A stretch of DNA of 41,400 nucleotides from Oscillospiraceae bacterium (GTDB taxonomy: Bacteria; Bacillota; Clostridia; Oscillospirales; Acutalibacteraceae): contig SVOQ01000023.1 of assembly GCA_015066345.1 (NCBI GenBank), positions 1 to 41,400 of the forward strand, read 5' to 3'. The position numbers and the translations under genes were made by a program. The notes under the pieces are model-generated. The model made no database searches, was not told the DNA's origin, and saw nothing but the letters and a program-made list of their open reading frames with translations. This document shows positions 1 through 41,400 of this stretch, piece after piece; within the stretch, counting starts at the first letter, position 1; each line of letters starts with the position of its first letter.

Positions 1-5
1 CATGG

Positions 6-36
6 ATGAGTCGTCCTCACGGCTCATTCATTTTTT
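6..36 (+). terminator. Rho-independent terminator of an upstream gene
   Basis: A 9-bp stem (ATGAGTCGT at 6-14 with ACGGCTCAT at 19-27, one G-T pair, loop CCTC) is followed by a T-rich tail. It lies just before the tRNA genes, so it probably ends a transcript that starts outside the window. Confidence 0.7.
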
Positions 37-38
37 AT

Positions 39-114
39 GCGGATGTAGCTCATCTGGTAGAGCGCCACCTTGCCAAGGTGGAGGTAGCGAGTTCGAGCCT
101 CGTCATCCGCTCCA
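39..114 (+). tRNA. tRNA-Gly (GCC)
   Basis: A full 76-nt cloverleaf can be folded. The acceptor stem GCGGATG pairs with CATCCGC, the anticodon loop TTGCCAA gives anticodon GCC, the T-loop reads GTTCGAGCC, and the 3' CCA is encoded. It decodes glycine GGC/GGT codons. Confidence 0.97.
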
Positions 115-125
115 TTTTTTTATAT

Positions 126-200
126 GGCGACATAGCCAAGTGGTAAGGCGTGGGTCTGCAACACCCTGATTCATCGGTTCAAATCCGATTGTCGCCTCCA
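126..200 (+). tRNA. tRNA-Cys (GCA)
   Basis: The acceptor arms GGCGACA and TGTCGCC pair, the anticodon loop CTGCAAC gives GCA, the T-loop is GGTTCAAATCC, and CCA is encoded. It follows tRNA-Gly by 11 nt, so the two are almost certainly one transcript ended by the hairpin just downstream. Confidence 0.97.
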
Positions 201-201
201 A

Positions 202-239
202 AAAATAAAAGCAAGTCGAGAGACTTGCTTTTATTTTTT
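202..239 (+). terminator. Terminator of the tRNA-Gly/tRNA-Cys transcript
   Basis: A long stem of about 17 bp (AAAATAAAAGCAAGTC with its complement GACTTGCTTTTATTTT, loop of about 3 nt) runs into T residues directly after the tRNA-Cys CCA. Confidence 0.85.
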
Positions 240-246
240 GTGTTTG

Positions 247-443
247 TGTCCGCAAGGACATAACATCGTTTATCTGCTTTAGCAGATAACTTCATTTGAA
301 CACAGTTCAACTTCATTTCGCTTGCGGACATAAAACGAAGTTGCCTTACGGCAAATGAAGTGCTTACGCAATGAAGTGTGCATACGGCACAATGAAGTTG
401 CCCTACGGGCAAACGGATTTAATCGCACCCGATTGTAAATTCA
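247..443. repeat. Array of variable mini-hairpins with AACTTCATT/AATGAAGT linkers
   Basis: This gene-free stretch is a chain of short inverted repeats with different arms. They are TGTCC/GGACA (247-260), TATCTGC/GCAGATA (271-288), TTGAAC/GTTCAA (296-310), CGC/GCG (319-326), TTGCC/GGCAA (341-354), TGC/GCA (361-370), GTGC/GCAC (378-390) and TTGCCC/GGGCAA (398-412). The linkers are AACTTCATT on the left and AATGAAGT on the right, which are reverse complements of each other, with loops often TTAC or TAC. The last 33 bp (411-443) recur without change at 1806-1838 and hold a -35 box for the next gene. I see no ORF that looks real here. Confidence 0.85.
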
Positions 444-461
444 GATTATGTGCGTTATAAT
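433..461 (+). promoter_or_regulatory. Promoter of the 498-896 gene, -35 lies in repeat end
   Basis: TTGTAA at 433-438 and TATAAT at 456-461 are separated by 17 nt. The -35 is inside the 33-bp segment shared with the copy at 1806-1838, where the same spacing to a TATAAT is kept. Confidence 0.65.
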
Positions 462-497
462 AATCATAACAAATATGAAGTTGAAGGAGAAAATTTA

Positions 498-896
498 ATG
501 GCTATTTGGCAAGTTGCTTTAGATTTAGTTAAAAATGATGACCATACCGACTTTTCAAGTCCTGCCTTCATATCTTCTTTGAGAAAAATAGAGGCAATTT
601 TTCCTGCAACAAAAAGTTGGTGCAAAACTATAAAGCAATACGGCGAGCTTGACTCAACATGCTTAGAATTTGATGCTGACGATGATTGTATATCGCTAAG
701 AATTGATTTGAGAAACATATCTAAAGACCAATTACAAACTTTTTGTGATTTTGCGAAAGAAAATGATTTGTTTATAAAGTATAATGATATGCTTTATGAA
801 AGCTGTATTGATACATTTTTGGGTATTTTTAAAGAATCAAGAGCCAATAAATTTTTACTTGATCCTGAAGCTTTTTTTGAAGAAATAAGTGAATAA
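498..896 (+). CDS. Small acidic protein of unknown function
   Basis: This is a 132-residue soluble protein with no signal peptide or membrane segment. The ATG at 498 is chosen because GAAGGAGA (483-490) sits 7 nt before it; an upstream in-frame ATG at 450 would overlap the promoter -10. The body mixes predicted helices with charged stretches (many Asp/Glu, for example FDADDDC near residue 60). I do not recognise a family with confidence. Its size, acidity and isolated position among other orphan genes fit an immunity protein of a polymorphic toxin system, but no toxin gene is in the window, so that is only a suggestion. It is transcribed alone from the repeat-borne promoter. Confidence 0.75.
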   Translation: MAIWQVALDLVKNDDHTDFSSPAFISSLRKIEAIFPATKSWCKTIKQYGELDSTCLEFDADDDCISLRIDLRNISKDQLQTFCDFAKENDLFIKYNDMLYESCIDTFLGIFKESRANKFLLDPEAFFEEISE

Positions 897-938
897 CAAT
901 GCACATTTTTGCCTATTTTTAATTTTGAAAATAATGCG

Positions 939-964
939 ATATTCCATTACATACAATGCTCCGC
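939..964. repeat. 26-bp upstream repeat, copy 1
   Basis: An exact 26-bp match to 2372-2397, starting ATATTCCATTACATAC and ending GCTCCGC. Both copies sit just upstream of the promoter of a small exported-protein gene, which suggests that whole promoter cassettes were duplicated or moved. Confidence 0.85.
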
Positions 965-972
965 TTTTATTA

Positions 973-1001
973 TTGCGCACTATGCATAATTATGCTATAC
1001 T
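973..1001 (+). promoter_or_regulatory. Promoter of the 1021-1746 gene
   Basis: TTGCGC (973-978) and TATACT (996-1001) are separated by 17 nt, with an extended -10 TGC just before TATACT. The start codon is about 20 nt downstream. Confidence 0.6.
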
Positions 1002-1020
1002 TTTTGTAGGCGGTGATGAT

Positions 1021-1746
1021 ATGAAAATTAAAATGAAATTTGTATTGATTTCTATATTCATATTTGTGCTTGTGTGTAATCCAATAGTTGCAAACGCTAT
1101 AAATACAGGTTTTTTGACAAGTGAATTGTCTGAAGAAGATCAAATTTATTTTGTTAAAAATATAGAGTTGCGTCTGATTGAATCTGAACCACCAAAAAGC
1201 TCAGTTGTGTGTTTTGATGTCAATGAAAAACAAATGATTGCAGTTGTTCAAAACTCGTCTGACAGAAAAGTAGTTTGTGTTTATTCAAGTGACGGTTCTT
1301 TTCAATACGGTTATACATTTTATTGCAGCGGTACTTTTGGTGTTGAGTGGGATAATGACAAACTGAATATTTATTTTGTTCGCAGTGATGTTATAATATC
1401 ACTTGATTCAGACGGCGATATATTAGATATTAAGTCAGTACAAGATACGATTGATAATAACTCATATCGCAATTCGTTGCTGTATTCAACAACTCGGACA
1501 GTTGGTGATACAACCTTTTTAATAAGAAACGACATGGGTATACTCAACTGTATTGCTACTTCGTATTCACAAATAGTTATTAAAGATGTTTCCGGTACTG
1601 AGAATGTTATATATGACGTGAATTCAACACAACTTCTAAAGACTTTATTAATTACTATCTTTGTTTTTGTATTTGTTATTGTTGCTATTATCATTGTTTT
1701 CCGACCAGTTATTAAGTCAATGCGTATAAAAATACGAAGCAGATAA
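1021..1746 (+). CDS. Exported protein with C-terminal membrane anchor, unknown function
   Basis: A 241-residue protein. The start is ATG 1021, behind TAGGCGGTGATGAT; a reading frame open further upstream would run through the promoter. Residues about 4-24 form a signal peptide (KMKFVLISIFIFVLVCNPI, then VANA as a likely cleavage site). A middle region of alternating beta strands (VVCFDVNEKQMIAVV, VCVYSSDGSFQYGYTF) resembles a small propeller-like or repeat fold. One membrane helix lies near residues 200-225, followed by a basic tail. The expected topology is an extracytoplasmic domain anchored at the C terminus. I know similar unnamed proteins in Clostridia but no function. The stop codon lies inside the start of the repeat at 1738. 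Confidence 0.8.
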   Translation: MKIKMKFVLISIFIFVLVCNPIVANAINTGFLTSELSEEDQIYFVKNIELRLIESEPPKSSVVCFDVNEKQMIAVVQNSSDRKVVCVYSSDGSFQYGYTFYCSGTFGVEWDNDKLNIYFVRSDVIISLDSDGDILDIKSVQDTIDNNSYRNSLLYSTTRTVGDTTFLIRNDMGILNCIATSYSQIVIKDVSGTENVIYDVNSTQLLKTLLITIFVFVFVIVAIIIVFRPVIKSMRIKIRSR

Positions 1747-1838
1747 CTTCATTTGAACATAGTTAACTTCATTATGTTTGGACATAAAACGAAGTTGTCC
1801 TACGCAAACGGATTTAATCGCACCCGATTGTAAATTCA
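1738..1838. repeat. Shortened second copy of the hairpin array at 247-443
   Basis: It shares the left part (GCAGATAACTTCATTTGAACA), the middle GGACATAAAACGAAGTTG and the last 33 bp with the first array, but lacks the three AATGAAGT units present there. Its hairpins are partly decayed: TTGAAC faces GTTAA. A different one appears in place of CGC/GCG, with arms TTATGT and ACATAA. The repeat begins inside the last codons of the preceding gene. Confidence 0.85.
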
Positions 1839-1856
1839 AATTAAGTTTGATATAAT
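1828..1856 (+). promoter_or_regulatory. Promoter of the 1892-2281 gene, -35 in repeat end
   Basis: TTGTAA (1828-1833), a 17-nt spacer and TATAAT (1851-1856). It has the same arrangement as at 433-461, with the -35 supplied by the identical 33-bp repeat end. Confidence 0.65.
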
Positions 1857-1891
1857 TATTTCAATAATTAAGAATATTGCAAGGTGTTTTT

Positions 1892-2281
1892 ATGGAATTA
1901 AATGTTAATTCTCCGGCATATTACAAAGATCAGTATGGGATTGATGATTTGGTTTACAGATACTTCCAACAAGCTCATTTATATTTTTTAGATAAAGAAT
2001 ATAGTGAGACAATAAAAATTATTGGGATATCGCCTATGGTGGTTCCTCAAGAGTTGTGCGATAGCGGTAATTGGAAAGAATCCATCCGATTAATAAATAA
2101 TAAAAATTGTGCTATAGTTTCTTTGAAAATAGATTTTGAAGAATATAACTTTGCTGACAGTATGGGAAAAATACAGTTAACAAAAGATTTGATTATTAAA
2201 GCAATAAGAATAATTAAATCTAAGGTCGATTTTGATTGTGACACATTTGAACAGGATTTTAATCAATTGGTTTTAGACTAA
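1892..2281 (+). CDS. Small acidic protein of unknown function, possible immunity-type
   Basis: A 129-residue cytosolic protein. ATG 1892 is preceded by AAGGTG at a 5-nt spacing, which decides against the in-frame TTG at 1877. The N terminus (MELNVNSPAYYKDQYGIDDLVYRY) leads into a helical part. A central strand-rich part follows, with CAIVSLKIDFEEYNFAD, and then a lysine-rich C-terminal helix (LIIKAIRIIKSK). No catalytic motif is visible. It resembles small proteins often left as orphans near contact-dependent toxin loci, but I cannot assign a named family. It is a single-gene transcript: repeat promoter in front and a clear terminator behind. Confidence 0.75.
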   Translation: MELNVNSPAYYKDQYGIDDLVYRYFQQAHLYFLDKEYSETIKIIGISPMVVPQELCDSGNWKESIRLINNKNCAIVSLKIDFEEYNFADSMGKIQLTKDLIIKAIRIIKSKVDFDCDTFEQDFNQLVLD

Positions 2282-2327
2282 GAAATTGCGATTTGTTAGA
2301 CCGCGGTTATAAATTAAACGTAACACC

Positions 2328-2361
2328 AAAAAATTCCAAGTCTTCGGACCTGGAATTTTTT
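2328..2361 (+). terminator. Terminator after 1892-2281
   Basis: AAAAAATTCCA (2328-2338) pairs with TGGAATTTTTT (2351-2361) around a 12-nt loop, ending in a T run. Confidence 0.8.
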
Positions 2362-2371
2362 ATTCATAGCT

Positions 2372-2397
2372 ATATTCCATTACATACAATGCTCCGC
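2372..2397. repeat. 26-bp upstream repeat, copy 2
   Basis: Identical to 939-964. Downstream similarity continues loosely through the promoter (ATTATGCTAT) and the GGTGAT-type ribosome site, so the two exported-protein genes have related control regions. Confidence 0.85.
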
Positions 2398-2398
2398 A

Positions 2399-2427
2399 TT
2401 GATTTATTGCCGAAATTATGCTATTAT
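2399..2427 (+). promoter_or_regulatory. Promoter of the lipoprotein gene
   Basis: TTGATT (2399-2404), a 17-nt spacer and TATTAT (2422-2427), with an extended -10 TGC. Moderate match only. Confidence 0.5.
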
Positions 2428-2449
2428 ATACTCAAGGTGGGTGATATTT

Positions 2450-2812
2450 ATGAAAAAAACTCTTATTTCTTTAGTCCTTGTTTTTACAATTATCTTATTT
2501 GCGGGTTGTTCAAAAACAGATAAAGAAGACTTAATAATTTCATATGATAATTCGGTTAATGGTTACACTATTTCATTATACCAGGTTGGTGAGCCACAGG
2601 GGGCATTCGGTAGTGTTAATGCCAAATTAGTTTTAAAAGGCGCTGACGACAACATAATTGATGAAACTGCATTTGAACTGGCGAATGATGGTGCTGATGT
2701 TCTGATTACCAATATTACTGCGGTTAATTGGTATGATGACCGTGTAGAGATTGGTTTAAAAGAACTTGATACATCAAATGAATTGACTTACGTTTTGAAT
2801 TACGAATCATAA
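2450..2812 (+). CDS. Small lipoprotein of unknown function
   Basis: A 120-residue protein. ATG 2450 follows AAGGTGGGTGAT. Residues 1-20 are a lipoprotein signal (MKKTLISLVLVFTII, lipobox LFAGC, lipidated Cys20). The mature part is a single beta-rich domain: NGYTISLYQVGEPQGAFGS, then NAKLVLKGADDNIIDE, ITAVNWYDDRVEIGL and a C-terminal TYVLNY strand. This pattern of an exposed domain built from a 'data, difference, derivative' strand order recalls the DUF5412-like lipoproteins of Firmicutes, but I hold that match weakly. It would be anchored on the outer face of the membrane. Confidence 0.75.
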   Translation: MKKTLISLVLVFTIILFAGCSKTDKEDLIISYDNSVNGYTISLYQVGEPQGAFGSVNAKLVLKGADDNIIDETAFELANDGADVLITNITAVNWYDDRVEIGLKELDTSNELTYVLNYES

Positions 2813-2855
2813 TTTCATTTTAAATTTACTTTAATAAATAATTCTTCATTATGCC

Positions 2856-2884
2856 TTGCACTTAATATTACCTTGTGCTATAAT
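2856..2884 (+). promoter_or_regulatory. Promoter of the YgjV-type gene
   Basis: TTGCAC (2856-2861), 17 nt, TATAAT (2879-2884), with an extended -10 (TGC before it). Confidence 0.75.
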
Positions 2885-2911
2885 ACTCAAAGTTTTTGTT
2901 AGGAGTATATT

Positions 2912-3520
2912 ATGAAAGAAATGTTTTTAGATTATATCCAAGGTATAATTGCTGAGCCCATTGGTTCGATTTTTGTTTTTCTCGGTATGGGTGCAATTAT
3001 CGCTTCGTACTTGCTTAAAGGTAAGAGTATGAAGGTTATTCTCATCCTTGCATTCCTCAGTAACGCTTTTGTTGCTATCGGTTATCTCTTACAGGGGCAG
3101 GGTATTAACGGTGCTGCGTCTTGCCTTACGGGTGCGGTTTTCTCTATTATCAACTTCCTGTTTGACAGTAAAAATAAAGAGGTTCCCCGTCCGTTGGTGG
3201 CGTTTTACGGCTTAGCCTTCATCGGTATCAATGTAGCGGTTAACTTCAAAAATATGGTCAATTTTGAGGGCGGCTTCAGCCTTGTGCCGATACAGATAGT
3301 TCTTTGCGTTCTTGCTATTTTAGGATGCCTTGCTTTTGTAATGTGCATCGGTCAGAAAAACGGTGCTAAATATCGTTTCTGGAATATTATGAATATGCTT
3401 ATGTGGTGTACATACGATGTTATTTCAGGTAACTTTATCGTTCTTATTACACATCTTATACAGATGGGCTTTGCGGTAGTCGGTATGATTATCCACGACA
3501 GAAAAAAGAATAACAAATAA
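2912..3520 (+). CDS. YgjV-family inner-membrane protein
   Basis: A 202-residue protein with about six hydrophobic segments (roughly residues 17-35, 41-62, 71-86, 97-113, 124-146 and 170-193) and few loops. The pattern (LGMGAIIASYLLKGKSMKVILILAFLSNAF, then NIMNMLMWCTYDVISG) matches the YgjV / Imp-YgjV family of bacterial membrane proteins, whose role is not established. The start is ATG 2912 after TTAGGAGTATATT. It is a single-gene transcript ended by the hairpin at 3528-3563. Confidence 0.8.
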   Translation: MKEMFLDYIQGIIAEPIGSIFVFLGMGAIIASYLLKGKSMKVILILAFLSNAFVAIGYLLQGQGINGAASCLTGAVFSIINFLFDSKNKEVPRPLVAFYGLAFIGINVAVNFKNMVNFEGGFSLVPIQIVLCVLAILGCLAFVMCIGQKNGAKYRFWNIMNMLMWCTYDVISGNFIVLITHLIQMGFAVVGMIIHDRKKNNK

Positions 3521-3527
3521 GATAAAG

Positions 3528-3563
3528 AAATATCCCGGTCGTTAAAAACCGAGATATTTTTTT
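3528..3563. terminator. Bidirectional terminator between convergent genes
   Basis: AAATATCCCGGT and ACCGAGATATTT pair around a short A-rich loop and are followed by T residues on the plus strand and an A/T-rich tail on the other. The stop codon of the minus-strand patatin gene lies in the loop. Confidence 0.75.
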
Positions 3564-4384
3564 ATTTCATTTAATTTTTCCTCGCAGTCAGTAACACCTA
3601 AATCATAAATTTCCTGTAATTTCTCTTTGCTTTTTTCGAGTGTGCCCACTTTTAAGTCTTTAGACGGTCTTATAACCAGTATTTTATCTTCATCCTCTAA
3701 TTTATCAACATATTCGCATTGAGTCGTGTAGTACGGATTTCTATACTTTAAAACCTTTGCGAATTCGGGGTATTTTTTGTAAATAACCTTTGAAAACGGG
3801 ATTTTCATCTGTGGTCTGAAGTCTCTTGTTTTTGTAAGAACGACTATTATTTTATCATACCCGTTTTCTAAAAAGTGTTTAACGGGAATACTGTCCGCAA
3901 CACCGCCATCGAGATAGGGTATACCGTCAACAACCACGGGCTTTGATAAAAAGGGTAATGAGCCTGAAGCCCTTAGATATTCAACATTATTAACATCATT
4001 TAAATTATCAATATCCTTATATTCGGCACAACCCGTATTAAGATTAGTAACTACGGCGTAAAACTTAGTTTTGCAACTGTGGTAGGTGTCTATGTCCATA
4101 ACATCAAGTTTATTGGGCAGTTCATAAAAATAAAAGTTTTTGTTCATTATGTCGCCCGTTTTAATGAGTGATTTTAATCCGAGGTAGTCACTACCGGTGT
4201 ATTTTAAGTTGTAGCGTAAAATTCTCCCGATTTGTTTAGCTTTATAATTTATTCCGAATAAAGCACCCGCTGAAACACCTGCTGCCACGTCTGTTTCAAT
4301 ATTGTTTTTAAGAAGTACGTCTATTACACCGGCGGTGTACATTGCTTTCATACCGCCGCCTTCAAGAATTAATGCCGTTTTCAT
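3542..4384 (-). CDS. Patatin-like phospholipase
   Basis: A 280-residue patatin-family serine hydrolase. All family marks are visible: the glycine-rich oxyanion loop EGGGMKAMYTAG near residue 10, the nucleophile elbow GVSAG near residue 38 and the Ser-Asp dyad aspartate in DGGVADSIPV near residue 160. Members cleave acyl esters of phospholipids or related lipids and usually act in the cytoplasm. ATG 4384 is chosen over a start 7 codons upstream because GAGGAAG lies 5 nt before it. The gene overlaps the end of the MFS gene by 23 nt, so the two are translated from one mRNA and may be coupled. The natural substrate cannot be read from sequence. Confidence 0.93.
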   Translation of the reverse strand: MKTALILEGGGMKAMYTAGVIDVLLKNNIETDVAAGVSAGALFGINYKAKQIGRILRYNLKYTGSDYLGLKSLIKTGDIMNKNFYFYELPNKLDVMDIDTYHSCKTKFYAVVTNLNTGCAEYKDIDNLNDVNNVEYLRASGSLPFLSKPVVVDGIPYLDGGVADSIPVKHFLENGYDKIIVVLTKTRDFRPQMKIPFSKVIYKKYPEFAKVLKYRNPYYTTQCEYVDKLEDEDKILVIRPSKDLKVGTLEKSKEKLQEIYDLGVTDCEEKLNEIKKYLGF

Positions 4385-5558
4385 CTTTCTTCCTCTTTTT
4401 AACAAGTTTTAACGTCACTTCGTGAACTATTAATAACATAATTATTAGCCCCAATAACACAAAAGGCGTTATTTTAAATGTTGTAGCTGTTGCTATATAA
4501 CCGAAAGCTAATTGAACCCCAAAACCGATGCAGTACGCACCACCCATATGGAAACCCGTAATATCCGCTGAGTATTCTTTGCCGAATTTATCGGGTACAC
4601 TGTGTAGAATACTGGGGAATATAGGACCAAAACCGACGCCGATGAGTAGCAAACCGCAACAAGAGACGGTGCCTATGGGTAAGGCGAGGATTATAATACC
4701 GATTAATGCGGTTACAATACCGCCACGAACGAGTGTATTATCATTTGCTTTTAATGAAATAAAGCCCGAAATCAACCTGCCGAGCATAATACCGCCGAAG
4801 TAAAGGGAAACCCATTTAGCGGCAATGTCAGGAGTAATTGAGTGAGTATTTACAAGGAAAGATGCACCCCAGGTACCTATTAAAAATTCCATACTGCAAT
4901 ACAGACCCTGGGAAAGAATGCTTGTAATAACACCTTTGATTTTAAATATAGTTAAAAAACCGTTCTTACTTTTATTCGTTTCAACTTCGGGAGTAGAAGT
5001 AACTTTTTTATCGTGTTTTGTCCACTTTTTAAGTGATAAAAGTACTAAAAAAGCAATACAGAATTGAATTATTGCTATTACTCTGTATCCGCCACGCCAA
5101 GAGCCTGTTTCACCGTTAAGAAATATCGACATAATAAGCGGACTGACGGTCACACCGACGCCCCAGAAGCAGTGAAGCCAGTTCATATGACGTGCTTCAT
5201 AATGCAGTGATATGTAGTTATTTAAAGCCGTGTCAATTGCACCCGCACCGTAACCCATTATAACGGTGCATATCATCATAACAACAATATTAGGTGAGAA
5301 GCTGATTCCCAATAAACCGCAAGCCGTAAGAATAACGGAAACCAAAGTTACCTTCGGAGTGCCGAATTTACGTATCAGAGTACCGGCAATAAGACTTATA
5401 CCGCCCGTGCAAACACCCGTAATAATACTGTAAAGAGAAGCAAAGCTCTCGTCAATCATAAATTCATTATGTACTACGGGCCAGGCAACACCGAAAAGAG
5501 AATCGGGGAGACCCAAAGAAATAAAAACAACGTATATAACTATCAGTAAAGTTACCAT
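4362..5558 (-). CDS. Major facilitator superfamily transporter
   Basis: A 398-residue protein with twelve hydrophobic segments in two blocks of six, split by a charged central loop near residues 190-205 (KKWTKHDKKVTSTPEVETNKSKN). An MFS-like A-motif region follows segment 2 (GTLIRKFGTPKV). The N-terminal part (SLFGVAWPVVHNEF) and GYGAGAIDTALNNYI near residue 100 resemble the sugar-transporter-like FucP/YfkF type of MFS. The substrate is unknown. Start ATG 5558 has AAGGGG upstream. It follows the oxidoreductase gene by 9 nt and precedes the patatin gene in one minus-strand operon, so uptake of a small polar compound that the oxidoreductase then handles is possible. Confidence 0.9.
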   Translation of the reverse strand: MVTLLIVIYVVFISLGLPDSLFGVAWPVVHNEFMIDESFASLYSIITGVCTGGISLIAGTLIRKFGTPKVTLVSVILTACGLLGISFSPNIVVMMICTVIMGYGAGAIDTALNNYISLHYEARHMNWLHCFWGVGVTVSPLIMSIFLNGETGSWRGGYRVIAIIQFCIAFLVLLSLKKWTKHDKKVTSTPEVETNKSKNGFLTIFKIKGVITSILSQGLYCSMEFLIGTWGASFLVNTHSITPDIAAKWVSLYFGGIMLGRLISGFISLKANDNTLVRGGIVTALIGIIILALPIGTVSCCGLLLIGVGFGPIFPSILHSVPDKFGKEYSADITGFHMGGAYCIGFGVQLAFGYIATATTFKITPFVLLGLIIMLLIVHEVTLKLVKKRKKDENGINS

Positions 5559-5567
5559 AAAAACCCC

Positions 5568-6554
5568 TTATTCTGAATCCTGAGGATAAATAATACCGGT
5601 CATTTTTCTGATTTCGTCCATTTGCTTTGCAATAAAAAGGGACTGTTCAAATGTATTTACGGGACTTTCGGTAAGTCCGTTATTAATACATTCACACGTG
5701 TGAATAATCTGTTCTTCAAAGCCGTTGCCCATATACGGGAGAGAGTATTCACTTTCTTCACCGTCATAAATCTTGATTTTTATATTCTGTGGTGCGTAGC
5801 ATCGGTCAAGTTGCGCGTATCCCTTTGTACCGTAAAGGAATCCGCCACCGTTTTTACGTAATAAAACCGCACTTGAAAGGTCGGCAATTGCCCCGGATTT
5901 ATACTTGATCAAAGTACAAAGGTGACTGTCAACACCGTTAAATTTCTCAGCTTCAGCACTTATACGTTCTATTTCGTTACCGAGATACCAACTTGAGAAA
6001 TATAAGCAATAACAACCAACGTCCAAAAGCGAACCGCCACCGTTTTCGACCTTTAATGCGTGATGGTCCATTTCGTCCTCGTCGAAGGAGTAGCAGAATT
6101 TACCCTCTGCACCCTTTAGTTCACCTAAAACACCGCTATTTGCTATTTCAAGCATCTTTAAAGTACCGGGAACAAAACGAGCCCACATACCTTCCATAAG
6201 AAAAACCTTATTTTTAACGGATGCGTCTATCATTTCCTGTACTTCACGTGCATTTACGGCTAAGGGCTTTTCCGAAAGTACGTGTTTACCGTAATTCATA
6301 AACATAATAGAGTATTCTGCGTGGCCTGAGTGTGGTACACTGACGTAGACCGCATCAATTACATCGGATTTAGCCATATTTTCATAGCCTTCGAATCTAT
6401 AAGGAATATTAAATTCATCGGCAAATTTATTTGCGTTATCAATACTTCGTGATGCAACCGCAGTTAATTCTGCATTTGGTACATTTTTTATAGCATTAGC
6501 AAATCTGTGAGCGATATTACCCGGACCAACAATACCAAATCTTATTTTTTTCAT
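5568..6554 (-). CDS. Gfo/Idh/MocA-family oxidoreductase
   Basis: A 328-residue NAD(P)-dependent oxidoreductase. The N-terminal Rossmann fold opens with FGIVGPGNIAHRFANAI, and the family signature EKPLAVNAREV lies near residue 95. The C-terminal domain has the GGGSLLDVGCYCLYF segment expected at the substrate site. The closest type by eye is the dihydrodiol / sugar dehydrogenase group. ATG 6554 is preceded by GGTGGTGA, favouring it over a GTG four codons upstream. It heads the minus-strand operon with the MFS transporter and the patatin, behind an extended -10 promoter. The exact sugar-like substrate is not predictable here. Confidence 0.93.
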   Translation of the reverse strand: MKKIRFGIVGPGNIAHRFANAIKNVPNAELTAVASRSIDNANKFADEFNIPYRFEGYENMAKSDVIDAVYVSVPHSGHAEYSIMFMNYGKHVLSEKPLAVNAREVQEMIDASVKNKVFLMEGMWARFVPGTLKMLEIANSGVLGELKGAEGKFCYSFDEDEMDHHALKVENGGGSLLDVGCYCLYFSSWYLGNEIERISAEAEKFNGVDSHLCTLIKYKSGAIADLSSAVLLRKNGGGFLYGTKGYAQLDRCYAPQNIKIKIYDGEESEYSLPYMGNGFEEQIIHTCECINNGLTESPVNTFEQSLFIAKQMDEIRKMTGIIYPQDSE

Positions 6555-6574
6555 TAATTTCACCACCGTTTTTG

Positions 6575-6603
6575 ATTATAACATACAAAAATTTACACTA
6601 CAA
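6575..6603 (-). promoter_or_regulatory. Promoter of the oxidoreductase-MFS-patatin operon
   Basis: Read on the minus strand: TTGTAG, 17-nt spacer, TATAAT, with TGT before the -10 (extended -10). The first gene starts about 20 nt downstream. Confidence 0.7.
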
Positions 6604-6628
6604 TATACAAAACACAATAAAAATATGG

Positions 6629-6634
6629 TACAAT
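6629..6634 (+). promoter_or_regulatory. Possible extended -10 of the nitroreductase operon
   Basis: TACAAT preceded by TGG gives an extended -10, but no good -35 lies 17 nt upstream. It is the best candidate in the 109-nt divergent gap. Confidence 0.4.
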
Positions 6635-6663
6635 ATAGAAAAATAGCAATATAGGTGATTATT

Positions 6664-7326
6664 TTGGATATTTTACAGGCTATGAATGAAAGGCATTCTG
6701 TCAGGAGGTATACTGACGAGCCTTTAAGCGAAACCGATATTGAGAAACTTAACAGTTTTATTGATAAAATTAATTCAGATAGCGGGTTGCGTTTTGTACT
6801 CGTTACCAATGAACCAAAGGCATTTACGGGTGCTATGGCTTCTTACGGTCATTTCAGTAGTTGTACCGATTACATCGTTGCTTTCGGTAAAAAGGGTCGT
6901 GACGAGGATATTGGTTATTTTGGTGAAAAAATAGTTCTTTACGCTCAGAGTATAGGCGTTAATTCCTGTTGGGTTGCCCTTACTTTCAGTAAAAAAGGAA
7001 TACCCGTTAAACCGCAGAAAAATGAAAAGTTTTATATTGTAATTTCCCTTGGGTACGGTATTCATCAGGGCAGACCCCATAAGAATAAACCGCTTGATGA
7101 TTTATGCAAATGTAACGGCGAAATGCCCGACTGGTTTAAAAACGCTATGGACGGTGTTTTAACTGCACCAACGGCTATTAATCAACAGAAGTTTCATTTT
7201 GAACTTATTGATGATAACAAAGTTAAAGCTAAAGCACTTTTAGGACCTTGCTCAAAAATGGATTTGGGTATAGTTAAATATCATTTTGAATTAGGTGCAG
7301 GGGATTATAAATTTCGGTGGGTGTAA
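6664..7326 (+). CDS. Nitroreductase-family protein
   Basis: A 220-residue FMN-type nitroreductase-fold protein. The N terminus AMNERHSVRRYTDEPLSE is the phosphate-binding start of the family, and the C-terminal half carries APTAINQQKFHFEL, the usual second FMN contact, near residue 170. It fits the two-domain putative TM nitroreductase group, which reduces flavin-linked substrates with NAD(P)H. The start is most likely TTG 6664, because AGGTG (6653-6657) lies 6 nt upstream; a GTG at 6655 would overlap that site. It is the first gene of a five-gene operon and ends 4 nt before the phosphatase. Confidence 0.88.
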   Translation: MDILQAMNERHSVRRYTDEPLSETDIEKLNSFIDKINSDSGLRFVLVTNEPKAFTGAMASYGHFSSCTDYIVAFGKKGRDEDIGYFGEKIVLYAQSIGVNSCWVALTFSKKGIPVKPQKNEKFYIVISLGYGIHQGRPHKNKPLDDLCKCNGEMPDWFKNAMDGVLTAPTAINQQKFHFELIDDNKVKAKALLGPCSKMDLGIVKYHFELGAGDYKFRWV

Positions 7327-7330
7327 ATGT

Positions 7331-7801
7331 ATGATTCGTGTAATGTTCGTTTGTCACGGTAATATTTGCCGTAGTCCCATGGCGGAGTTCGTTTTCAAGG
7401 ATTTAATTAATAAAAAAGGATTAAAAGATAAATTCATCGTTTCTTTATCTGCTACGAGTACCGAGGAAATATGGAATGGTGTCGGAAATCCCGTATATCC
7501 ACCTGCAAAAAGAATGTTAAATTCACACGGTATAAATTGTGACGGTAAAAGGGCGGTACAGTTAAAAAAAGACGATTACGATAATTTTGATTATTTTGTA
7601 GGTATGGATGGAGCAAATATCCGTAATATGCATAGAATATTAATGGGCGACCCCGACAAAAAGATTTATAAGCTACTTTCTTTTGCCGGACGTTCCGACG
7701 ATGTTGCCGACCCTTGGTACACAGGGGATTTTGAAACAACTTATAGAGATGTTTTACAAGGTTGCAAAGCTTTGCTCGAATATATTTTAAGTAACGATTG
7801 A
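7331..7801 (+). CDS. Low-molecular-weight protein-tyrosine phosphatase
   Basis: A 156-residue cytosolic phosphatase. The P-loop CHGNICRS (Cys8 nucleophile, Arg14) is at the N terminus, and the general acid aspartate is in ADPWYTGDFE near residue 130. Both match the LMW-PTP family, and the length is normal. The start ATG 7331 lies 4 nt after the nitroreductase stop with GGTGGG about 9 nt upstream. In Gram-positives such enzymes counter tyrosine or arginine kinases; no partner kinase is in the window. Confidence 0.94.
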   Translation: MIRVMFVCHGNICRSPMAEFVFKDLINKKGLKDKFIVSLSATSTEEIWNGVGNPVYPPAKRMLNSHGINCDGKRAVQLKKDDYDNFDYFVGMDGANIRNMHRILMGDPDKKIYKLLSFAGRSDDVADPWYTGDFETTYRDVLQGCKALLEYILSND

Positions 7802-7811
7802 CGGTGGTTTT

Positions 7812-8567
7812 ATGAAAATTGTATTACTCACTGCTTTAGGTGTTGGCGGAGCCACAATGTTCGGCTCTGTTATAGGCTTTATTTTTAAAAAGATTTCACA
7901 TAAATTCAGTGATATAGTTCTTTCTTTTGCGGCGGGTGTTATGCTCGCGGCGGCGGTATTAGGCTTAATTATTCCATCGGTTGAATACGGTGGTAAATAC
8001 GGTATAATCATTACGGTTATAGGCGTTTTCTGCGGAGCGGTTTGTCTTAATCTTATAGATAAACTTGTCCCACATATGCATAAAATTGTCGGTGTTGATT
8101 CAGAGAAGCACCGAGGAAATGAAAATCTTAATAAAGTTCTTCTTTTCGTTATGGCTATTGCCATTCACAACCTGCCCGAAGGTATTGCGGCTGGAGTAGG
8201 CTTCGGCGGTGGTGACACAAGCGAGGCACTGCTTATAGCGGGAGGTATTGCACTTCAGAATATTCCCGAGGGTATGGTAATTATCGGACCTATGTTGGCC
8301 GCCGGTATTTCACCCCGTAGGACATTTATTTGTGCTATGGCAACGGGGCTTGTAGAGGTTTTAGGTACACTTCTCGGTTATTGTGCAGTTAGTATTGCTA
8401 CGTTTATTTTACCATTTGCTCTTGCTTTTGCAGGTGGTACAATGCTTTACGTTGTAAGTGACGAGATTATACCCGAAACCCATTCACACGGCAGCGAAAG
8501 AGGTGCGACCTACGCATTACTTGTTGGTTTTTGCGTAATGCTCGTTTCGGATGTATTATTGGGTTAG
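7812..8567 (+). CDS. ZIP-family metal transporter
   Basis: A 251-residue membrane protein with about eight segments. The two metal-site helices are clear: HNLPEGIAAGVG near residue 117 and the paired QNIPEGMV near residue 151. A further DEIIPETHSHG lies near residue 217. These match ZupT/ZIP permeases that import zinc or other divalent cations. The gene lies 10 nt after the phosphatase with GACGGTGG as ribosome site, and its stop abuts the SfsA start. The metal specificity is not shown. Confidence 0.93.
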   Translation: MKIVLLTALGVGGATMFGSVIGFIFKKISHKFSDIVLSFAAGVMLAAAVLGLIIPSVEYGGKYGIIITVIGVFCGAVCLNLIDKLVPHMHKIVGVDSEKHRGNENLNKVLLFVMAIAIHNLPEGIAAGVGFGGGDTSEALLIAGGIALQNIPEGMVIIGPMLAAGISPRRTFICAMATGLVEVLGTLLGYCAVSIATFILPFALAFAGGTMLYVVSDEIIPETHSHGSERGATYALLVGFCVMLVSDVLLG

Positions 8568-9269
8568 GTGATTGTTATAAAATATAAGGAAGTTAAAAAG
8601 GGTACTTTTATTGAGCGTCCCAACAGATTTATTGCTAAAGTATCGGTTGACGGCACAGAAGAAACGGTGCACGTTAAAAATACGGGCAGATGCAAAGAGT
8701 TGCTTATAAAAGGTGCAACAGTTTACCTTAGTGTGTCTGATAATCCCTCGAGAAAGACAAAATACGACTTAATCGGCGTTGAAAAGATAACTGACAGAGA
8801 TATTTTAAAAGTCAATATGGACTCACAGATACCGAACGACGTAGTTAACGAATGGTTAAAAGGCTGTGATTTGTTTTCTCCAAAAGCAATTATAAAACGT
8901 GAGGTTTTTTATAATAAATCCCGTTTCGATTTTTATATAGAGGATGATAACCGACGAATTTTTCTTGAAGTCAAAGGCGTAACCCTTGAAAATAACGGTG
9001 TTGCTTCTTTCCCCGATGCACCAACCGAAAGGGGAATTAAGCATATAAATGAACTTATAGAATGCCTTAATGAGGGTTACGAGGCATACATATTTTTCGT
9101 GATACAAATGAAGAATATCGACTATTTTACCCCGAATTATGAAACTCACCCTGAGTTCGGGGAAGCTTTGAAAAAAGCACAAAGCAAAGGCGTAAAAATC
9201 CTCGCTTACGACTGTATTGTTACTGAGGATAGCATTATTATTGATAAAGAAATTAAAGTTGTTTTATAA
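8568..9269 (+). CDS. sfsA: SfsA-family DNA/RNA nuclease-like protein
   Basis: A 233-residue protein covering the full family length. Matching features are the N-terminal OB-like part (RPNRFIAKVSVDGTEETVHVKNTGRCKELL) and the nuclease-type core with RFDFYIEDDNRRIFLEVKGVTLE near residue 120. These acidic residues, with the E-V-K motif, fit the PD-(D/E)XK fold of SfsA. The assumed start is GTG 8568, immediately after the ZIP stop. A GGTGAT site overlaps it, so a start a few codons later is possible. Its physiological role in Clostridia is uncertain; the 'sugar fermentation stimulation' name is historical. Confidence 0.9.
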   Translation: MIVIKYKEVKKGTFIERPNRFIAKVSVDGTEETVHVKNTGRCKELLIKGATVYLSVSDNPSRKTKYDLIGVEKITDRDILKVNMDSQIPNDVVNEWLKGCDLFSPKAIIKREVFYNKSRFDFYIEDDNRRIFLEVKGVTLENNGVASFPDAPTERGIKHINELIECLNEGYEAYIFFVIQMKNIDYFTPNYETHPEFGEALKKAQSKGVKILAYDCIVTEDSIIIDKEIKVVL

Positions 9270-9289
9270 ACAAAAAAGGATGTGAAAAT

Positions 9290-11767
9290 ATGGCTAAAAA
9301 ATTACATTTACTTTGCAACGCCCATCTTGACCCTGTATGGCAATGGGAGTGGGAGGAGGGTGCTGCAGAGGCACTATCCACTTTCCGAATTGCGGCTCAA
9401 TTCTGCGAAGAATACGAAAATTTTGTATTCTGCCACAATGAGGCGTTATTATACAAATGGGTTGAGGAGTTTGACCCCGAACTATTTACTCATATCCAAG
9501 ACCTTGTTAAAAGAGGAAAATGGCATATAATAGGCGGCTGGCATTTGCAACCCGACTGTAATATGCCCTCGGGTGAGGCTCTTGTAAGGCAGATAATGAG
9601 TGGTAGAAAATACTTCAAGGAAAAGTTTGGTGTTGTACCCACTGTGGCTTTTAATGCCGACCCCTTTGGTCATAGTCGCGGTCTTGTACAGATTATGAAA
9701 AAAAGCGGTTATGACGGTTACTTATTTATGAGACCCAGTCCCGCATTTCTGACATTACCGTCAAATGATTTTACTTGGAAAGGTTATGACGGCTCCGAAA
9801 TTACCGCAGTCAGAATGAGGGGCGGATATAATTCAGGTAAAGGTCGTGCAAGTGAAAAAATTTTAAGACTCATTGACGATTGTCCCGAGGATGATTTTTA
9901 TTTATGCCTTTGGGGTATCGGTAATCACGGTGGCGGACCATCTAAAAAAGACCTGGATGATATAGATGTACTTATAAAAGAACAGGCTGAAAATGGCGTT
10001 GAGGTGTTACATTCAACCGAGGAAGCCTATTTTAACGAGCTTCGTGAAAAAAAGGAACTTCCCGTTTTTGATAAAAGTCTTAATCCTTGGGCACCCGGTT
10101 GCTACACAAGTCAGATTCGTGTAAAACAGAAATACAGACTCGCTGAAAATACATATTTTCTTACGGAGTCAATGTGTTCACACGCCTCCTCATTAGGTCT
10201 TATGAAATACCCTGCTGAGAAACTCGCCGAGGCTATTTATGATATAATCACAGTGCAATTTCACGATATGTTACCCGGCTCATCCATTCAACCTGCCGAG
10301 GAAATGTGTATAAGAATGCTCGACCACGCAATTGAGATTCTTTCCCGAATTAAGGCTCAGGCATTCTTTGCTCTTGCCTCAGGTCAGAAAAAAGCCCCTG
10401 AAGATAAAATACCCGTATTTGTTTATAACCCTTACCCTTATGAAGTAAAAGGGGATTTCACAGCGGAATTTATGCTTTGGGACCAAGTGCGTGACTTCGT
10501 GTTTATGAAGCCCCAAATCTTCAACAAAAATGGTGAAAAATGCCCCACCCAATGCGAGAAAGAGTACAGTACAATTCCCATTGAGTGGAGTAAGAGAGTC
10601 GTTTTTAATGCAACTCTCCTGCCGATGAAGCTCAACAGATTTGAGTGTGCTTTTGAAAGAGTACCCCAAAAACCCGAAAAGGTTTGTAAAGAAACTGATA
10701 CATATTTCATATTCGAAACGGGAACTTTGAGTGTTAAAATCAATAAAAATACAGGCTTAATTGATTCTATAATCAAAAATGGATATGAATACGTAACCGA
10801 GGGTGCTTTTGCCCTTGAGGTGTGGAATGATAACTCTGACCCTTGGTATATGGAAGAAACCGAATGGCTCGAAAAAATCGGTGAATTTAAACTCCTTAAT
10901 GATAGTGATGCACAGAAATTCTGTAATACTCACGAACCTATAAAAGGCGTACATATTATTGAATGCGGTGACGTACGAACTGTTTTCGAGGCGGTGTTTG
11001 GTTACGAAAAATCTAACGCAACCGTTAAATACATTCTTTCAAAAGATGGTAGTTTTAAGACCGATATCCGCGTAAACTGGTGCGAAAAGGAGAAACTTAT
11101 AAAGTTAAAAGTTCCCTCCGGCTTTAGTGCCGACGAATGCATCGGTGAACACCCTTACGGCAGAGAAACTCTTAAAAATAACCTTGAAGAAAATGTATCG
11201 CAGAAATACGTTGCAATTTGCTCGGATGATAAGGCAATTCTTGCGGTGAATAACGGTGTTTACGGTTCATCTTTCGATGAAAAGACAGGTGTATTACATA
11301 TTTCTCTTATGCGTTCGCCCTCGTATTGTGCACATCCCGTTGATGACAGGGTTGTTATGCCTCAGGACAGAGCGATGCCCTATGTTGAACAAGGCGAAAG
11401 AGATTTTTCATTTGAATTTTGTTTTGGTGACAGAACAGAGATTCTTAATAATGCATCAAGAATTGCTCAACATTTTAATGTTACACCAATGGTTCTGTCT
11501 TTTTATCCAACAGGTGTGGGAGAATTACCTTCATCACCAATAAGCATTAAAGATAATGATATTATCAATATAACCGCATTTAAAAAAGCGGAAAATACTG
11601 ATGACTATATTATCCGTCTGTTTAACCCCACGGAAAATAAGCAAAATGCAAAACTAACTTATTTTAATAGCTCAATTGAAGTAGAGTTTGCTCCGTTTGA
11701 AATCAAAACTCTTAAGTGTAATATTAATAGCATAGCTGAAACTCAGTTAATGGAAGATATTATATAA
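9290..11767 (+). CDS. GH38 alpha-mannosidase
   Basis: An 825-residue cytoplasmic glycosidase without signal peptide. The GH38 core has the zinc site HLDPVWQW (His12, Asp14) and the nucleophile in NADPFGHS (Asp124). Further zinc ligand sequence QFHDMLPGSS lies near residue 323, followed by the middle and beta-rich C-terminal domains. It hydrolyses alpha-mannosides from short oligosaccharides taken into the cell. Start ATG 9290 follows AAAGGATG. It is the last gene of the nitroreductase operon and ends at a strong terminator. The linkage (alpha-1,2/1,3/1,6) cannot be told. Confidence 0.95.
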   Translation: MAKKLHLLCNAHLDPVWQWEWEEGAAEALSTFRIAAQFCEEYENFVFCHNEALLYKWVEEFDPELFTHIQDLVKRGKWHIIGGWHLQPDCNMPSGEALVRQIMSGRKYFKEKFGVVPTVAFNADPFGHSRGLVQIMKKSGYDGYLFMRPSPAFLTLPSNDFTWKGYDGSEITAVRMRGGYNSGKGRASEKILRLIDDCPEDDFYLCLWGIGNHGGGPSKKDLDDIDVLIKEQAENGVEVLHSTEEAYFNELREKKELPVFDKSLNPWAPGCYTSQIRVKQKYRLAENTYFLTESMCSHASSLGLMKYPAEKLAEAIYDIITVQFHDMLPGSSIQPAEEMCIRMLDHAIEILSRIKAQAFFALASGQKKAPEDKIPVFVYNPYPYEVKGDFTAEFMLWDQVRDFVFMKPQIFNKNGEKCPTQCEKEYSTIPIEWSKRVVFNATLLPMKLNRFECAFERVPQKPEKVCKETDTYFIFETGTLSVKINKNTGLIDSIIKNGYEYVTEGAFALEVWNDNSDPWYMEETEWLEKIGEFKLLNDSDAQKFCNTHEPIKGVHIIECGDVRTVFEAVFGYEKSNATVKYILSKDGSFKTDIRVNWCEKEKLIKLKVPSGFSADECIGEHPYGRETLKNNLEENVSQKYVAICSDDKAILAVNNGVYGSSFDEKTGVLHISLMRSPSYCAHPVDDRVVMPQDRAMPYVEQGERDFSFEFCFGDRTEILNNASRIAQHFNVTPMVLSFYPTGVGELPSSPISIKDNDIINITAFKKAENTDDYIIRLFNPTENKQNAKLTYFNSSIEVEFAPFEIKTLKCNINSIAETQLMEDII

Positions 11768-11810
11768 AAAACACAGACTTTCGGAACAAAAACCGAAAGT
11801 CTGTTTTTTT
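11767..11810. terminator. Bidirectional terminator between GH38 and GH30 genes
   Basis: CAGACTTTCGG (11774-11784) pairs perfectly with CCGAAAGTCTG (11793-11803), with A-rich and T-rich flanks on both sides. Confidence 0.9.
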
Positions 11811-13239
11811 ATTTTATGACAAAAGTTGTGATTGAGTTGCTTTTAAGAGTGTAATTAAAACTACCGTTATTAAATTCAAAACAGGGGAGTTCGGACCAAT
11901 TTTCACCCTCTTCAAGAGTACCCGATGTGCGGATTATCTGAACTTTACTTGTTGTGCTTTTATAATCGCTTACATCAAAGGTTTTAATTATATCTTCTTT
12001 TTTATCGTTTACAGCGACAATTGTTAATTTACCGTTTTCGTTATTAACTGCACCGAGTGTATTTGAATCACAGTGGATTATTGTATCACCGGGGCGGATG
12101 TATCTCGAAAACTGACCGAATGCGTAATATTTTTTTGAAAGTAAAATTTCCTTTGTATCGTGGTCTGCAAAGGCAACTCCCCAATAGCCGTTATCAGTCG
12201 AGGGGAAACCCGAATCCACGTTACCCATAAAGCCGTCCTTACTCCTGTGGTGGTCAATTACGAGCCAAATAACCCACGCAGAAGGGGAAAGAGCGTTAAT
12301 ATCGGAAATAATTTTCTTCGAAAACCACAACGCGGCACCCATCTGACCCGCATCTTCACCCGCAACATCGCTCCAGTCGGTTTCGCTCATCCAAATATTT
12401 ACTTTTTCCTTAAGCATCAGTTGACCTAATTCCTCTTGTTTTTCCGTGCCGTAGGTATGAGCGTTTACGCGGTCGAGGACTTTTTTCACTTCATCGGTAT
12501 ATAAATTGTATTCTTCAATTTGTTTATCGGTGGAGGTTTCGTCACTTGCAACTATTTTAATATGGTTTAAACCCTTACCTTTAATTGCTTTGGCGGTTTC
12601 AATTATAATTTTATTCTGACTTTCGCCCGGGTCGTAGTGGCAACCCTCTTGTTTCGGGCTGAATTCACCCCAATAATCGGTGTTGGGTTCATTCATTGGT
12701 GAAACACAGTAGACATTAATATTAAGTTTATTATTTATGTATTCGGTTACGTGGGCGATATACCGGGCAAAAGCCTCGTAGCAATCATCTTTCAGGTTAT
12801 TGTCATTAGGGTCAGTATTACCGCTCGTACAACCGCTTTTAGTCATAAAATAGGGTGGTGAATTTGAGAAAACTTCAACTAAGGCGTCTTTACCCGCGGA
12901 TTTATACGCACATTTAAGTACATTCAACTGATTCGAGTCGGCTTCATAGTCATAATAATATTCATTTTTATTCTTATCATAATTAAGCCAACCGGGGATA
13001 ATTGAATCCGTCCTTGTAATGTGTTTATGTGTCGGGTCGTCACCGCCACCGATATTATAACGCATTATATTAAGATTAAGACCCTTTTCGCTAAAGAACA
13101 GCTCGGAACTCTTCTCGGTTAATTCGGGGGAATAGCCAACCCTGTGAGCCCACCAACAAAGGCTTGTACCCCAACCCTCAAAAATACCGTCATTGGTTTT
13201 TGATGTATTATCCGAGCATAATTTTACGGTGTTATTCAA
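11809..13239 (-). CDS. GH30 glycoside hydrolase (endo-beta-1,6-galactanase type)
   Basis: A glycoside hydrolase of 476 residues with no signal peptide. The catalytic pair is visible: acid/base in SPMNEPN near residue 180 and nucleophile in WMSETDWSD near residue 285, followed by the beta-sandwich side domain of GH30. The N-terminal block FEGWGTSLCWWAHRVG and IMRYNIGGGDDPTH resemble the endo-beta-1,6-galactanase branch. TTG 13239 is preferred over GTG 13248 because GAGGTG lies 6 nt before it. Absence of a signal peptide suggests it works on imported oligosaccharides or is exported by another route. It converges on the mannosidase gene. Confidence 0.92.
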   Translation of the reverse strand: MNNTVKLCSDNTSKTNDGIFEGWGTSLCWWAHRVGYSPELTEKSSELFFSEKGLNLNIMRYNIGGGDDPTHKHITRTDSIIPGWLNYDKNKNEYYYDYEADSNQLNVLKCAYKSAGKDALVEVFSNSPPYFMTKSGCTSGNTDPNDNNLKDDCYEAFARYIAHVTEYINNKLNINVYCVSPMNEPNTDYWGEFSPKQEGCHYDPGESQNKIIIETAKAIKGKGLNHIKIVASDETSTDKQIEEYNLYTDEVKKVLDRVNAHTYGTEKQEELGQLMLKEKVNIWMSETDWSDVAGEDAGQMGAALWFSKKIISDINALSPSAWVIWLVIDHHRSKDGFMGNVDSGFPSTDNGYWGVAFADHDTKEILLSKKYYAFGQFSRYIRPGDTIIHCDSNTLGAVNNENGKLTIVAVNDKKEDIIKTFDVSDYKSTTSKVQIIRTSGTLEEGENWSELPCFEFNNGSFNYTLKSNSITTFVIK

Positions 13240-13330
13240 ACTGATCACCTCGTAATATGAGTTTATTACATAATTTTGAAATAATCAATATGTTGCAAAA
13301 TTTATTTACAGGGTTTAATATATTTATAAC

Positions 13331-13358
13331 TTTACTTTTTCTTTACTTTTTTATTACT
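13331..13358. promoter_or_regulatory. 11-bp-periodic direct repeat, likely response-regulator operator
   Basis: TTTACT (13331), TTTACT (13342) and ATTACT (13353) are spaced exactly 11 bp apart in front of an OmpR/PhoB-type regulator gene. Tandem half-sites at 11 bp are the usual binding mode of that regulator class, so autoregulation is the simplest reading. Confidence 0.55.
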
Positions 13359-13417
13359 TAATCTTATTTCCGTTGTGGTTTAATTTAGCCAAGGTCATAG
13401 GATTACGGAGGTTTACT

Positions 13418-14107
13418 ATGTATCGTGTACTTGTTTGCGATGATGACATTGCAATTTTAGAATCTGTTAAAATCTACCTTGAAAACGAGGGCTACGAGGT
13501 TTTAACCGCCGTTAACGGGCTTGAGGCGTTAAAAATTATTGAGAATAACGATATTCATTGTATGGTTCTCGATATTATGATGCCCGTTCTTGACGGAATC
13601 AGGGCTACGGTAAAAATCCGTGAGAAATATAATTTCCCGATTATTTTTCTTTCGGCTAAAAGCGAGGATACGGATAAAATTACAGGTCTAGGCTTTGGTG
13701 CGGATGATTACGTTACAAAGCCCTTTAACCCGTTGGAACTTGTTGCTCGTGTCCGTTCACAAATCAGGCGTTACGTTTCTTTAGGTAGCCTTACTGTTAC
13801 TAAAAATATGATCGTAACAGGCGGACTTACACTAAATAAGGAAACAAAAGAAGTTCTTGTGGACGGTGAAAATGTAAAACTCACCGCAAGGGAATTTAAT
13901 ATTCTAAATTATCTTATGGATAATATGGGTAAAGTTCTTTCAAGTACACAGATTTATGAGGCGGTCTGGAACGAACCTGCGTTTCACACCGAAAAGACTG
14001 TAACAGTACATATTAAAAACATCCGCGAAAAAATCGAAATTAATCCTAAAGAACCTAAATATTTAAAGGTGGTGTGGGGTCTTGGATACAAAATTGAAAA
14101 GTATTAA
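13418..14107 (+). CDS. OmpR/PhoB-family response regulator
   Basis: A 229-residue two-domain regulator. The receiver domain has the acidic triad Asp8-10, phosphorylation site Asp52 in VLDIMMPVLDG, Ser/Thr near residue 80 (LSAKSED) and Lys in YVTKPFNP. The C-terminal winged helix (LTAREFNILNYLMDNMGKVLSSTQIYE) ends with TVHIKNIREKIE and a VVWGLGYKIE tail. ATG 13418 has CGGAGG 7 nt upstream. The kinase gene starts inside its last codons, so this is the partner of that kinase. The 11-bp direct repeats lie 60-87 bp upstream of the start. The signal and regulon are unknown. Confidence 0.95.
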   Translation: MYRVLVCDDDIAILESVKIYLENEGYEVLTAVNGLEALKIIENNDIHCMVLDIMMPVLDGIRATVKIREKYNFPIIFLSAKSEDTDKITGLGFGADDYVTKPFNPLELVARVRSQIRRYVSLGSLTVTKNMIVTGGLTLNKETKEVLVDGENVKLTAREFNILNYLMDNMGKVLSSTQIYEAVWNEPAFHTEKTVTVHIKNIREKIEINPKEPKYLKVVWGLGYKIEKY

Positions 14108-16577
14108 GTATTCGATATTCACAAAGTTTTTATGTTGGCTTTTGAGTGTTGTTTTATTTGCATTTTCATTTTCCGTTGTAAGTAAAATCATTTTGGGGTC
14201 ATTTGTATTTGGTTTTGAAGCATTTATCGATAAAAAGCAAGTGGATTTTTATGATACAAATGAATTTAAAATTCATTTTCAATCTGATTTTTCACGTGCG
14301 GTAAGTATTGCTTCGGAGGAAAAGGATGTTTTCTTCGATGAGGTTAATAAATACAAAGAAGATATCGTTGATGAAGTGTATAATGAGTTTTTAGAGGCAA
14401 AGGCAGAAATTATCGGTGAGGAACTGTATTATGCGGTTAATAACTGGGATTCGGAGTATTATCAATACGAGGATAGTGTTGATGAAATCGTGAATAATGA
14501 GGACACAACCTCTCTTAACGTAACCATTTCTGATGATAAAGCCGACTCTTTTAAATTACCCGATGATGCAGGTAGATACATCACCGTTCCGCATTATGCT
14601 CCCGAAAACGTTAAAGTGGCGAGCTATGCCCTTAATACCGCGAACGGCAAAGAATTTCTTAAGTATGAGCCCCTTGTGCGTGATAGTGCTTTTGAAGGCG
14701 AATTTTTAACTTTTAAGAATGTCGGATATTACAGGTATTCCTTTGGTGTTTATTACAGTCTCAGCGATGAACAGGTCAAGAAAGAAATTGCCCGGATTTA
14801 TGATGACAACAGTAAAGATTTTTATGATAGCTATCATGGTACCGAGCACCTTAAATCGTATCTTAAAGAGTATGAAAATCTGAAATATTATTTAGTTAAC
14901 CATGATGGTGAGGTTACGTCTAATGTTGAGGAAATCCCTTCGAATCTGAGTAACAAAACTCACTATGTTCTTGTAAACGGTGCAAACGTTAAAATTGTCG
15001 GTTTTGATGACGATTATTACAACGTGCTTCTCGATAAAAAACAGATTAAAACTCTTTGTCTTTACTTTGACGAGGATTTTAATAGTGATGACACTTATGC
15101 TTTGTTGTATGAAATGTACGGCATTGCTAAGCAGTTAAACGCAAAAATGCTTATTACCGAGTTTATGGTTATGCTTCTTCTAAGTGTATTGTTTCTGATT
15201 ATATGGTTGAGACTTGTTGGTAAACACTCGGGCGAGGATAAGGCAAGAATCTGTTTTGTTGACAAAATACCAAACGATATTCATTTCTTGTTAAGTTTCG
15301 GCATTATTGCAACCGTTGTAACAGTTTTCTGTATGCTTGTTACGTATGATTTGTCTATTGAATTCTGGTATTGTGCACTTCTTTCCCGTTTGGAGGCATT
15401 GCTACCTTTAGTAGCTTTGCTATTGATATTTGCCTTTTTCACGGAATGGCTTGCTTCAGTTGTAAGAATAAAACGAGCAGGGATGAAGTACTTTAAAAAC
15501 ACCGTTATTTATAAAGTATTCGGGTTAATTAAAAAAGTCATTTTAAAACTTGTAAAATTCCTTGGTTACAAACCCAAGGCGGTTAAAATCAGGTTTGTAT
15601 TTATTTTTGCGTTGTATCTTTTAATAAATCTGGTTCTTTTAATCCTTGGTGGATTGTTTATCTCGGATTTCCCGCCTGTAACAATTTTTGTGGTATTCGG
15701 AATTCTGGCTTTCAATATTGTTGTTGGCTATTTTGTGGGCGAGTATATTAATACTCTTGATAAAATAATCGTGGCATCATCCGAAAACAAGGATATTAAT
15801 TTAAATGAATACACTTTGCCACGTTCTTTGAAAATTCTTTCGGATAACTTATCCGTCAAAAATAAATCGATTGATAAAGCAGTTGCCGAAGCGATTAAAA
15901 ATGAACAGATGAAAACCCAACTTATTACTAATGTGTCCCACGATTTAAAAACACCGTTGACTTCACTTATTAATTACTCGGATTTGTTATCTAAATGTGA
16001 ACTTGATAATGAGGACGCGGTAAAATACATTGAGGTAATTAATCAAAAATCAGATAAATTAAAACACCTTATTGAGGATTTGATTGAGGCTTCCAAGGCT
16101 TCAACGGGTAATGTGGTACTTAATAAGACTAAACTTAATCTTTGCGAACTTGCGGTTCAGGCTATCGTTGAGTACACACCCGACCTTGAAAAGAATTTTA
16201 ATACAATCAGATTTAATGAACCTGCCGAAGCACCCGTTGTTTACGCGGACGGTACTAAAACTTACAGAATTATATCCAACCTTTTAAGTAACGTTAAGAA
16301 ATACTCCGCACCCGATACAAGGGTTTATGTGGGTGTTTATAAAGAAAATTCCTACGGTTGCTTTGAGATTAAAAATATTTCAAAAGAGCCACTTGATATT
16401 AACCCCGACCAACTTACCGAAAGGTTTGTAAGAGGGGATGAGTCAAGAACAAACGAGGGTAACGGCTTAGGTCTCGCCATTGCCAAGGATTTATGTGCAT
16501 TACAGGGCGGTATATTAGAGCTTAAAATTGACGGTGACTTATTTAAAGCGACAGTTAAATTACCCTTAAGTGAATAA
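14082..16577 (+). CDS. Membrane sensor histidine kinase
   Basis: An 831-residue kinase overlapping the regulator gene by 26 nt, starting at TTG 14082 behind AAGGTGG. Layout: membrane helix at residues about 14-40, a large acidic extracytoplasmic domain to about 355, then a long multi-helix region (about 360-570). The HisKA motif VSHDLKTPLTSLINY (His620) and a HATPase domain with NLLSNVKKYS and EGNGLGLAIAKDL follow. The G1 box is not the usual DxGxG: the segment reads EIKNISKEPLDINPD, as in some clostridial VanS-like kinases. The extracytoplasmic sensor is rich in Asp/Glu/Tyr and I do not recognise its fold. Confidence 0.93.
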   Translation: MDTKLKSIKYSIFTKFLCWLLSVVLFAFSFSVVSKIILGSFVFGFEAFIDKKQVDFYDTNEFKIHFQSDFSRAVSIASEEKDVFFDEVNKYKEDIVDEVYNEFLEAKAEIIGEELYYAVNNWDSEYYQYEDSVDEIVNNEDTTSLNVTISDDKADSFKLPDDAGRYITVPHYAPENVKVASYALNTANGKEFLKYEPLVRDSAFEGEFLTFKNVGYYRYSFGVYYSLSDEQVKKEIARIYDDNSKDFYDSYHGTEHLKSYLKEYENLKYYLVNHDGEVTSNVEEIPSNLSNKTHYVLVNGANVKIVGFDDDYYNVLLDKKQIKTLCLYFDEDFNSDDTYALLYEMYGIAKQLNAKMLITEFMVMLLLSVLFLIIWLRLVGKHSGEDKARICFVDKIPNDIHFLLSFGIIATVVTVFCMLVTYDLSIEFWYCALLSRLEALLPLVALLLIFAFFTEWLASVVRIKRAGMKYFKNTVIYKVFGLIKKVILKLVKFLGYKPKAVKIRFVFIFALYLLINLVLLILGGLFISDFPPVTIFVVFGILAFNIVVGYFVGEYINTLDKIIVASSENKDINLNEYTLPRSLKILSDNLSVKNKSIDKAVAEAIKNEQMKTQLITNVSHDLKTPLTSLINYSDLLSKCELDNEDAVKYIEVINQKSDKLKHLIEDLIEASKASTGNVVLNKTKLNLCELAVQAIVEYTPDLEKNFNTIRFNEPAEAPVVYADGTKTYRIISNLLSNVKKYSAPDTRVYVGVYKENSYGCFEIKNISKEPLDINPDQLTERFVRGDESRTNEGNGLGLAIAKDLCALQGGILELKIDGDLFKATVKLPLSE

Positions 16578-16582
16578 AATAA

Positions 16583-16621
16583 AGGAACAGTACTCCGCGA
16601 GGAATACTGTTCCTGTTTTTA
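16583..16621. terminator. Terminator between kinase and aquaporin genes
   Basis: AGGAACAGTA (16583) and TACTGTTCCT (16605-16614) form the main stem, extended by TCC/GGA, followed by TTTTT. The A/T-rich other flank lets it serve the convergent aquaporin gene too. Confidence 0.85.
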
Positions 16622-16631
16622 AATAAGGGAA

Positions 16632-17300
16632 TTATTCTGCTTTTTTACCGTCGAGGAACTTATAAACGAGAGCAGCAAGAACGCCACCAACTAAGGGTGC
16701 TACAATAAATACCCAAACACTTGAAAGAGCGTCACCGCCAACGAAGAGGGCAGGACCAAAGCTTCTTGCGGGGTTAACGGATGTACCTGTAAAGGAAATG
16801 CCGAGGATATGTACAAGAGTTAATGTGAGACCGATAACTATACCTGCAACGCCTGAGTTAGAAACCTTTGAGGTAACGCCGAGAATAGCGAGAACGAAAA
16901 CGAAAGTAAGAATAACCTCAATAATAATCGAGGGGAGAATTTCGCCATTATAAAGAGCATTTGCACCGAGACCGCTTTCTTTACCAACGAAGCCCATTAA
17001 AGCAGCTGCACCGGCAATAGCACCCGCAAACTGAGCAACAACGTAACCGATGAAGTCTTTAATACCAAATTTACCGCTAACGAGCATTGCGATTGAAACG
17101 GCGGGGTTAATGTGGCAACCTGATACATTACCGATTGAGTAAGCCATTGCAACAATAACAAGACCGAAAGCAAGGGCGGTAAGAAGGTAGCCCGTACCGT
17201 TTTCGGCGGAGCAACCTACAACAGTGGCAGTACCACAGGCAAAGAAAACCAATACAAACGTACCGATAAACTCTGCTACATATTTTTTAACTGATTGCAT
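16632..17300 (-). CDS. Aquaporin Z-type water channel
   Basis: A 222-residue MIP-family channel with six membrane segments and both NPA boxes (CHINPAVS, TSVNPARS). The selectivity residues fit a water channel rather than a glycerol channel: His in VHILGISF and Arg in NPAR, with Thr before NPAR, and an aromatic residue in the early LAFGLVIVAMAYSIG helix. The start ATG 17300 follows AAAGGAGG. It is monocistronic, between a shared terminator and its own promoter. The N-terminal half has GCSAENG instead of the longer family loop. Confidence 0.95.
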   Translation of the reverse strand: MQSVKKYVAEFIGTFVLVFFACGTATVVGCSAENGTGYLLTALAFGLVIVAMAYSIGNVSGCHINPAVSIAMLVSGKFGIKDFIGYVVAQFAGAIAGAAALMGFVGKESGLGANALYNGEILPSIIIEVILTFVFVLAILGVTSKVSNSGVAGIVIGLTLTLVHILGISFTGTSVNPARSFGPALFVGGDALSSVWVFIVAPLVGGVLAALVYKFLDGKKAE

Positions 17301-17340
17301 AATAATGCCTCCTTTATTTTAAGTATTTCTACTTGATTTT

Positions 17341-17369
17341 ATTATGAAACTTTAATCAAAAAATGTCAA
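17341..17369 (-). promoter_or_regulatory. Promoter of the aquaporin gene
   Basis: On the minus strand: TTGACA, 17-nt spacer, CATAAT, about 40 nt upstream of the start codon. Confidence 0.75.
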
Positions 17370-17408
17370 TAAAAAAATGATAGCACGACAATAAATCGTA
17401 CTATCATT
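17370..17408 (-). terminator. Terminator of tRNA-Ser
   Basis: ATGATAG (17378-17384) and CTATCAT (17401-17407) form a stem, extended by ACGA/TCGT. On the minus strand it is followed by a run of seven T residues. Confidence 0.75.
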
Positions 17409-17409
17409 C

Positions 17410-17500
17410 TGGCGCAGACGGTGGGATTCGAACCCACGAGCCCGATTAAAGGCTAACGCATTTCGAGTGCGCCCCGTTATGACCACTTCGATACGTCTGC
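17410..17500 (-). tRNA. tRNA-Ser (CGA)
   Basis: A 91-nt class II tRNA. The acceptor arms GCAGACG and CGTCTGC pair, the anticodon loop ACTCGAAAT gives CGA, there is a long variable arm (TTAGCCTTTAATCGGGCT), the T-loop is TTCGAATCC, and CCA is encoded. It reads TCG serine codons. Confidence 0.96.
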
Positions 17501-17517
17501 GTAAATATTACCCGTAC

Positions 17518-17546
17518 ATTTTAACAAAACAGTATTTTTATGTCAA
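17518..17546 (-). promoter_or_regulatory. Promoter of tRNA-Ser
   Basis: Read on the minus strand: TTGACA, 17-nt spacer, TAAAAT. The mature tRNA starts about 18 nt downstream of the -10. Confidence 0.7.
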
Positions 17547-17667
17547 GTGCGAATTGAATTTTCATTATAAGTATATTATTACAATATGTTTACAGTTTCG
17601 GTGTTAAGTTGACTTTTATACCGTTTAGTGCTAATATTACTTTGATAAATTGCGGTATTATGCGGTA

Positions 17668-18339
17668 TCAGAATTTATCTCTTAACTCTTTTAAAACCCG
17701 CTTTTCTATTCGGGAAACGTATGACCGCGAAATTCCAAGGTCTTTTGCCACTTCTTTTTGTGTCTGCGGGAATTCACCGTTCAGACCGTAGCGTCTTACT
17801 AAGATTTCTTTATCCCTGTTTTCGGGCATTTCTTTTAAGTAAACTACGAGTTTTTTCAGTTTGTTTTTGGTGTCTATATCGTCGACTATTGTGTCATCAA
17901 TAGCGATTATATCCATCAATGTCAGCGGGTTTCCCTCGTTATCAGTATCAATCGGGTCGCTGAATGACATTTCCTGCGAAAGTTTCTTCGCGTTTCTGAA
18001 GTACATCAGTATCTCGTTTTCGATACATCTTGCACAGTATGTAGCGAGTTTAGTTCCTTTTTCGGGCTTGAAACTGTTTATACCCTTTATAAGTCCGATT
18101 GTACCAACGGATATAAGGTCATCCTGCTCACTGTAATTTGAATAATACTTTTTAATTATATGAGCCACAAGCCGTAGGTTGTGTTGTATAAGTTTTTTAC
18201 GGGCTTTCTCACTGCCTTCGCTCATTTCCTTAAGATATTGTTCTTCTTCCTTTTTACTCAAGGGCTTTGGGAATGAGTCAGTATCCGTCACGTGTAAAAT
18301 AAAAAACATTAAATTACTTAATAAGCTTAATAAATCCAA
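17668..18339 (-). CDS. sigK: RNA polymerase sporulation sigma factor SigK
   Basis: A 223-residue sigma-70-family factor. The start is TTG 18339 with GAGGTG 5 nt upstream; nothing in the longer frame looks like a sigma factor. The first 28 residues are a hydrophobic pro-sequence (LLSLLSNLMFFILH) followed by FPKPLSKKEEEQYL. Region 2 (RLVAHIIKKY, DLISVGTIGLIKGINSFKP, GTKLATYCARCIENEI) and the C-terminal helix-turn-helix (KEVAKDLGISRSYVSRIEKR) match SigK, which drives late mother-cell genes in sporulation. The pro-sequence is about five residues shorter than in Bacillus subtilis, as I recall it. The gene is one piece: no interrupting skin-type element. Confidence 0.95.
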   Translation of the reverse strand: MDLLSLLSNLMFFILHVTDTDSFPKPLSKKEEEQYLKEMSEGSEKARKKLIQHNLRLVAHIIKKYYSNYSEQDDLISVGTIGLIKGINSFKPEKGTKLATYCARCIENEILMYFRNAKKLSQEMSFSDPIDTDNEGNPLTLMDIIAIDDTIVDDIDTKNKLKKLVVYLKEMPENRDKEILVRRYGLNGEFPQTQKEVAKDLGISRSYVSRIEKRVLKELRDKF

Positions 18340-18411
18340 AAAATCACCTCGGTTAAGAATATTAATTTCACCGGTTGATTTTGCAAGTCCTTTTGTAAAA
18401 GAGAGGTTAAT

Positions 18412-19764
18412 ATGAAAAAAATCGAACAATTCCGTACTACGGTACGTGTAAGTGCAATTACAATTTTCAGTCTTATTTCTACGGCAATATACTACCTTGT
18501 GTGGCGAGTTGCCTACAACCCCGAGTTTGAGCATCCCTACCACGGTAAAGGTCAGATTTTCTTAGTAGTACTTTATTTTGTGGTGCTTATGGTTTCGGGC
18601 ATAATACTTGGGGTAATGCGTATTGACGAACTAAGACGAGGGGAAATTATATTCTACGGTGCTATTGCCTTACTTTTCACAAATGGTATTGCATACACCC
18701 AGATTTGTCTTGTTGAGGCGGTACTTGCCAATCCTACGGGTATGATATACATATTCCTGTTAGAGTTGTTGGCTTTAATTATATGGACTTATTTATCATC
18801 GGTTTTTGTTCACGCCCTGAACCCGCCCGAGAAATTGCTTATTATCTACGGTAGCCATCTTGCAACGGAAATCGTATATAAGATGAGCCAACTTGAGGAC
18901 CGTTACGTTATTTGTGAGTCCGCAAACGTTGACGAAGGCTTCGAAAACCTTACTAAACATATTGATAAATACGAAAGTGTAATTATCTGCGACGTTCCCG
19001 CAAGACTCAGGAACGATTTACTTAAATATTGCTACCAGAATAACAAAAGTATCTACGTAATCCCCAAGATTTCTGACATTGTTATTCGCAGTGCATCCGA
19101 AATCACTTACTTCGATTCACCCATTTCTAAGTGTACAGCAACGGGTCTTACAGTCGAAGAACGCATCGTCAAGAGAATTTTTGATATTGTTTGTTCAAGT
19201 TTGGCACTCATAGTTTTGTCGCCATTATTCCTTGTGATTGCTCTCGCTATTAAACTTTACGACGGCGGTCCCGTATTCTATAAACAAAGACGAGCAACCA
19301 AGGATTTAAAGGAATTTGATATCCTTAAATTCAGAAGTATGATTGTCGACGCGGAGAAGGACGGCCCTCAACCCGCAGTTGATAATGATAAACGTATTAC
19401 TCCCATCGGTAAGGTCATCAGAGCCCTCAGAATTGACGAATTACCCCAGATTATAAACATCTTAAAAGGGGAGATGTCAATTGTAGGACCGCGACCCGAA
19501 CGAATTGAACACGTCGAAAAGTATTCGGCGGAAATTCCCGAATTTGTATGCAGATACAAAGTCAAGGGCGGTCTTACAGGCTATGCGCAGGTTTTTGGTA
19601 AATACAACACCTCCGCATACAATAAACTTAAAATGGACCTTATTTACATCCAGAATTATTCATTGGCACTCGACCTGAAATTAATATTAATGACCGTTAA
19701 AATCCTCTTTAAGAAAGAAAGCACCGAGGGTTTCAAGGTCACAGGAAAGAAAGATAGAAAATGA
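18412..19764 (+). CDS. Undecaprenyl-phosphate sugar phosphotransferase
   Basis: A 450-residue polyprenyl-phosphate sugar-1-phosphate transferase. About four N-terminal membrane helices (to residue 140) are followed by a cytoplasmic Rossmann-like part (LLIIYGSHLATEIVYKM) and then the catalytic domain. That domain has a re-entrant helix near residues 265-285 and the motifs FYKQRRATKDLKEFDILKF, KFRSM, RIDELPQ and GPRPER. It loads the first sugar phosphate onto undecaprenyl phosphate for surface polysaccharide. Start ATG 18412 follows GAGAGGTTAAT, divergent from sigK by 72 nt. It overlaps the next gene by 4 nt (ATGA), so the two are coupled. Confidence 0.94.
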   Translation: MKKIEQFRTTVRVSAITIFSLISTAIYYLVWRVAYNPEFEHPYHGKGQIFLVVLYFVVLMVSGIILGVMRIDELRRGEIIFYGAIALLFTNGIAYTQICLVEAVLANPTGMIYIFLLELLALIIWTYLSSVFVHALNPPEKLLIIYGSHLATEIVYKMSQLEDRYVICESANVDEGFENLTKHIDKYESVIICDVPARLRNDLLKYCYQNNKSIYVIPKISDIVIRSASEITYFDSPISKCTATGLTVEERIVKRIFDIVCSSLALIVLSPLFLVIALAIKLYDGGPVFYKQRRATKDLKEFDILKFRSMIVDAEKDGPQPAVDNDKRITPIGKVIRALRIDELPQIINILKGEMSIVGPRPERIEHVEKYSAEIPEFVCRYKVKGGLTGYAQVFGKYNTSAYNKLKMDLIYIQNYSLALDLKLILMTVKILFKKESTEGFKVTGKKDRK

Positions 19765-20471
19765 ATCTTTACTATATGATACTTGCGGGTGGCATCGGCT
19801 CGAGAATGAAGTCACCCGAACTTCCAAAACAGTATATTAAAGTTTGCAATGAACCTATAATTGTACGTACTGTCAGGAATTTTGAGGATTTCGGTACATT
19901 CCGCGGTGGCGTTATATGTTGCCCCGTTGAGTGGATTGAATACACAAAGGCACTTTTACTCGAATACGGTATCGCTTCAAGTAGTGTTAGCGTAATTCCC
20001 GGCGGTAAAAACCGTAATAATTCCGTTAAAAACGGTTGCCGTTTTCTGAATAAGACATTCAACATCGGTGAGGATGATATTGTTCTTACTCACGATGCGG
20101 TGCGACCCTTTATTGATGCAAGAATTATTAAGGATAATATTAACGCCGCGTCCGAATTCGGAGCCGCTAACACGGTTATGCCCGTGTACGACTCTATAAT
20201 CAGGAGTTCAACAGGGGATTTCTTTAACGAACACCTTAAAAGAAGTGAGCTTTTCAGGGTGCAGACCCCTCAGTCCTTCAGATTAAGCGAGTTATCAAAC
20301 CTTATAAACTCCTTATCTGAAACCGAACTTGAGAATTATACCGATGTTGCATCAATTTTTGCGGACAGAGGTTATAGGGTTAAACTTGTTCAGGGTGATG
20401 ATTCAAATATTAAAATCACGACGCCCTTTGACTTAGCCGTTGCGGATACAATAGTCAAAAACAGACCCTAA
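19761..20471 (+). CDS. IspD/TarI-family cytidylyltransferase
   Basis: A 236-residue nucleotidyltransferase. The nucleotide-binding start AGGIGSRM and the motif THDAVRPF near residue 113 are seen, with GDDSNIKITTPFDL near the C terminus. The family includes IspD (MEP pathway, CDP-methylerythritol) and TarI (CDP-ribitol). The HDAVRPF form and coupling to a sugar phosphotransferase lean towards a TarI-like role in envelope polymer synthesis. A MEP role is not excluded, and I cannot see another ispD candidate in the window. The ATG overlaps the previous stop. Confidence 0.88.
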   Translation: MNLYYMILAGGIGSRMKSPELPKQYIKVCNEPIIVRTVRNFEDFGTFRGGVICCPVEWIEYTKALLLEYGIASSSVSVIPGGKNRNNSVKNGCRFLNKTFNIGEDDIVLTHDAVRPFIDARIIKDNINAASEFGAANTVMPVYDSIIRSSTGDFFNEHLKRSELFRVQTPQSFRLSELSNLINSLSETELENYTDVASIFADRGYRVKLVQGDDSNIKITTPFDLAVADTIVKNRP

Positions 20472-20776
20472 CTCAAATAATCCTCGAGGGTTTTATTAAC
20501 ATCCTCGTATTTCACATTTATTCCACCCTTTATGAGTTCAATATCACTTTCGGGTAAACTTGAAGTGAACACTTCGAATACTTTTATCGGAATCGGGTTT
20601 TCACTTTCAAATAAAGCGATTCTACCGTGGTAATCCGAAAGAATATAGGTTATTTCTTTGATTTCTGTGGTTTCGGGTGATTGCGATGTGGCTTTTACGG
20701 TGTTATTTAAACTGACACCGAACATAATAAATGCAACGCACATTATTAAAGTTATAAATAAAAAATGTTTTTTCAA
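20468..20776 (-). CDS. Small exported protein, YILxDYxGRIALFE type
   Basis: A 102-residue protein with an N-terminal membrane or signal segment (residues about 4-24, FLFITLIMCVAFIMFGVSL) and a conserved C-terminal domain starting EITYILSDYHGRIALFESE. The domain ends with KYEDVNKTLEDYLS. It resembles the BofC C-terminal-like family seen near sporulation genes in Clostridia, held loosely. The start is TTG 20776, with AAGGTGA upstream on the minus strand. Its stop overlaps the end of the cytidylyltransferase gene on the other strand by 4 nt. It is expected to act outside the membrane. Confidence 0.8.
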   Translation of the reverse strand: MKKHFLFITLIMCVAFIMFGVSLNNTVKATSQSPETTEIKEITYILSDYHGRIALFESENPIPIKVFEVFTSSLPESDIELIKGGINVKYEDVNKTLEDYLS

Positions 20777-20862
20777 AATTTCACCTTTTTATTTTTAGTT
20801 TTTAATTAATTTTATTTTTTATACATTCAGTAACGATTTTTGGTTACAAGGAGGCTTACCTT

Positions 20863-23307
20863 ATGCAGAATAAACGCCCAACCCCACCCGTAAGAGGGGG
20901 TAGTGCTAAAAAAAGTGCGGTAAAACGCCGTCGTAAAGTAAGGAAAGAACATCCGATTTTAAGAACAATCGGTTATGTTGTATTTACATTTACGGCTATT
21001 TGCGTTATTTGTGGCGCAGTTGCGGGTTCTTACGTCTATAAATTTGCCGATGAGTACGTTAACGGCGGTAAAGTAATTGACCTTGAAATGTACAAAGCAA
21101 ATCAGGCACAGACCAGCATCATTTACGCCTACGATTCCAATAAGCAACAAGTGGAGTTGTTGCGACTTCACGGTGCGGAAAACCGCGTTTGGATTGACTA
21201 CGATGATATTCCCCAGGAAATGATTGATGCTTTCCGTGACCTTGAAGACAAACGTTTTGAGGAGCATCAGGGTGTTGACTGGACAAGAACTATCTTAGGT
21301 GTTGCAAAGTCCGGCTTTGAGCAGGGCGGCTCTACCATTACCCAGCAGTTGATTAAAAACCTTACGGGTGAAGACGGTAGAATGGCATCCCGTAAATTCT
21401 ACGAGATTCTTAATGCACTTAATGTTGAAAAGCATTATCCTAAAAGGACTATTATGGAGTTCTACCTCAATACAGTTTACCTCGGTAACGGTTGCTACGG
21501 TATTAAAACTGCCGCTGAAGTTTACTTCGGTAAGGATGTTGAGGACTTAAATGCTGCGGAATGTGCGGTAATTGCGTCTATTACCAAAGCTCCCGCAACC
21601 TACGACCCATTAACCGAGCCCGAGGAAAACAAAGACAGACAAGAATATTGCCTTAGTTGTATGCTCGAACAGGAAAGCCTTACTCAGGAAGAATACGACG
21701 AAGCAATTGAATACGAATTAATATTCACTAATAGTGATAACTATAAAGGTAGCCAGGTTACCGAAACTATTGAAGATATTGAAGATAAAGAGTATACCGA
21801 GGACGATATTAAGTTTACCGATACATTGGATGACGGTAAATCCTCATACTACGTTGAGTACGTTATTGACGATGTTATCGAAGATTTAATGGACGAATAC
21901 GATCTTACCTATAACGAAGCCTGGAAAAAGGTATTCTTTGGCGGTCTTCGTATTTATGCGGCGGTAGACCTTGACGTTCAACGTGCCGCCGAGGAAGTTT
22001 ACGTTAAACGTCTTACATTCCCCGATGAAAGCGGGGCAGAGGTTCAGGTACAATCCGCTATGACTATTATGGACTACAGCGGTAGAGTTGTTGCCATGGT
22101 GGGCGGTGCAGGTGAGAAAAATACTTTCCGCGGACTTAACCGTGCTACTCAGTCACCACGTCAGCCCGGTTCGTCAATAAAACCCCTTTCGGTTTACGCA
22201 CCGGCAATTGAAAACGATACTATTACCTGGTCCACAATGGTTCAGAACTACGGTATCAGAATGGGTTCATCCCGTTGGCCCGTAAACTACGGCGGTAGTG
22301 CAGGTTCACCTAACTCATTTACTACCGTTCAGTACGCTATTGCTCAGTCATATAATACTGTTCCTGCTCAGATTGTTCAGGAAATGGGTATTGACCCCTG
22401 TATGGATTTCCTTGTTGACGATTTGAAATTCTCAACCCTCGTAACGGACGAGGATGACCCCAATTATGACGGTAACTTCTCATCAATATGCGTTGGCGGT
22501 ATGAGCGAAGGCGTTACAACTCTTGAAATGACTGCCGCTTTTGCTACATTCGGTAACAACGGCTATTACTACGAGCCTTACGCATATTATAAAGTTACGA
22601 ATAATGACGGTAGTGAAGTTCTTCTTGAGGGTGGCGACGAACCCGGCGAACAGGTTATGTCCGAAAGTTCCGCGGGTGTTATGCGTCAACTTTTAAGAAC
22701 CGTTGTTACAGGCGGTACTGCGGGTGGTTACGGAGTTAACGGCTTTGAAACATTCGCTAAAACAGGTACTACAAGTGACGATAAGGACCGTTGGTTTGTT
22801 GGCGGTACACCTTATTATGTAGCCGCAGTATGGTACGGTTACGACGAACCCAAGCCCATCAGAAACACCTCGGGTAACCCTGCAGGTAAGATATTCAAGA
22901 AGGTTATGGACGCGGCTCACGACGGTTTGGATGATTTATCATTCCCCAGTGCAAGTGGCGTTGTTGCCCGTAAATACTGTAAAATATCGGGTGATATTGC
23001 TTCCGCAGGTTGTACTTCAACTGCTACGGGTTATTATAAATCATCAAATGTACCAAGCAGGTGTAAGGGTTGTGCAATTGTTAACGGTATAGGACAGGGA
23101 ATTCCCGACGTTATTGTACCGTCAACAACCGAAGACCCCAGCGCAACTACAACTAAACCCGTTAAGCCTACGAAACCCACTAAACCTAATGTGACCACGG
23201 CTACCAAACCTACTCAACCTCAGACTACGGCACCGAGTACAACCTTACCTCCGGTTCCGCCGTCAACTACGGTAGCTCCCGATACTGAAACTCAAGCCTC
23301 TGAGTAA
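20863..23307 (+). CDS. Class A penicillin-binding protein (bifunctional)
   Basis: An 814-residue PBP1A-type enzyme. It has a basic cytoplasmic tail and one membrane helix near residues 35-60. The glycosyltransferase domain contains EDKRFEEHQGVD (catalytic Glu128), GGSTITQQLIKNL and RTIMEFYLNTVYLGNGCYGI. The transpeptidase domain has Ser437 in PGSSIKP, SYN in AQSYNTVP and KTG at 633-635. The last 60 or so residues are a Thr/Pro/Lys-rich tail (TTKPVKPTKPTKP) likely in the wall. It makes and cross-links peptidoglycan at the outer face. Start ATG 20863 follows AAGGAGG. Confidence 0.96.
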   Translation: MQNKRPTPPVRGGSAKKSAVKRRRKVRKEHPILRTIGYVVFTFTAICVICGAVAGSYVYKFADEYVNGGKVIDLEMYKANQAQTSIIYAYDSNKQQVELLRLHGAENRVWIDYDDIPQEMIDAFRDLEDKRFEEHQGVDWTRTILGVAKSGFEQGGSTITQQLIKNLTGEDGRMASRKFYEILNALNVEKHYPKRTIMEFYLNTVYLGNGCYGIKTAAEVYFGKDVEDLNAAECAVIASITKAPATYDPLTEPEENKDRQEYCLSCMLEQESLTQEEYDEAIEYELIFTNSDNYKGSQVTETIEDIEDKEYTEDDIKFTDTLDDGKSSYYVEYVIDDVIEDLMDEYDLTYNEAWKKVFFGGLRIYAAVDLDVQRAAEEVYVKRLTFPDESGAEVQVQSAMTIMDYSGRVVAMVGGAGEKNTFRGLNRATQSPRQPGSSIKPLSVYAPAIENDTITWSTMVQNYGIRMGSSRWPVNYGGSAGSPNSFTTVQYAIAQSYNTVPAQIVQEMGIDPCMDFLVDDLKFSTLVTDEDDPNYDGNFSSICVGGMSEGVTTLEMTAAFATFGNNGYYYEPYAYYKVTNNDGSEVLLEGGDEPGEQVMSESSAGVMRQLLRTVVTGGTAGGYGVNGFETFAKTGTTSDDKDRWFVGGTPYYVAAVWYGYDEPKPIRNTSGNPAGKIFKKVMDAAHDGLDDLSFPSASGVVARKYCKISGDIASAGCTSTATGYYKSSNVPSRCKGCAIVNGIGQGIPDVIVPSTTEDPSATTTKPVKPTKPTKPNVTTATKPTQPQTTAPSTTLPPVPPSTTVAPDTETQASE

Positions 23308-23320
23308 TTAATAAGATTTA

Positions 23321-23350
23321 ACGGCTGATAGAAAAACTATCAGCCGTTTT
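23321..23350 (+). terminator. Terminator after the PBP gene
   Basis: ACGGCTGATAG (23321-23331) and CTATCAGCCGT (23337-23347) form a perfect stem with an AAAAA loop and a short TTTT tail. The tail abuts the GGAG ribosome site of the next gene, so read-through into that gene is likely to some degree. Confidence 0.75.
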
Positions 23351-23360
23351 GGAGATATAT

Positions 23361-23780
23361 ATGGTAATTTTATCAGTCGATTACGGTGACAGACGAACAG
23401 GAATCGCGGTGTGTGATAAGTTCGAAATGTTAGCGTCACCCGTATGCGTACTTAACGAGTGGAATTCCGAAACCCTCGCAGAAAAGGTAGTGAATATCGC
23501 AACCGAAAAAAGGGCGGAGATTATAGTAATAGGTCTTCCGCGTAATATGGACGGTTCAAAGGGATTCAGGGCGGATGCCTGTGAAGCCTTGGGCGAACTT
23601 ATAAAAGAACGAACATCAATTAAGGTTGATTTCTGGGACGAACGCCTTACAACTGTTTCCGCTCATAAGATACTTAACGAAAACAATGTAAGAGGTAAAA
23701 AACGTAAAAACGTTGTGGATGCCGTTGCGGCGGAGATTATCTTACAGGACTATATAGATTACAGAAAATGTTCACTATAA
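23361..23780 (+). CDS. YqgF/RuvX-family Holliday junction resolvase-like nuclease
   Basis: A 139-residue RNase-H-fold protein of normal family length. The metal-binding start SVDYGDRRTGIAV, IVIGLPRNMDGS and the C-terminal DERLTT and VDAVAAEIILQDYI motifs match YqgF, which takes part in pre-16S rRNA 5' end maturation and possibly recombination. ATG 23361 (third in-frame choice) has GGAG 6 nt upstream. Transcribed with the PBP or from a promoter within it, just before the ThrE pair. Confidence 0.93.
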   Translation: MVILSVDYGDRRTGIAVCDKFEMLASPVCVLNEWNSETLAEKVVNIATEKRAEIIVIGLPRNMDGSKGFRADACEALGELIKERTSIKVDFWDERLTTVSAHKILNENNVRGKKRKNVVDAVAAEIILQDYIDYRKCSL

Positions 23781-23795
23781 AACGGAGGTGTTATT

Positions 23796-24614
23796 TTGAA
23801 AAGAGATAAGTTTGCAAATAAAATAATGCCTTTGGAATGTGTGGACATTTCACGTTATTCCTGTGATGAGATTTTGTGCAAAGCCCTCGATATCGGCGAA
23901 AGCATATTAAAATGCGGTGGCGAACCTCACAGAATTGAGGATACTATTGAAAGAATCTGTTATTCCTACGGTGCAGTAACTACGGATGTTTTCGCTCTTC
24001 CTTCGCTTATTTTGGCGAGTATCAGAATGAGTGACGGTACATCCTCCTCACAGGTAAGGCGAGTTTATAAAACCGCCAATAATATGTACCGACTTGAAAG
24101 AATAAACGATGTTTCCCGAAAACTTTGTGACGGTAAAATTACCCTTGATGAAGTTGATAAGGAAATAAACGAAATCGTTAATCAAAAGCCATTTTCAAGA
24201 TATATCGTTCTTATCGGCGGTGTACTTGCGGCGGGTGGTTTCGCCGTATTCTTTGGCGGTAGTATCAAAGATGCTTTAGTAGCCGCCATCGCGGGACTTG
24301 TGGTATCAATATTTAATTTCCACAAAGTAAAATTCAGTAGTAATTTCTTCTATGTAGCCCTTGTTTCATTCTTCGGTGCGTTAGTCGGTATCGGTCTTCA
24401 TAAATTAGGTTTCGGTGATAACCTTGATATGATTATGATTGGTACTATAATGCTTGTAATTCCGGGACTTGCCTTTGGTAACGCCGTAAGGGACTTACTT
24501 TTCGGTGATACAATTTCGGGTCTTATTCAGTTAGTACAGGCTATATTACTGGCCGTAATGGTTGCTTTCGGCTTTATTGCCGCAATTATTGTGTTTGGGG
24601 GTGTGTTAAATTGA
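23796..24614 (+). CDS. ThrE-family transporter, N-terminal-domain subunit (YjjP-like)
   Basis: A 272-residue protein. A cytosolic N-terminal region of about 130 residues contains ESILKCGGEPHRIEDTIERIC, the DUF1212 signature (ThrE/YjjP family). About five membrane segments follow to the end. The ThrE family exports threonine/serine or, in the YjjPB form, succinate. The start is TTG 23796, with GGAGGTG 6 nt upstream. The next gene starts on its last base, so the two subunits are coupled. Confidence 0.9.
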   Translation: MKRDKFANKIMPLECVDISRYSCDEILCKALDIGESILKCGGEPHRIEDTIERICYSYGAVTTDVFALPSLILASIRMSDGTSSSQVRRVYKTANNMYRLERINDVSRKLCDGKITLDEVDKEINEIVNQKPFSRYIVLIGGVLAAGGFAVFFGGSIKDALVAAIAGLVVSIFNFHKVKFSSNFFYVALVSFFGALVGIGLHKLGFGDNLDMIMIGTIMLVIPGLAFGNAVRDLLFGDTISGLIQLVQAILLAVMVAFGFIAAIIVFGGVLN

Positions 24615-25063
24615 TGCCCTATGTTATTAAAATAATTGCCGGTGTTATAAGTACAGTGGGATTTGGCATAATCTTTCGCGTAAAACCCTCAAAATTGCCT
24701 TTTGTGGCATTGGACGGATTAATAGCCTGTGTCAGTTACTTCGCCTTGACGGAGCTTATAGGCGGTGATTTTATACCCAACGCAATTGCGGCATTTTTAA
24801 CCGCCTTTGCCGCAGAGATTTTTGCGAGAATATGTAAAGCACCTACAACCGTATTCTTACTTCCCGGTTGTATAGCCCTCGTACCCGGTGGCACATTATA
24901 CTATGCAACAAGTAATTTCTTATCGCAGAATTATGTTGATGCAGCAAAGTATCTTTTAACAACCGTAGAGGTCGGCGTTGCCATCGGTGCAGGTATTATT
25001 ATAGCGTCACTTTTACGAATTGTTGTGTTTAAATTAATTTTCAAGAATAGAAATAAAACTTAA
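24614..25063 (+). CDS. ThrE-family transporter, C-terminal-domain subunit (YjjB-like)
   Basis: A 149-residue, four-helix membrane protein with LDGLIACVSYFAL, AIAAFLTAFAAEIFARICKAPTTVFLLPGCIALVPGGTLYYA near residue 60-100 and a basic C terminus. It matches the DUF3815 / YjjB half of ThrE. It overlaps the upstream stop by one base (TGATG). Together the two small genes make one functional transporter; the substrate (amino acid or dicarboxylate) is not readable here. Confidence 0.9.
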   Translation: MPYVIKIIAGVISTVGFGIIFRVKPSKLPFVALDGLIACVSYFALTELIGGDFIPNAIAAFLTAFAAEIFARICKAPTTVFLLPGCIALVPGGTLYYATSNFLSQNYVDAAKYLLTTVEVGVAIGAGIIIASLLRIVVFKLIFKNRNKT

Positions 25064-25073
25064 TATAAGTATT

Positions 25074-25107
25074 AAACACACTTGTTTTATAACGAGTGTG
25101 TTTTTTT
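25074..25107 (+). terminator. Terminator of the ThrE operon
   Basis: AAACACACTTG pairs with CGAGTGTGTTT around a short A/T loop, then seven T residues. Confidence 0.85.
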
Positions 25108-25138
25108 GTGACATTTTATTTACAATTTGTTCACATTT

Positions 25139-25167
25139 TTGGCAAACGAATCACATAGTCATATTGT
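25139..25167 (+). promoter_or_regulatory. Candidate promoter of the subtilase gene
   Basis: TTGGCA (25139-25144), 17 nt, TATTGT (25162-25167). The spacing is right but two -10 bases differ from consensus. Confidence 0.45.
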
Positions 25168-25191
25168 AATATATAGGGAGGGAGTGATGGT

Positions 25192-28100
25192 ATGAAAAAA
25201 TTATTGTCTGTTTTACTCAGTTTAAGTATTATATTTTCAAGTGTGAGTGTCGCTTCGGCACTTGATATTGAATTACCAAAAAGTCTCGATAACTTTACTG
25301 AAGATGTTACGGACTTAATTAATGAATACGAGGAGTCGGTTTCAGAGGAAGTTTTGCTTTTTTCCGCCGCGGATGATGGGACGGAAGAAACCGAACCCGC
25401 AGGTACTAACCGTTTGATTGTTAAATCATCAAGAAATATTGATACACTTAATGCTATTAATAGTGTCAGCGGTTACAATGACTTACATATTCTGCAGTTT
25501 GCAAATGAAACAGACTGTGATGCTGCATTTGAATATTATTCATCACTTTCCTATGTTCAATATGTACAAGAGGATGGTATTCTTACGGAAACCGCCATTG
25601 AAGAAACTGAAAATAGCTTTGTTGAAGCATCCGTTGGCACTTCAACCCAATATCAATCAGATATTTTCGGTTACACAAATGCTAAAAATAATATGGGCTC
25701 TGCTGAGGTTACCATTGCCGTTGTTGATACAGGTGTTCAGAATGACCACGAATACCTTGCGGGACGAGTTATACCCACGGGTTTTGACAGTGTAAACAAT
25801 GAATCCTGCTACGATAAGAGGGGACACGGTACACACGTTGCGGGTATCATTGTTGCAAACACCAAATCCAATGTTAAAATCAAGCCGTATAAGGTTATCG
25901 GTGATGACGGAACGGGTACTGATACCCAACTTTATCTTGGTATTCAGGCAGCTATTGAAGACGGAGTCGATATTATAAACCTCAGCCTTACAAGAAAAGG
26001 TGAAAGCGAGGTTGTTCACGAAGCAGTTACAAACGCTTATAACGCAGGTATTACAGTTGTTGCCGCCGCAGGTAATGATAACGAAAACCTTAACGAAACA
26101 TTCTACACTCCCGCCTGTTTCGATGAAGTTATTTGTGTTGTTAATATTGATGTTAACAAAAAACGTTCAAGCACTTCTAACTGGAGGTTTAATGATACAT
26201 TATCTGCTCCGGGTGTTGATATTTTAAGCTCGTATGTTGGCGATACATTTAAAGTTATGTCGGGTACGTCAATGGCGGCACCCTTTATATCCTGTTGCGT
26301 TGCGTATTTATTGGCATCGGGTGATTACTATTCTCCCGATGAAGCGTATACTAAATTGTATGAAAGCTCCCTGGTCGGTGCAACCGCGAGTATACATTAC
26401 GTTGTACCGGGTGAGGTTATTAACAGTACAAGCACTTGTGCTACACCGGTGTTTACTTATGATTCAGGTACGTTTTCGGGTTATCTGAACGTTAAAATCA
26501 CCTGTGCAACTCCGGGTGCTACTATTATGTACCATACCTCAGACATGAACTCTAACACGTATTATGAATATACGGGACCTATCCGAATAGAGGAATCTGA
26601 GTCCTTTACCGCTTTAGCTTTTTGTAAAAATTATAAAACAAGTGCTATTGCGAGTGTATCATATACAAAATCAGATATTGATACATCAATGTTCATACTT
26701 GATGAAAATGACACTCTTATCGGTTATACAGGCACAGCTACTACCGTTACAGTACCCGGCTATTTTAACGGTGGTTGTGTAAGAGAAATTGCCGCCTCTG
26801 CTTTCAGCGGTAATACAAATATACAGAAAATTACTCTCAACAGTGCTACCACTACCATAGGCGAAGGAGCATTTGAGGGTTGTACCGCCCTTACCACCGT
26901 ATCAGGAGCCGGTGTCACTGATATTGAAGCAAAGGCTTTCAAAGATTGTTCTTCACTGACGACTGTTACTATGGCGGCACTTCTTACAATAGGCAACAGG
27001 GCTTTTTCGGGATGCACGGCTCTGACAACGCTCAAACTCAGTAAGCTCAATACAATCGGTGCCTATGCATTTGAAAACTCAGGTATCAGTACCTTAACCG
27101 CAACAAGGCTAACAACAATTGGTGACGGTGCTTTCTATGGAAGTGCAATTAAAAGTATATCTTTTACACCTGTTACAACCATTGGTGCTAATGCATTTGA
27201 AAAATGTAATAACCTGACTTCTCTCAGTCTGACTAACAAAATTACGGCATTGGGCGATTACGCTTTCAGCGGTTGTGAAAACCTTGCGAGTGTCACTCTT
27301 ACAGGAATTACTACCCTCGGTAACGGCATATTCAAGGATTGTAAATCATTGTCAACCATTACCGCAAGTAGTCTTACAAAAATCGGGGACTATACCTTCA
27401 GTGGTTGTATCGCTTTAGATACCTTTGATATTGCACACTTAACAACTGTCGGTAATTATGCTTTTTTCGGTTGTTCGGCTATTATAGAATTGAAGACTAC
27501 CGATTTTCCTGAATTAACAACTATTGGTGATTATGCTTTTGCCGAATCAGGACTTGAAAGCCTTAAGATATCCGTGGCATATACCCTTGGTTACAAAGCC
27601 TTCGGTGATTGTTCAGAGTTAAAAGGTGTTTCATTTCCTGACATAACTGAGTTTGATGCGAGTGTTTTGGAGGGTAGCGTAAATATTGAAAGATTAGAAT
27701 TCCAAAAGGCTGAAGTATTTGACTTTGGTGACGGTAGACTTGCGGACTTTTTCCCGAATCTTGTGAGCTTTACGGCTAAGTTTACTGAGATTCCTGACTA
27801 TTTCTTCGCGGGTTGCAGTAAGCTTTCCGAGGTTAACGTAGGCGGGGCAACACACATAGGTGCTCATGCATTTAGCGGTACGGCAATTAAAACCGTAAAT
27901 TTCAGTAATGCAACAACCTTTGGCGAGTGTGCCTTCGGCGATATGCCCGCCCTTGAGAACGTAACCCTTAACACTGATACAATTGACTTCTCAATTTTTG
28001 AGGGCTCAACAAATGTTAAGAGTTTTACAATGAGAAATTTGCTTGAATTCCCCGAGGGATTCAGGTGCTACGATGTTTTCCCGAATATAGAGACGCTTCA

Positions 28101-30792
28101 ATTAGATTTAATAAAAGATATTCCCGATTACACCTTTAAAGGGTGCAGTAAGCTCACGGGTTTTGATTTCTTTGATGTTGAAACCGTCGGTTACGAGGCG
28201 TTTTGCGGTACGGCTGTAAATAATCCCTATTTTTCCAACGTTATTTCCATTGGTGAAAGAGCCTTCGCTGATTGTACAAATCTCGGTGAATTTTCCGTTG
28301 CGGGGCTTGTTGATATAAATATGAATATATTAGAGAACAGTGAGCATACCGTAACAGATTTGAACCTGAACTATATTACATTTGAGGAATCACCCAACTA
28401 CGGTAAGCTTGATTTTCAGAAGTTTATTAACCTTGAGTCCATCGGAATTAATGAGCTTAAGGATATTCCTGCCTATGCATTCAGAAATCTATCCAAATTA
28501 AATCAGGTGTATATGAGCGATTGCGAAACTATAGGTGCTTTTGCTTTTGAAAATTGTACGTCGTTACAAACTTTTGAGTTTTCTAATATTAAAACCATCG
28601 GTTCAAGAGCCTTTGCAGGTTGTACAGGTCTTGAAAACTTCAAGGCAAATAAGCTGACAAGCTTTTCTGCTGATGCGTTTGTGGGCTGTACAAGTCTTAA
28701 AACTATGGACTTGGGCAATATAAGTAAGCTACCCGTTGACGGTAACGGAAGATTCCAGTTAGTGGGTGTGGATAATCTTGAAAGTCTCACTGCAAACACA
28801 ATAGAAACTATTCCCGCTAATTTCCTTAAAGGCTATCATAAACTTAAAACAGTTAGCTTTAAAAGTGCCGAAGATGTCGGTGACTATGCTTTCTATGACA
28901 CGTCTCTTTCAAGTTACACAATTCCCTATGCCCAGACTATCGGTGATTATGCCTTTTACGGAACCAATATTGAGACAGTTGATTTTTCGGAAATCACTGC
29001 CGTAGGAAGCTATGCCTTTGCTGACTGTGATAAACTGGAGGAGGTTAACATTTCCTATCAGATTACCGTCGGTGACGGTGCCTTCGCAAATTGCGATGTG
29101 CTTTCGGCGATTACTCTGAGTAATGTAAAGGACATACCGGCAAACGTAATTGAGGGTTGTCCCAAGATTGTTGTTATTGATTTTACTCAGATTACGGAGC
29201 TTCCCGTGAGTGAGAACGGCACTACCTACGTAAGCGACAAGCCTCTTCTTAATGAATTTCTTGCGGACTACGTTACAAGCGTACCCGACGATTATTTCAG
29301 CAATAATCCCGAGCTTTACAACGTATATATGCCGAGTCTCGAATACGTCGGTGACAGAGCTTTTATGAACACCTCTATTCAGGAATACCCCTCGGACTAT
29401 ATTGTTTCCATCGGCGATTATGCATTCAGCGGAACAGCACTCAAAAAGGCTTATAACAACTGCGTGGAAGAAGTGGGGGATTATGCTTTCAAGGACTGTA
29501 AAGCCTTGACTAATGCTAAAATTTACAACGAAAACGGCGATTTTAAGTTAGGTGTGGGTGTTTTCGAGAACTGCACAAGCCTTACGAGTGTTGCCCTGTA
29601 TAAGGATGCGGTTGAATTACCCGCTTATACTTTTAAAAATTGCGTTAAACTAAAAGAGGTTCATAATAAGGCTACCTTCGGTGGCAACACTATCGACCCG
29701 GAGCTTCTTTTGAATTTCAAATCAATCGGAGATGAAGCATTTTACGGCTGTGAGGCTATGAGCTATGCCAAAATCAAGCTTGATAACGTTGAATATCTCG
29801 GTGACAATGCTTTGGAAGGGGTAGAAAATCAACTTAAAGATAATGAGCTTGTTTTACCTCAGCTTAAATATCTCGGTGAGGATGCCTTCGGTGAAACGTA
29901 TATATTCAGATTAGCTCTGGAAAACGTTGAGATTGTTAAGGGCTTACCCGATTGCGGATACGTTGTTATAGGCTCTGATATAAGGGAATTCAGCTGTGAC
30001 AGAACCGAACCCTTAATCTGCGCCTACAAGGACAGCGTTGTGGCTGATTTCTGCCGTGAAAACGCATTAACAAATTTCCGTGCATATAACAGTACCGATG
30101 CAGTTTACTGTGATGTTGAGTCCGCACTTACGGATTACGGCCAGGTTCTTGCATTTTATCCTATGGGCTTTGATGTTACCTATGAGTGGTATGCCTGCAA
30201 CAAGGCTGACAGAAGCGACTCGGTATTGATTAAAACAACCCTTGAACACCCTTATGCGATTGATCCTATGTCAATGTTTGCGCAGTACAATCTTGAAAAT
30301 AAGTATAGATATTTCTACTGTGTTGCCACAAGTACAGAAAACGGTAATGTTCTTAAAATACAGAGTGGTCTTTGCAGAAATGTCTTTGCAAGCATTAAGG
30401 GTACAGAGGATACTGCCATTGATTTTGATAAGGGCTTGATTTATACACATAGTCTTAACAATATCAACACACTTAAAAATATATTCACCGTTAACGGTGA
30501 TGTAAGGGTAACGCCATCCCACAAAAACGGAACTGATAATTATTACGGTACAGGTACCGTGGTTGAATTGTTAGAAGGTAATAATGTTGCCTTTACACAA
30601 ACCATTGTAGTTTTCGGTGACATAAACGGTGACAGTATTGTTGACGTGCTTGATGTTTCCGAAATTGAAAAAGCATCAAATAACAATTCAGCACTTGAAG
30701 GTCACTATGAAGCCGCAGCAGATATCAACAGAAGCGGTCAGATAGATGTTTTAGACTATCAGGCATCAATAAATAAAGCGTTAGCAAGTTAA
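25192..30792 (+). CDS. Secreted subtilisin-like protease with BspA leucine-rich repeats and dockerin
   Basis: An 1866-residue secreted protein. The ribosome site AGGGAGGGAGTGATG gives start 25192. In order: signal peptide (about 1-23), pro-region, and an S8 protease domain with Asp179 (VVDTG), His212 (HGTHVAG), Asn295 and Ser360 (GTSMAAP). Next is a chitobiase-type beta module (about 417-500, TPGATIMYHTS), then roughly 1000 residues of BspA-type leucine-rich repeats (AFSGC/AFxGCTxL units). Last are an Ig-like stretch and a type I dockerin at about 1808-1866 with loops DINGDSIVDVLD and DINRSGQIDVLD. The repeat block shows a larger unit of about 110 residues. It probably binds a cohesin on the cell surface or a scaffold and cleaves protein nearby. 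No sortase motif is seen. Confidence 0.95.
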   Translation: MKKLLSVLLSLSIIFSSVSVASALDIELPKSLDNFTEDVTDLINEYEESVSEEVLLFSAADDGTEETEPAGTNRLIVKSSRNIDTLNAINSVSGYNDLHILQFANETDCDAAFEYYSSLSYVQYVQEDGILTETAIEETENSFVEASVGTSTQYQSDIFGYTNAKNNMGSAEVTIAVVDTGVQNDHEYLAGRVIPTGFDSVNNESCYDKRGHGTHVAGIIVANTKSNVKIKPYKVIGDDGTGTDTQLYLGIQAAIEDGVDIINLSLTRKGESEVVHEAVTNAYNAGITVVAAAGNDNENLNETFYTPACFDEVICVVNIDVNKKRSSTSNWRFNDTLSAPGVDILSSYVGDTFKVMSGTSMAAPFISCCVAYLLASGDYYSPDEAYTKLYESSLVGATASIHYVVPGEVINSTSTCATPVFTYDSGTFSGYLNVKITCATPGATIMYHTSDMNSNTYYEYTGPIRIEESESFTALAFCKNYKTSAIASVSYTKSDIDTSMFILDENDTLIGYTGTATTVTVPGYFNGGCVREIAASAFSGNTNIQKITLNSATTTIGEGAFEGCTALTTVSGAGVTDIEAKAFKDCSSLTTVTMAALLTIGNRAFSGCTALTTLKLSKLNTIGAYAFENSGISTLTATRLTTIGDGAFYGSAIKSISFTPVTTIGANAFEKCNNLTSLSLTNKITALGDYAFSGCENLASVTLTGITTLGNGIFKDCKSLSTITASSLTKIGDYTFSGCIALDTFDIAHLTTVGNYAFFGCSAIIELKTTDFPELTTIGDYAFAESGLESLKISVAYTLGYKAFGDCSELKGVSFPDITEFDASVLEGSVNIERLEFQKAEVFDFGDGRLADFFPNLVSFTAKFTEIPDYFFAGCSKLSEVNVGGATHIGAHAFSGTAIKTVNFSNATTFGECAFGDMPALENVTLNTDTIDFSIFEGSTNVKSFTMRNLLEFPEGFRCYDVFPNIETLQLDLIKDIPDYTFKGCSKLTGFDFFDVETVGYEAFCGTAVNNPYFSNVISIGERAFADCTNLGEFSVAGLVDINMNILENSEHTVTDLNLNYITFEESPNYGKLDFQKFINLESIGINELKDIPAYAFRNLSKLNQVYMSDCETIGAFAFENCTSLQTFEFSNIKTIGSRAFAGCTGLENFKANKLTSFSADAFVGCTSLKTMDLGNISKLPVDGNGRFQLVGVDNLESLTANTIETIPANFLKGYHKLKTVSFKSAEDVGDYAFYDTSLSSYTIPYAQTIGDYAFYGTNIETVDFSEITAVGSYAFADCDKLEEVNISYQITVGDGAFANCDVLSAITLSNVKDIPANVIEGCPKIVVIDFTQITELPVSENGTTYVSDKPLLNEFLADYVTSVPDDYFSNNPELYNVYMPSLEYVGDRAFMNTSIQEYPSDYIVSIGDYAFSGTALKKAYNNCVEEVGDYAFKDCKALTNAKIYNENGDFKLGVGVFENCTSLTSVALYKDAVELPAYTFKNCVKLKEVHNKATFGGNTIDPELLLNFKSIGDEAFYGCEAMSYAKIKLDNVEYLGDNALEGVENQLKDNELVLPQLKYLGEDAFGETYIFRLALENVEIVKGLPDCGYVVIGSDIREFSCDRTEPLICAYKDSVVADFCRENALTNFRAYNSTDAVYCDVESALTDYGQVLAFYPMGFDVTYEWYACNKADRSDSVLIKTTLEHPYAIDPMSMFAQYNLENKYRYFYCVATSTENGNVLKIQSGLCRNVFASIKGTEDTAIDFDKGLIYTHSLNNINTLKNIFTVNGDVRVTPSHKNGTDNYYGTGTVVELLEGNNVAFTQTIVVFGDINGDSIVDVLDVSEIEKASNNNSALEGHYEAAADINRSGQIDVLDYQASINKALAS

Positions 30793-30821
30793 AAAATATA
30801 ATGAAAGTGAAGCCTAACCGC

Positions 30822-30930
30822 AAGAGAACTACCCACCACCGCTCCGACGAACTATATTATAATTTTAAGTTTTAGGCACGCTTATAGGTAAAACTAAAAA
30901 ACATCTTGACACAAGGCGGTCCCCCTCCCT
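30822..30930 (+). repeat. 109-bp interspersed repeat, copy A
   Basis: Begins AAGAGAACTACCCACCACCG and ends GGCGGTCCCCCTCCCT. The copy at 34049-34157 has exactly the same length and the same ends, with about fourteen substitutions in the middle. A short inverted version with only the two ends joined lies at 33834-33878. Confidence 0.85.
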
Positions 30931-30931
30931 A

Positions 30932-30945
30932 TCCGCCAAGGCGGA
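30932..30945. repeat. TCCGCC-AA-GGCGGA inverted repeat beside the 109-bp element
   Basis: Directly follows copy A. Read on the other strand, the corresponding place at 33762-33771 holds a different inverted repeat, CCGC/GCGG. The outer sequence on the far side (GCGATAGCCT) also recurs at 33742. The gap from 30946 to 31040 holds only AT-rich sequence and a short tandem of GCATTCT (from 31011). Confidence 0.65.
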
Positions 30946-31035
30946 CAGGGATGATAGGCTATCGCGTTCAACCACTTTATCTATAATTCGGCGTTAGCCC
31001 CAATAATTTTGCATTCTGCATTCTGCATTTTTCAT

Positions 31036-31070
31036 TTGAAAAAACCACTCACAAAATCGTGAGTGGTTTT
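31036..31070 (-). terminator. Terminator of the tyrS-alcohol dehydrogenase operon
   Basis: AAAACCACTCAC (31041-31052) and GTGAGTGGTTTT (31059-31070) form a 12-bp stem; the minus strand then runs into T residues. Confidence 0.85.
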
Positions 31071-31075
31071 TGTCA

Positions 31076-32281
31076 TTATTTCTGTAATTTCTTGATTAAT
31101 GCCTTGCATTCTTCGAGGTTCATAATCTTGGGAACGGGGTAGAGGGGGTTACCTTCTTTTAACGCACGTTCTGCTATAAGGGGAATATCCTCGTCCTTAA
31201 TCTGTTCGAAGCCGTCGGGAATATTCATTTTCTCGTTAAGCTCTCTGATAGCGGCAATAAAGCGTTTAGCTTTTTCGCGGTCACCCTGTGCAGGACCCGA
31301 AACACCCGCAACGTCTGCAAGCTCAGCAAGACGTTTGTAAGCAGTTTCACCGAAATAATCGAGAACATAGGGGAGGATAACTGCGTTTGCAAGACCGTGG
31401 GGGATATTGTACATACCGCCAAGGTTATGAGCAATTGCGTGAACATAACCAACGTAAGCTCTTGTGAAAGCAAGACCTGCGTGGTATGAAGCAACGAGCA
31501 TATTTTCACGTGCCTCAAGGTCCTTACCGTTTACGTAAGCCTTTTCGATGTTTTCGAAAACAAGCTTAGTAGCGATTAAAGCATCCTCTTCGGTCTGCTT
31601 GGTGTTACTCTTACCGATATAAGCCTCAACTGCGTGTGTAAGGGCATCCATACCGGTTGTAGATGTAATGTGAGGGGGAAGACCCGCAGTAAGTTCGGGG
31701 TCAAGAACCGCGTATTTAGGACGAAGAACGGGGTCCATAATGGAGTTCTTTTCGTGCGTATCGGGGTTAGAAATAACCGCCGCAATTGTACATTCCGAGC
31801 CTGTACCTGCAGTTGTGGGAACTGCGTAGAAGGGAGGTAATTTCTTAAGAACTTTAAGAACACCACGCATCTGTGAGGGAGTCTGCTTGGGTTTTACAAC
31901 ACGAGCAGCAGTAACCTTAGCGCAGTCCATAGGTGAACCGCCACCGAAAGCAATAAAGCCTTCGCAGTTGTTATCCTTGTAAATTTTAAGAGCATCTTCA
32001 ATATTATAAATAGTGGGGTTGGGTTGAACACCGTCAAAAACGGAGTATTTGATACCCTCAGCCTCAAGACCCTCAAAAAGTGAATCTAAGAGGTGAAGTC
32101 CCATAAGCCCCTTATCGGTAACAACAAGAACATTGTTTACACCCTCACTCTTAATAAGCTTGGGAAGTTCCTTTACTGCACCCGCACCCTTAAGAAGCTT
32201 GGGGGGAGTCCAATCAAGGAAATTAACGGCTAACTTCATTGTTTTCTGATAAACTCTGCAATAAGCGTTATTTAAACTCAT
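31076..32281 (-). CDS. Iron-containing alcohol dehydrogenase
   Basis: A 401-residue group III metal-dependent alcohol dehydrogenase. The NAD-binding motif GGGSPMDCAK near residue 110 and the iron-site region VHAIAHNLGGMYNIPHGLANAV near residue 280 are intact, along with TTGMDALTHAVEAYIG near residue 210. Length is normal. Start ATG 32281 has GGAGG 7 nt upstream, 18 nt after the tyrS stop. It reduces aldehydes to alcohols or the reverse with NAD(P)(H), typical of fermentation. Sharing a transcript with a tRNA synthetase is unusual but the two functions need not be related. Confidence 0.95.
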   Translation of the reverse strand: MSLNNAYCRVYQKTMKLAVNFLDWTPPKLLKGAGAVKELPKLIKSEGVNNVLVVTDKGLMGLHLLDSLFEGLEAEGIKYSVFDGVQPNPTIYNIEDALKIYKDNNCEGFIAFGGGSPMDCAKVTAARVVKPKQTPSQMRGVLKVLKKLPPFYAVPTTAGTGSECTIAAVISNPDTHEKNSIMDPVLRPKYAVLDPELTAGLPPHITSTTGMDALTHAVEAYIGKSNTKQTEEDALIATKLVFENIEKAYVNGKDLEARENMLVASYHAGLAFTRAYVGYVHAIAHNLGGMYNIPHGLANAVILPYVLDYFGETAYKRLAELADVAGVSGPAQGDREKAKRFIAAIRELNEKMNIPDGFEQIKDEDIPLIAERALKEGNPLYPVPKIMNLEECKALIKKLQK

Positions 32282-32299
32282 AACAAAACCTCCGTTTAA

Positions 32300-33523
32300 T
32301 TATTTAATAATTTTATGGAATACTTTTTTACCTTTTTTAATAATTACATAGCCCTTTTCGAAGTCTGAGAGGGGAATGATGTAAGCGGGAACAGTGATTT
32401 TAACGTCGTCAACGCTTACGCCACCCTGTTCGATAAGTCTTCTTGCTTCGCCTCTGGATGTTACAAGACCAGCTTTAATCATTGCATCAATGATATTAAG
32501 TCCGTCCTCACTGAAATCATCGGCAGCAAGAGTAGTTGAGGGCATATTATCTGAGTTACCGCCACCTGCGAAAATTGCCTTTGCAGCTGCCTGAGCCTTT
32601 TCGGCTTCCTCAGTACCGTGAACGAGAGCAGTAAGCTCGTATGCGAGAATTTCTTTAGCCTTGTTAAGTTGGCTACCTTCCCATTTATCCATTTCGTCAA
32701 TCTGTTCAAGGGGAAGGAATGTAAGCATACGGATACATTTAAGTACATCACCGTCGGCAACATTACGCCAGTACTGATAGAATTCGTAGGGAGAAGTTTT
32801 ATTAGCATCAAGCCATACTGCGTTACCTGCGGTTTTGCCCATCTTTTTACCCTGTGAGTCAGTGAGGAGGGTAATTGTCATAGCGTGAGCATCTTTACCT
32901 AATTTTTTACGGATAAGTTCAGTACCGCCGAGCATATTGCTCCACTGATCGTCACCGCCGAACTGCATATTACAACCGTACTCTTTAAAGAGGTAGTAGA
33001 AGTCGTAACTCTGCATAATCATATAGTTGAATTCGAGGAAGCTGAGCCCCTTTTCCATTCTCTGTTTATAGCACTCGGCACGGAGCATATTGTTAACTGA
33101 GAAACAAGCACCAACCTCACGAAGAAGCTCAACATAGTTAAGGTTAAGGAGCCATTCAGCGTTATTAACCATCTGTGCTTTGCCTTCGCCGAATTCAATA
33201 AATCTTTCCATCTGACGTTTGAAGCACTCGGCATTGTGGTCAATATCTTCTTTGGTGAGCATTTTTCTCATATCTGTTCGACCTGAGGGGTCACCAATCA
33301 TTGTAGTACCGCCACCGATAAGGGCAATAGGCTTATTACCCGCCATCTGTAAACGCTTCATAAGTGTAAGAGCCATAAAATGACCCGCAGTAAGACTGTC
33401 CGCAGTACAGTCAAAACCAATGTAGAAATTAGCTTTACCGCTATTAATCATCTCACGGATTTCGCTTTCGTTTGTAACCTGCGCAATAAGTCCGCGAGCT
33501 ACTAATTCTTCATAAATTCCCAT
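32300..33523 (-). CDS. tyrS: Tyrosyl-tRNA synthetase
   Basis: A 407-residue class I synthetase. The HIGH-like motif is HFMAL near residue 48, the tyrosine pocket is GFDCTADSL and QSYDFYYLFKEYGCNMQFGGDDQWSN, and the KMSKS loop reads KKMGKT. A C-terminal S4 RNA-binding domain starts near residue 340. ATG 33523 is preceded by TAGGAGAT. Unlike many clostridial synthetase genes it has a short leader of about 35 nt and no T-box sequence (no TGGNACCGCG). Transcribed with the downstream alcohol dehydrogenase. Confidence 0.97.
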   Translation of the reverse strand: MGIYEELVARGLIAQVTNESEIREMINSGKANFYIGFDCTADSLTAGHFMALTLMKRLQMAGNKPIALIGGGTTMIGDPSGRTDMRKMLTKEDIDHNAECFKRQMERFIEFGEGKAQMVNNAEWLLNLNYVELLREVGACFSVNNMLRAECYKQRMEKGLSFLEFNYMIMQSYDFYYLFKEYGCNMQFGGDDQWSNMLGGTELIRKKLGKDAHAMTITLLTDSQGKKMGKTAGNAVWLDANKTSPYEFYQYWRNVADGDVLKCIRMLTFLPLEQIDEMDKWEGSQLNKAKEILAYELTALVHGTEEAEKAQAAAKAIFAGGGNSDNMPSTTLAADDFSEDGLNIIDAMIKAGLVTSRGEARRLIEQGGVSVDDVKITVPAYIIPLSDFEKGYVIIKKGKKVFHKIIK

Positions 33524-33564
33524 TGTAAAATCTCCTAAATAATTAGTTTATTACATACGTCAAA

Positions 33565-33593
33565 ATTATATTACAAATGTATATAATTGTCAA
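33565..33593 (-). promoter_or_regulatory. Consensus promoter of tyrS
   Basis: On the minus strand: TTGACA, exactly 17 nt, TATAAT. Both hexamers are perfect. Confidence 0.9.
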
Positions 33594-33611
33594 ATGTTAA
33601 TTTAGTTTCGC

Positions 33612-33703
33612 GTTTCGCAAAGCGAAACATATGGCACCGAAGGTATATCGCGTACGAAGTACATATCGCATACGAAGTATATATCGCACCCGAAGGGTAT
33701 AAA
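33612..33703. repeat. Hairpin array with ATATCGC linkers and GAA loops
   Basis: After GTTTCGC/GCGAAAC (33612-33628) come four units at an 18-bp period. A 7-nt linker (first ATATGGC, then ATATCGC three times) is followed by an inverted repeat with loop GAA: ACC/GGT (33636-33644), GTAC/GTAC (33652-33662), ATAC/GTAT (33670-33680) and ACCC/GGGT (33688-33698). Arms differ while pairing is kept. Confidence 0.9.
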
Positions 33704-33741
33704 GGGTAGTTCTCTTTCTGTTTTTCTTCAGTTCGATAGAA
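33704..33741 (+). repeat. 38-bp direct repeat, copy 1
   Basis: Starts GGGTAGTTCTCTT and ends CGATAGAA. It matches 33860-33897 except for a few bases (TTCTGTT versus TGCGGTT, CGAT versus AGAT). It contains the same GAGAACTACCC sequence, inverted, as the end of the 109-bp repeat. Confidence 0.8.
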
Positions 33742-33859
33742 GCGATAGCCTCGCCGTCCTGCCGCTTGCGGGAGGAGGGGGGACCACCGTCAGGTGGTGG
33801 GAGGTCCTTATCATCCCATTTTGCGTAGCAAAAAGGGAGGGGGACCGCGTAGCGGTGGT
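33742..33859. repeat. Block of variable hairpins with G-rich linkers
   Basis: Four inverted repeats in a row: CCGC/GCGG (loop TT, 33762-33771), ACCACC/GGTGGT (loop GTCA, 33783-33798), TTTTGC/GCAAAA (loop GTA, 33819-33833) and ACCGC/GCGGT (loop GTA, 33844-33856). The last two share the loop and are joined by AGGGAGGGGG. Confidence 0.8.
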
Positions 33860-33878
33860 GGGTAGTTCTCTTGCGGTT
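33834..33878 (-). repeat. Short inverted version of the 109-bp repeat
   Basis: On the minus strand it reads from ACCGCAAGAGAACTACCC to GCGGTCCCCCTCCCT, i.e. both ends of copy A joined with about 63 bp of middle missing. This supports an element whose termini are the conserved part. Confidence 0.8.
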
Positions 33879-33897
33879 ATTCTTCAGTTAGATAGAA
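33860..33897 (+). repeat. 38-bp direct repeat, copy 2
   Basis: Second copy of 33704-33741, 156 bp further on. Confidence 0.8.
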
Positions 33898-33913
33898 CAA
33901 CAAACCACTGTAA

Positions 33914-34014
33914 GGGACGGATCTATCCGTCCCGCGAGTAAGGATAGAAAGTTTTACTACACAACACACTGCAAAGATGAGTTTTATCTTTTTCGGTACG
34001 CATAGATGCGTACC
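33914..34014. repeat. Two 20-bp palindromes with compensating arms
   Basis: GGGACGGAT/ATCCGTCCC with loop CT (33914-33933) and GGTACGCAT/ATGCGTACC with loop AG (33995-34014). Both have 9-bp arms and a 2-nt loop and differ at matching positions on the two arms. A smaller one (AAAGAT/ATCTTT) lies between them. Confidence 0.8.
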
Positions 34015-34048
34015 TTACGGTTCTACTAACCAACAGGCAACAAAAGGT

Positions 34049-34157
34049 AAGAGAACTACCCACCACCGCTCCGACGAACTGTATTGTAATTCTATGTTTC
34101 AAGCACGCTTGAAGATAAACCGTAAAAACATCTTGACACAAGGCGGTCCCCCTCCCT
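34049..34157 (+). repeat. 109-bp interspersed repeat, copy B
   Basis: Same length and same ends as 30822-30930, in the same orientation, with an A/T-rich middle that has diverged. A further hairpin (CCCT/AGGG around CCTGAAGC, then GCGA/TCGC) follows to about 34182. Confidence 0.85.
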
Positions 34158-34219
34158 CCTGAAGCAGGGAGGCGAGCTTCGCAATTTTGAAAATTTTTTC
34201 CGCTGAATACCAAATTGGG

Positions 34220-34248
34220 TTGAAATATAAATTTTTTCGTGATATTAT
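34220..34248 (+). promoter_or_regulatory. Promoter of the replication pair
   Basis: TTGAAA (34220-34225), 17-nt spacer, TATTAT (34243-34248) with an extended -10 (TGA before it). Confidence 0.65.
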
Positions 34249-34254
34249 TTAAGC

Positions 34255-34268
34255 AGAACAAATGTTCT
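34255..34268. promoter_or_regulatory. LexA (SOS) box-like palindrome
   Basis: AGAACAAATGTTCT contains GAAC-N4-GTTC and agrees with the Gram-positive LexA consensus CGAACRNRYGTTYC except for the two outer bases. It covers the predicted transcription start, 6 nt after the -10, a place where a bound repressor would block the promoter. Confidence 0.55.
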
Positions 34269-34281
34269 GGAAGGAGTTATA

Positions 34282-35001
34282 ATGAAGGAAAGAAAAAGTT
34301 TTTTATTTTATTATGATTGGTTTAATGTTTTAAAAAACCCGAACTATAGTCAGGTGGGCAGAGTAGTAATGGCAATAGAAGAATACGAAAAAAGTGGTAT
34401 TGAACCACAATTTCGTGATTCAACATCTAAAATTGCATTTACGGTAATATCAAATACATTGATAAGAGATGCTGAAAAGTACGAGAAAAAATGTCTTAAA
34501 AATGCAGAGAACGCACGAAAGAGATGGGACAATAATGCGAACGTATACGAACGCATAAACGAAAATGCGAATTATGCCGATAAAGAAAGAGATAAAGATA
34601 AAGATAAAGATAAAGAAAAAGACACAGACAGAGATATAGAAAAAGATAGTATATCTTCTTCGTTTTCTTCGAAAACGGTGTGTGAGTACAGTGATGATTT
34701 TCTCGATTTCTGGAAGGAATATCCTAAAAAAGTCGGTAAGGGTGACGCATTTAAAAAGTGGAAAAAAGCGAAGCTTACCAATACTGATAAAACAGATATT
34801 ATGAATGCACTTAATTGGCAGAAAAAGAGTGACAGATGGCGTAATGATTACGGCAGGTTTATTCCAAACCCGTCAACATATATTTCCCAAAGACGGTGGG
34901 AGGACGAGCCTGATTTGAATTTTAATTCGGATATTACAGACCCGAGCAGATATACTGACGGGGACACATTACCTGATTTTATATTGAGAGGTGATTATTA
35001 A
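34282..35001 (+). CDS. Phage-type replisome organizer (DUF6291-like)
   Basis: A 239-residue protein. The N-terminal part (KSFLFYYDWFNVLKNPNYSQVGRVVMAIEEYE ... KYEKKCLKNAENARKRW) matches the DUF6291-type start of phage replication proteins. A highly charged linker KDKDKDKEKD is coded by four exact GATAAA hexamers (34591-34614). The C-terminal part has FWKEYPKKVGKGDAFKKWKK and RFIPNPSTYISQRRWEDEP, as in phage replisome organizers that recruit the helicase loader. Start ATG 34282 follows GAAGGAG. It overlaps the loader gene by one base. No capsid, integrase or terminase genes lie nearby, so this is a stand-alone module. Confidence 0.88.
   Translation: MKERKSFLFYYDWFNVLKNPNYSQVGRVVMAIEEYEKSGIEPQFRDSTSKIAFTVISNTLIRDAEKYEKKCLKNAENARKRWDNNANVYERINENANYADKERDKDKDKDKEKDTDRDIEKDSISSSFSSKTVCEYSDDFLDFWKEYPKKVGKGDAFKKWKKAKLTNTDKTDIMNALNWQKKSDRWRNDYGRFIPNPSTYISQRRWEDEPDLNFNSDITDPSRYTDGDTLPDFILRGDY
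34591..34614. repeat. GATAAA x4 microsatellite inside the replisome organizer gene
   Basis: Four exact GATAAA copies encode Asp-Lys repeats in the linker. Gain or loss of a unit would keep the frame and change only the linker length. Confidence 0.85.
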
Positions 35002-35810
35002 TGGTTAATCAAAGATTTTGTGCCGTATGCGGTAAGGAAAAGGAACAAAAACAAACGGGTTTTGGCAGTATCTGTATTTACATAGAGTGTGAATGTGAAA
35101 AGAAACTCAGGGAAGAAAAGGAGAAGAAAGACTCGGATTACGCCCTTAAAACCGCCGTAGAGCTGAGAAACAACAGTAGTCACCTTTCTCTCAGGGGACG
35201 TAATTCTTCCTTTAAAACGGCGGTTACGGACAAATACAACGAAACGGCTATAAGAGGTGGTAAATATCTGTTAAATCAACTAATGAACGGTGATACCGAG
35301 GACAAAAAGAACGGTCTCATACTTCAGGGTAACAGGGGTAGCGGTAAAACATATATTGCCTGTTGTGTTATTAATGATTTTAATAGTTCTTTACCCGTTA
35401 CTGATGAACGCAAAAGACTTATTATAAAAGAAAGAGATAACTCATTCTCTAAAAATGAGTTTACACCTATGAAATCGCCCTGTAAATTTATTTCTGAAAT
35501 GGATTTATACAGTCTTTTTTACGATAATTTTAACTACTGTAAGGTTAACGGACCTGTTGATGAATTTAAATCAGCCGAAAAATTACTTGTAATCGACGAT
35601 GTAGGCTCATTAAATTACGACAAAAACCGTATGCGTGATATGTATCTAAATATAATTGAATACCGCTATTCGGAGTGTTTACCTATTATGCTTACAACCA
35701 ACCTTACTAAACTCCAATTATCCGACTACCTGGGTGACAGGGTATTTGACCGCCTGAAATCCTGTTGTTATTTTTTAGATTTAATTTCACCTGAGAGCCG
35801 AAGAAACTGA
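35001..35810 (+). CDS. DnaC-like helicase loader ATPase
   Basis: A 269-residue AAA+ protein. An N-terminal zinc-finger-like segment (CAVCGKEKEQ ... CECEKK) precedes the ATPase core: Walker A GNRGSGKT near residue 110, Walker B LLVIDDVGS near residue 197 and sensor 1 TTNL near residue 235. These match DnaC/IstB-type loaders that place DnaB helicase on DNA. It starts on the last base of the replisome organizer stop (TAATG) with GAGAGGTGAT upstream, so the pair is translationally coupled. The loader could serve the chromosome or be a captured phage gene; there is no transposase next to it, so an IstB role is unlikely. Confidence 0.92.
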   Translation: MVNQRFCAVCGKEKEQKQTGFGSICIYIECECEKKLREEKEKKDSDYALKTAVELRNNSSHLSLRGRNSSFKTAVTDKYNETAIRGGKYLLNQLMNGDTEDKKNGLILQGNRGSGKTYIACCVINDFNSSLPVTDERKRLIIKERDNSFSKNEFTPMKSPCKFISEMDLYSLFYDNFNYCKVNGPVDEFKSAEKLLVIDDVGSLNYDKNRMRDMYLNIIEYRYSECLPIMLTTNLTKLQLSDYLGDRVFDRLKSCCYFLDLISPESRRN

Positions 35811-35843
35811 AAAAAATAATCAAAATCAAGTTACAAAAGTGTA

Positions 35844-35879
35844 ACAAACGATAAATTTTTATTGACAAACGATAAATTT
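35844..35879 (+). promoter_or_regulatory. Two 15-bp direct repeats overlapping the DUF2975 promoter
   Basis: ACAAACGATAAATTT occurs at 35844-35858 and 35865-35879, 21 bp (two helical turns) apart. The second copy overlaps the -35 TTGACA (35862-35867). They may be sites for the HTH protein encoded in the same operon. Confidence 0.6.
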
Positions 35880-35890
35880 AATAGTATTTT
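35862..35890 (+). promoter_or_regulatory. Promoter of the DUF2975-HTH-DUF4173 operon
   Basis: TTGACA (35862-35867), 17 nt, TATTTT (35885-35890). Good -35, weaker -10. Confidence 0.7.
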
Positions 35891-35910
35891 TGCCTCAAGG
35901 AGATGATTTT

Positions 35911-36357
35911 ATGAAGCGTTCCGAAAAATCACTTAATTTAACAATTATTCTTCTTGCAGGATTGAGTGTACTGTTTCTTGTTATGCTTTTTATAGCCCCA
36001 CGTGTTTTTACGGCTTACTGTGAAGCCGATAATACAAGTGTGGGTGCTCGTAATACTCTTATAGGTGTATTCTATGGTTGTACACCGTCCGCGATTCTGA
36101 CTTTAGTTTATCTTTTTAAATTTCTATTTAATATTAAAAAAGGGGAGGTGTTCTGTAACAGCACGGTAAAGTATATTAAAATTCTCTCTTACACCTGTCT
36201 TTCCGTCGTGCCTCTGTCCTTGCCCCTTTGTTATTTCTTCCTTGCGGGTTTCCCCATACCTATGGCGGCAGGGTTTATGTGGCTATTTTTCCGAGTACTG
36301 AAAAATGCCTTTGAACGAGGTAGCGAAATTAAAAACGAAAACGATTTGACGGTGTAA
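35911..36357 (+). CDS. DUF2975 membrane protein
   Basis: A 148-residue protein with four membrane helices (about residues 8-28, 49-70, 88-112 and 114-130). The start ATG 35911 has AAGGAG 8 nt upstream; a TTG at 35890 lies inside the promoter. Its topology and its position just before an HTH gene (2 nt apart) match the common DUF2975/YozG-like pairs of Firmicutes. Function is not established; in such pairs the membrane protein may control the HTH protein. Confidence 0.88.
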   Translation: MKRSEKSLNLTIILLAGLSVLFLVMLFIAPRVFTAYCEADNTSVGARNTLIGVFYGCTPSAILTLVYLFKFLFNIKKGEVFCNSTVKYIKILSYTCLSVVPLSLPLCYFFLAGFPIPMAAGFMWLFFRVLKNAFERGSEIKNENDLTV

Positions 36358-36359
36358 AT

Positions 36360-36578
36360 ATGGGAATTATTGTAAACTTAGATGTAATGTTAGCTAAACG
36401 AAAAATGTCCTCGGGTGAACTTGCGTCACGTATAGGTCTTACCCAAGCCAATTTATCTATTTTAAAAACGGGTAAGGCTAAAGCTATACGATTTTCGACC
36501 CTTTCGGCAATTTGCAAGGAGCTTAACTGTCAACCCGGTGATATTTTAGAATTTTCCGAAGATTGCGAGGCGGAATAA
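36360..36578 (+). CDS. XRE-family (YozG-like) transcription regulator
   Basis: A 72-residue DNA-binding protein that is almost all helix-turn-helix (MLAKRKMSSGELASRIGLTQANLSILKTGK), with the conserved end FSTLSAICKELNCQPGDILEF. It sits 2 nt after DUF2975 and 1 nt before the DUF4173 gene, so the three are one transcript. A plausible operator is the pair of 15-bp repeats over the operon promoter, giving autoregulation. Confidence 0.93.
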   Translation: MGIIVNLDVMLAKRKMSSGELASRIGLTQANLSILKTGKAKAIRFSTLSAICKELNCQPGDILEFSEDCEAE

Positions 36579-36579
36579 T

Positions 36580-38604
36580 ATGGATGTTAATAATATTCAG
36601 AATAATACAAATAACAGTGCAATTCCCCAATACGTTACTAATACCCCGATAGCCCAAAAACCGCCCAAAAAAGTTTATCCGTTTAATAACAAGGACTTTT
36701 ATTTCCTTATTTTTTCAACGGTTGCTACGTTTCTTTGTATAAGGCTCGGTTTACTTAATGGCTTTAATATTGGTTTTACAATAACTTACGCTGTTCATTC
36801 TCTTGTCAGCTTAATTTACGTAAGCTCAAGGGATGCTAAAAATAAGTTTTTGTATTCCGTAATGTTTGTAATAAGCCTGATACTTTCGGCATCTTTTACT
36901 CTACACGATAATACGGGGTTAAAAATTCTTGCAGTATTAGTTACTTTATTTATAAACGCTATGGTATTCAACGGACTTAGCGGTACTTCACTTTGTAACG
37001 ACGGTACATTCCTTAAAATAGTTGATATATTTTACGTAAGTTTAATTGAACCATTTGCTAATTTAGACAAGCTCATTGTTTCTGTTAAGACAGTTTTTAA
37101 GAACCGTAATAATAAGTTCGTTATGGTAATACCCGGTATACTGATTTCAATTCCCGTACTTATTATTGTTATACCGCTTCTTTCAAGTGCTGATGCGGCG
37201 TTTAACACAATAGTAAAAAAGGTATTTTCAAACGTTACTTTACTCATTATCAGTCTGCTTTTAACGGTTTTGGCAGTACCGTTTTTATCATCGTACTCAT
37301 TCACCCTTGCCGGTGGTATTACAAAGGATAAAAATAAGAACCTGAATTCTAAGCCCGGTAAAGTTTCACCGGTATTTCTTAACACATTTCTTTTAATAAT
37401 CGGTTTTATTTACGCGGTTTTCCTTGTATCCCAATTAGCGTATATATCCGATACATTCGCTTTCCTCTTACCTAAGGGATTCAGTGCGGCTCAGTTTGCC
37501 AGAAGCGGATTTTTCCAGATGTGTGCCGTTACGGCTCTTAACCTGATTATTACTTTCCTTGTATCAGTAATTGAAAAAACCAAGGATAACGGTCGTTTAC
37601 CTGTTTCTACTAAGTTAATTTTAACTTTCTTTACTGCCTTTTCTTTATTCCTGACAATAAATGCATTTATAAGAATGTCAATGTACATAGATATGTACGG
37701 TTTAACACAGTTAAGAGTATTAACGAGCGTATTTATGATAATGCTCTGTATAATATTCTTAATAGTTTTAATAAGAATATTCTTTGAAAAATTCAGATAT
37801 ATTAATTATATTCTCGTTACCTGTGCTTTAACATTCGTAGCCGTATCCGTTACAAATATCGATACCCATATCTCAAAATACAACTATCTCAAATATACCC
37901 AAGGGGAGATAGGGGTTGATTTTGAGCATTACGAAAGCCTCGGCTCTGCGGCAATACCCGAGCTTATTAAACTTTCAAGAAGTGATGATTATATTACGTC
38001 ACGCCTTGCAAAAAATGCTATTTCGGATATTGCCGAAAGTAAGTTTAATTATACTTCGGAAGACGGATTTAATTATGAAAGTAATTTCTTCCAATTCAAT
38101 ACATCGAAAAACAAGGCTGCTAAATCCCTTGATAAATTCTTTAAAGAGAATAAAACAATTGATTATCTGGACGTTGATTTTACTGATTATAAGACAAAGG
38201 TTTCGGAATATGGTGCAACTGACTTTATGCCCGACTTCAATGAAATTGATAAAACATTCTCTGATTTGGCAGTAGGCTATGATTATGATTACTACGACGA
38301 TAGCGAAAACAACACTATCGAATTGGTTATAACCTACGATAATGCAGTCGATTACAAAAACGCATTTAATAAACTCAGATTAAAGGACAGAACTAAATCC
38401 ACCTTTGAATATGCGGACTACACCTTTATTTTAATTGATTCGGATAAAATAGATATGCCTGAAGAACTTGGTATTATTGCTTATTCGTCCGATGAAATGA
38501 CAATAACGTATCTCTGGTATCAGAATGACAAAACAACCTACGAGGATATATCGGATTTAGAGCAGTTTTGTATTGATAATTTTGAGTTGATGTTTGTTTA
38601 TTGA
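36580..38604 (+). CDS. DUF4173 multi-pass membrane protein
   Basis: A 674-residue protein. After a Gln/Asn/Pro-rich cytosolic start it has about eleven membrane segments to residue 430, including the DUF4173/DUF4153 signature FSAAQFARSGFFQMCAVTALNL near residue 305. A soluble C-terminal domain of about 240 residues follows, with one acidic run YDYDYYDDSENN near residue 565. The family is widespread in Firmicutes and without known function. It is the last gene of the operon. Confidence 0.88.
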   Translation: MDVNNIQNNTNNSAIPQYVTNTPIAQKPPKKVYPFNNKDFYFLIFSTVATFLCIRLGLLNGFNIGFTITYAVHSLVSLIYVSSRDAKNKFLYSVMFVISLILSASFTLHDNTGLKILAVLVTLFINAMVFNGLSGTSLCNDGTFLKIVDIFYVSLIEPFANLDKLIVSVKTVFKNRNNKFVMVIPGILISIPVLIIVIPLLSSADAAFNTIVKKVFSNVTLLIISLLLTVLAVPFLSSYSFTLAGGITKDKNKNLNSKPGKVSPVFLNTFLLIIGFIYAVFLVSQLAYISDTFAFLLPKGFSAAQFARSGFFQMCAVTALNLIITFLVSVIEKTKDNGRLPVSTKLILTFFTAFSLFLTINAFIRMSMYIDMYGLTQLRVLTSVFMIMLCIIFLIVLIRIFFEKFRYINYILVTCALTFVAVSVTNIDTHISKYNYLKYTQGEIGVDFEHYESLGSAAIPELIKLSRSDDYITSRLAKNAISDIAESKFNYTSEDGFNYESNFFQFNTSKNKAAKSLDKFFKENKTIDYLDVDFTDYKTKVSEYGATDFMPDFNEIDKTFSDLAVGYDYDYYDDSENNTIELVITYDNAVDYKNAFNKLRLKDRTKSTFEYADYTFILIDSDKIDMPEELGIIAYSSDEMTITYLWYQNDKTTYEDISDLEQFCIDNFELMFVY

Positions 38605-38614
38605 TTATTTCTTG

Positions 38615-38642
38615 TTGACAAATACAATAAAACTAATATAAT
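38615..38642 (+). promoter_or_regulatory. Promoter of the riboswitch-ribU transcript
   Basis: TTGACA (38615-38620), 16-nt spacer, TATAAT (38637-38642); the leader begins just before the aptamer. Confidence 0.8.
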
Positions 38643-38653
38643 AATATTGATGA

Positions 38654-38760
38654 AACTTCAGGGCGGGGTGTGAGTCCCCACCGGCAGTAAAAGTCTGCGA
38701 GCCTTTTGGCTGATCGGGTGTAATTCCCGAACCGACGGTATAGTCCGGAGGAAAGAAGAT
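38654..38760 (+). ncRNA. FMN riboswitch (RFN element)
   Basis: All conserved parts of the RFN aptamer are present: the closing stem CTTC (38656)/GAAG (38755), AGGGCGGGGTG, GTCCCCACCGGC, AGTCTGCGAGCC, GATCGGGTG/ATTCCCGAACCGAC and the end AGTCCGGAGGAAAGAAG. It binds FMN and controls the riboflavin transporter just behind it. Confidence 0.96.
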
Positions 38761-38795
38761 ATTAATCAACTTATTATTCTTTTTCCATCTATATT

Positions 38796-38829
38796 TACGC
38801 CCTGTATTTTCAGGGCGTATTTCTTTTTT
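38796..38829 (+). terminator. Riboswitch-controlled terminator before ribU
   Basis: TACGCCCTG (38796-38804) pairs with CAGGGCGTA (38811-38819), followed by T-rich TTTCTTTTTT. The right arm repeats TTCAGGGCG from the aptamer start (38657-38665), so the left arm could pair with the aptamer instead when FMN is absent. Confidence 0.85.
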
Positions 38830-38843
38830 AGAGGGTGTTTTAT

Positions 38844-39425
38844 ATGAAAACCAAAAACAACAAACTTAAACTTCAGAAACTTACAACCGCCGCCGTCCTT
38901 GCGGCACTTTCAATAGTGCTTATGGTGACCGTGCGTTTCCCCATATTTCCCGCGACGCCGTTTTATGAAATGGAATTTGCGGATGTGCCGATTTTAATCT
39001 GTTCGTGGATTTTAGGTCCCGTGTATGCGTTGGTGTCCTTACTTGTAGTTTGCGTTATCCAGACTCTAACGGTAAGTTCAGGTAGCGGTATTATAGGCTT
39101 TTTAATGCATTTCCTCTCGTCGGGACTTTTAATAATTATACTTTCTTTATTTAAAGTTAAAATTAGAGATTGCAGCGGTGCTAAGAGTTTAATTTTACGT
39201 GTGGTTTCAGCCTCAGTTGGTGTTATTGCGGTTATTCTCGTTATGATACCTATGAATATCTGGTTAACCTCTGAATTTATGGGGCTTCCCGCATCTGAAT
39301 TTTTCAAAGCATTCCTTGGTTACTGTGTTGGCTTTAACGCCATAAAAGCAGGGGCAAACGTGCTTATATACAATCTTCTTTCACCGCAGTTGAATAAGGT
39401 TTACAAAAAACTATTTAAAATTTAA
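38844..39425 (+). CDS. ribU: Riboflavin ECF transporter substrate-binding protein RibU
   Basis: A 193-residue S component with about five to six membrane helices. It has the AAVLAALSIVLM start and the EMEFADVPILICSWILGPVYALVSL segment of RibU. A C-terminal region with CVGFNAIKAGANVLIYNLL ends in a basic tail for contact with the shared ECF module. ATG 38844 is preceded by GAGGGTG. The FMN riboswitch in front confirms the vitamin. ECF ATPases are encoded elsewhere. Confidence 0.96.
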   Translation: MKTKNNKLKLQKLTTAAVLAALSIVLMVTVRFPIFPATPFYEMEFADVPILICSWILGPVYALVSLLVVCVIQTLTVSSGSGIIGFLMHFLSSGLLIIILSLFKVKIRDCSGAKSLILRVVSASVGVIAVILVMIPMNIWLTSEFMGLPASEFFKAFLGYCVGFNAIKAGANVLIYNLLSPQLNKVYKKLFKI

Positions 39426-39487
39426 AGAATAATAAAATATCAGTCACATATAATCATACCAATACTGTATTGATTTTATAAAAACTA

Positions 39488-39516
39488 TTGACAAAGGTAG
39501 TTAAAATTAATACAAT
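39488..39516 (+). promoter_or_regulatory. Promoter of the ACP-like/proS transcript
   Basis: TTGACA (39488-39493), 17 nt, TACAAT (39511-39516). Confidence 0.75.
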
Positions 39517-39563
39517 TTATTAGTTATAAAAATAATTTTAATTCTTATGGAGATGTTTATTTT

Positions 39564-39782
39564 ATGCCTTACGAGAAAATCAAACAAATTATCTGTGAAG
39601 AATTTGAAATTGATGAAGACGATATCTCTCTCGATACTGATTTAGTAGCCGACCTTGGCTTTGATGAGCTTGACATTGCAGACCTTTGCATGAGCCTTGA
39701 AGATGCCTTCGAAAAGGAAATTTCCGACGAAGACCTTCAGGAAATCGAAACAGTAGGGGATTTCGTTAAACATTTAGAATAA
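39564..39782 (+). CDS. Acyl-carrier-like protein lacking the phosphopantetheine serine
   Basis: A 72-residue, acidic four-helix protein with the ACP pattern (KIKQIICEEFEIDEDDI, then SLEDAFEKEISDEDLQEIETVGDFVKHL). At the cofactor site the usual DSL is DEL: Glu35 (codon GAG, 39666-39668) replaces the serine that takes 4'-phosphopantetheine. Two base changes would be needed from TCN or more from AGY, so this is not a simple sequencing slip. It cannot carry acyl groups in the normal way. It starts behind GGAGATG and sits 24 nt before proS; no fatty-acid genes are near. Confidence 0.85.
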   Translation: MPYEKIKQIICEEFEIDEDDISLDTDLVADLGFDELDIADLCMSLEDAFEKEISDEDLQEIETVGDFVKHLE

Positions 39783-39806
39783 TTTAAAGATAAAGAGGAT
39801 GTATTA

Positions 39807-41246
39807 ATGGCAGAACAGAAAAAAATGGTCGAAGCTATAACTTCTATGGAAGTTGACTTCGCCCAATGGTACACAGACGTTGTTAAAAAAGCCGACCTTG
39901 TTGACTATTCAAGTGTTAAAGGTTGTATGATTATCAGACCCTACGGCTACGCTATCTGGGAAAATATTCAGAATATTCTCGACACCGAGTTCAAGAAAAC
40001 AGGTCACGAGAATGTTTATATGCCCATGTTTATTCCCGAAAGCCTTTTACAGAAGGAGAAAGACCACGTTGAGGGCTTCGCTCCCGAGGTTGCCTGGGTT
40101 ACACACGGCGGTAGCAATGAACTTGAAGAAAGACTTTGCGTAAGACCAACTTCAGAAACACTTTTCTGCGAACATTACGCAAAAATCATTCAGTCACACC
40201 GCGATCTTCCTAAGCTCTATAACCAGTGGTGCAGTGTTGTACGTTGGGAAAAAACCACAAGACCTTTCCTCAGAACCCGTGAGTTCTTATGGCAGGAGGG
40301 TCACACAGTACACGCAACAGCTGAGGAAGCAATAGAAGAAACAGAGCGTATGCTCAACGTTTACGCCGATATGTGCGAAAAAGCCCTCTGTATGCCCGTT
40401 ATAAGGGGAGTTAAGACCGAGAGCGACAAGTTTGCAGGTGCAGTTTCTACATACTGTATTGAGGCTCTTATGCACGACGGTAAAGCTTTACAGGCGGCTA
40501 CATCCCACTACTTCGGTGACGGTTTCGCAAGAGCCTTTGATATGACATATACTGATAAAGAAAATAAACTTCAGTACGTTCACCAGACATCATGGGGTTC
40601 AACTACAAGACTTATCGGTGCTATTATTATGTCACACGGTGACAACAACGGTCTTGTTCTTCCTCCCGCCGTTGCTCCCATTCAGGTTGTTATTCTTCCC
40701 ATTGCTCAGCATAAGGAAGGCGTTCTTGATAAGGCTTACGAGCTTAAAGAAAGACTTTCAAAGTCATTCCGAGTAAAAGTTGACGATTCTTCCAACTCCG
40801 CAGGTTGGAAATTTGCCGAATACGAGATGAAGGGTGTTCCGCTCCGTCTTGAAATCGGTCCTAAGGATATTGAAAATAATCAGTGCGTACTCGTCAGACG
40901 TGACAACAGAGAAAAAATCTTTGTTTCCCTCGATAACCTTGAACAGGGTATTCAGGAGGCTCTCGACAACTACGCTCAGGCTATTTACAACAAAGCCCTT
41001 GAAAATCTTGAAAAACGCACATACACCTGTACCGAAATTGACCAAATCGCAAAAATGCTCGAGGCAAACGGCGACGGTTTCGTTAAAGCAATGTGGTGCG
41101 GTGACGAAGAATGCGAGGACAAAGTTAAAGACCTTACAGGCGTTGGCTCACGTTGTATTCCCTTTAATCAGGAAGAAGTTTCCGACAAATGTATCTGTTG
41201 CGGTAAACCTGCAAAACACCTCGTCTATTGGGGTAAAGCATATTAA
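39807..41246 (+). CDS. proS: Prolyl-tRNA synthetase, eukaryote/archaeon-like short type
   Basis: A 479-residue class II synthetase of the type without the bacterial editing domain. Motif 2 ([28 protein letters not shown]) and motif 3 ([16 protein letters not shown]) are complete. The zinc-type C-terminal domain has cysteines in CGDEECEDK and [18 protein letters not shown]. Start ATG 39807 follows AAAGAGGATG. It attaches proline to tRNA-Pro. There is no T-box leader; the ACP-like gene precedes it in the same transcript. Confidence 0.97.
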
Positions 41247-41249
41247 GAC

Positions 41250-41281
41250 AAAAACCTCCCGCAACAACGGGAGGTTTTTTT
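41250..41281 (+). terminator. Terminator of proS
   Basis: AAACCTCCCG pairs with CGGGAGGTTT around CAACAA-type loop bases, then a run of T residues. Confidence 0.88.
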
Positions 41282-41290
41282 GTATAGTAA

Positions 41291-41400
41291 AACCACGCGT
41301 TAGACGCGTGGTTCAGTTAAATTATATAGCTGAAACAATCCTAAAAAGAAAACTCCTTCGTGATATAATGGAGTTGCGGTCTGCCAACTGCAACAAAAAA
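41291..41400 (+). mobile_element. Possible left end of an IS200/IS605-type element (runs off the window)
   Basis: A perfect 10-bp inverted repeat (arms AACCACGCGT and ACGCGTGGTT, loop TAG, 41291-41313) is followed by an extended -10 (TGATATAAT, -10 at 41364-41369). A second hairpin, GTTGCGGT/ACTGCAAC, then ends the window. A subterminal hairpin ahead of a promoter is the layout of IS200/IS605 left ends. No transposase coding sequence is in the window, so this is tentative. Confidence 0.38.

Follow-up and report, generated by a model that had tools for sequence, protein, structure and literature searches.

A probable dispersed-family copy of a linker-joined hairpin array upstream of a tyrS-like promoter in an Oscillospiraceae genome

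The array and its surroundings

The window, i.e. the whole stretch of DNA analysed (41,400 nucleotides from contig SVOQ01000023.1 of an Oscillospiraceae bacterium, assembly GCA_015066345.1), carries at 33612-33698 five hairpins with 7-nt linkers between them, as read from the sequence, and an 18-bp periodic array was called at the same site by Tandem Repeats Finder. A preliminary description of this DNA had reported hairpin units with varied but complementary arms, a shared linker and a GAA loop, and all of these are present as described. The period of 18 bp given there applies to the later units, while the first of the units described measures 16 bp; likewise, the span of 33612 to 33703 does contain the array, but the longer first hairpin had been overlooked. 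The features are as follows:

33607..33703, no strand: the whole repeat, a copy of family A (the longer matches in the same genome start at 33607)
33612..33628, no strand: hairpin 1, GTTTCGC-AAA-GCGAAAC, 7 bp, from sequence
33636..33644, no strand: hairpin 2, ACC-GAA-GGT, from sequence
33652..33662, no strand: hairpin 3, GTAC-GAA-GTAC, from sequence
33670..33680, no strand: hairpin 4, ATAC-GAA-GTAT, from sequence
33688..33698, no strand: hairpin 5, ACCC-GAA-GGGT, from sequence
33629-33635 (ATATGGC) and 33645-33651, 33663-33669 and 33681-33687 (ATATCGC), plus strand: linkers, GCGATAT on the minus strand
33640..33705, minus strand: weak full-length match to Gut-1 (RF01706), 23.2 bits against a cut-off of 50 bits, E 0.2
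33565..33593, minus strand: TTGACA-N17-TATAAT, a consensus promoter with the array on one side and the tyrS-like gene on the other
33704..33741, plus strand: GGGTAGTTCTC... dispersed repeat, which adjoins most of the family A copies shown; second copy at 33860-33897

The promoter matches the consensus in 12 of 12 positions, which is a match of sequence and not a mapped start site. Because it separates the array from the tyrS-like gene (tyrS, serS and rlmB are names read from protein sequences, without a family search), an mRNA started there does not include the array, and a tyrS leader or T-box was ruled out on the same ground. An Rfam scan found neither a T-box nor an rRNA match anywhere in the window. 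The proteins encoded next to the array are of the DUF6291 and IstB-like ATPase types. In the related genome G017 the tyrS-like gene is followed by a gene that is here separated from the array by the genes of these two proteins (34282-35810, the latter of the DnaC/IstB-like type); about 2.2 kb are extra here, perhaps derived from a phage. The DUF6291-type reading frame contains 11.7 copies of a GATAAA hexamer (34579-34648) which encode a run of charged residues. Elsewhere in the window there is an FMN riboswitch (RF00050, 38650-38764, 107.8 bits) and an open reading frame of 1866 amino acids (25192-30792).

When the window was compared with seven relatives by blastn, similarity stopped between 33573 and 33601 and resumed near 35830 in G017 and two others; the tyrS-like protein of G017 is 98% identical to the one encoded here. 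Inspection by eye of the 420 nt upstream of the tyrS-like start in the 14 relatives, these seven among them, in which this start could be located revealed no such array. The window array has no opposed array and no IVP gene (see below) and lies outside any IVP locus, and among the IVP matches of its own genome none falls on its contig (C33).

Copy number and complementarity of the arms

The preliminary description had proposed a search of the genome and its relatives for the pattern, with controls. In its strict form, ATATCGC-N-GAA-N-ATATCGC, the pattern matched exactly 17 times in the own genome and the reversed pattern not once, and when TATCGC words could be separated by any 3-33 nt, 58 matches were obtained against 2 for the reversed pattern, with the loops GAA, GTA, GTCA, TTC, AAC and others. 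Other assemblies have this type of array too: the strict form is present in 12 of the 22 genomes of the genus, this one included; family-wide it matched in 34 of 200 genomes, some of these being non-palindromic chance matches. At least three outer Watson-Crick pairs are formed in 60 of the 98 distinct spacers among the matches listed (the first 150 rows), compared with a mean of 2.1 (maximum 7) after shuffling of letters and a mean of 23.9 (maximum 36) when right halves were re-dealt among spacers of equal length. Of the spacers below this number, many are chance matches in G001 and G003, have stems of two pairs or carry a wobble as an outer pair. The matches of four further genomes were listed separately. 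The arms in other copies are thus complementary far above both controls, and pairing at the level of chance was not seen. Among the matches listed, hairpins were present in 23 of 37 from Firmicutes records, in 1 of 53 from other taxa and in 1 of 82 from viral contigs, so that outside Firmicutes records nearly all of the listed matches are due to chance (80 of at least 116 stretches from genome contigs and 80 of at least 120 from viral contigs were used, and taxon labels were read from record titles).

The window array itself, as family A, matches 12 places in its own genome, itself included (C46 counted once, C17 and C47 partial), and a second family of single arrays, family B, occupies five places. 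The loop of hairpin 1 differs among copies (AAA, TCT, GAA, TTT) with the arms unchanged. Family A copies usually adjoin the GGGTAGTTCTC repeat, which is itself dispersed and occurs without an array in about 25 places of the own genome besides those next to family A (40 of 59 candidates were scored); this repeat also neighbours other palindromic repeats of the GGTGGT/ACCACC kind. Copy C46, with GTACgaaGTAT, resembles a deletion hybrid of two adjacent units of the window type, and C59 of G017 repeats a two-unit block, ACC/ATC. Plain duplication and deletion of units therefore also contributes to the arrays.

Opposed arrays before IVP genes

Two loci of the own genome that have the linker of the window array surround a small gene which corresponds to 23S_rRNA_IVP (PF05635/TIGR02436), the protein's nearest solved chain being 2rld. 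Genes of this type (IVP or S23) were found in 20 of 22 genomes of the genus and in 54 of 120 genomes of the family, and many are preceded by two opposed arrays, with linkers on the right that are reverse-complementary to those on the left. The linkers vary by locus, e.g. ATATCGC, ATATCAC, ATTTCAC and ACATCAC. A reverse-complementary 6-mer with at least six copies is present in 47 of 79 leaders from the genus (80 of 96 IVP matches were fetched); shuffled leaders have one in 5 of 1580 cases and downstream regions in 3 of 78. Applied to a further 59 leaders (of 60 fetched from among those listed family-wide), of which 57 belong to other genera, the same test gave 30, against 0 of 1180 shuffles and 2 of 58 downstream regions; L191 and L323, with leaders under 200 nt, were dropped. 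This threshold was missed by 32 of the 79 and 29 of the 59 leaders, and at least five of those above it (L221, L224, L229, L309 and L321) have a lopsided layout in which one of the sides has just one copy, and may perhaps be simple repeats rather than double arrays.

Linkers in the two halves of a leader change together. In an independent test the recurrent 6-mer was taken from the right part alone, and at 38 of 87 loci its reverse complement is present at least twice in the left part, compared with a mean of 4.7 (maximum 11) for re-dealt left parts, and same-strand copies recur at least twice at 2 loci. Segments between linkers are complementary in 246 of 366 distinct cases, against means of 99 with halves swapped and 86 with letters shuffled. 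The linker design was found in leaders of 23 other genera of the family. This is in accordance with the proposal, made from the window array alone, that the ability to fold is kept and not the sequence, which is now supported in the genus as well as in other genera of the family. For L067, the predicted folding pairs linkers across. Where the first left hairpin varies (AAATCC/GGATTT or AAATTCC/GGAATTT), a third, central copy of its arm varies with it, so that an alternative long helix may be possible.

The site between the serS-like and rlmB-like genes differs in the presence or absence of arrays: a complete element lies behind the serS-like gene in G000 and G020, and in G011 (L339) the serS-like stop codon is followed by a double array without a gene, every linker of which is changed to TCGATAT/ATATCGA. 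No such array was seen by eye at the other 17 of the 20 serS-like sites read (of 22). At L067, L073 and L124-L127 the array that comes after the IVP stop codon closely repeats the left array found at that locus, in the manner of a long direct repeat; these arrays differ from locus to locus.

Mismatches within the hairpins of IVP leaders are unevenly distributed. On the gene strand 799 internal pairs from 235 distinct hairpins in 73 leaders (at least two linker copies per side were required) comprise 748 Watson-Crick pairs, 22 G-T, 5 A-C and 24 other mismatches (p 0.0015); counted by locus, G-T stands against A-C at 15 to 3, and an earlier parse gave 10 and 2. Cells with parsing flaws were kept in these counts, i.e. 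three of the five A-C come from a mis-parsed segment of L132, two of the 22 G-T from a segment of L124 outside the array and three from one hairpin of L115. RNA tolerates G-U and does not tolerate A-C, and therefore the excess of G-T over A-C indicates an RNA read in the direction of the gene. The gene strand is also predicted to be more stable than its complement in 38 of 59 IVP leaders (p 0.001; the single-array slices L152 and L157, cut on the other strand, were left out), though only slightly so, as the mean folding z of -5.2 for the gene strand is close to that of -5.0 for the antisense strand, both far better than shuffles. The preliminary description had named two possible causes for the joint change of arms, selection for structure or a copying process such as template switching. 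For the double arrays before IVP genes the wobble bias, gene-strand folding and linker covariation support the former, and the bias points to selection on RNA folding rather than to template switching, which is not needed to account for them.

For single arrays the evidence on strand is thin and conflicting. Their class, which includes the third arrays of IVP elements, shows 6 G-T, 2 A-C and 5 other mismatches in 46 distinct units, and the double class read on the ATATCGC strand, with left and right arrays mixed so that the count does not bear on strand, shows 7, 8 and 6 in 72. The few wobbles in units like those of families A and B (GCCgaaGGT, GTACgaaGTAT, GTACaacGTAT) favour the plus strand, one of them being explained by deletion of units, whereas the evidence from folding energy and from the weak Gut-1 match is for the minus strand: the window array folds no better than shuffled sequence on its plus strand (z -0.99) and better on its minus strand (z -3.06).

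Known systems and the probable origin of the window array

The known RNA closest in design is Gut-1, with which the array shares tandem short hairpins, a fixed 7-nt linker, several copies per genome and occurrence in gut bacteria. The window array has the three tandem hairpins, short loops and short linkers of Gut-1, and its minus strand aligns to the whole model (positions 1-77), though below the gathering score. It differs in being a single array of five hairpins with the linker GCGATAT/ATATCGC in place of GTGAAAT (GUGAAAU in the Gut-1 consensus), and the 77-nt Rfam model spans one half of a double array at the loci displayed. The Gut-1 cut-off was reached at 2 of 20 IVP loci scanned (L114 and L132), and 1 of 6 other single-array loci scanned gave a weak match (L069, 21.7 bits). 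Gut-1 matches were present in 66 of 150 family genomes (52 over the cut-off) and in 60 of 135 genera, with an E. coli genome, used as control, matching below the cut-off. They fall on arrays of the same design as those described here, and Gut-1 is one linker variant of these linker-joined hairpin arrays. Among the matches listed, 15 of 121 lie at most 700 nt from an IVP gene (ten precede it and four follow it on its own strand, and one precedes it on the other strand) and 106 do not, the fraction of the genome this close to an IVP gene being estimated at about 0.2%; the 121 come from 150 or so listed, in genomes up to G138, taken as those in both surveys. Thirteen of 30 Gut-1 loci start at most 50 nt from the 3' end of a tRNA or tmRNA on the same strand, and at 12 of 14 displayed loci a terminator-like hairpin ending in T was seen by eye just before the array. 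The Gut-1 double arrays of L588-L611 lie directly behind tRNA or tmRNA terminators, which resembles a target preference. ARAGORN placed a same-strand tRNA or tmRNA upstream in 13 of 17 IVP leaders with other linkers, a rate biased by partial preselection of loci in view of tRNA ends, and in 0 of 9 ATATCGC-type IVP loci, the choice of which was not blind. A table in the 2010 paper gives Gut-1 as probably not cis-regulatory and as found in human gut only, and a passage of it treats Gut-1 as free-standing RNA, recorded from environmental sequences only (PMC2864571).

Likeness to the intervening sequences (IVS) of 23S rRNA is found in the double-array elements, which carry a PF05635/TIGR02436 gene and so form a small element around one S23 gene. 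They differ in that a single 5S was the only rRNA in 20 IVP loci scanned, and the window array, which has no S23 gene, is not an insertion in 23S with an S23p reading frame. Passages of a 2016 paper describe heptamer repeats before the reading frame of the Coxiella IVS, call it a selfish element and give S23/IVP proteins no known function (PMC4990558). Our literature searches found no paper on the IVP link or on linker covariation, nothing relevant on the array type and no paper with the phrase "Gut-1 RNA". CRISPR loci have a constant repeat and unique non-palindromic spacers. The arrays share with them a regular alternation of constant and variable parts, but here the constant part has 7 nt and the variable parts are palindromic; the spacers of the window array, too, are self-complementary.

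We put at roughly 0.6 the probability that the window array is a copy of a dispersed non-coding family (A), most likely derived and non-autonomous, within a group of gut Clostridia hairpin arrays selected for RNA folding. An origin as the end or scar of a REP- or MITE-like mobile element, whose transposase would recognise hairpins of single-stranded DNA and which would have no role as RNA, is unlikely, although several observations agree with it: the repeat occupies twelve places in one genome, it was not seen at the orthologous site of the relatives compared, near-identical arrays flank the gene on both sides at several ATATCGC-type IVP loci, and arrays come and go between the serS-like and rlmB-like genes. 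REP sequences are conserved palindromes in genomes with a RAYT (Y1) transposase; the arrays are, like REP and REPIN, dispersed palindromic intergenic DNA of variable copy number, but their arms vary between units whereas pairing and linker persist, and the wobble bias in IVP leaders also argues against this origin.

Rewriting at the level of DNA, in which hairpins would form on single-stranded replicating DNA and template switching would copy one arm from the other without selection, seems improbable. It would fit the mostly perfect arms (748 of 799 internal pairs in IVP leaders) and the loops, many of which, in the ATATCGC orientation, read C(GAA)G, an unusually stable minihairpin loop in DNA. 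However, template switching predicts no strand bias, contrary to the 22 G-T against 5 A-C in IVP leaders and to the better folding of the gene strand in 38 of the 59, and a local process leaves unexplained why linkers covary between opposite halves of a leader. Least probable of all is an inconsequential tandem repeat of the ordinary kind, in which a palindromic unit was duplicated and then decays: duplication and deletion of units are visible in the C46 hybrid and the blocks of G017, yet decay would break the pairing that 60 of the 98 distinct spacers among the matches listed retain, and the same linker design recurs in the 23 other genera.

On this reading, the fullest form of the group is two opposed arrays before an IVP/S23 gene, the product of which is a four-helix bundle. 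Linkers of the left array would pair with those of the right array to give a rod-like fold in which hairpins branch off at the junctions between 7-bp helices, and the IVP protein may act on this RNA. Arms, loops and even linkers would drift and the opposite side would change to match, the folded RNA of the double array probably being the selected trait, with new units arising by duplication and deletion of whole units. The copy in the window, upstream of the tyrS-like promoter, would then be an insertion specific to this species as far as compared, a non-autonomous single-array derivative whose folding had been shaped in the parental family. Single arrays may in general be mobile derivatives, where "mobile" refers only to presence/absence and copy number. 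A wider and more speculative proposal, which we hold as tentative and rather doubtful, is that Gut-1 and its linker variants are small mobile RNA elements with opposed arrays as a ladder of junctions, many inserted behind tRNA or tmRNA terminators, some with an S23 protein that binds the ladder, and single arrays as their non-autonomous remains.

If this last proposal is true, a change of linker throughout an element would mean that eight or so sites are rewritten together in a coordinated way. The link between part of the S23/IVP proteins and part of Gut-1, with its covarying design, would give both a partner that can be tested, and the many natural variants, in which folding persists and other features change, could serve directly as data for measuring compensatory evolution.
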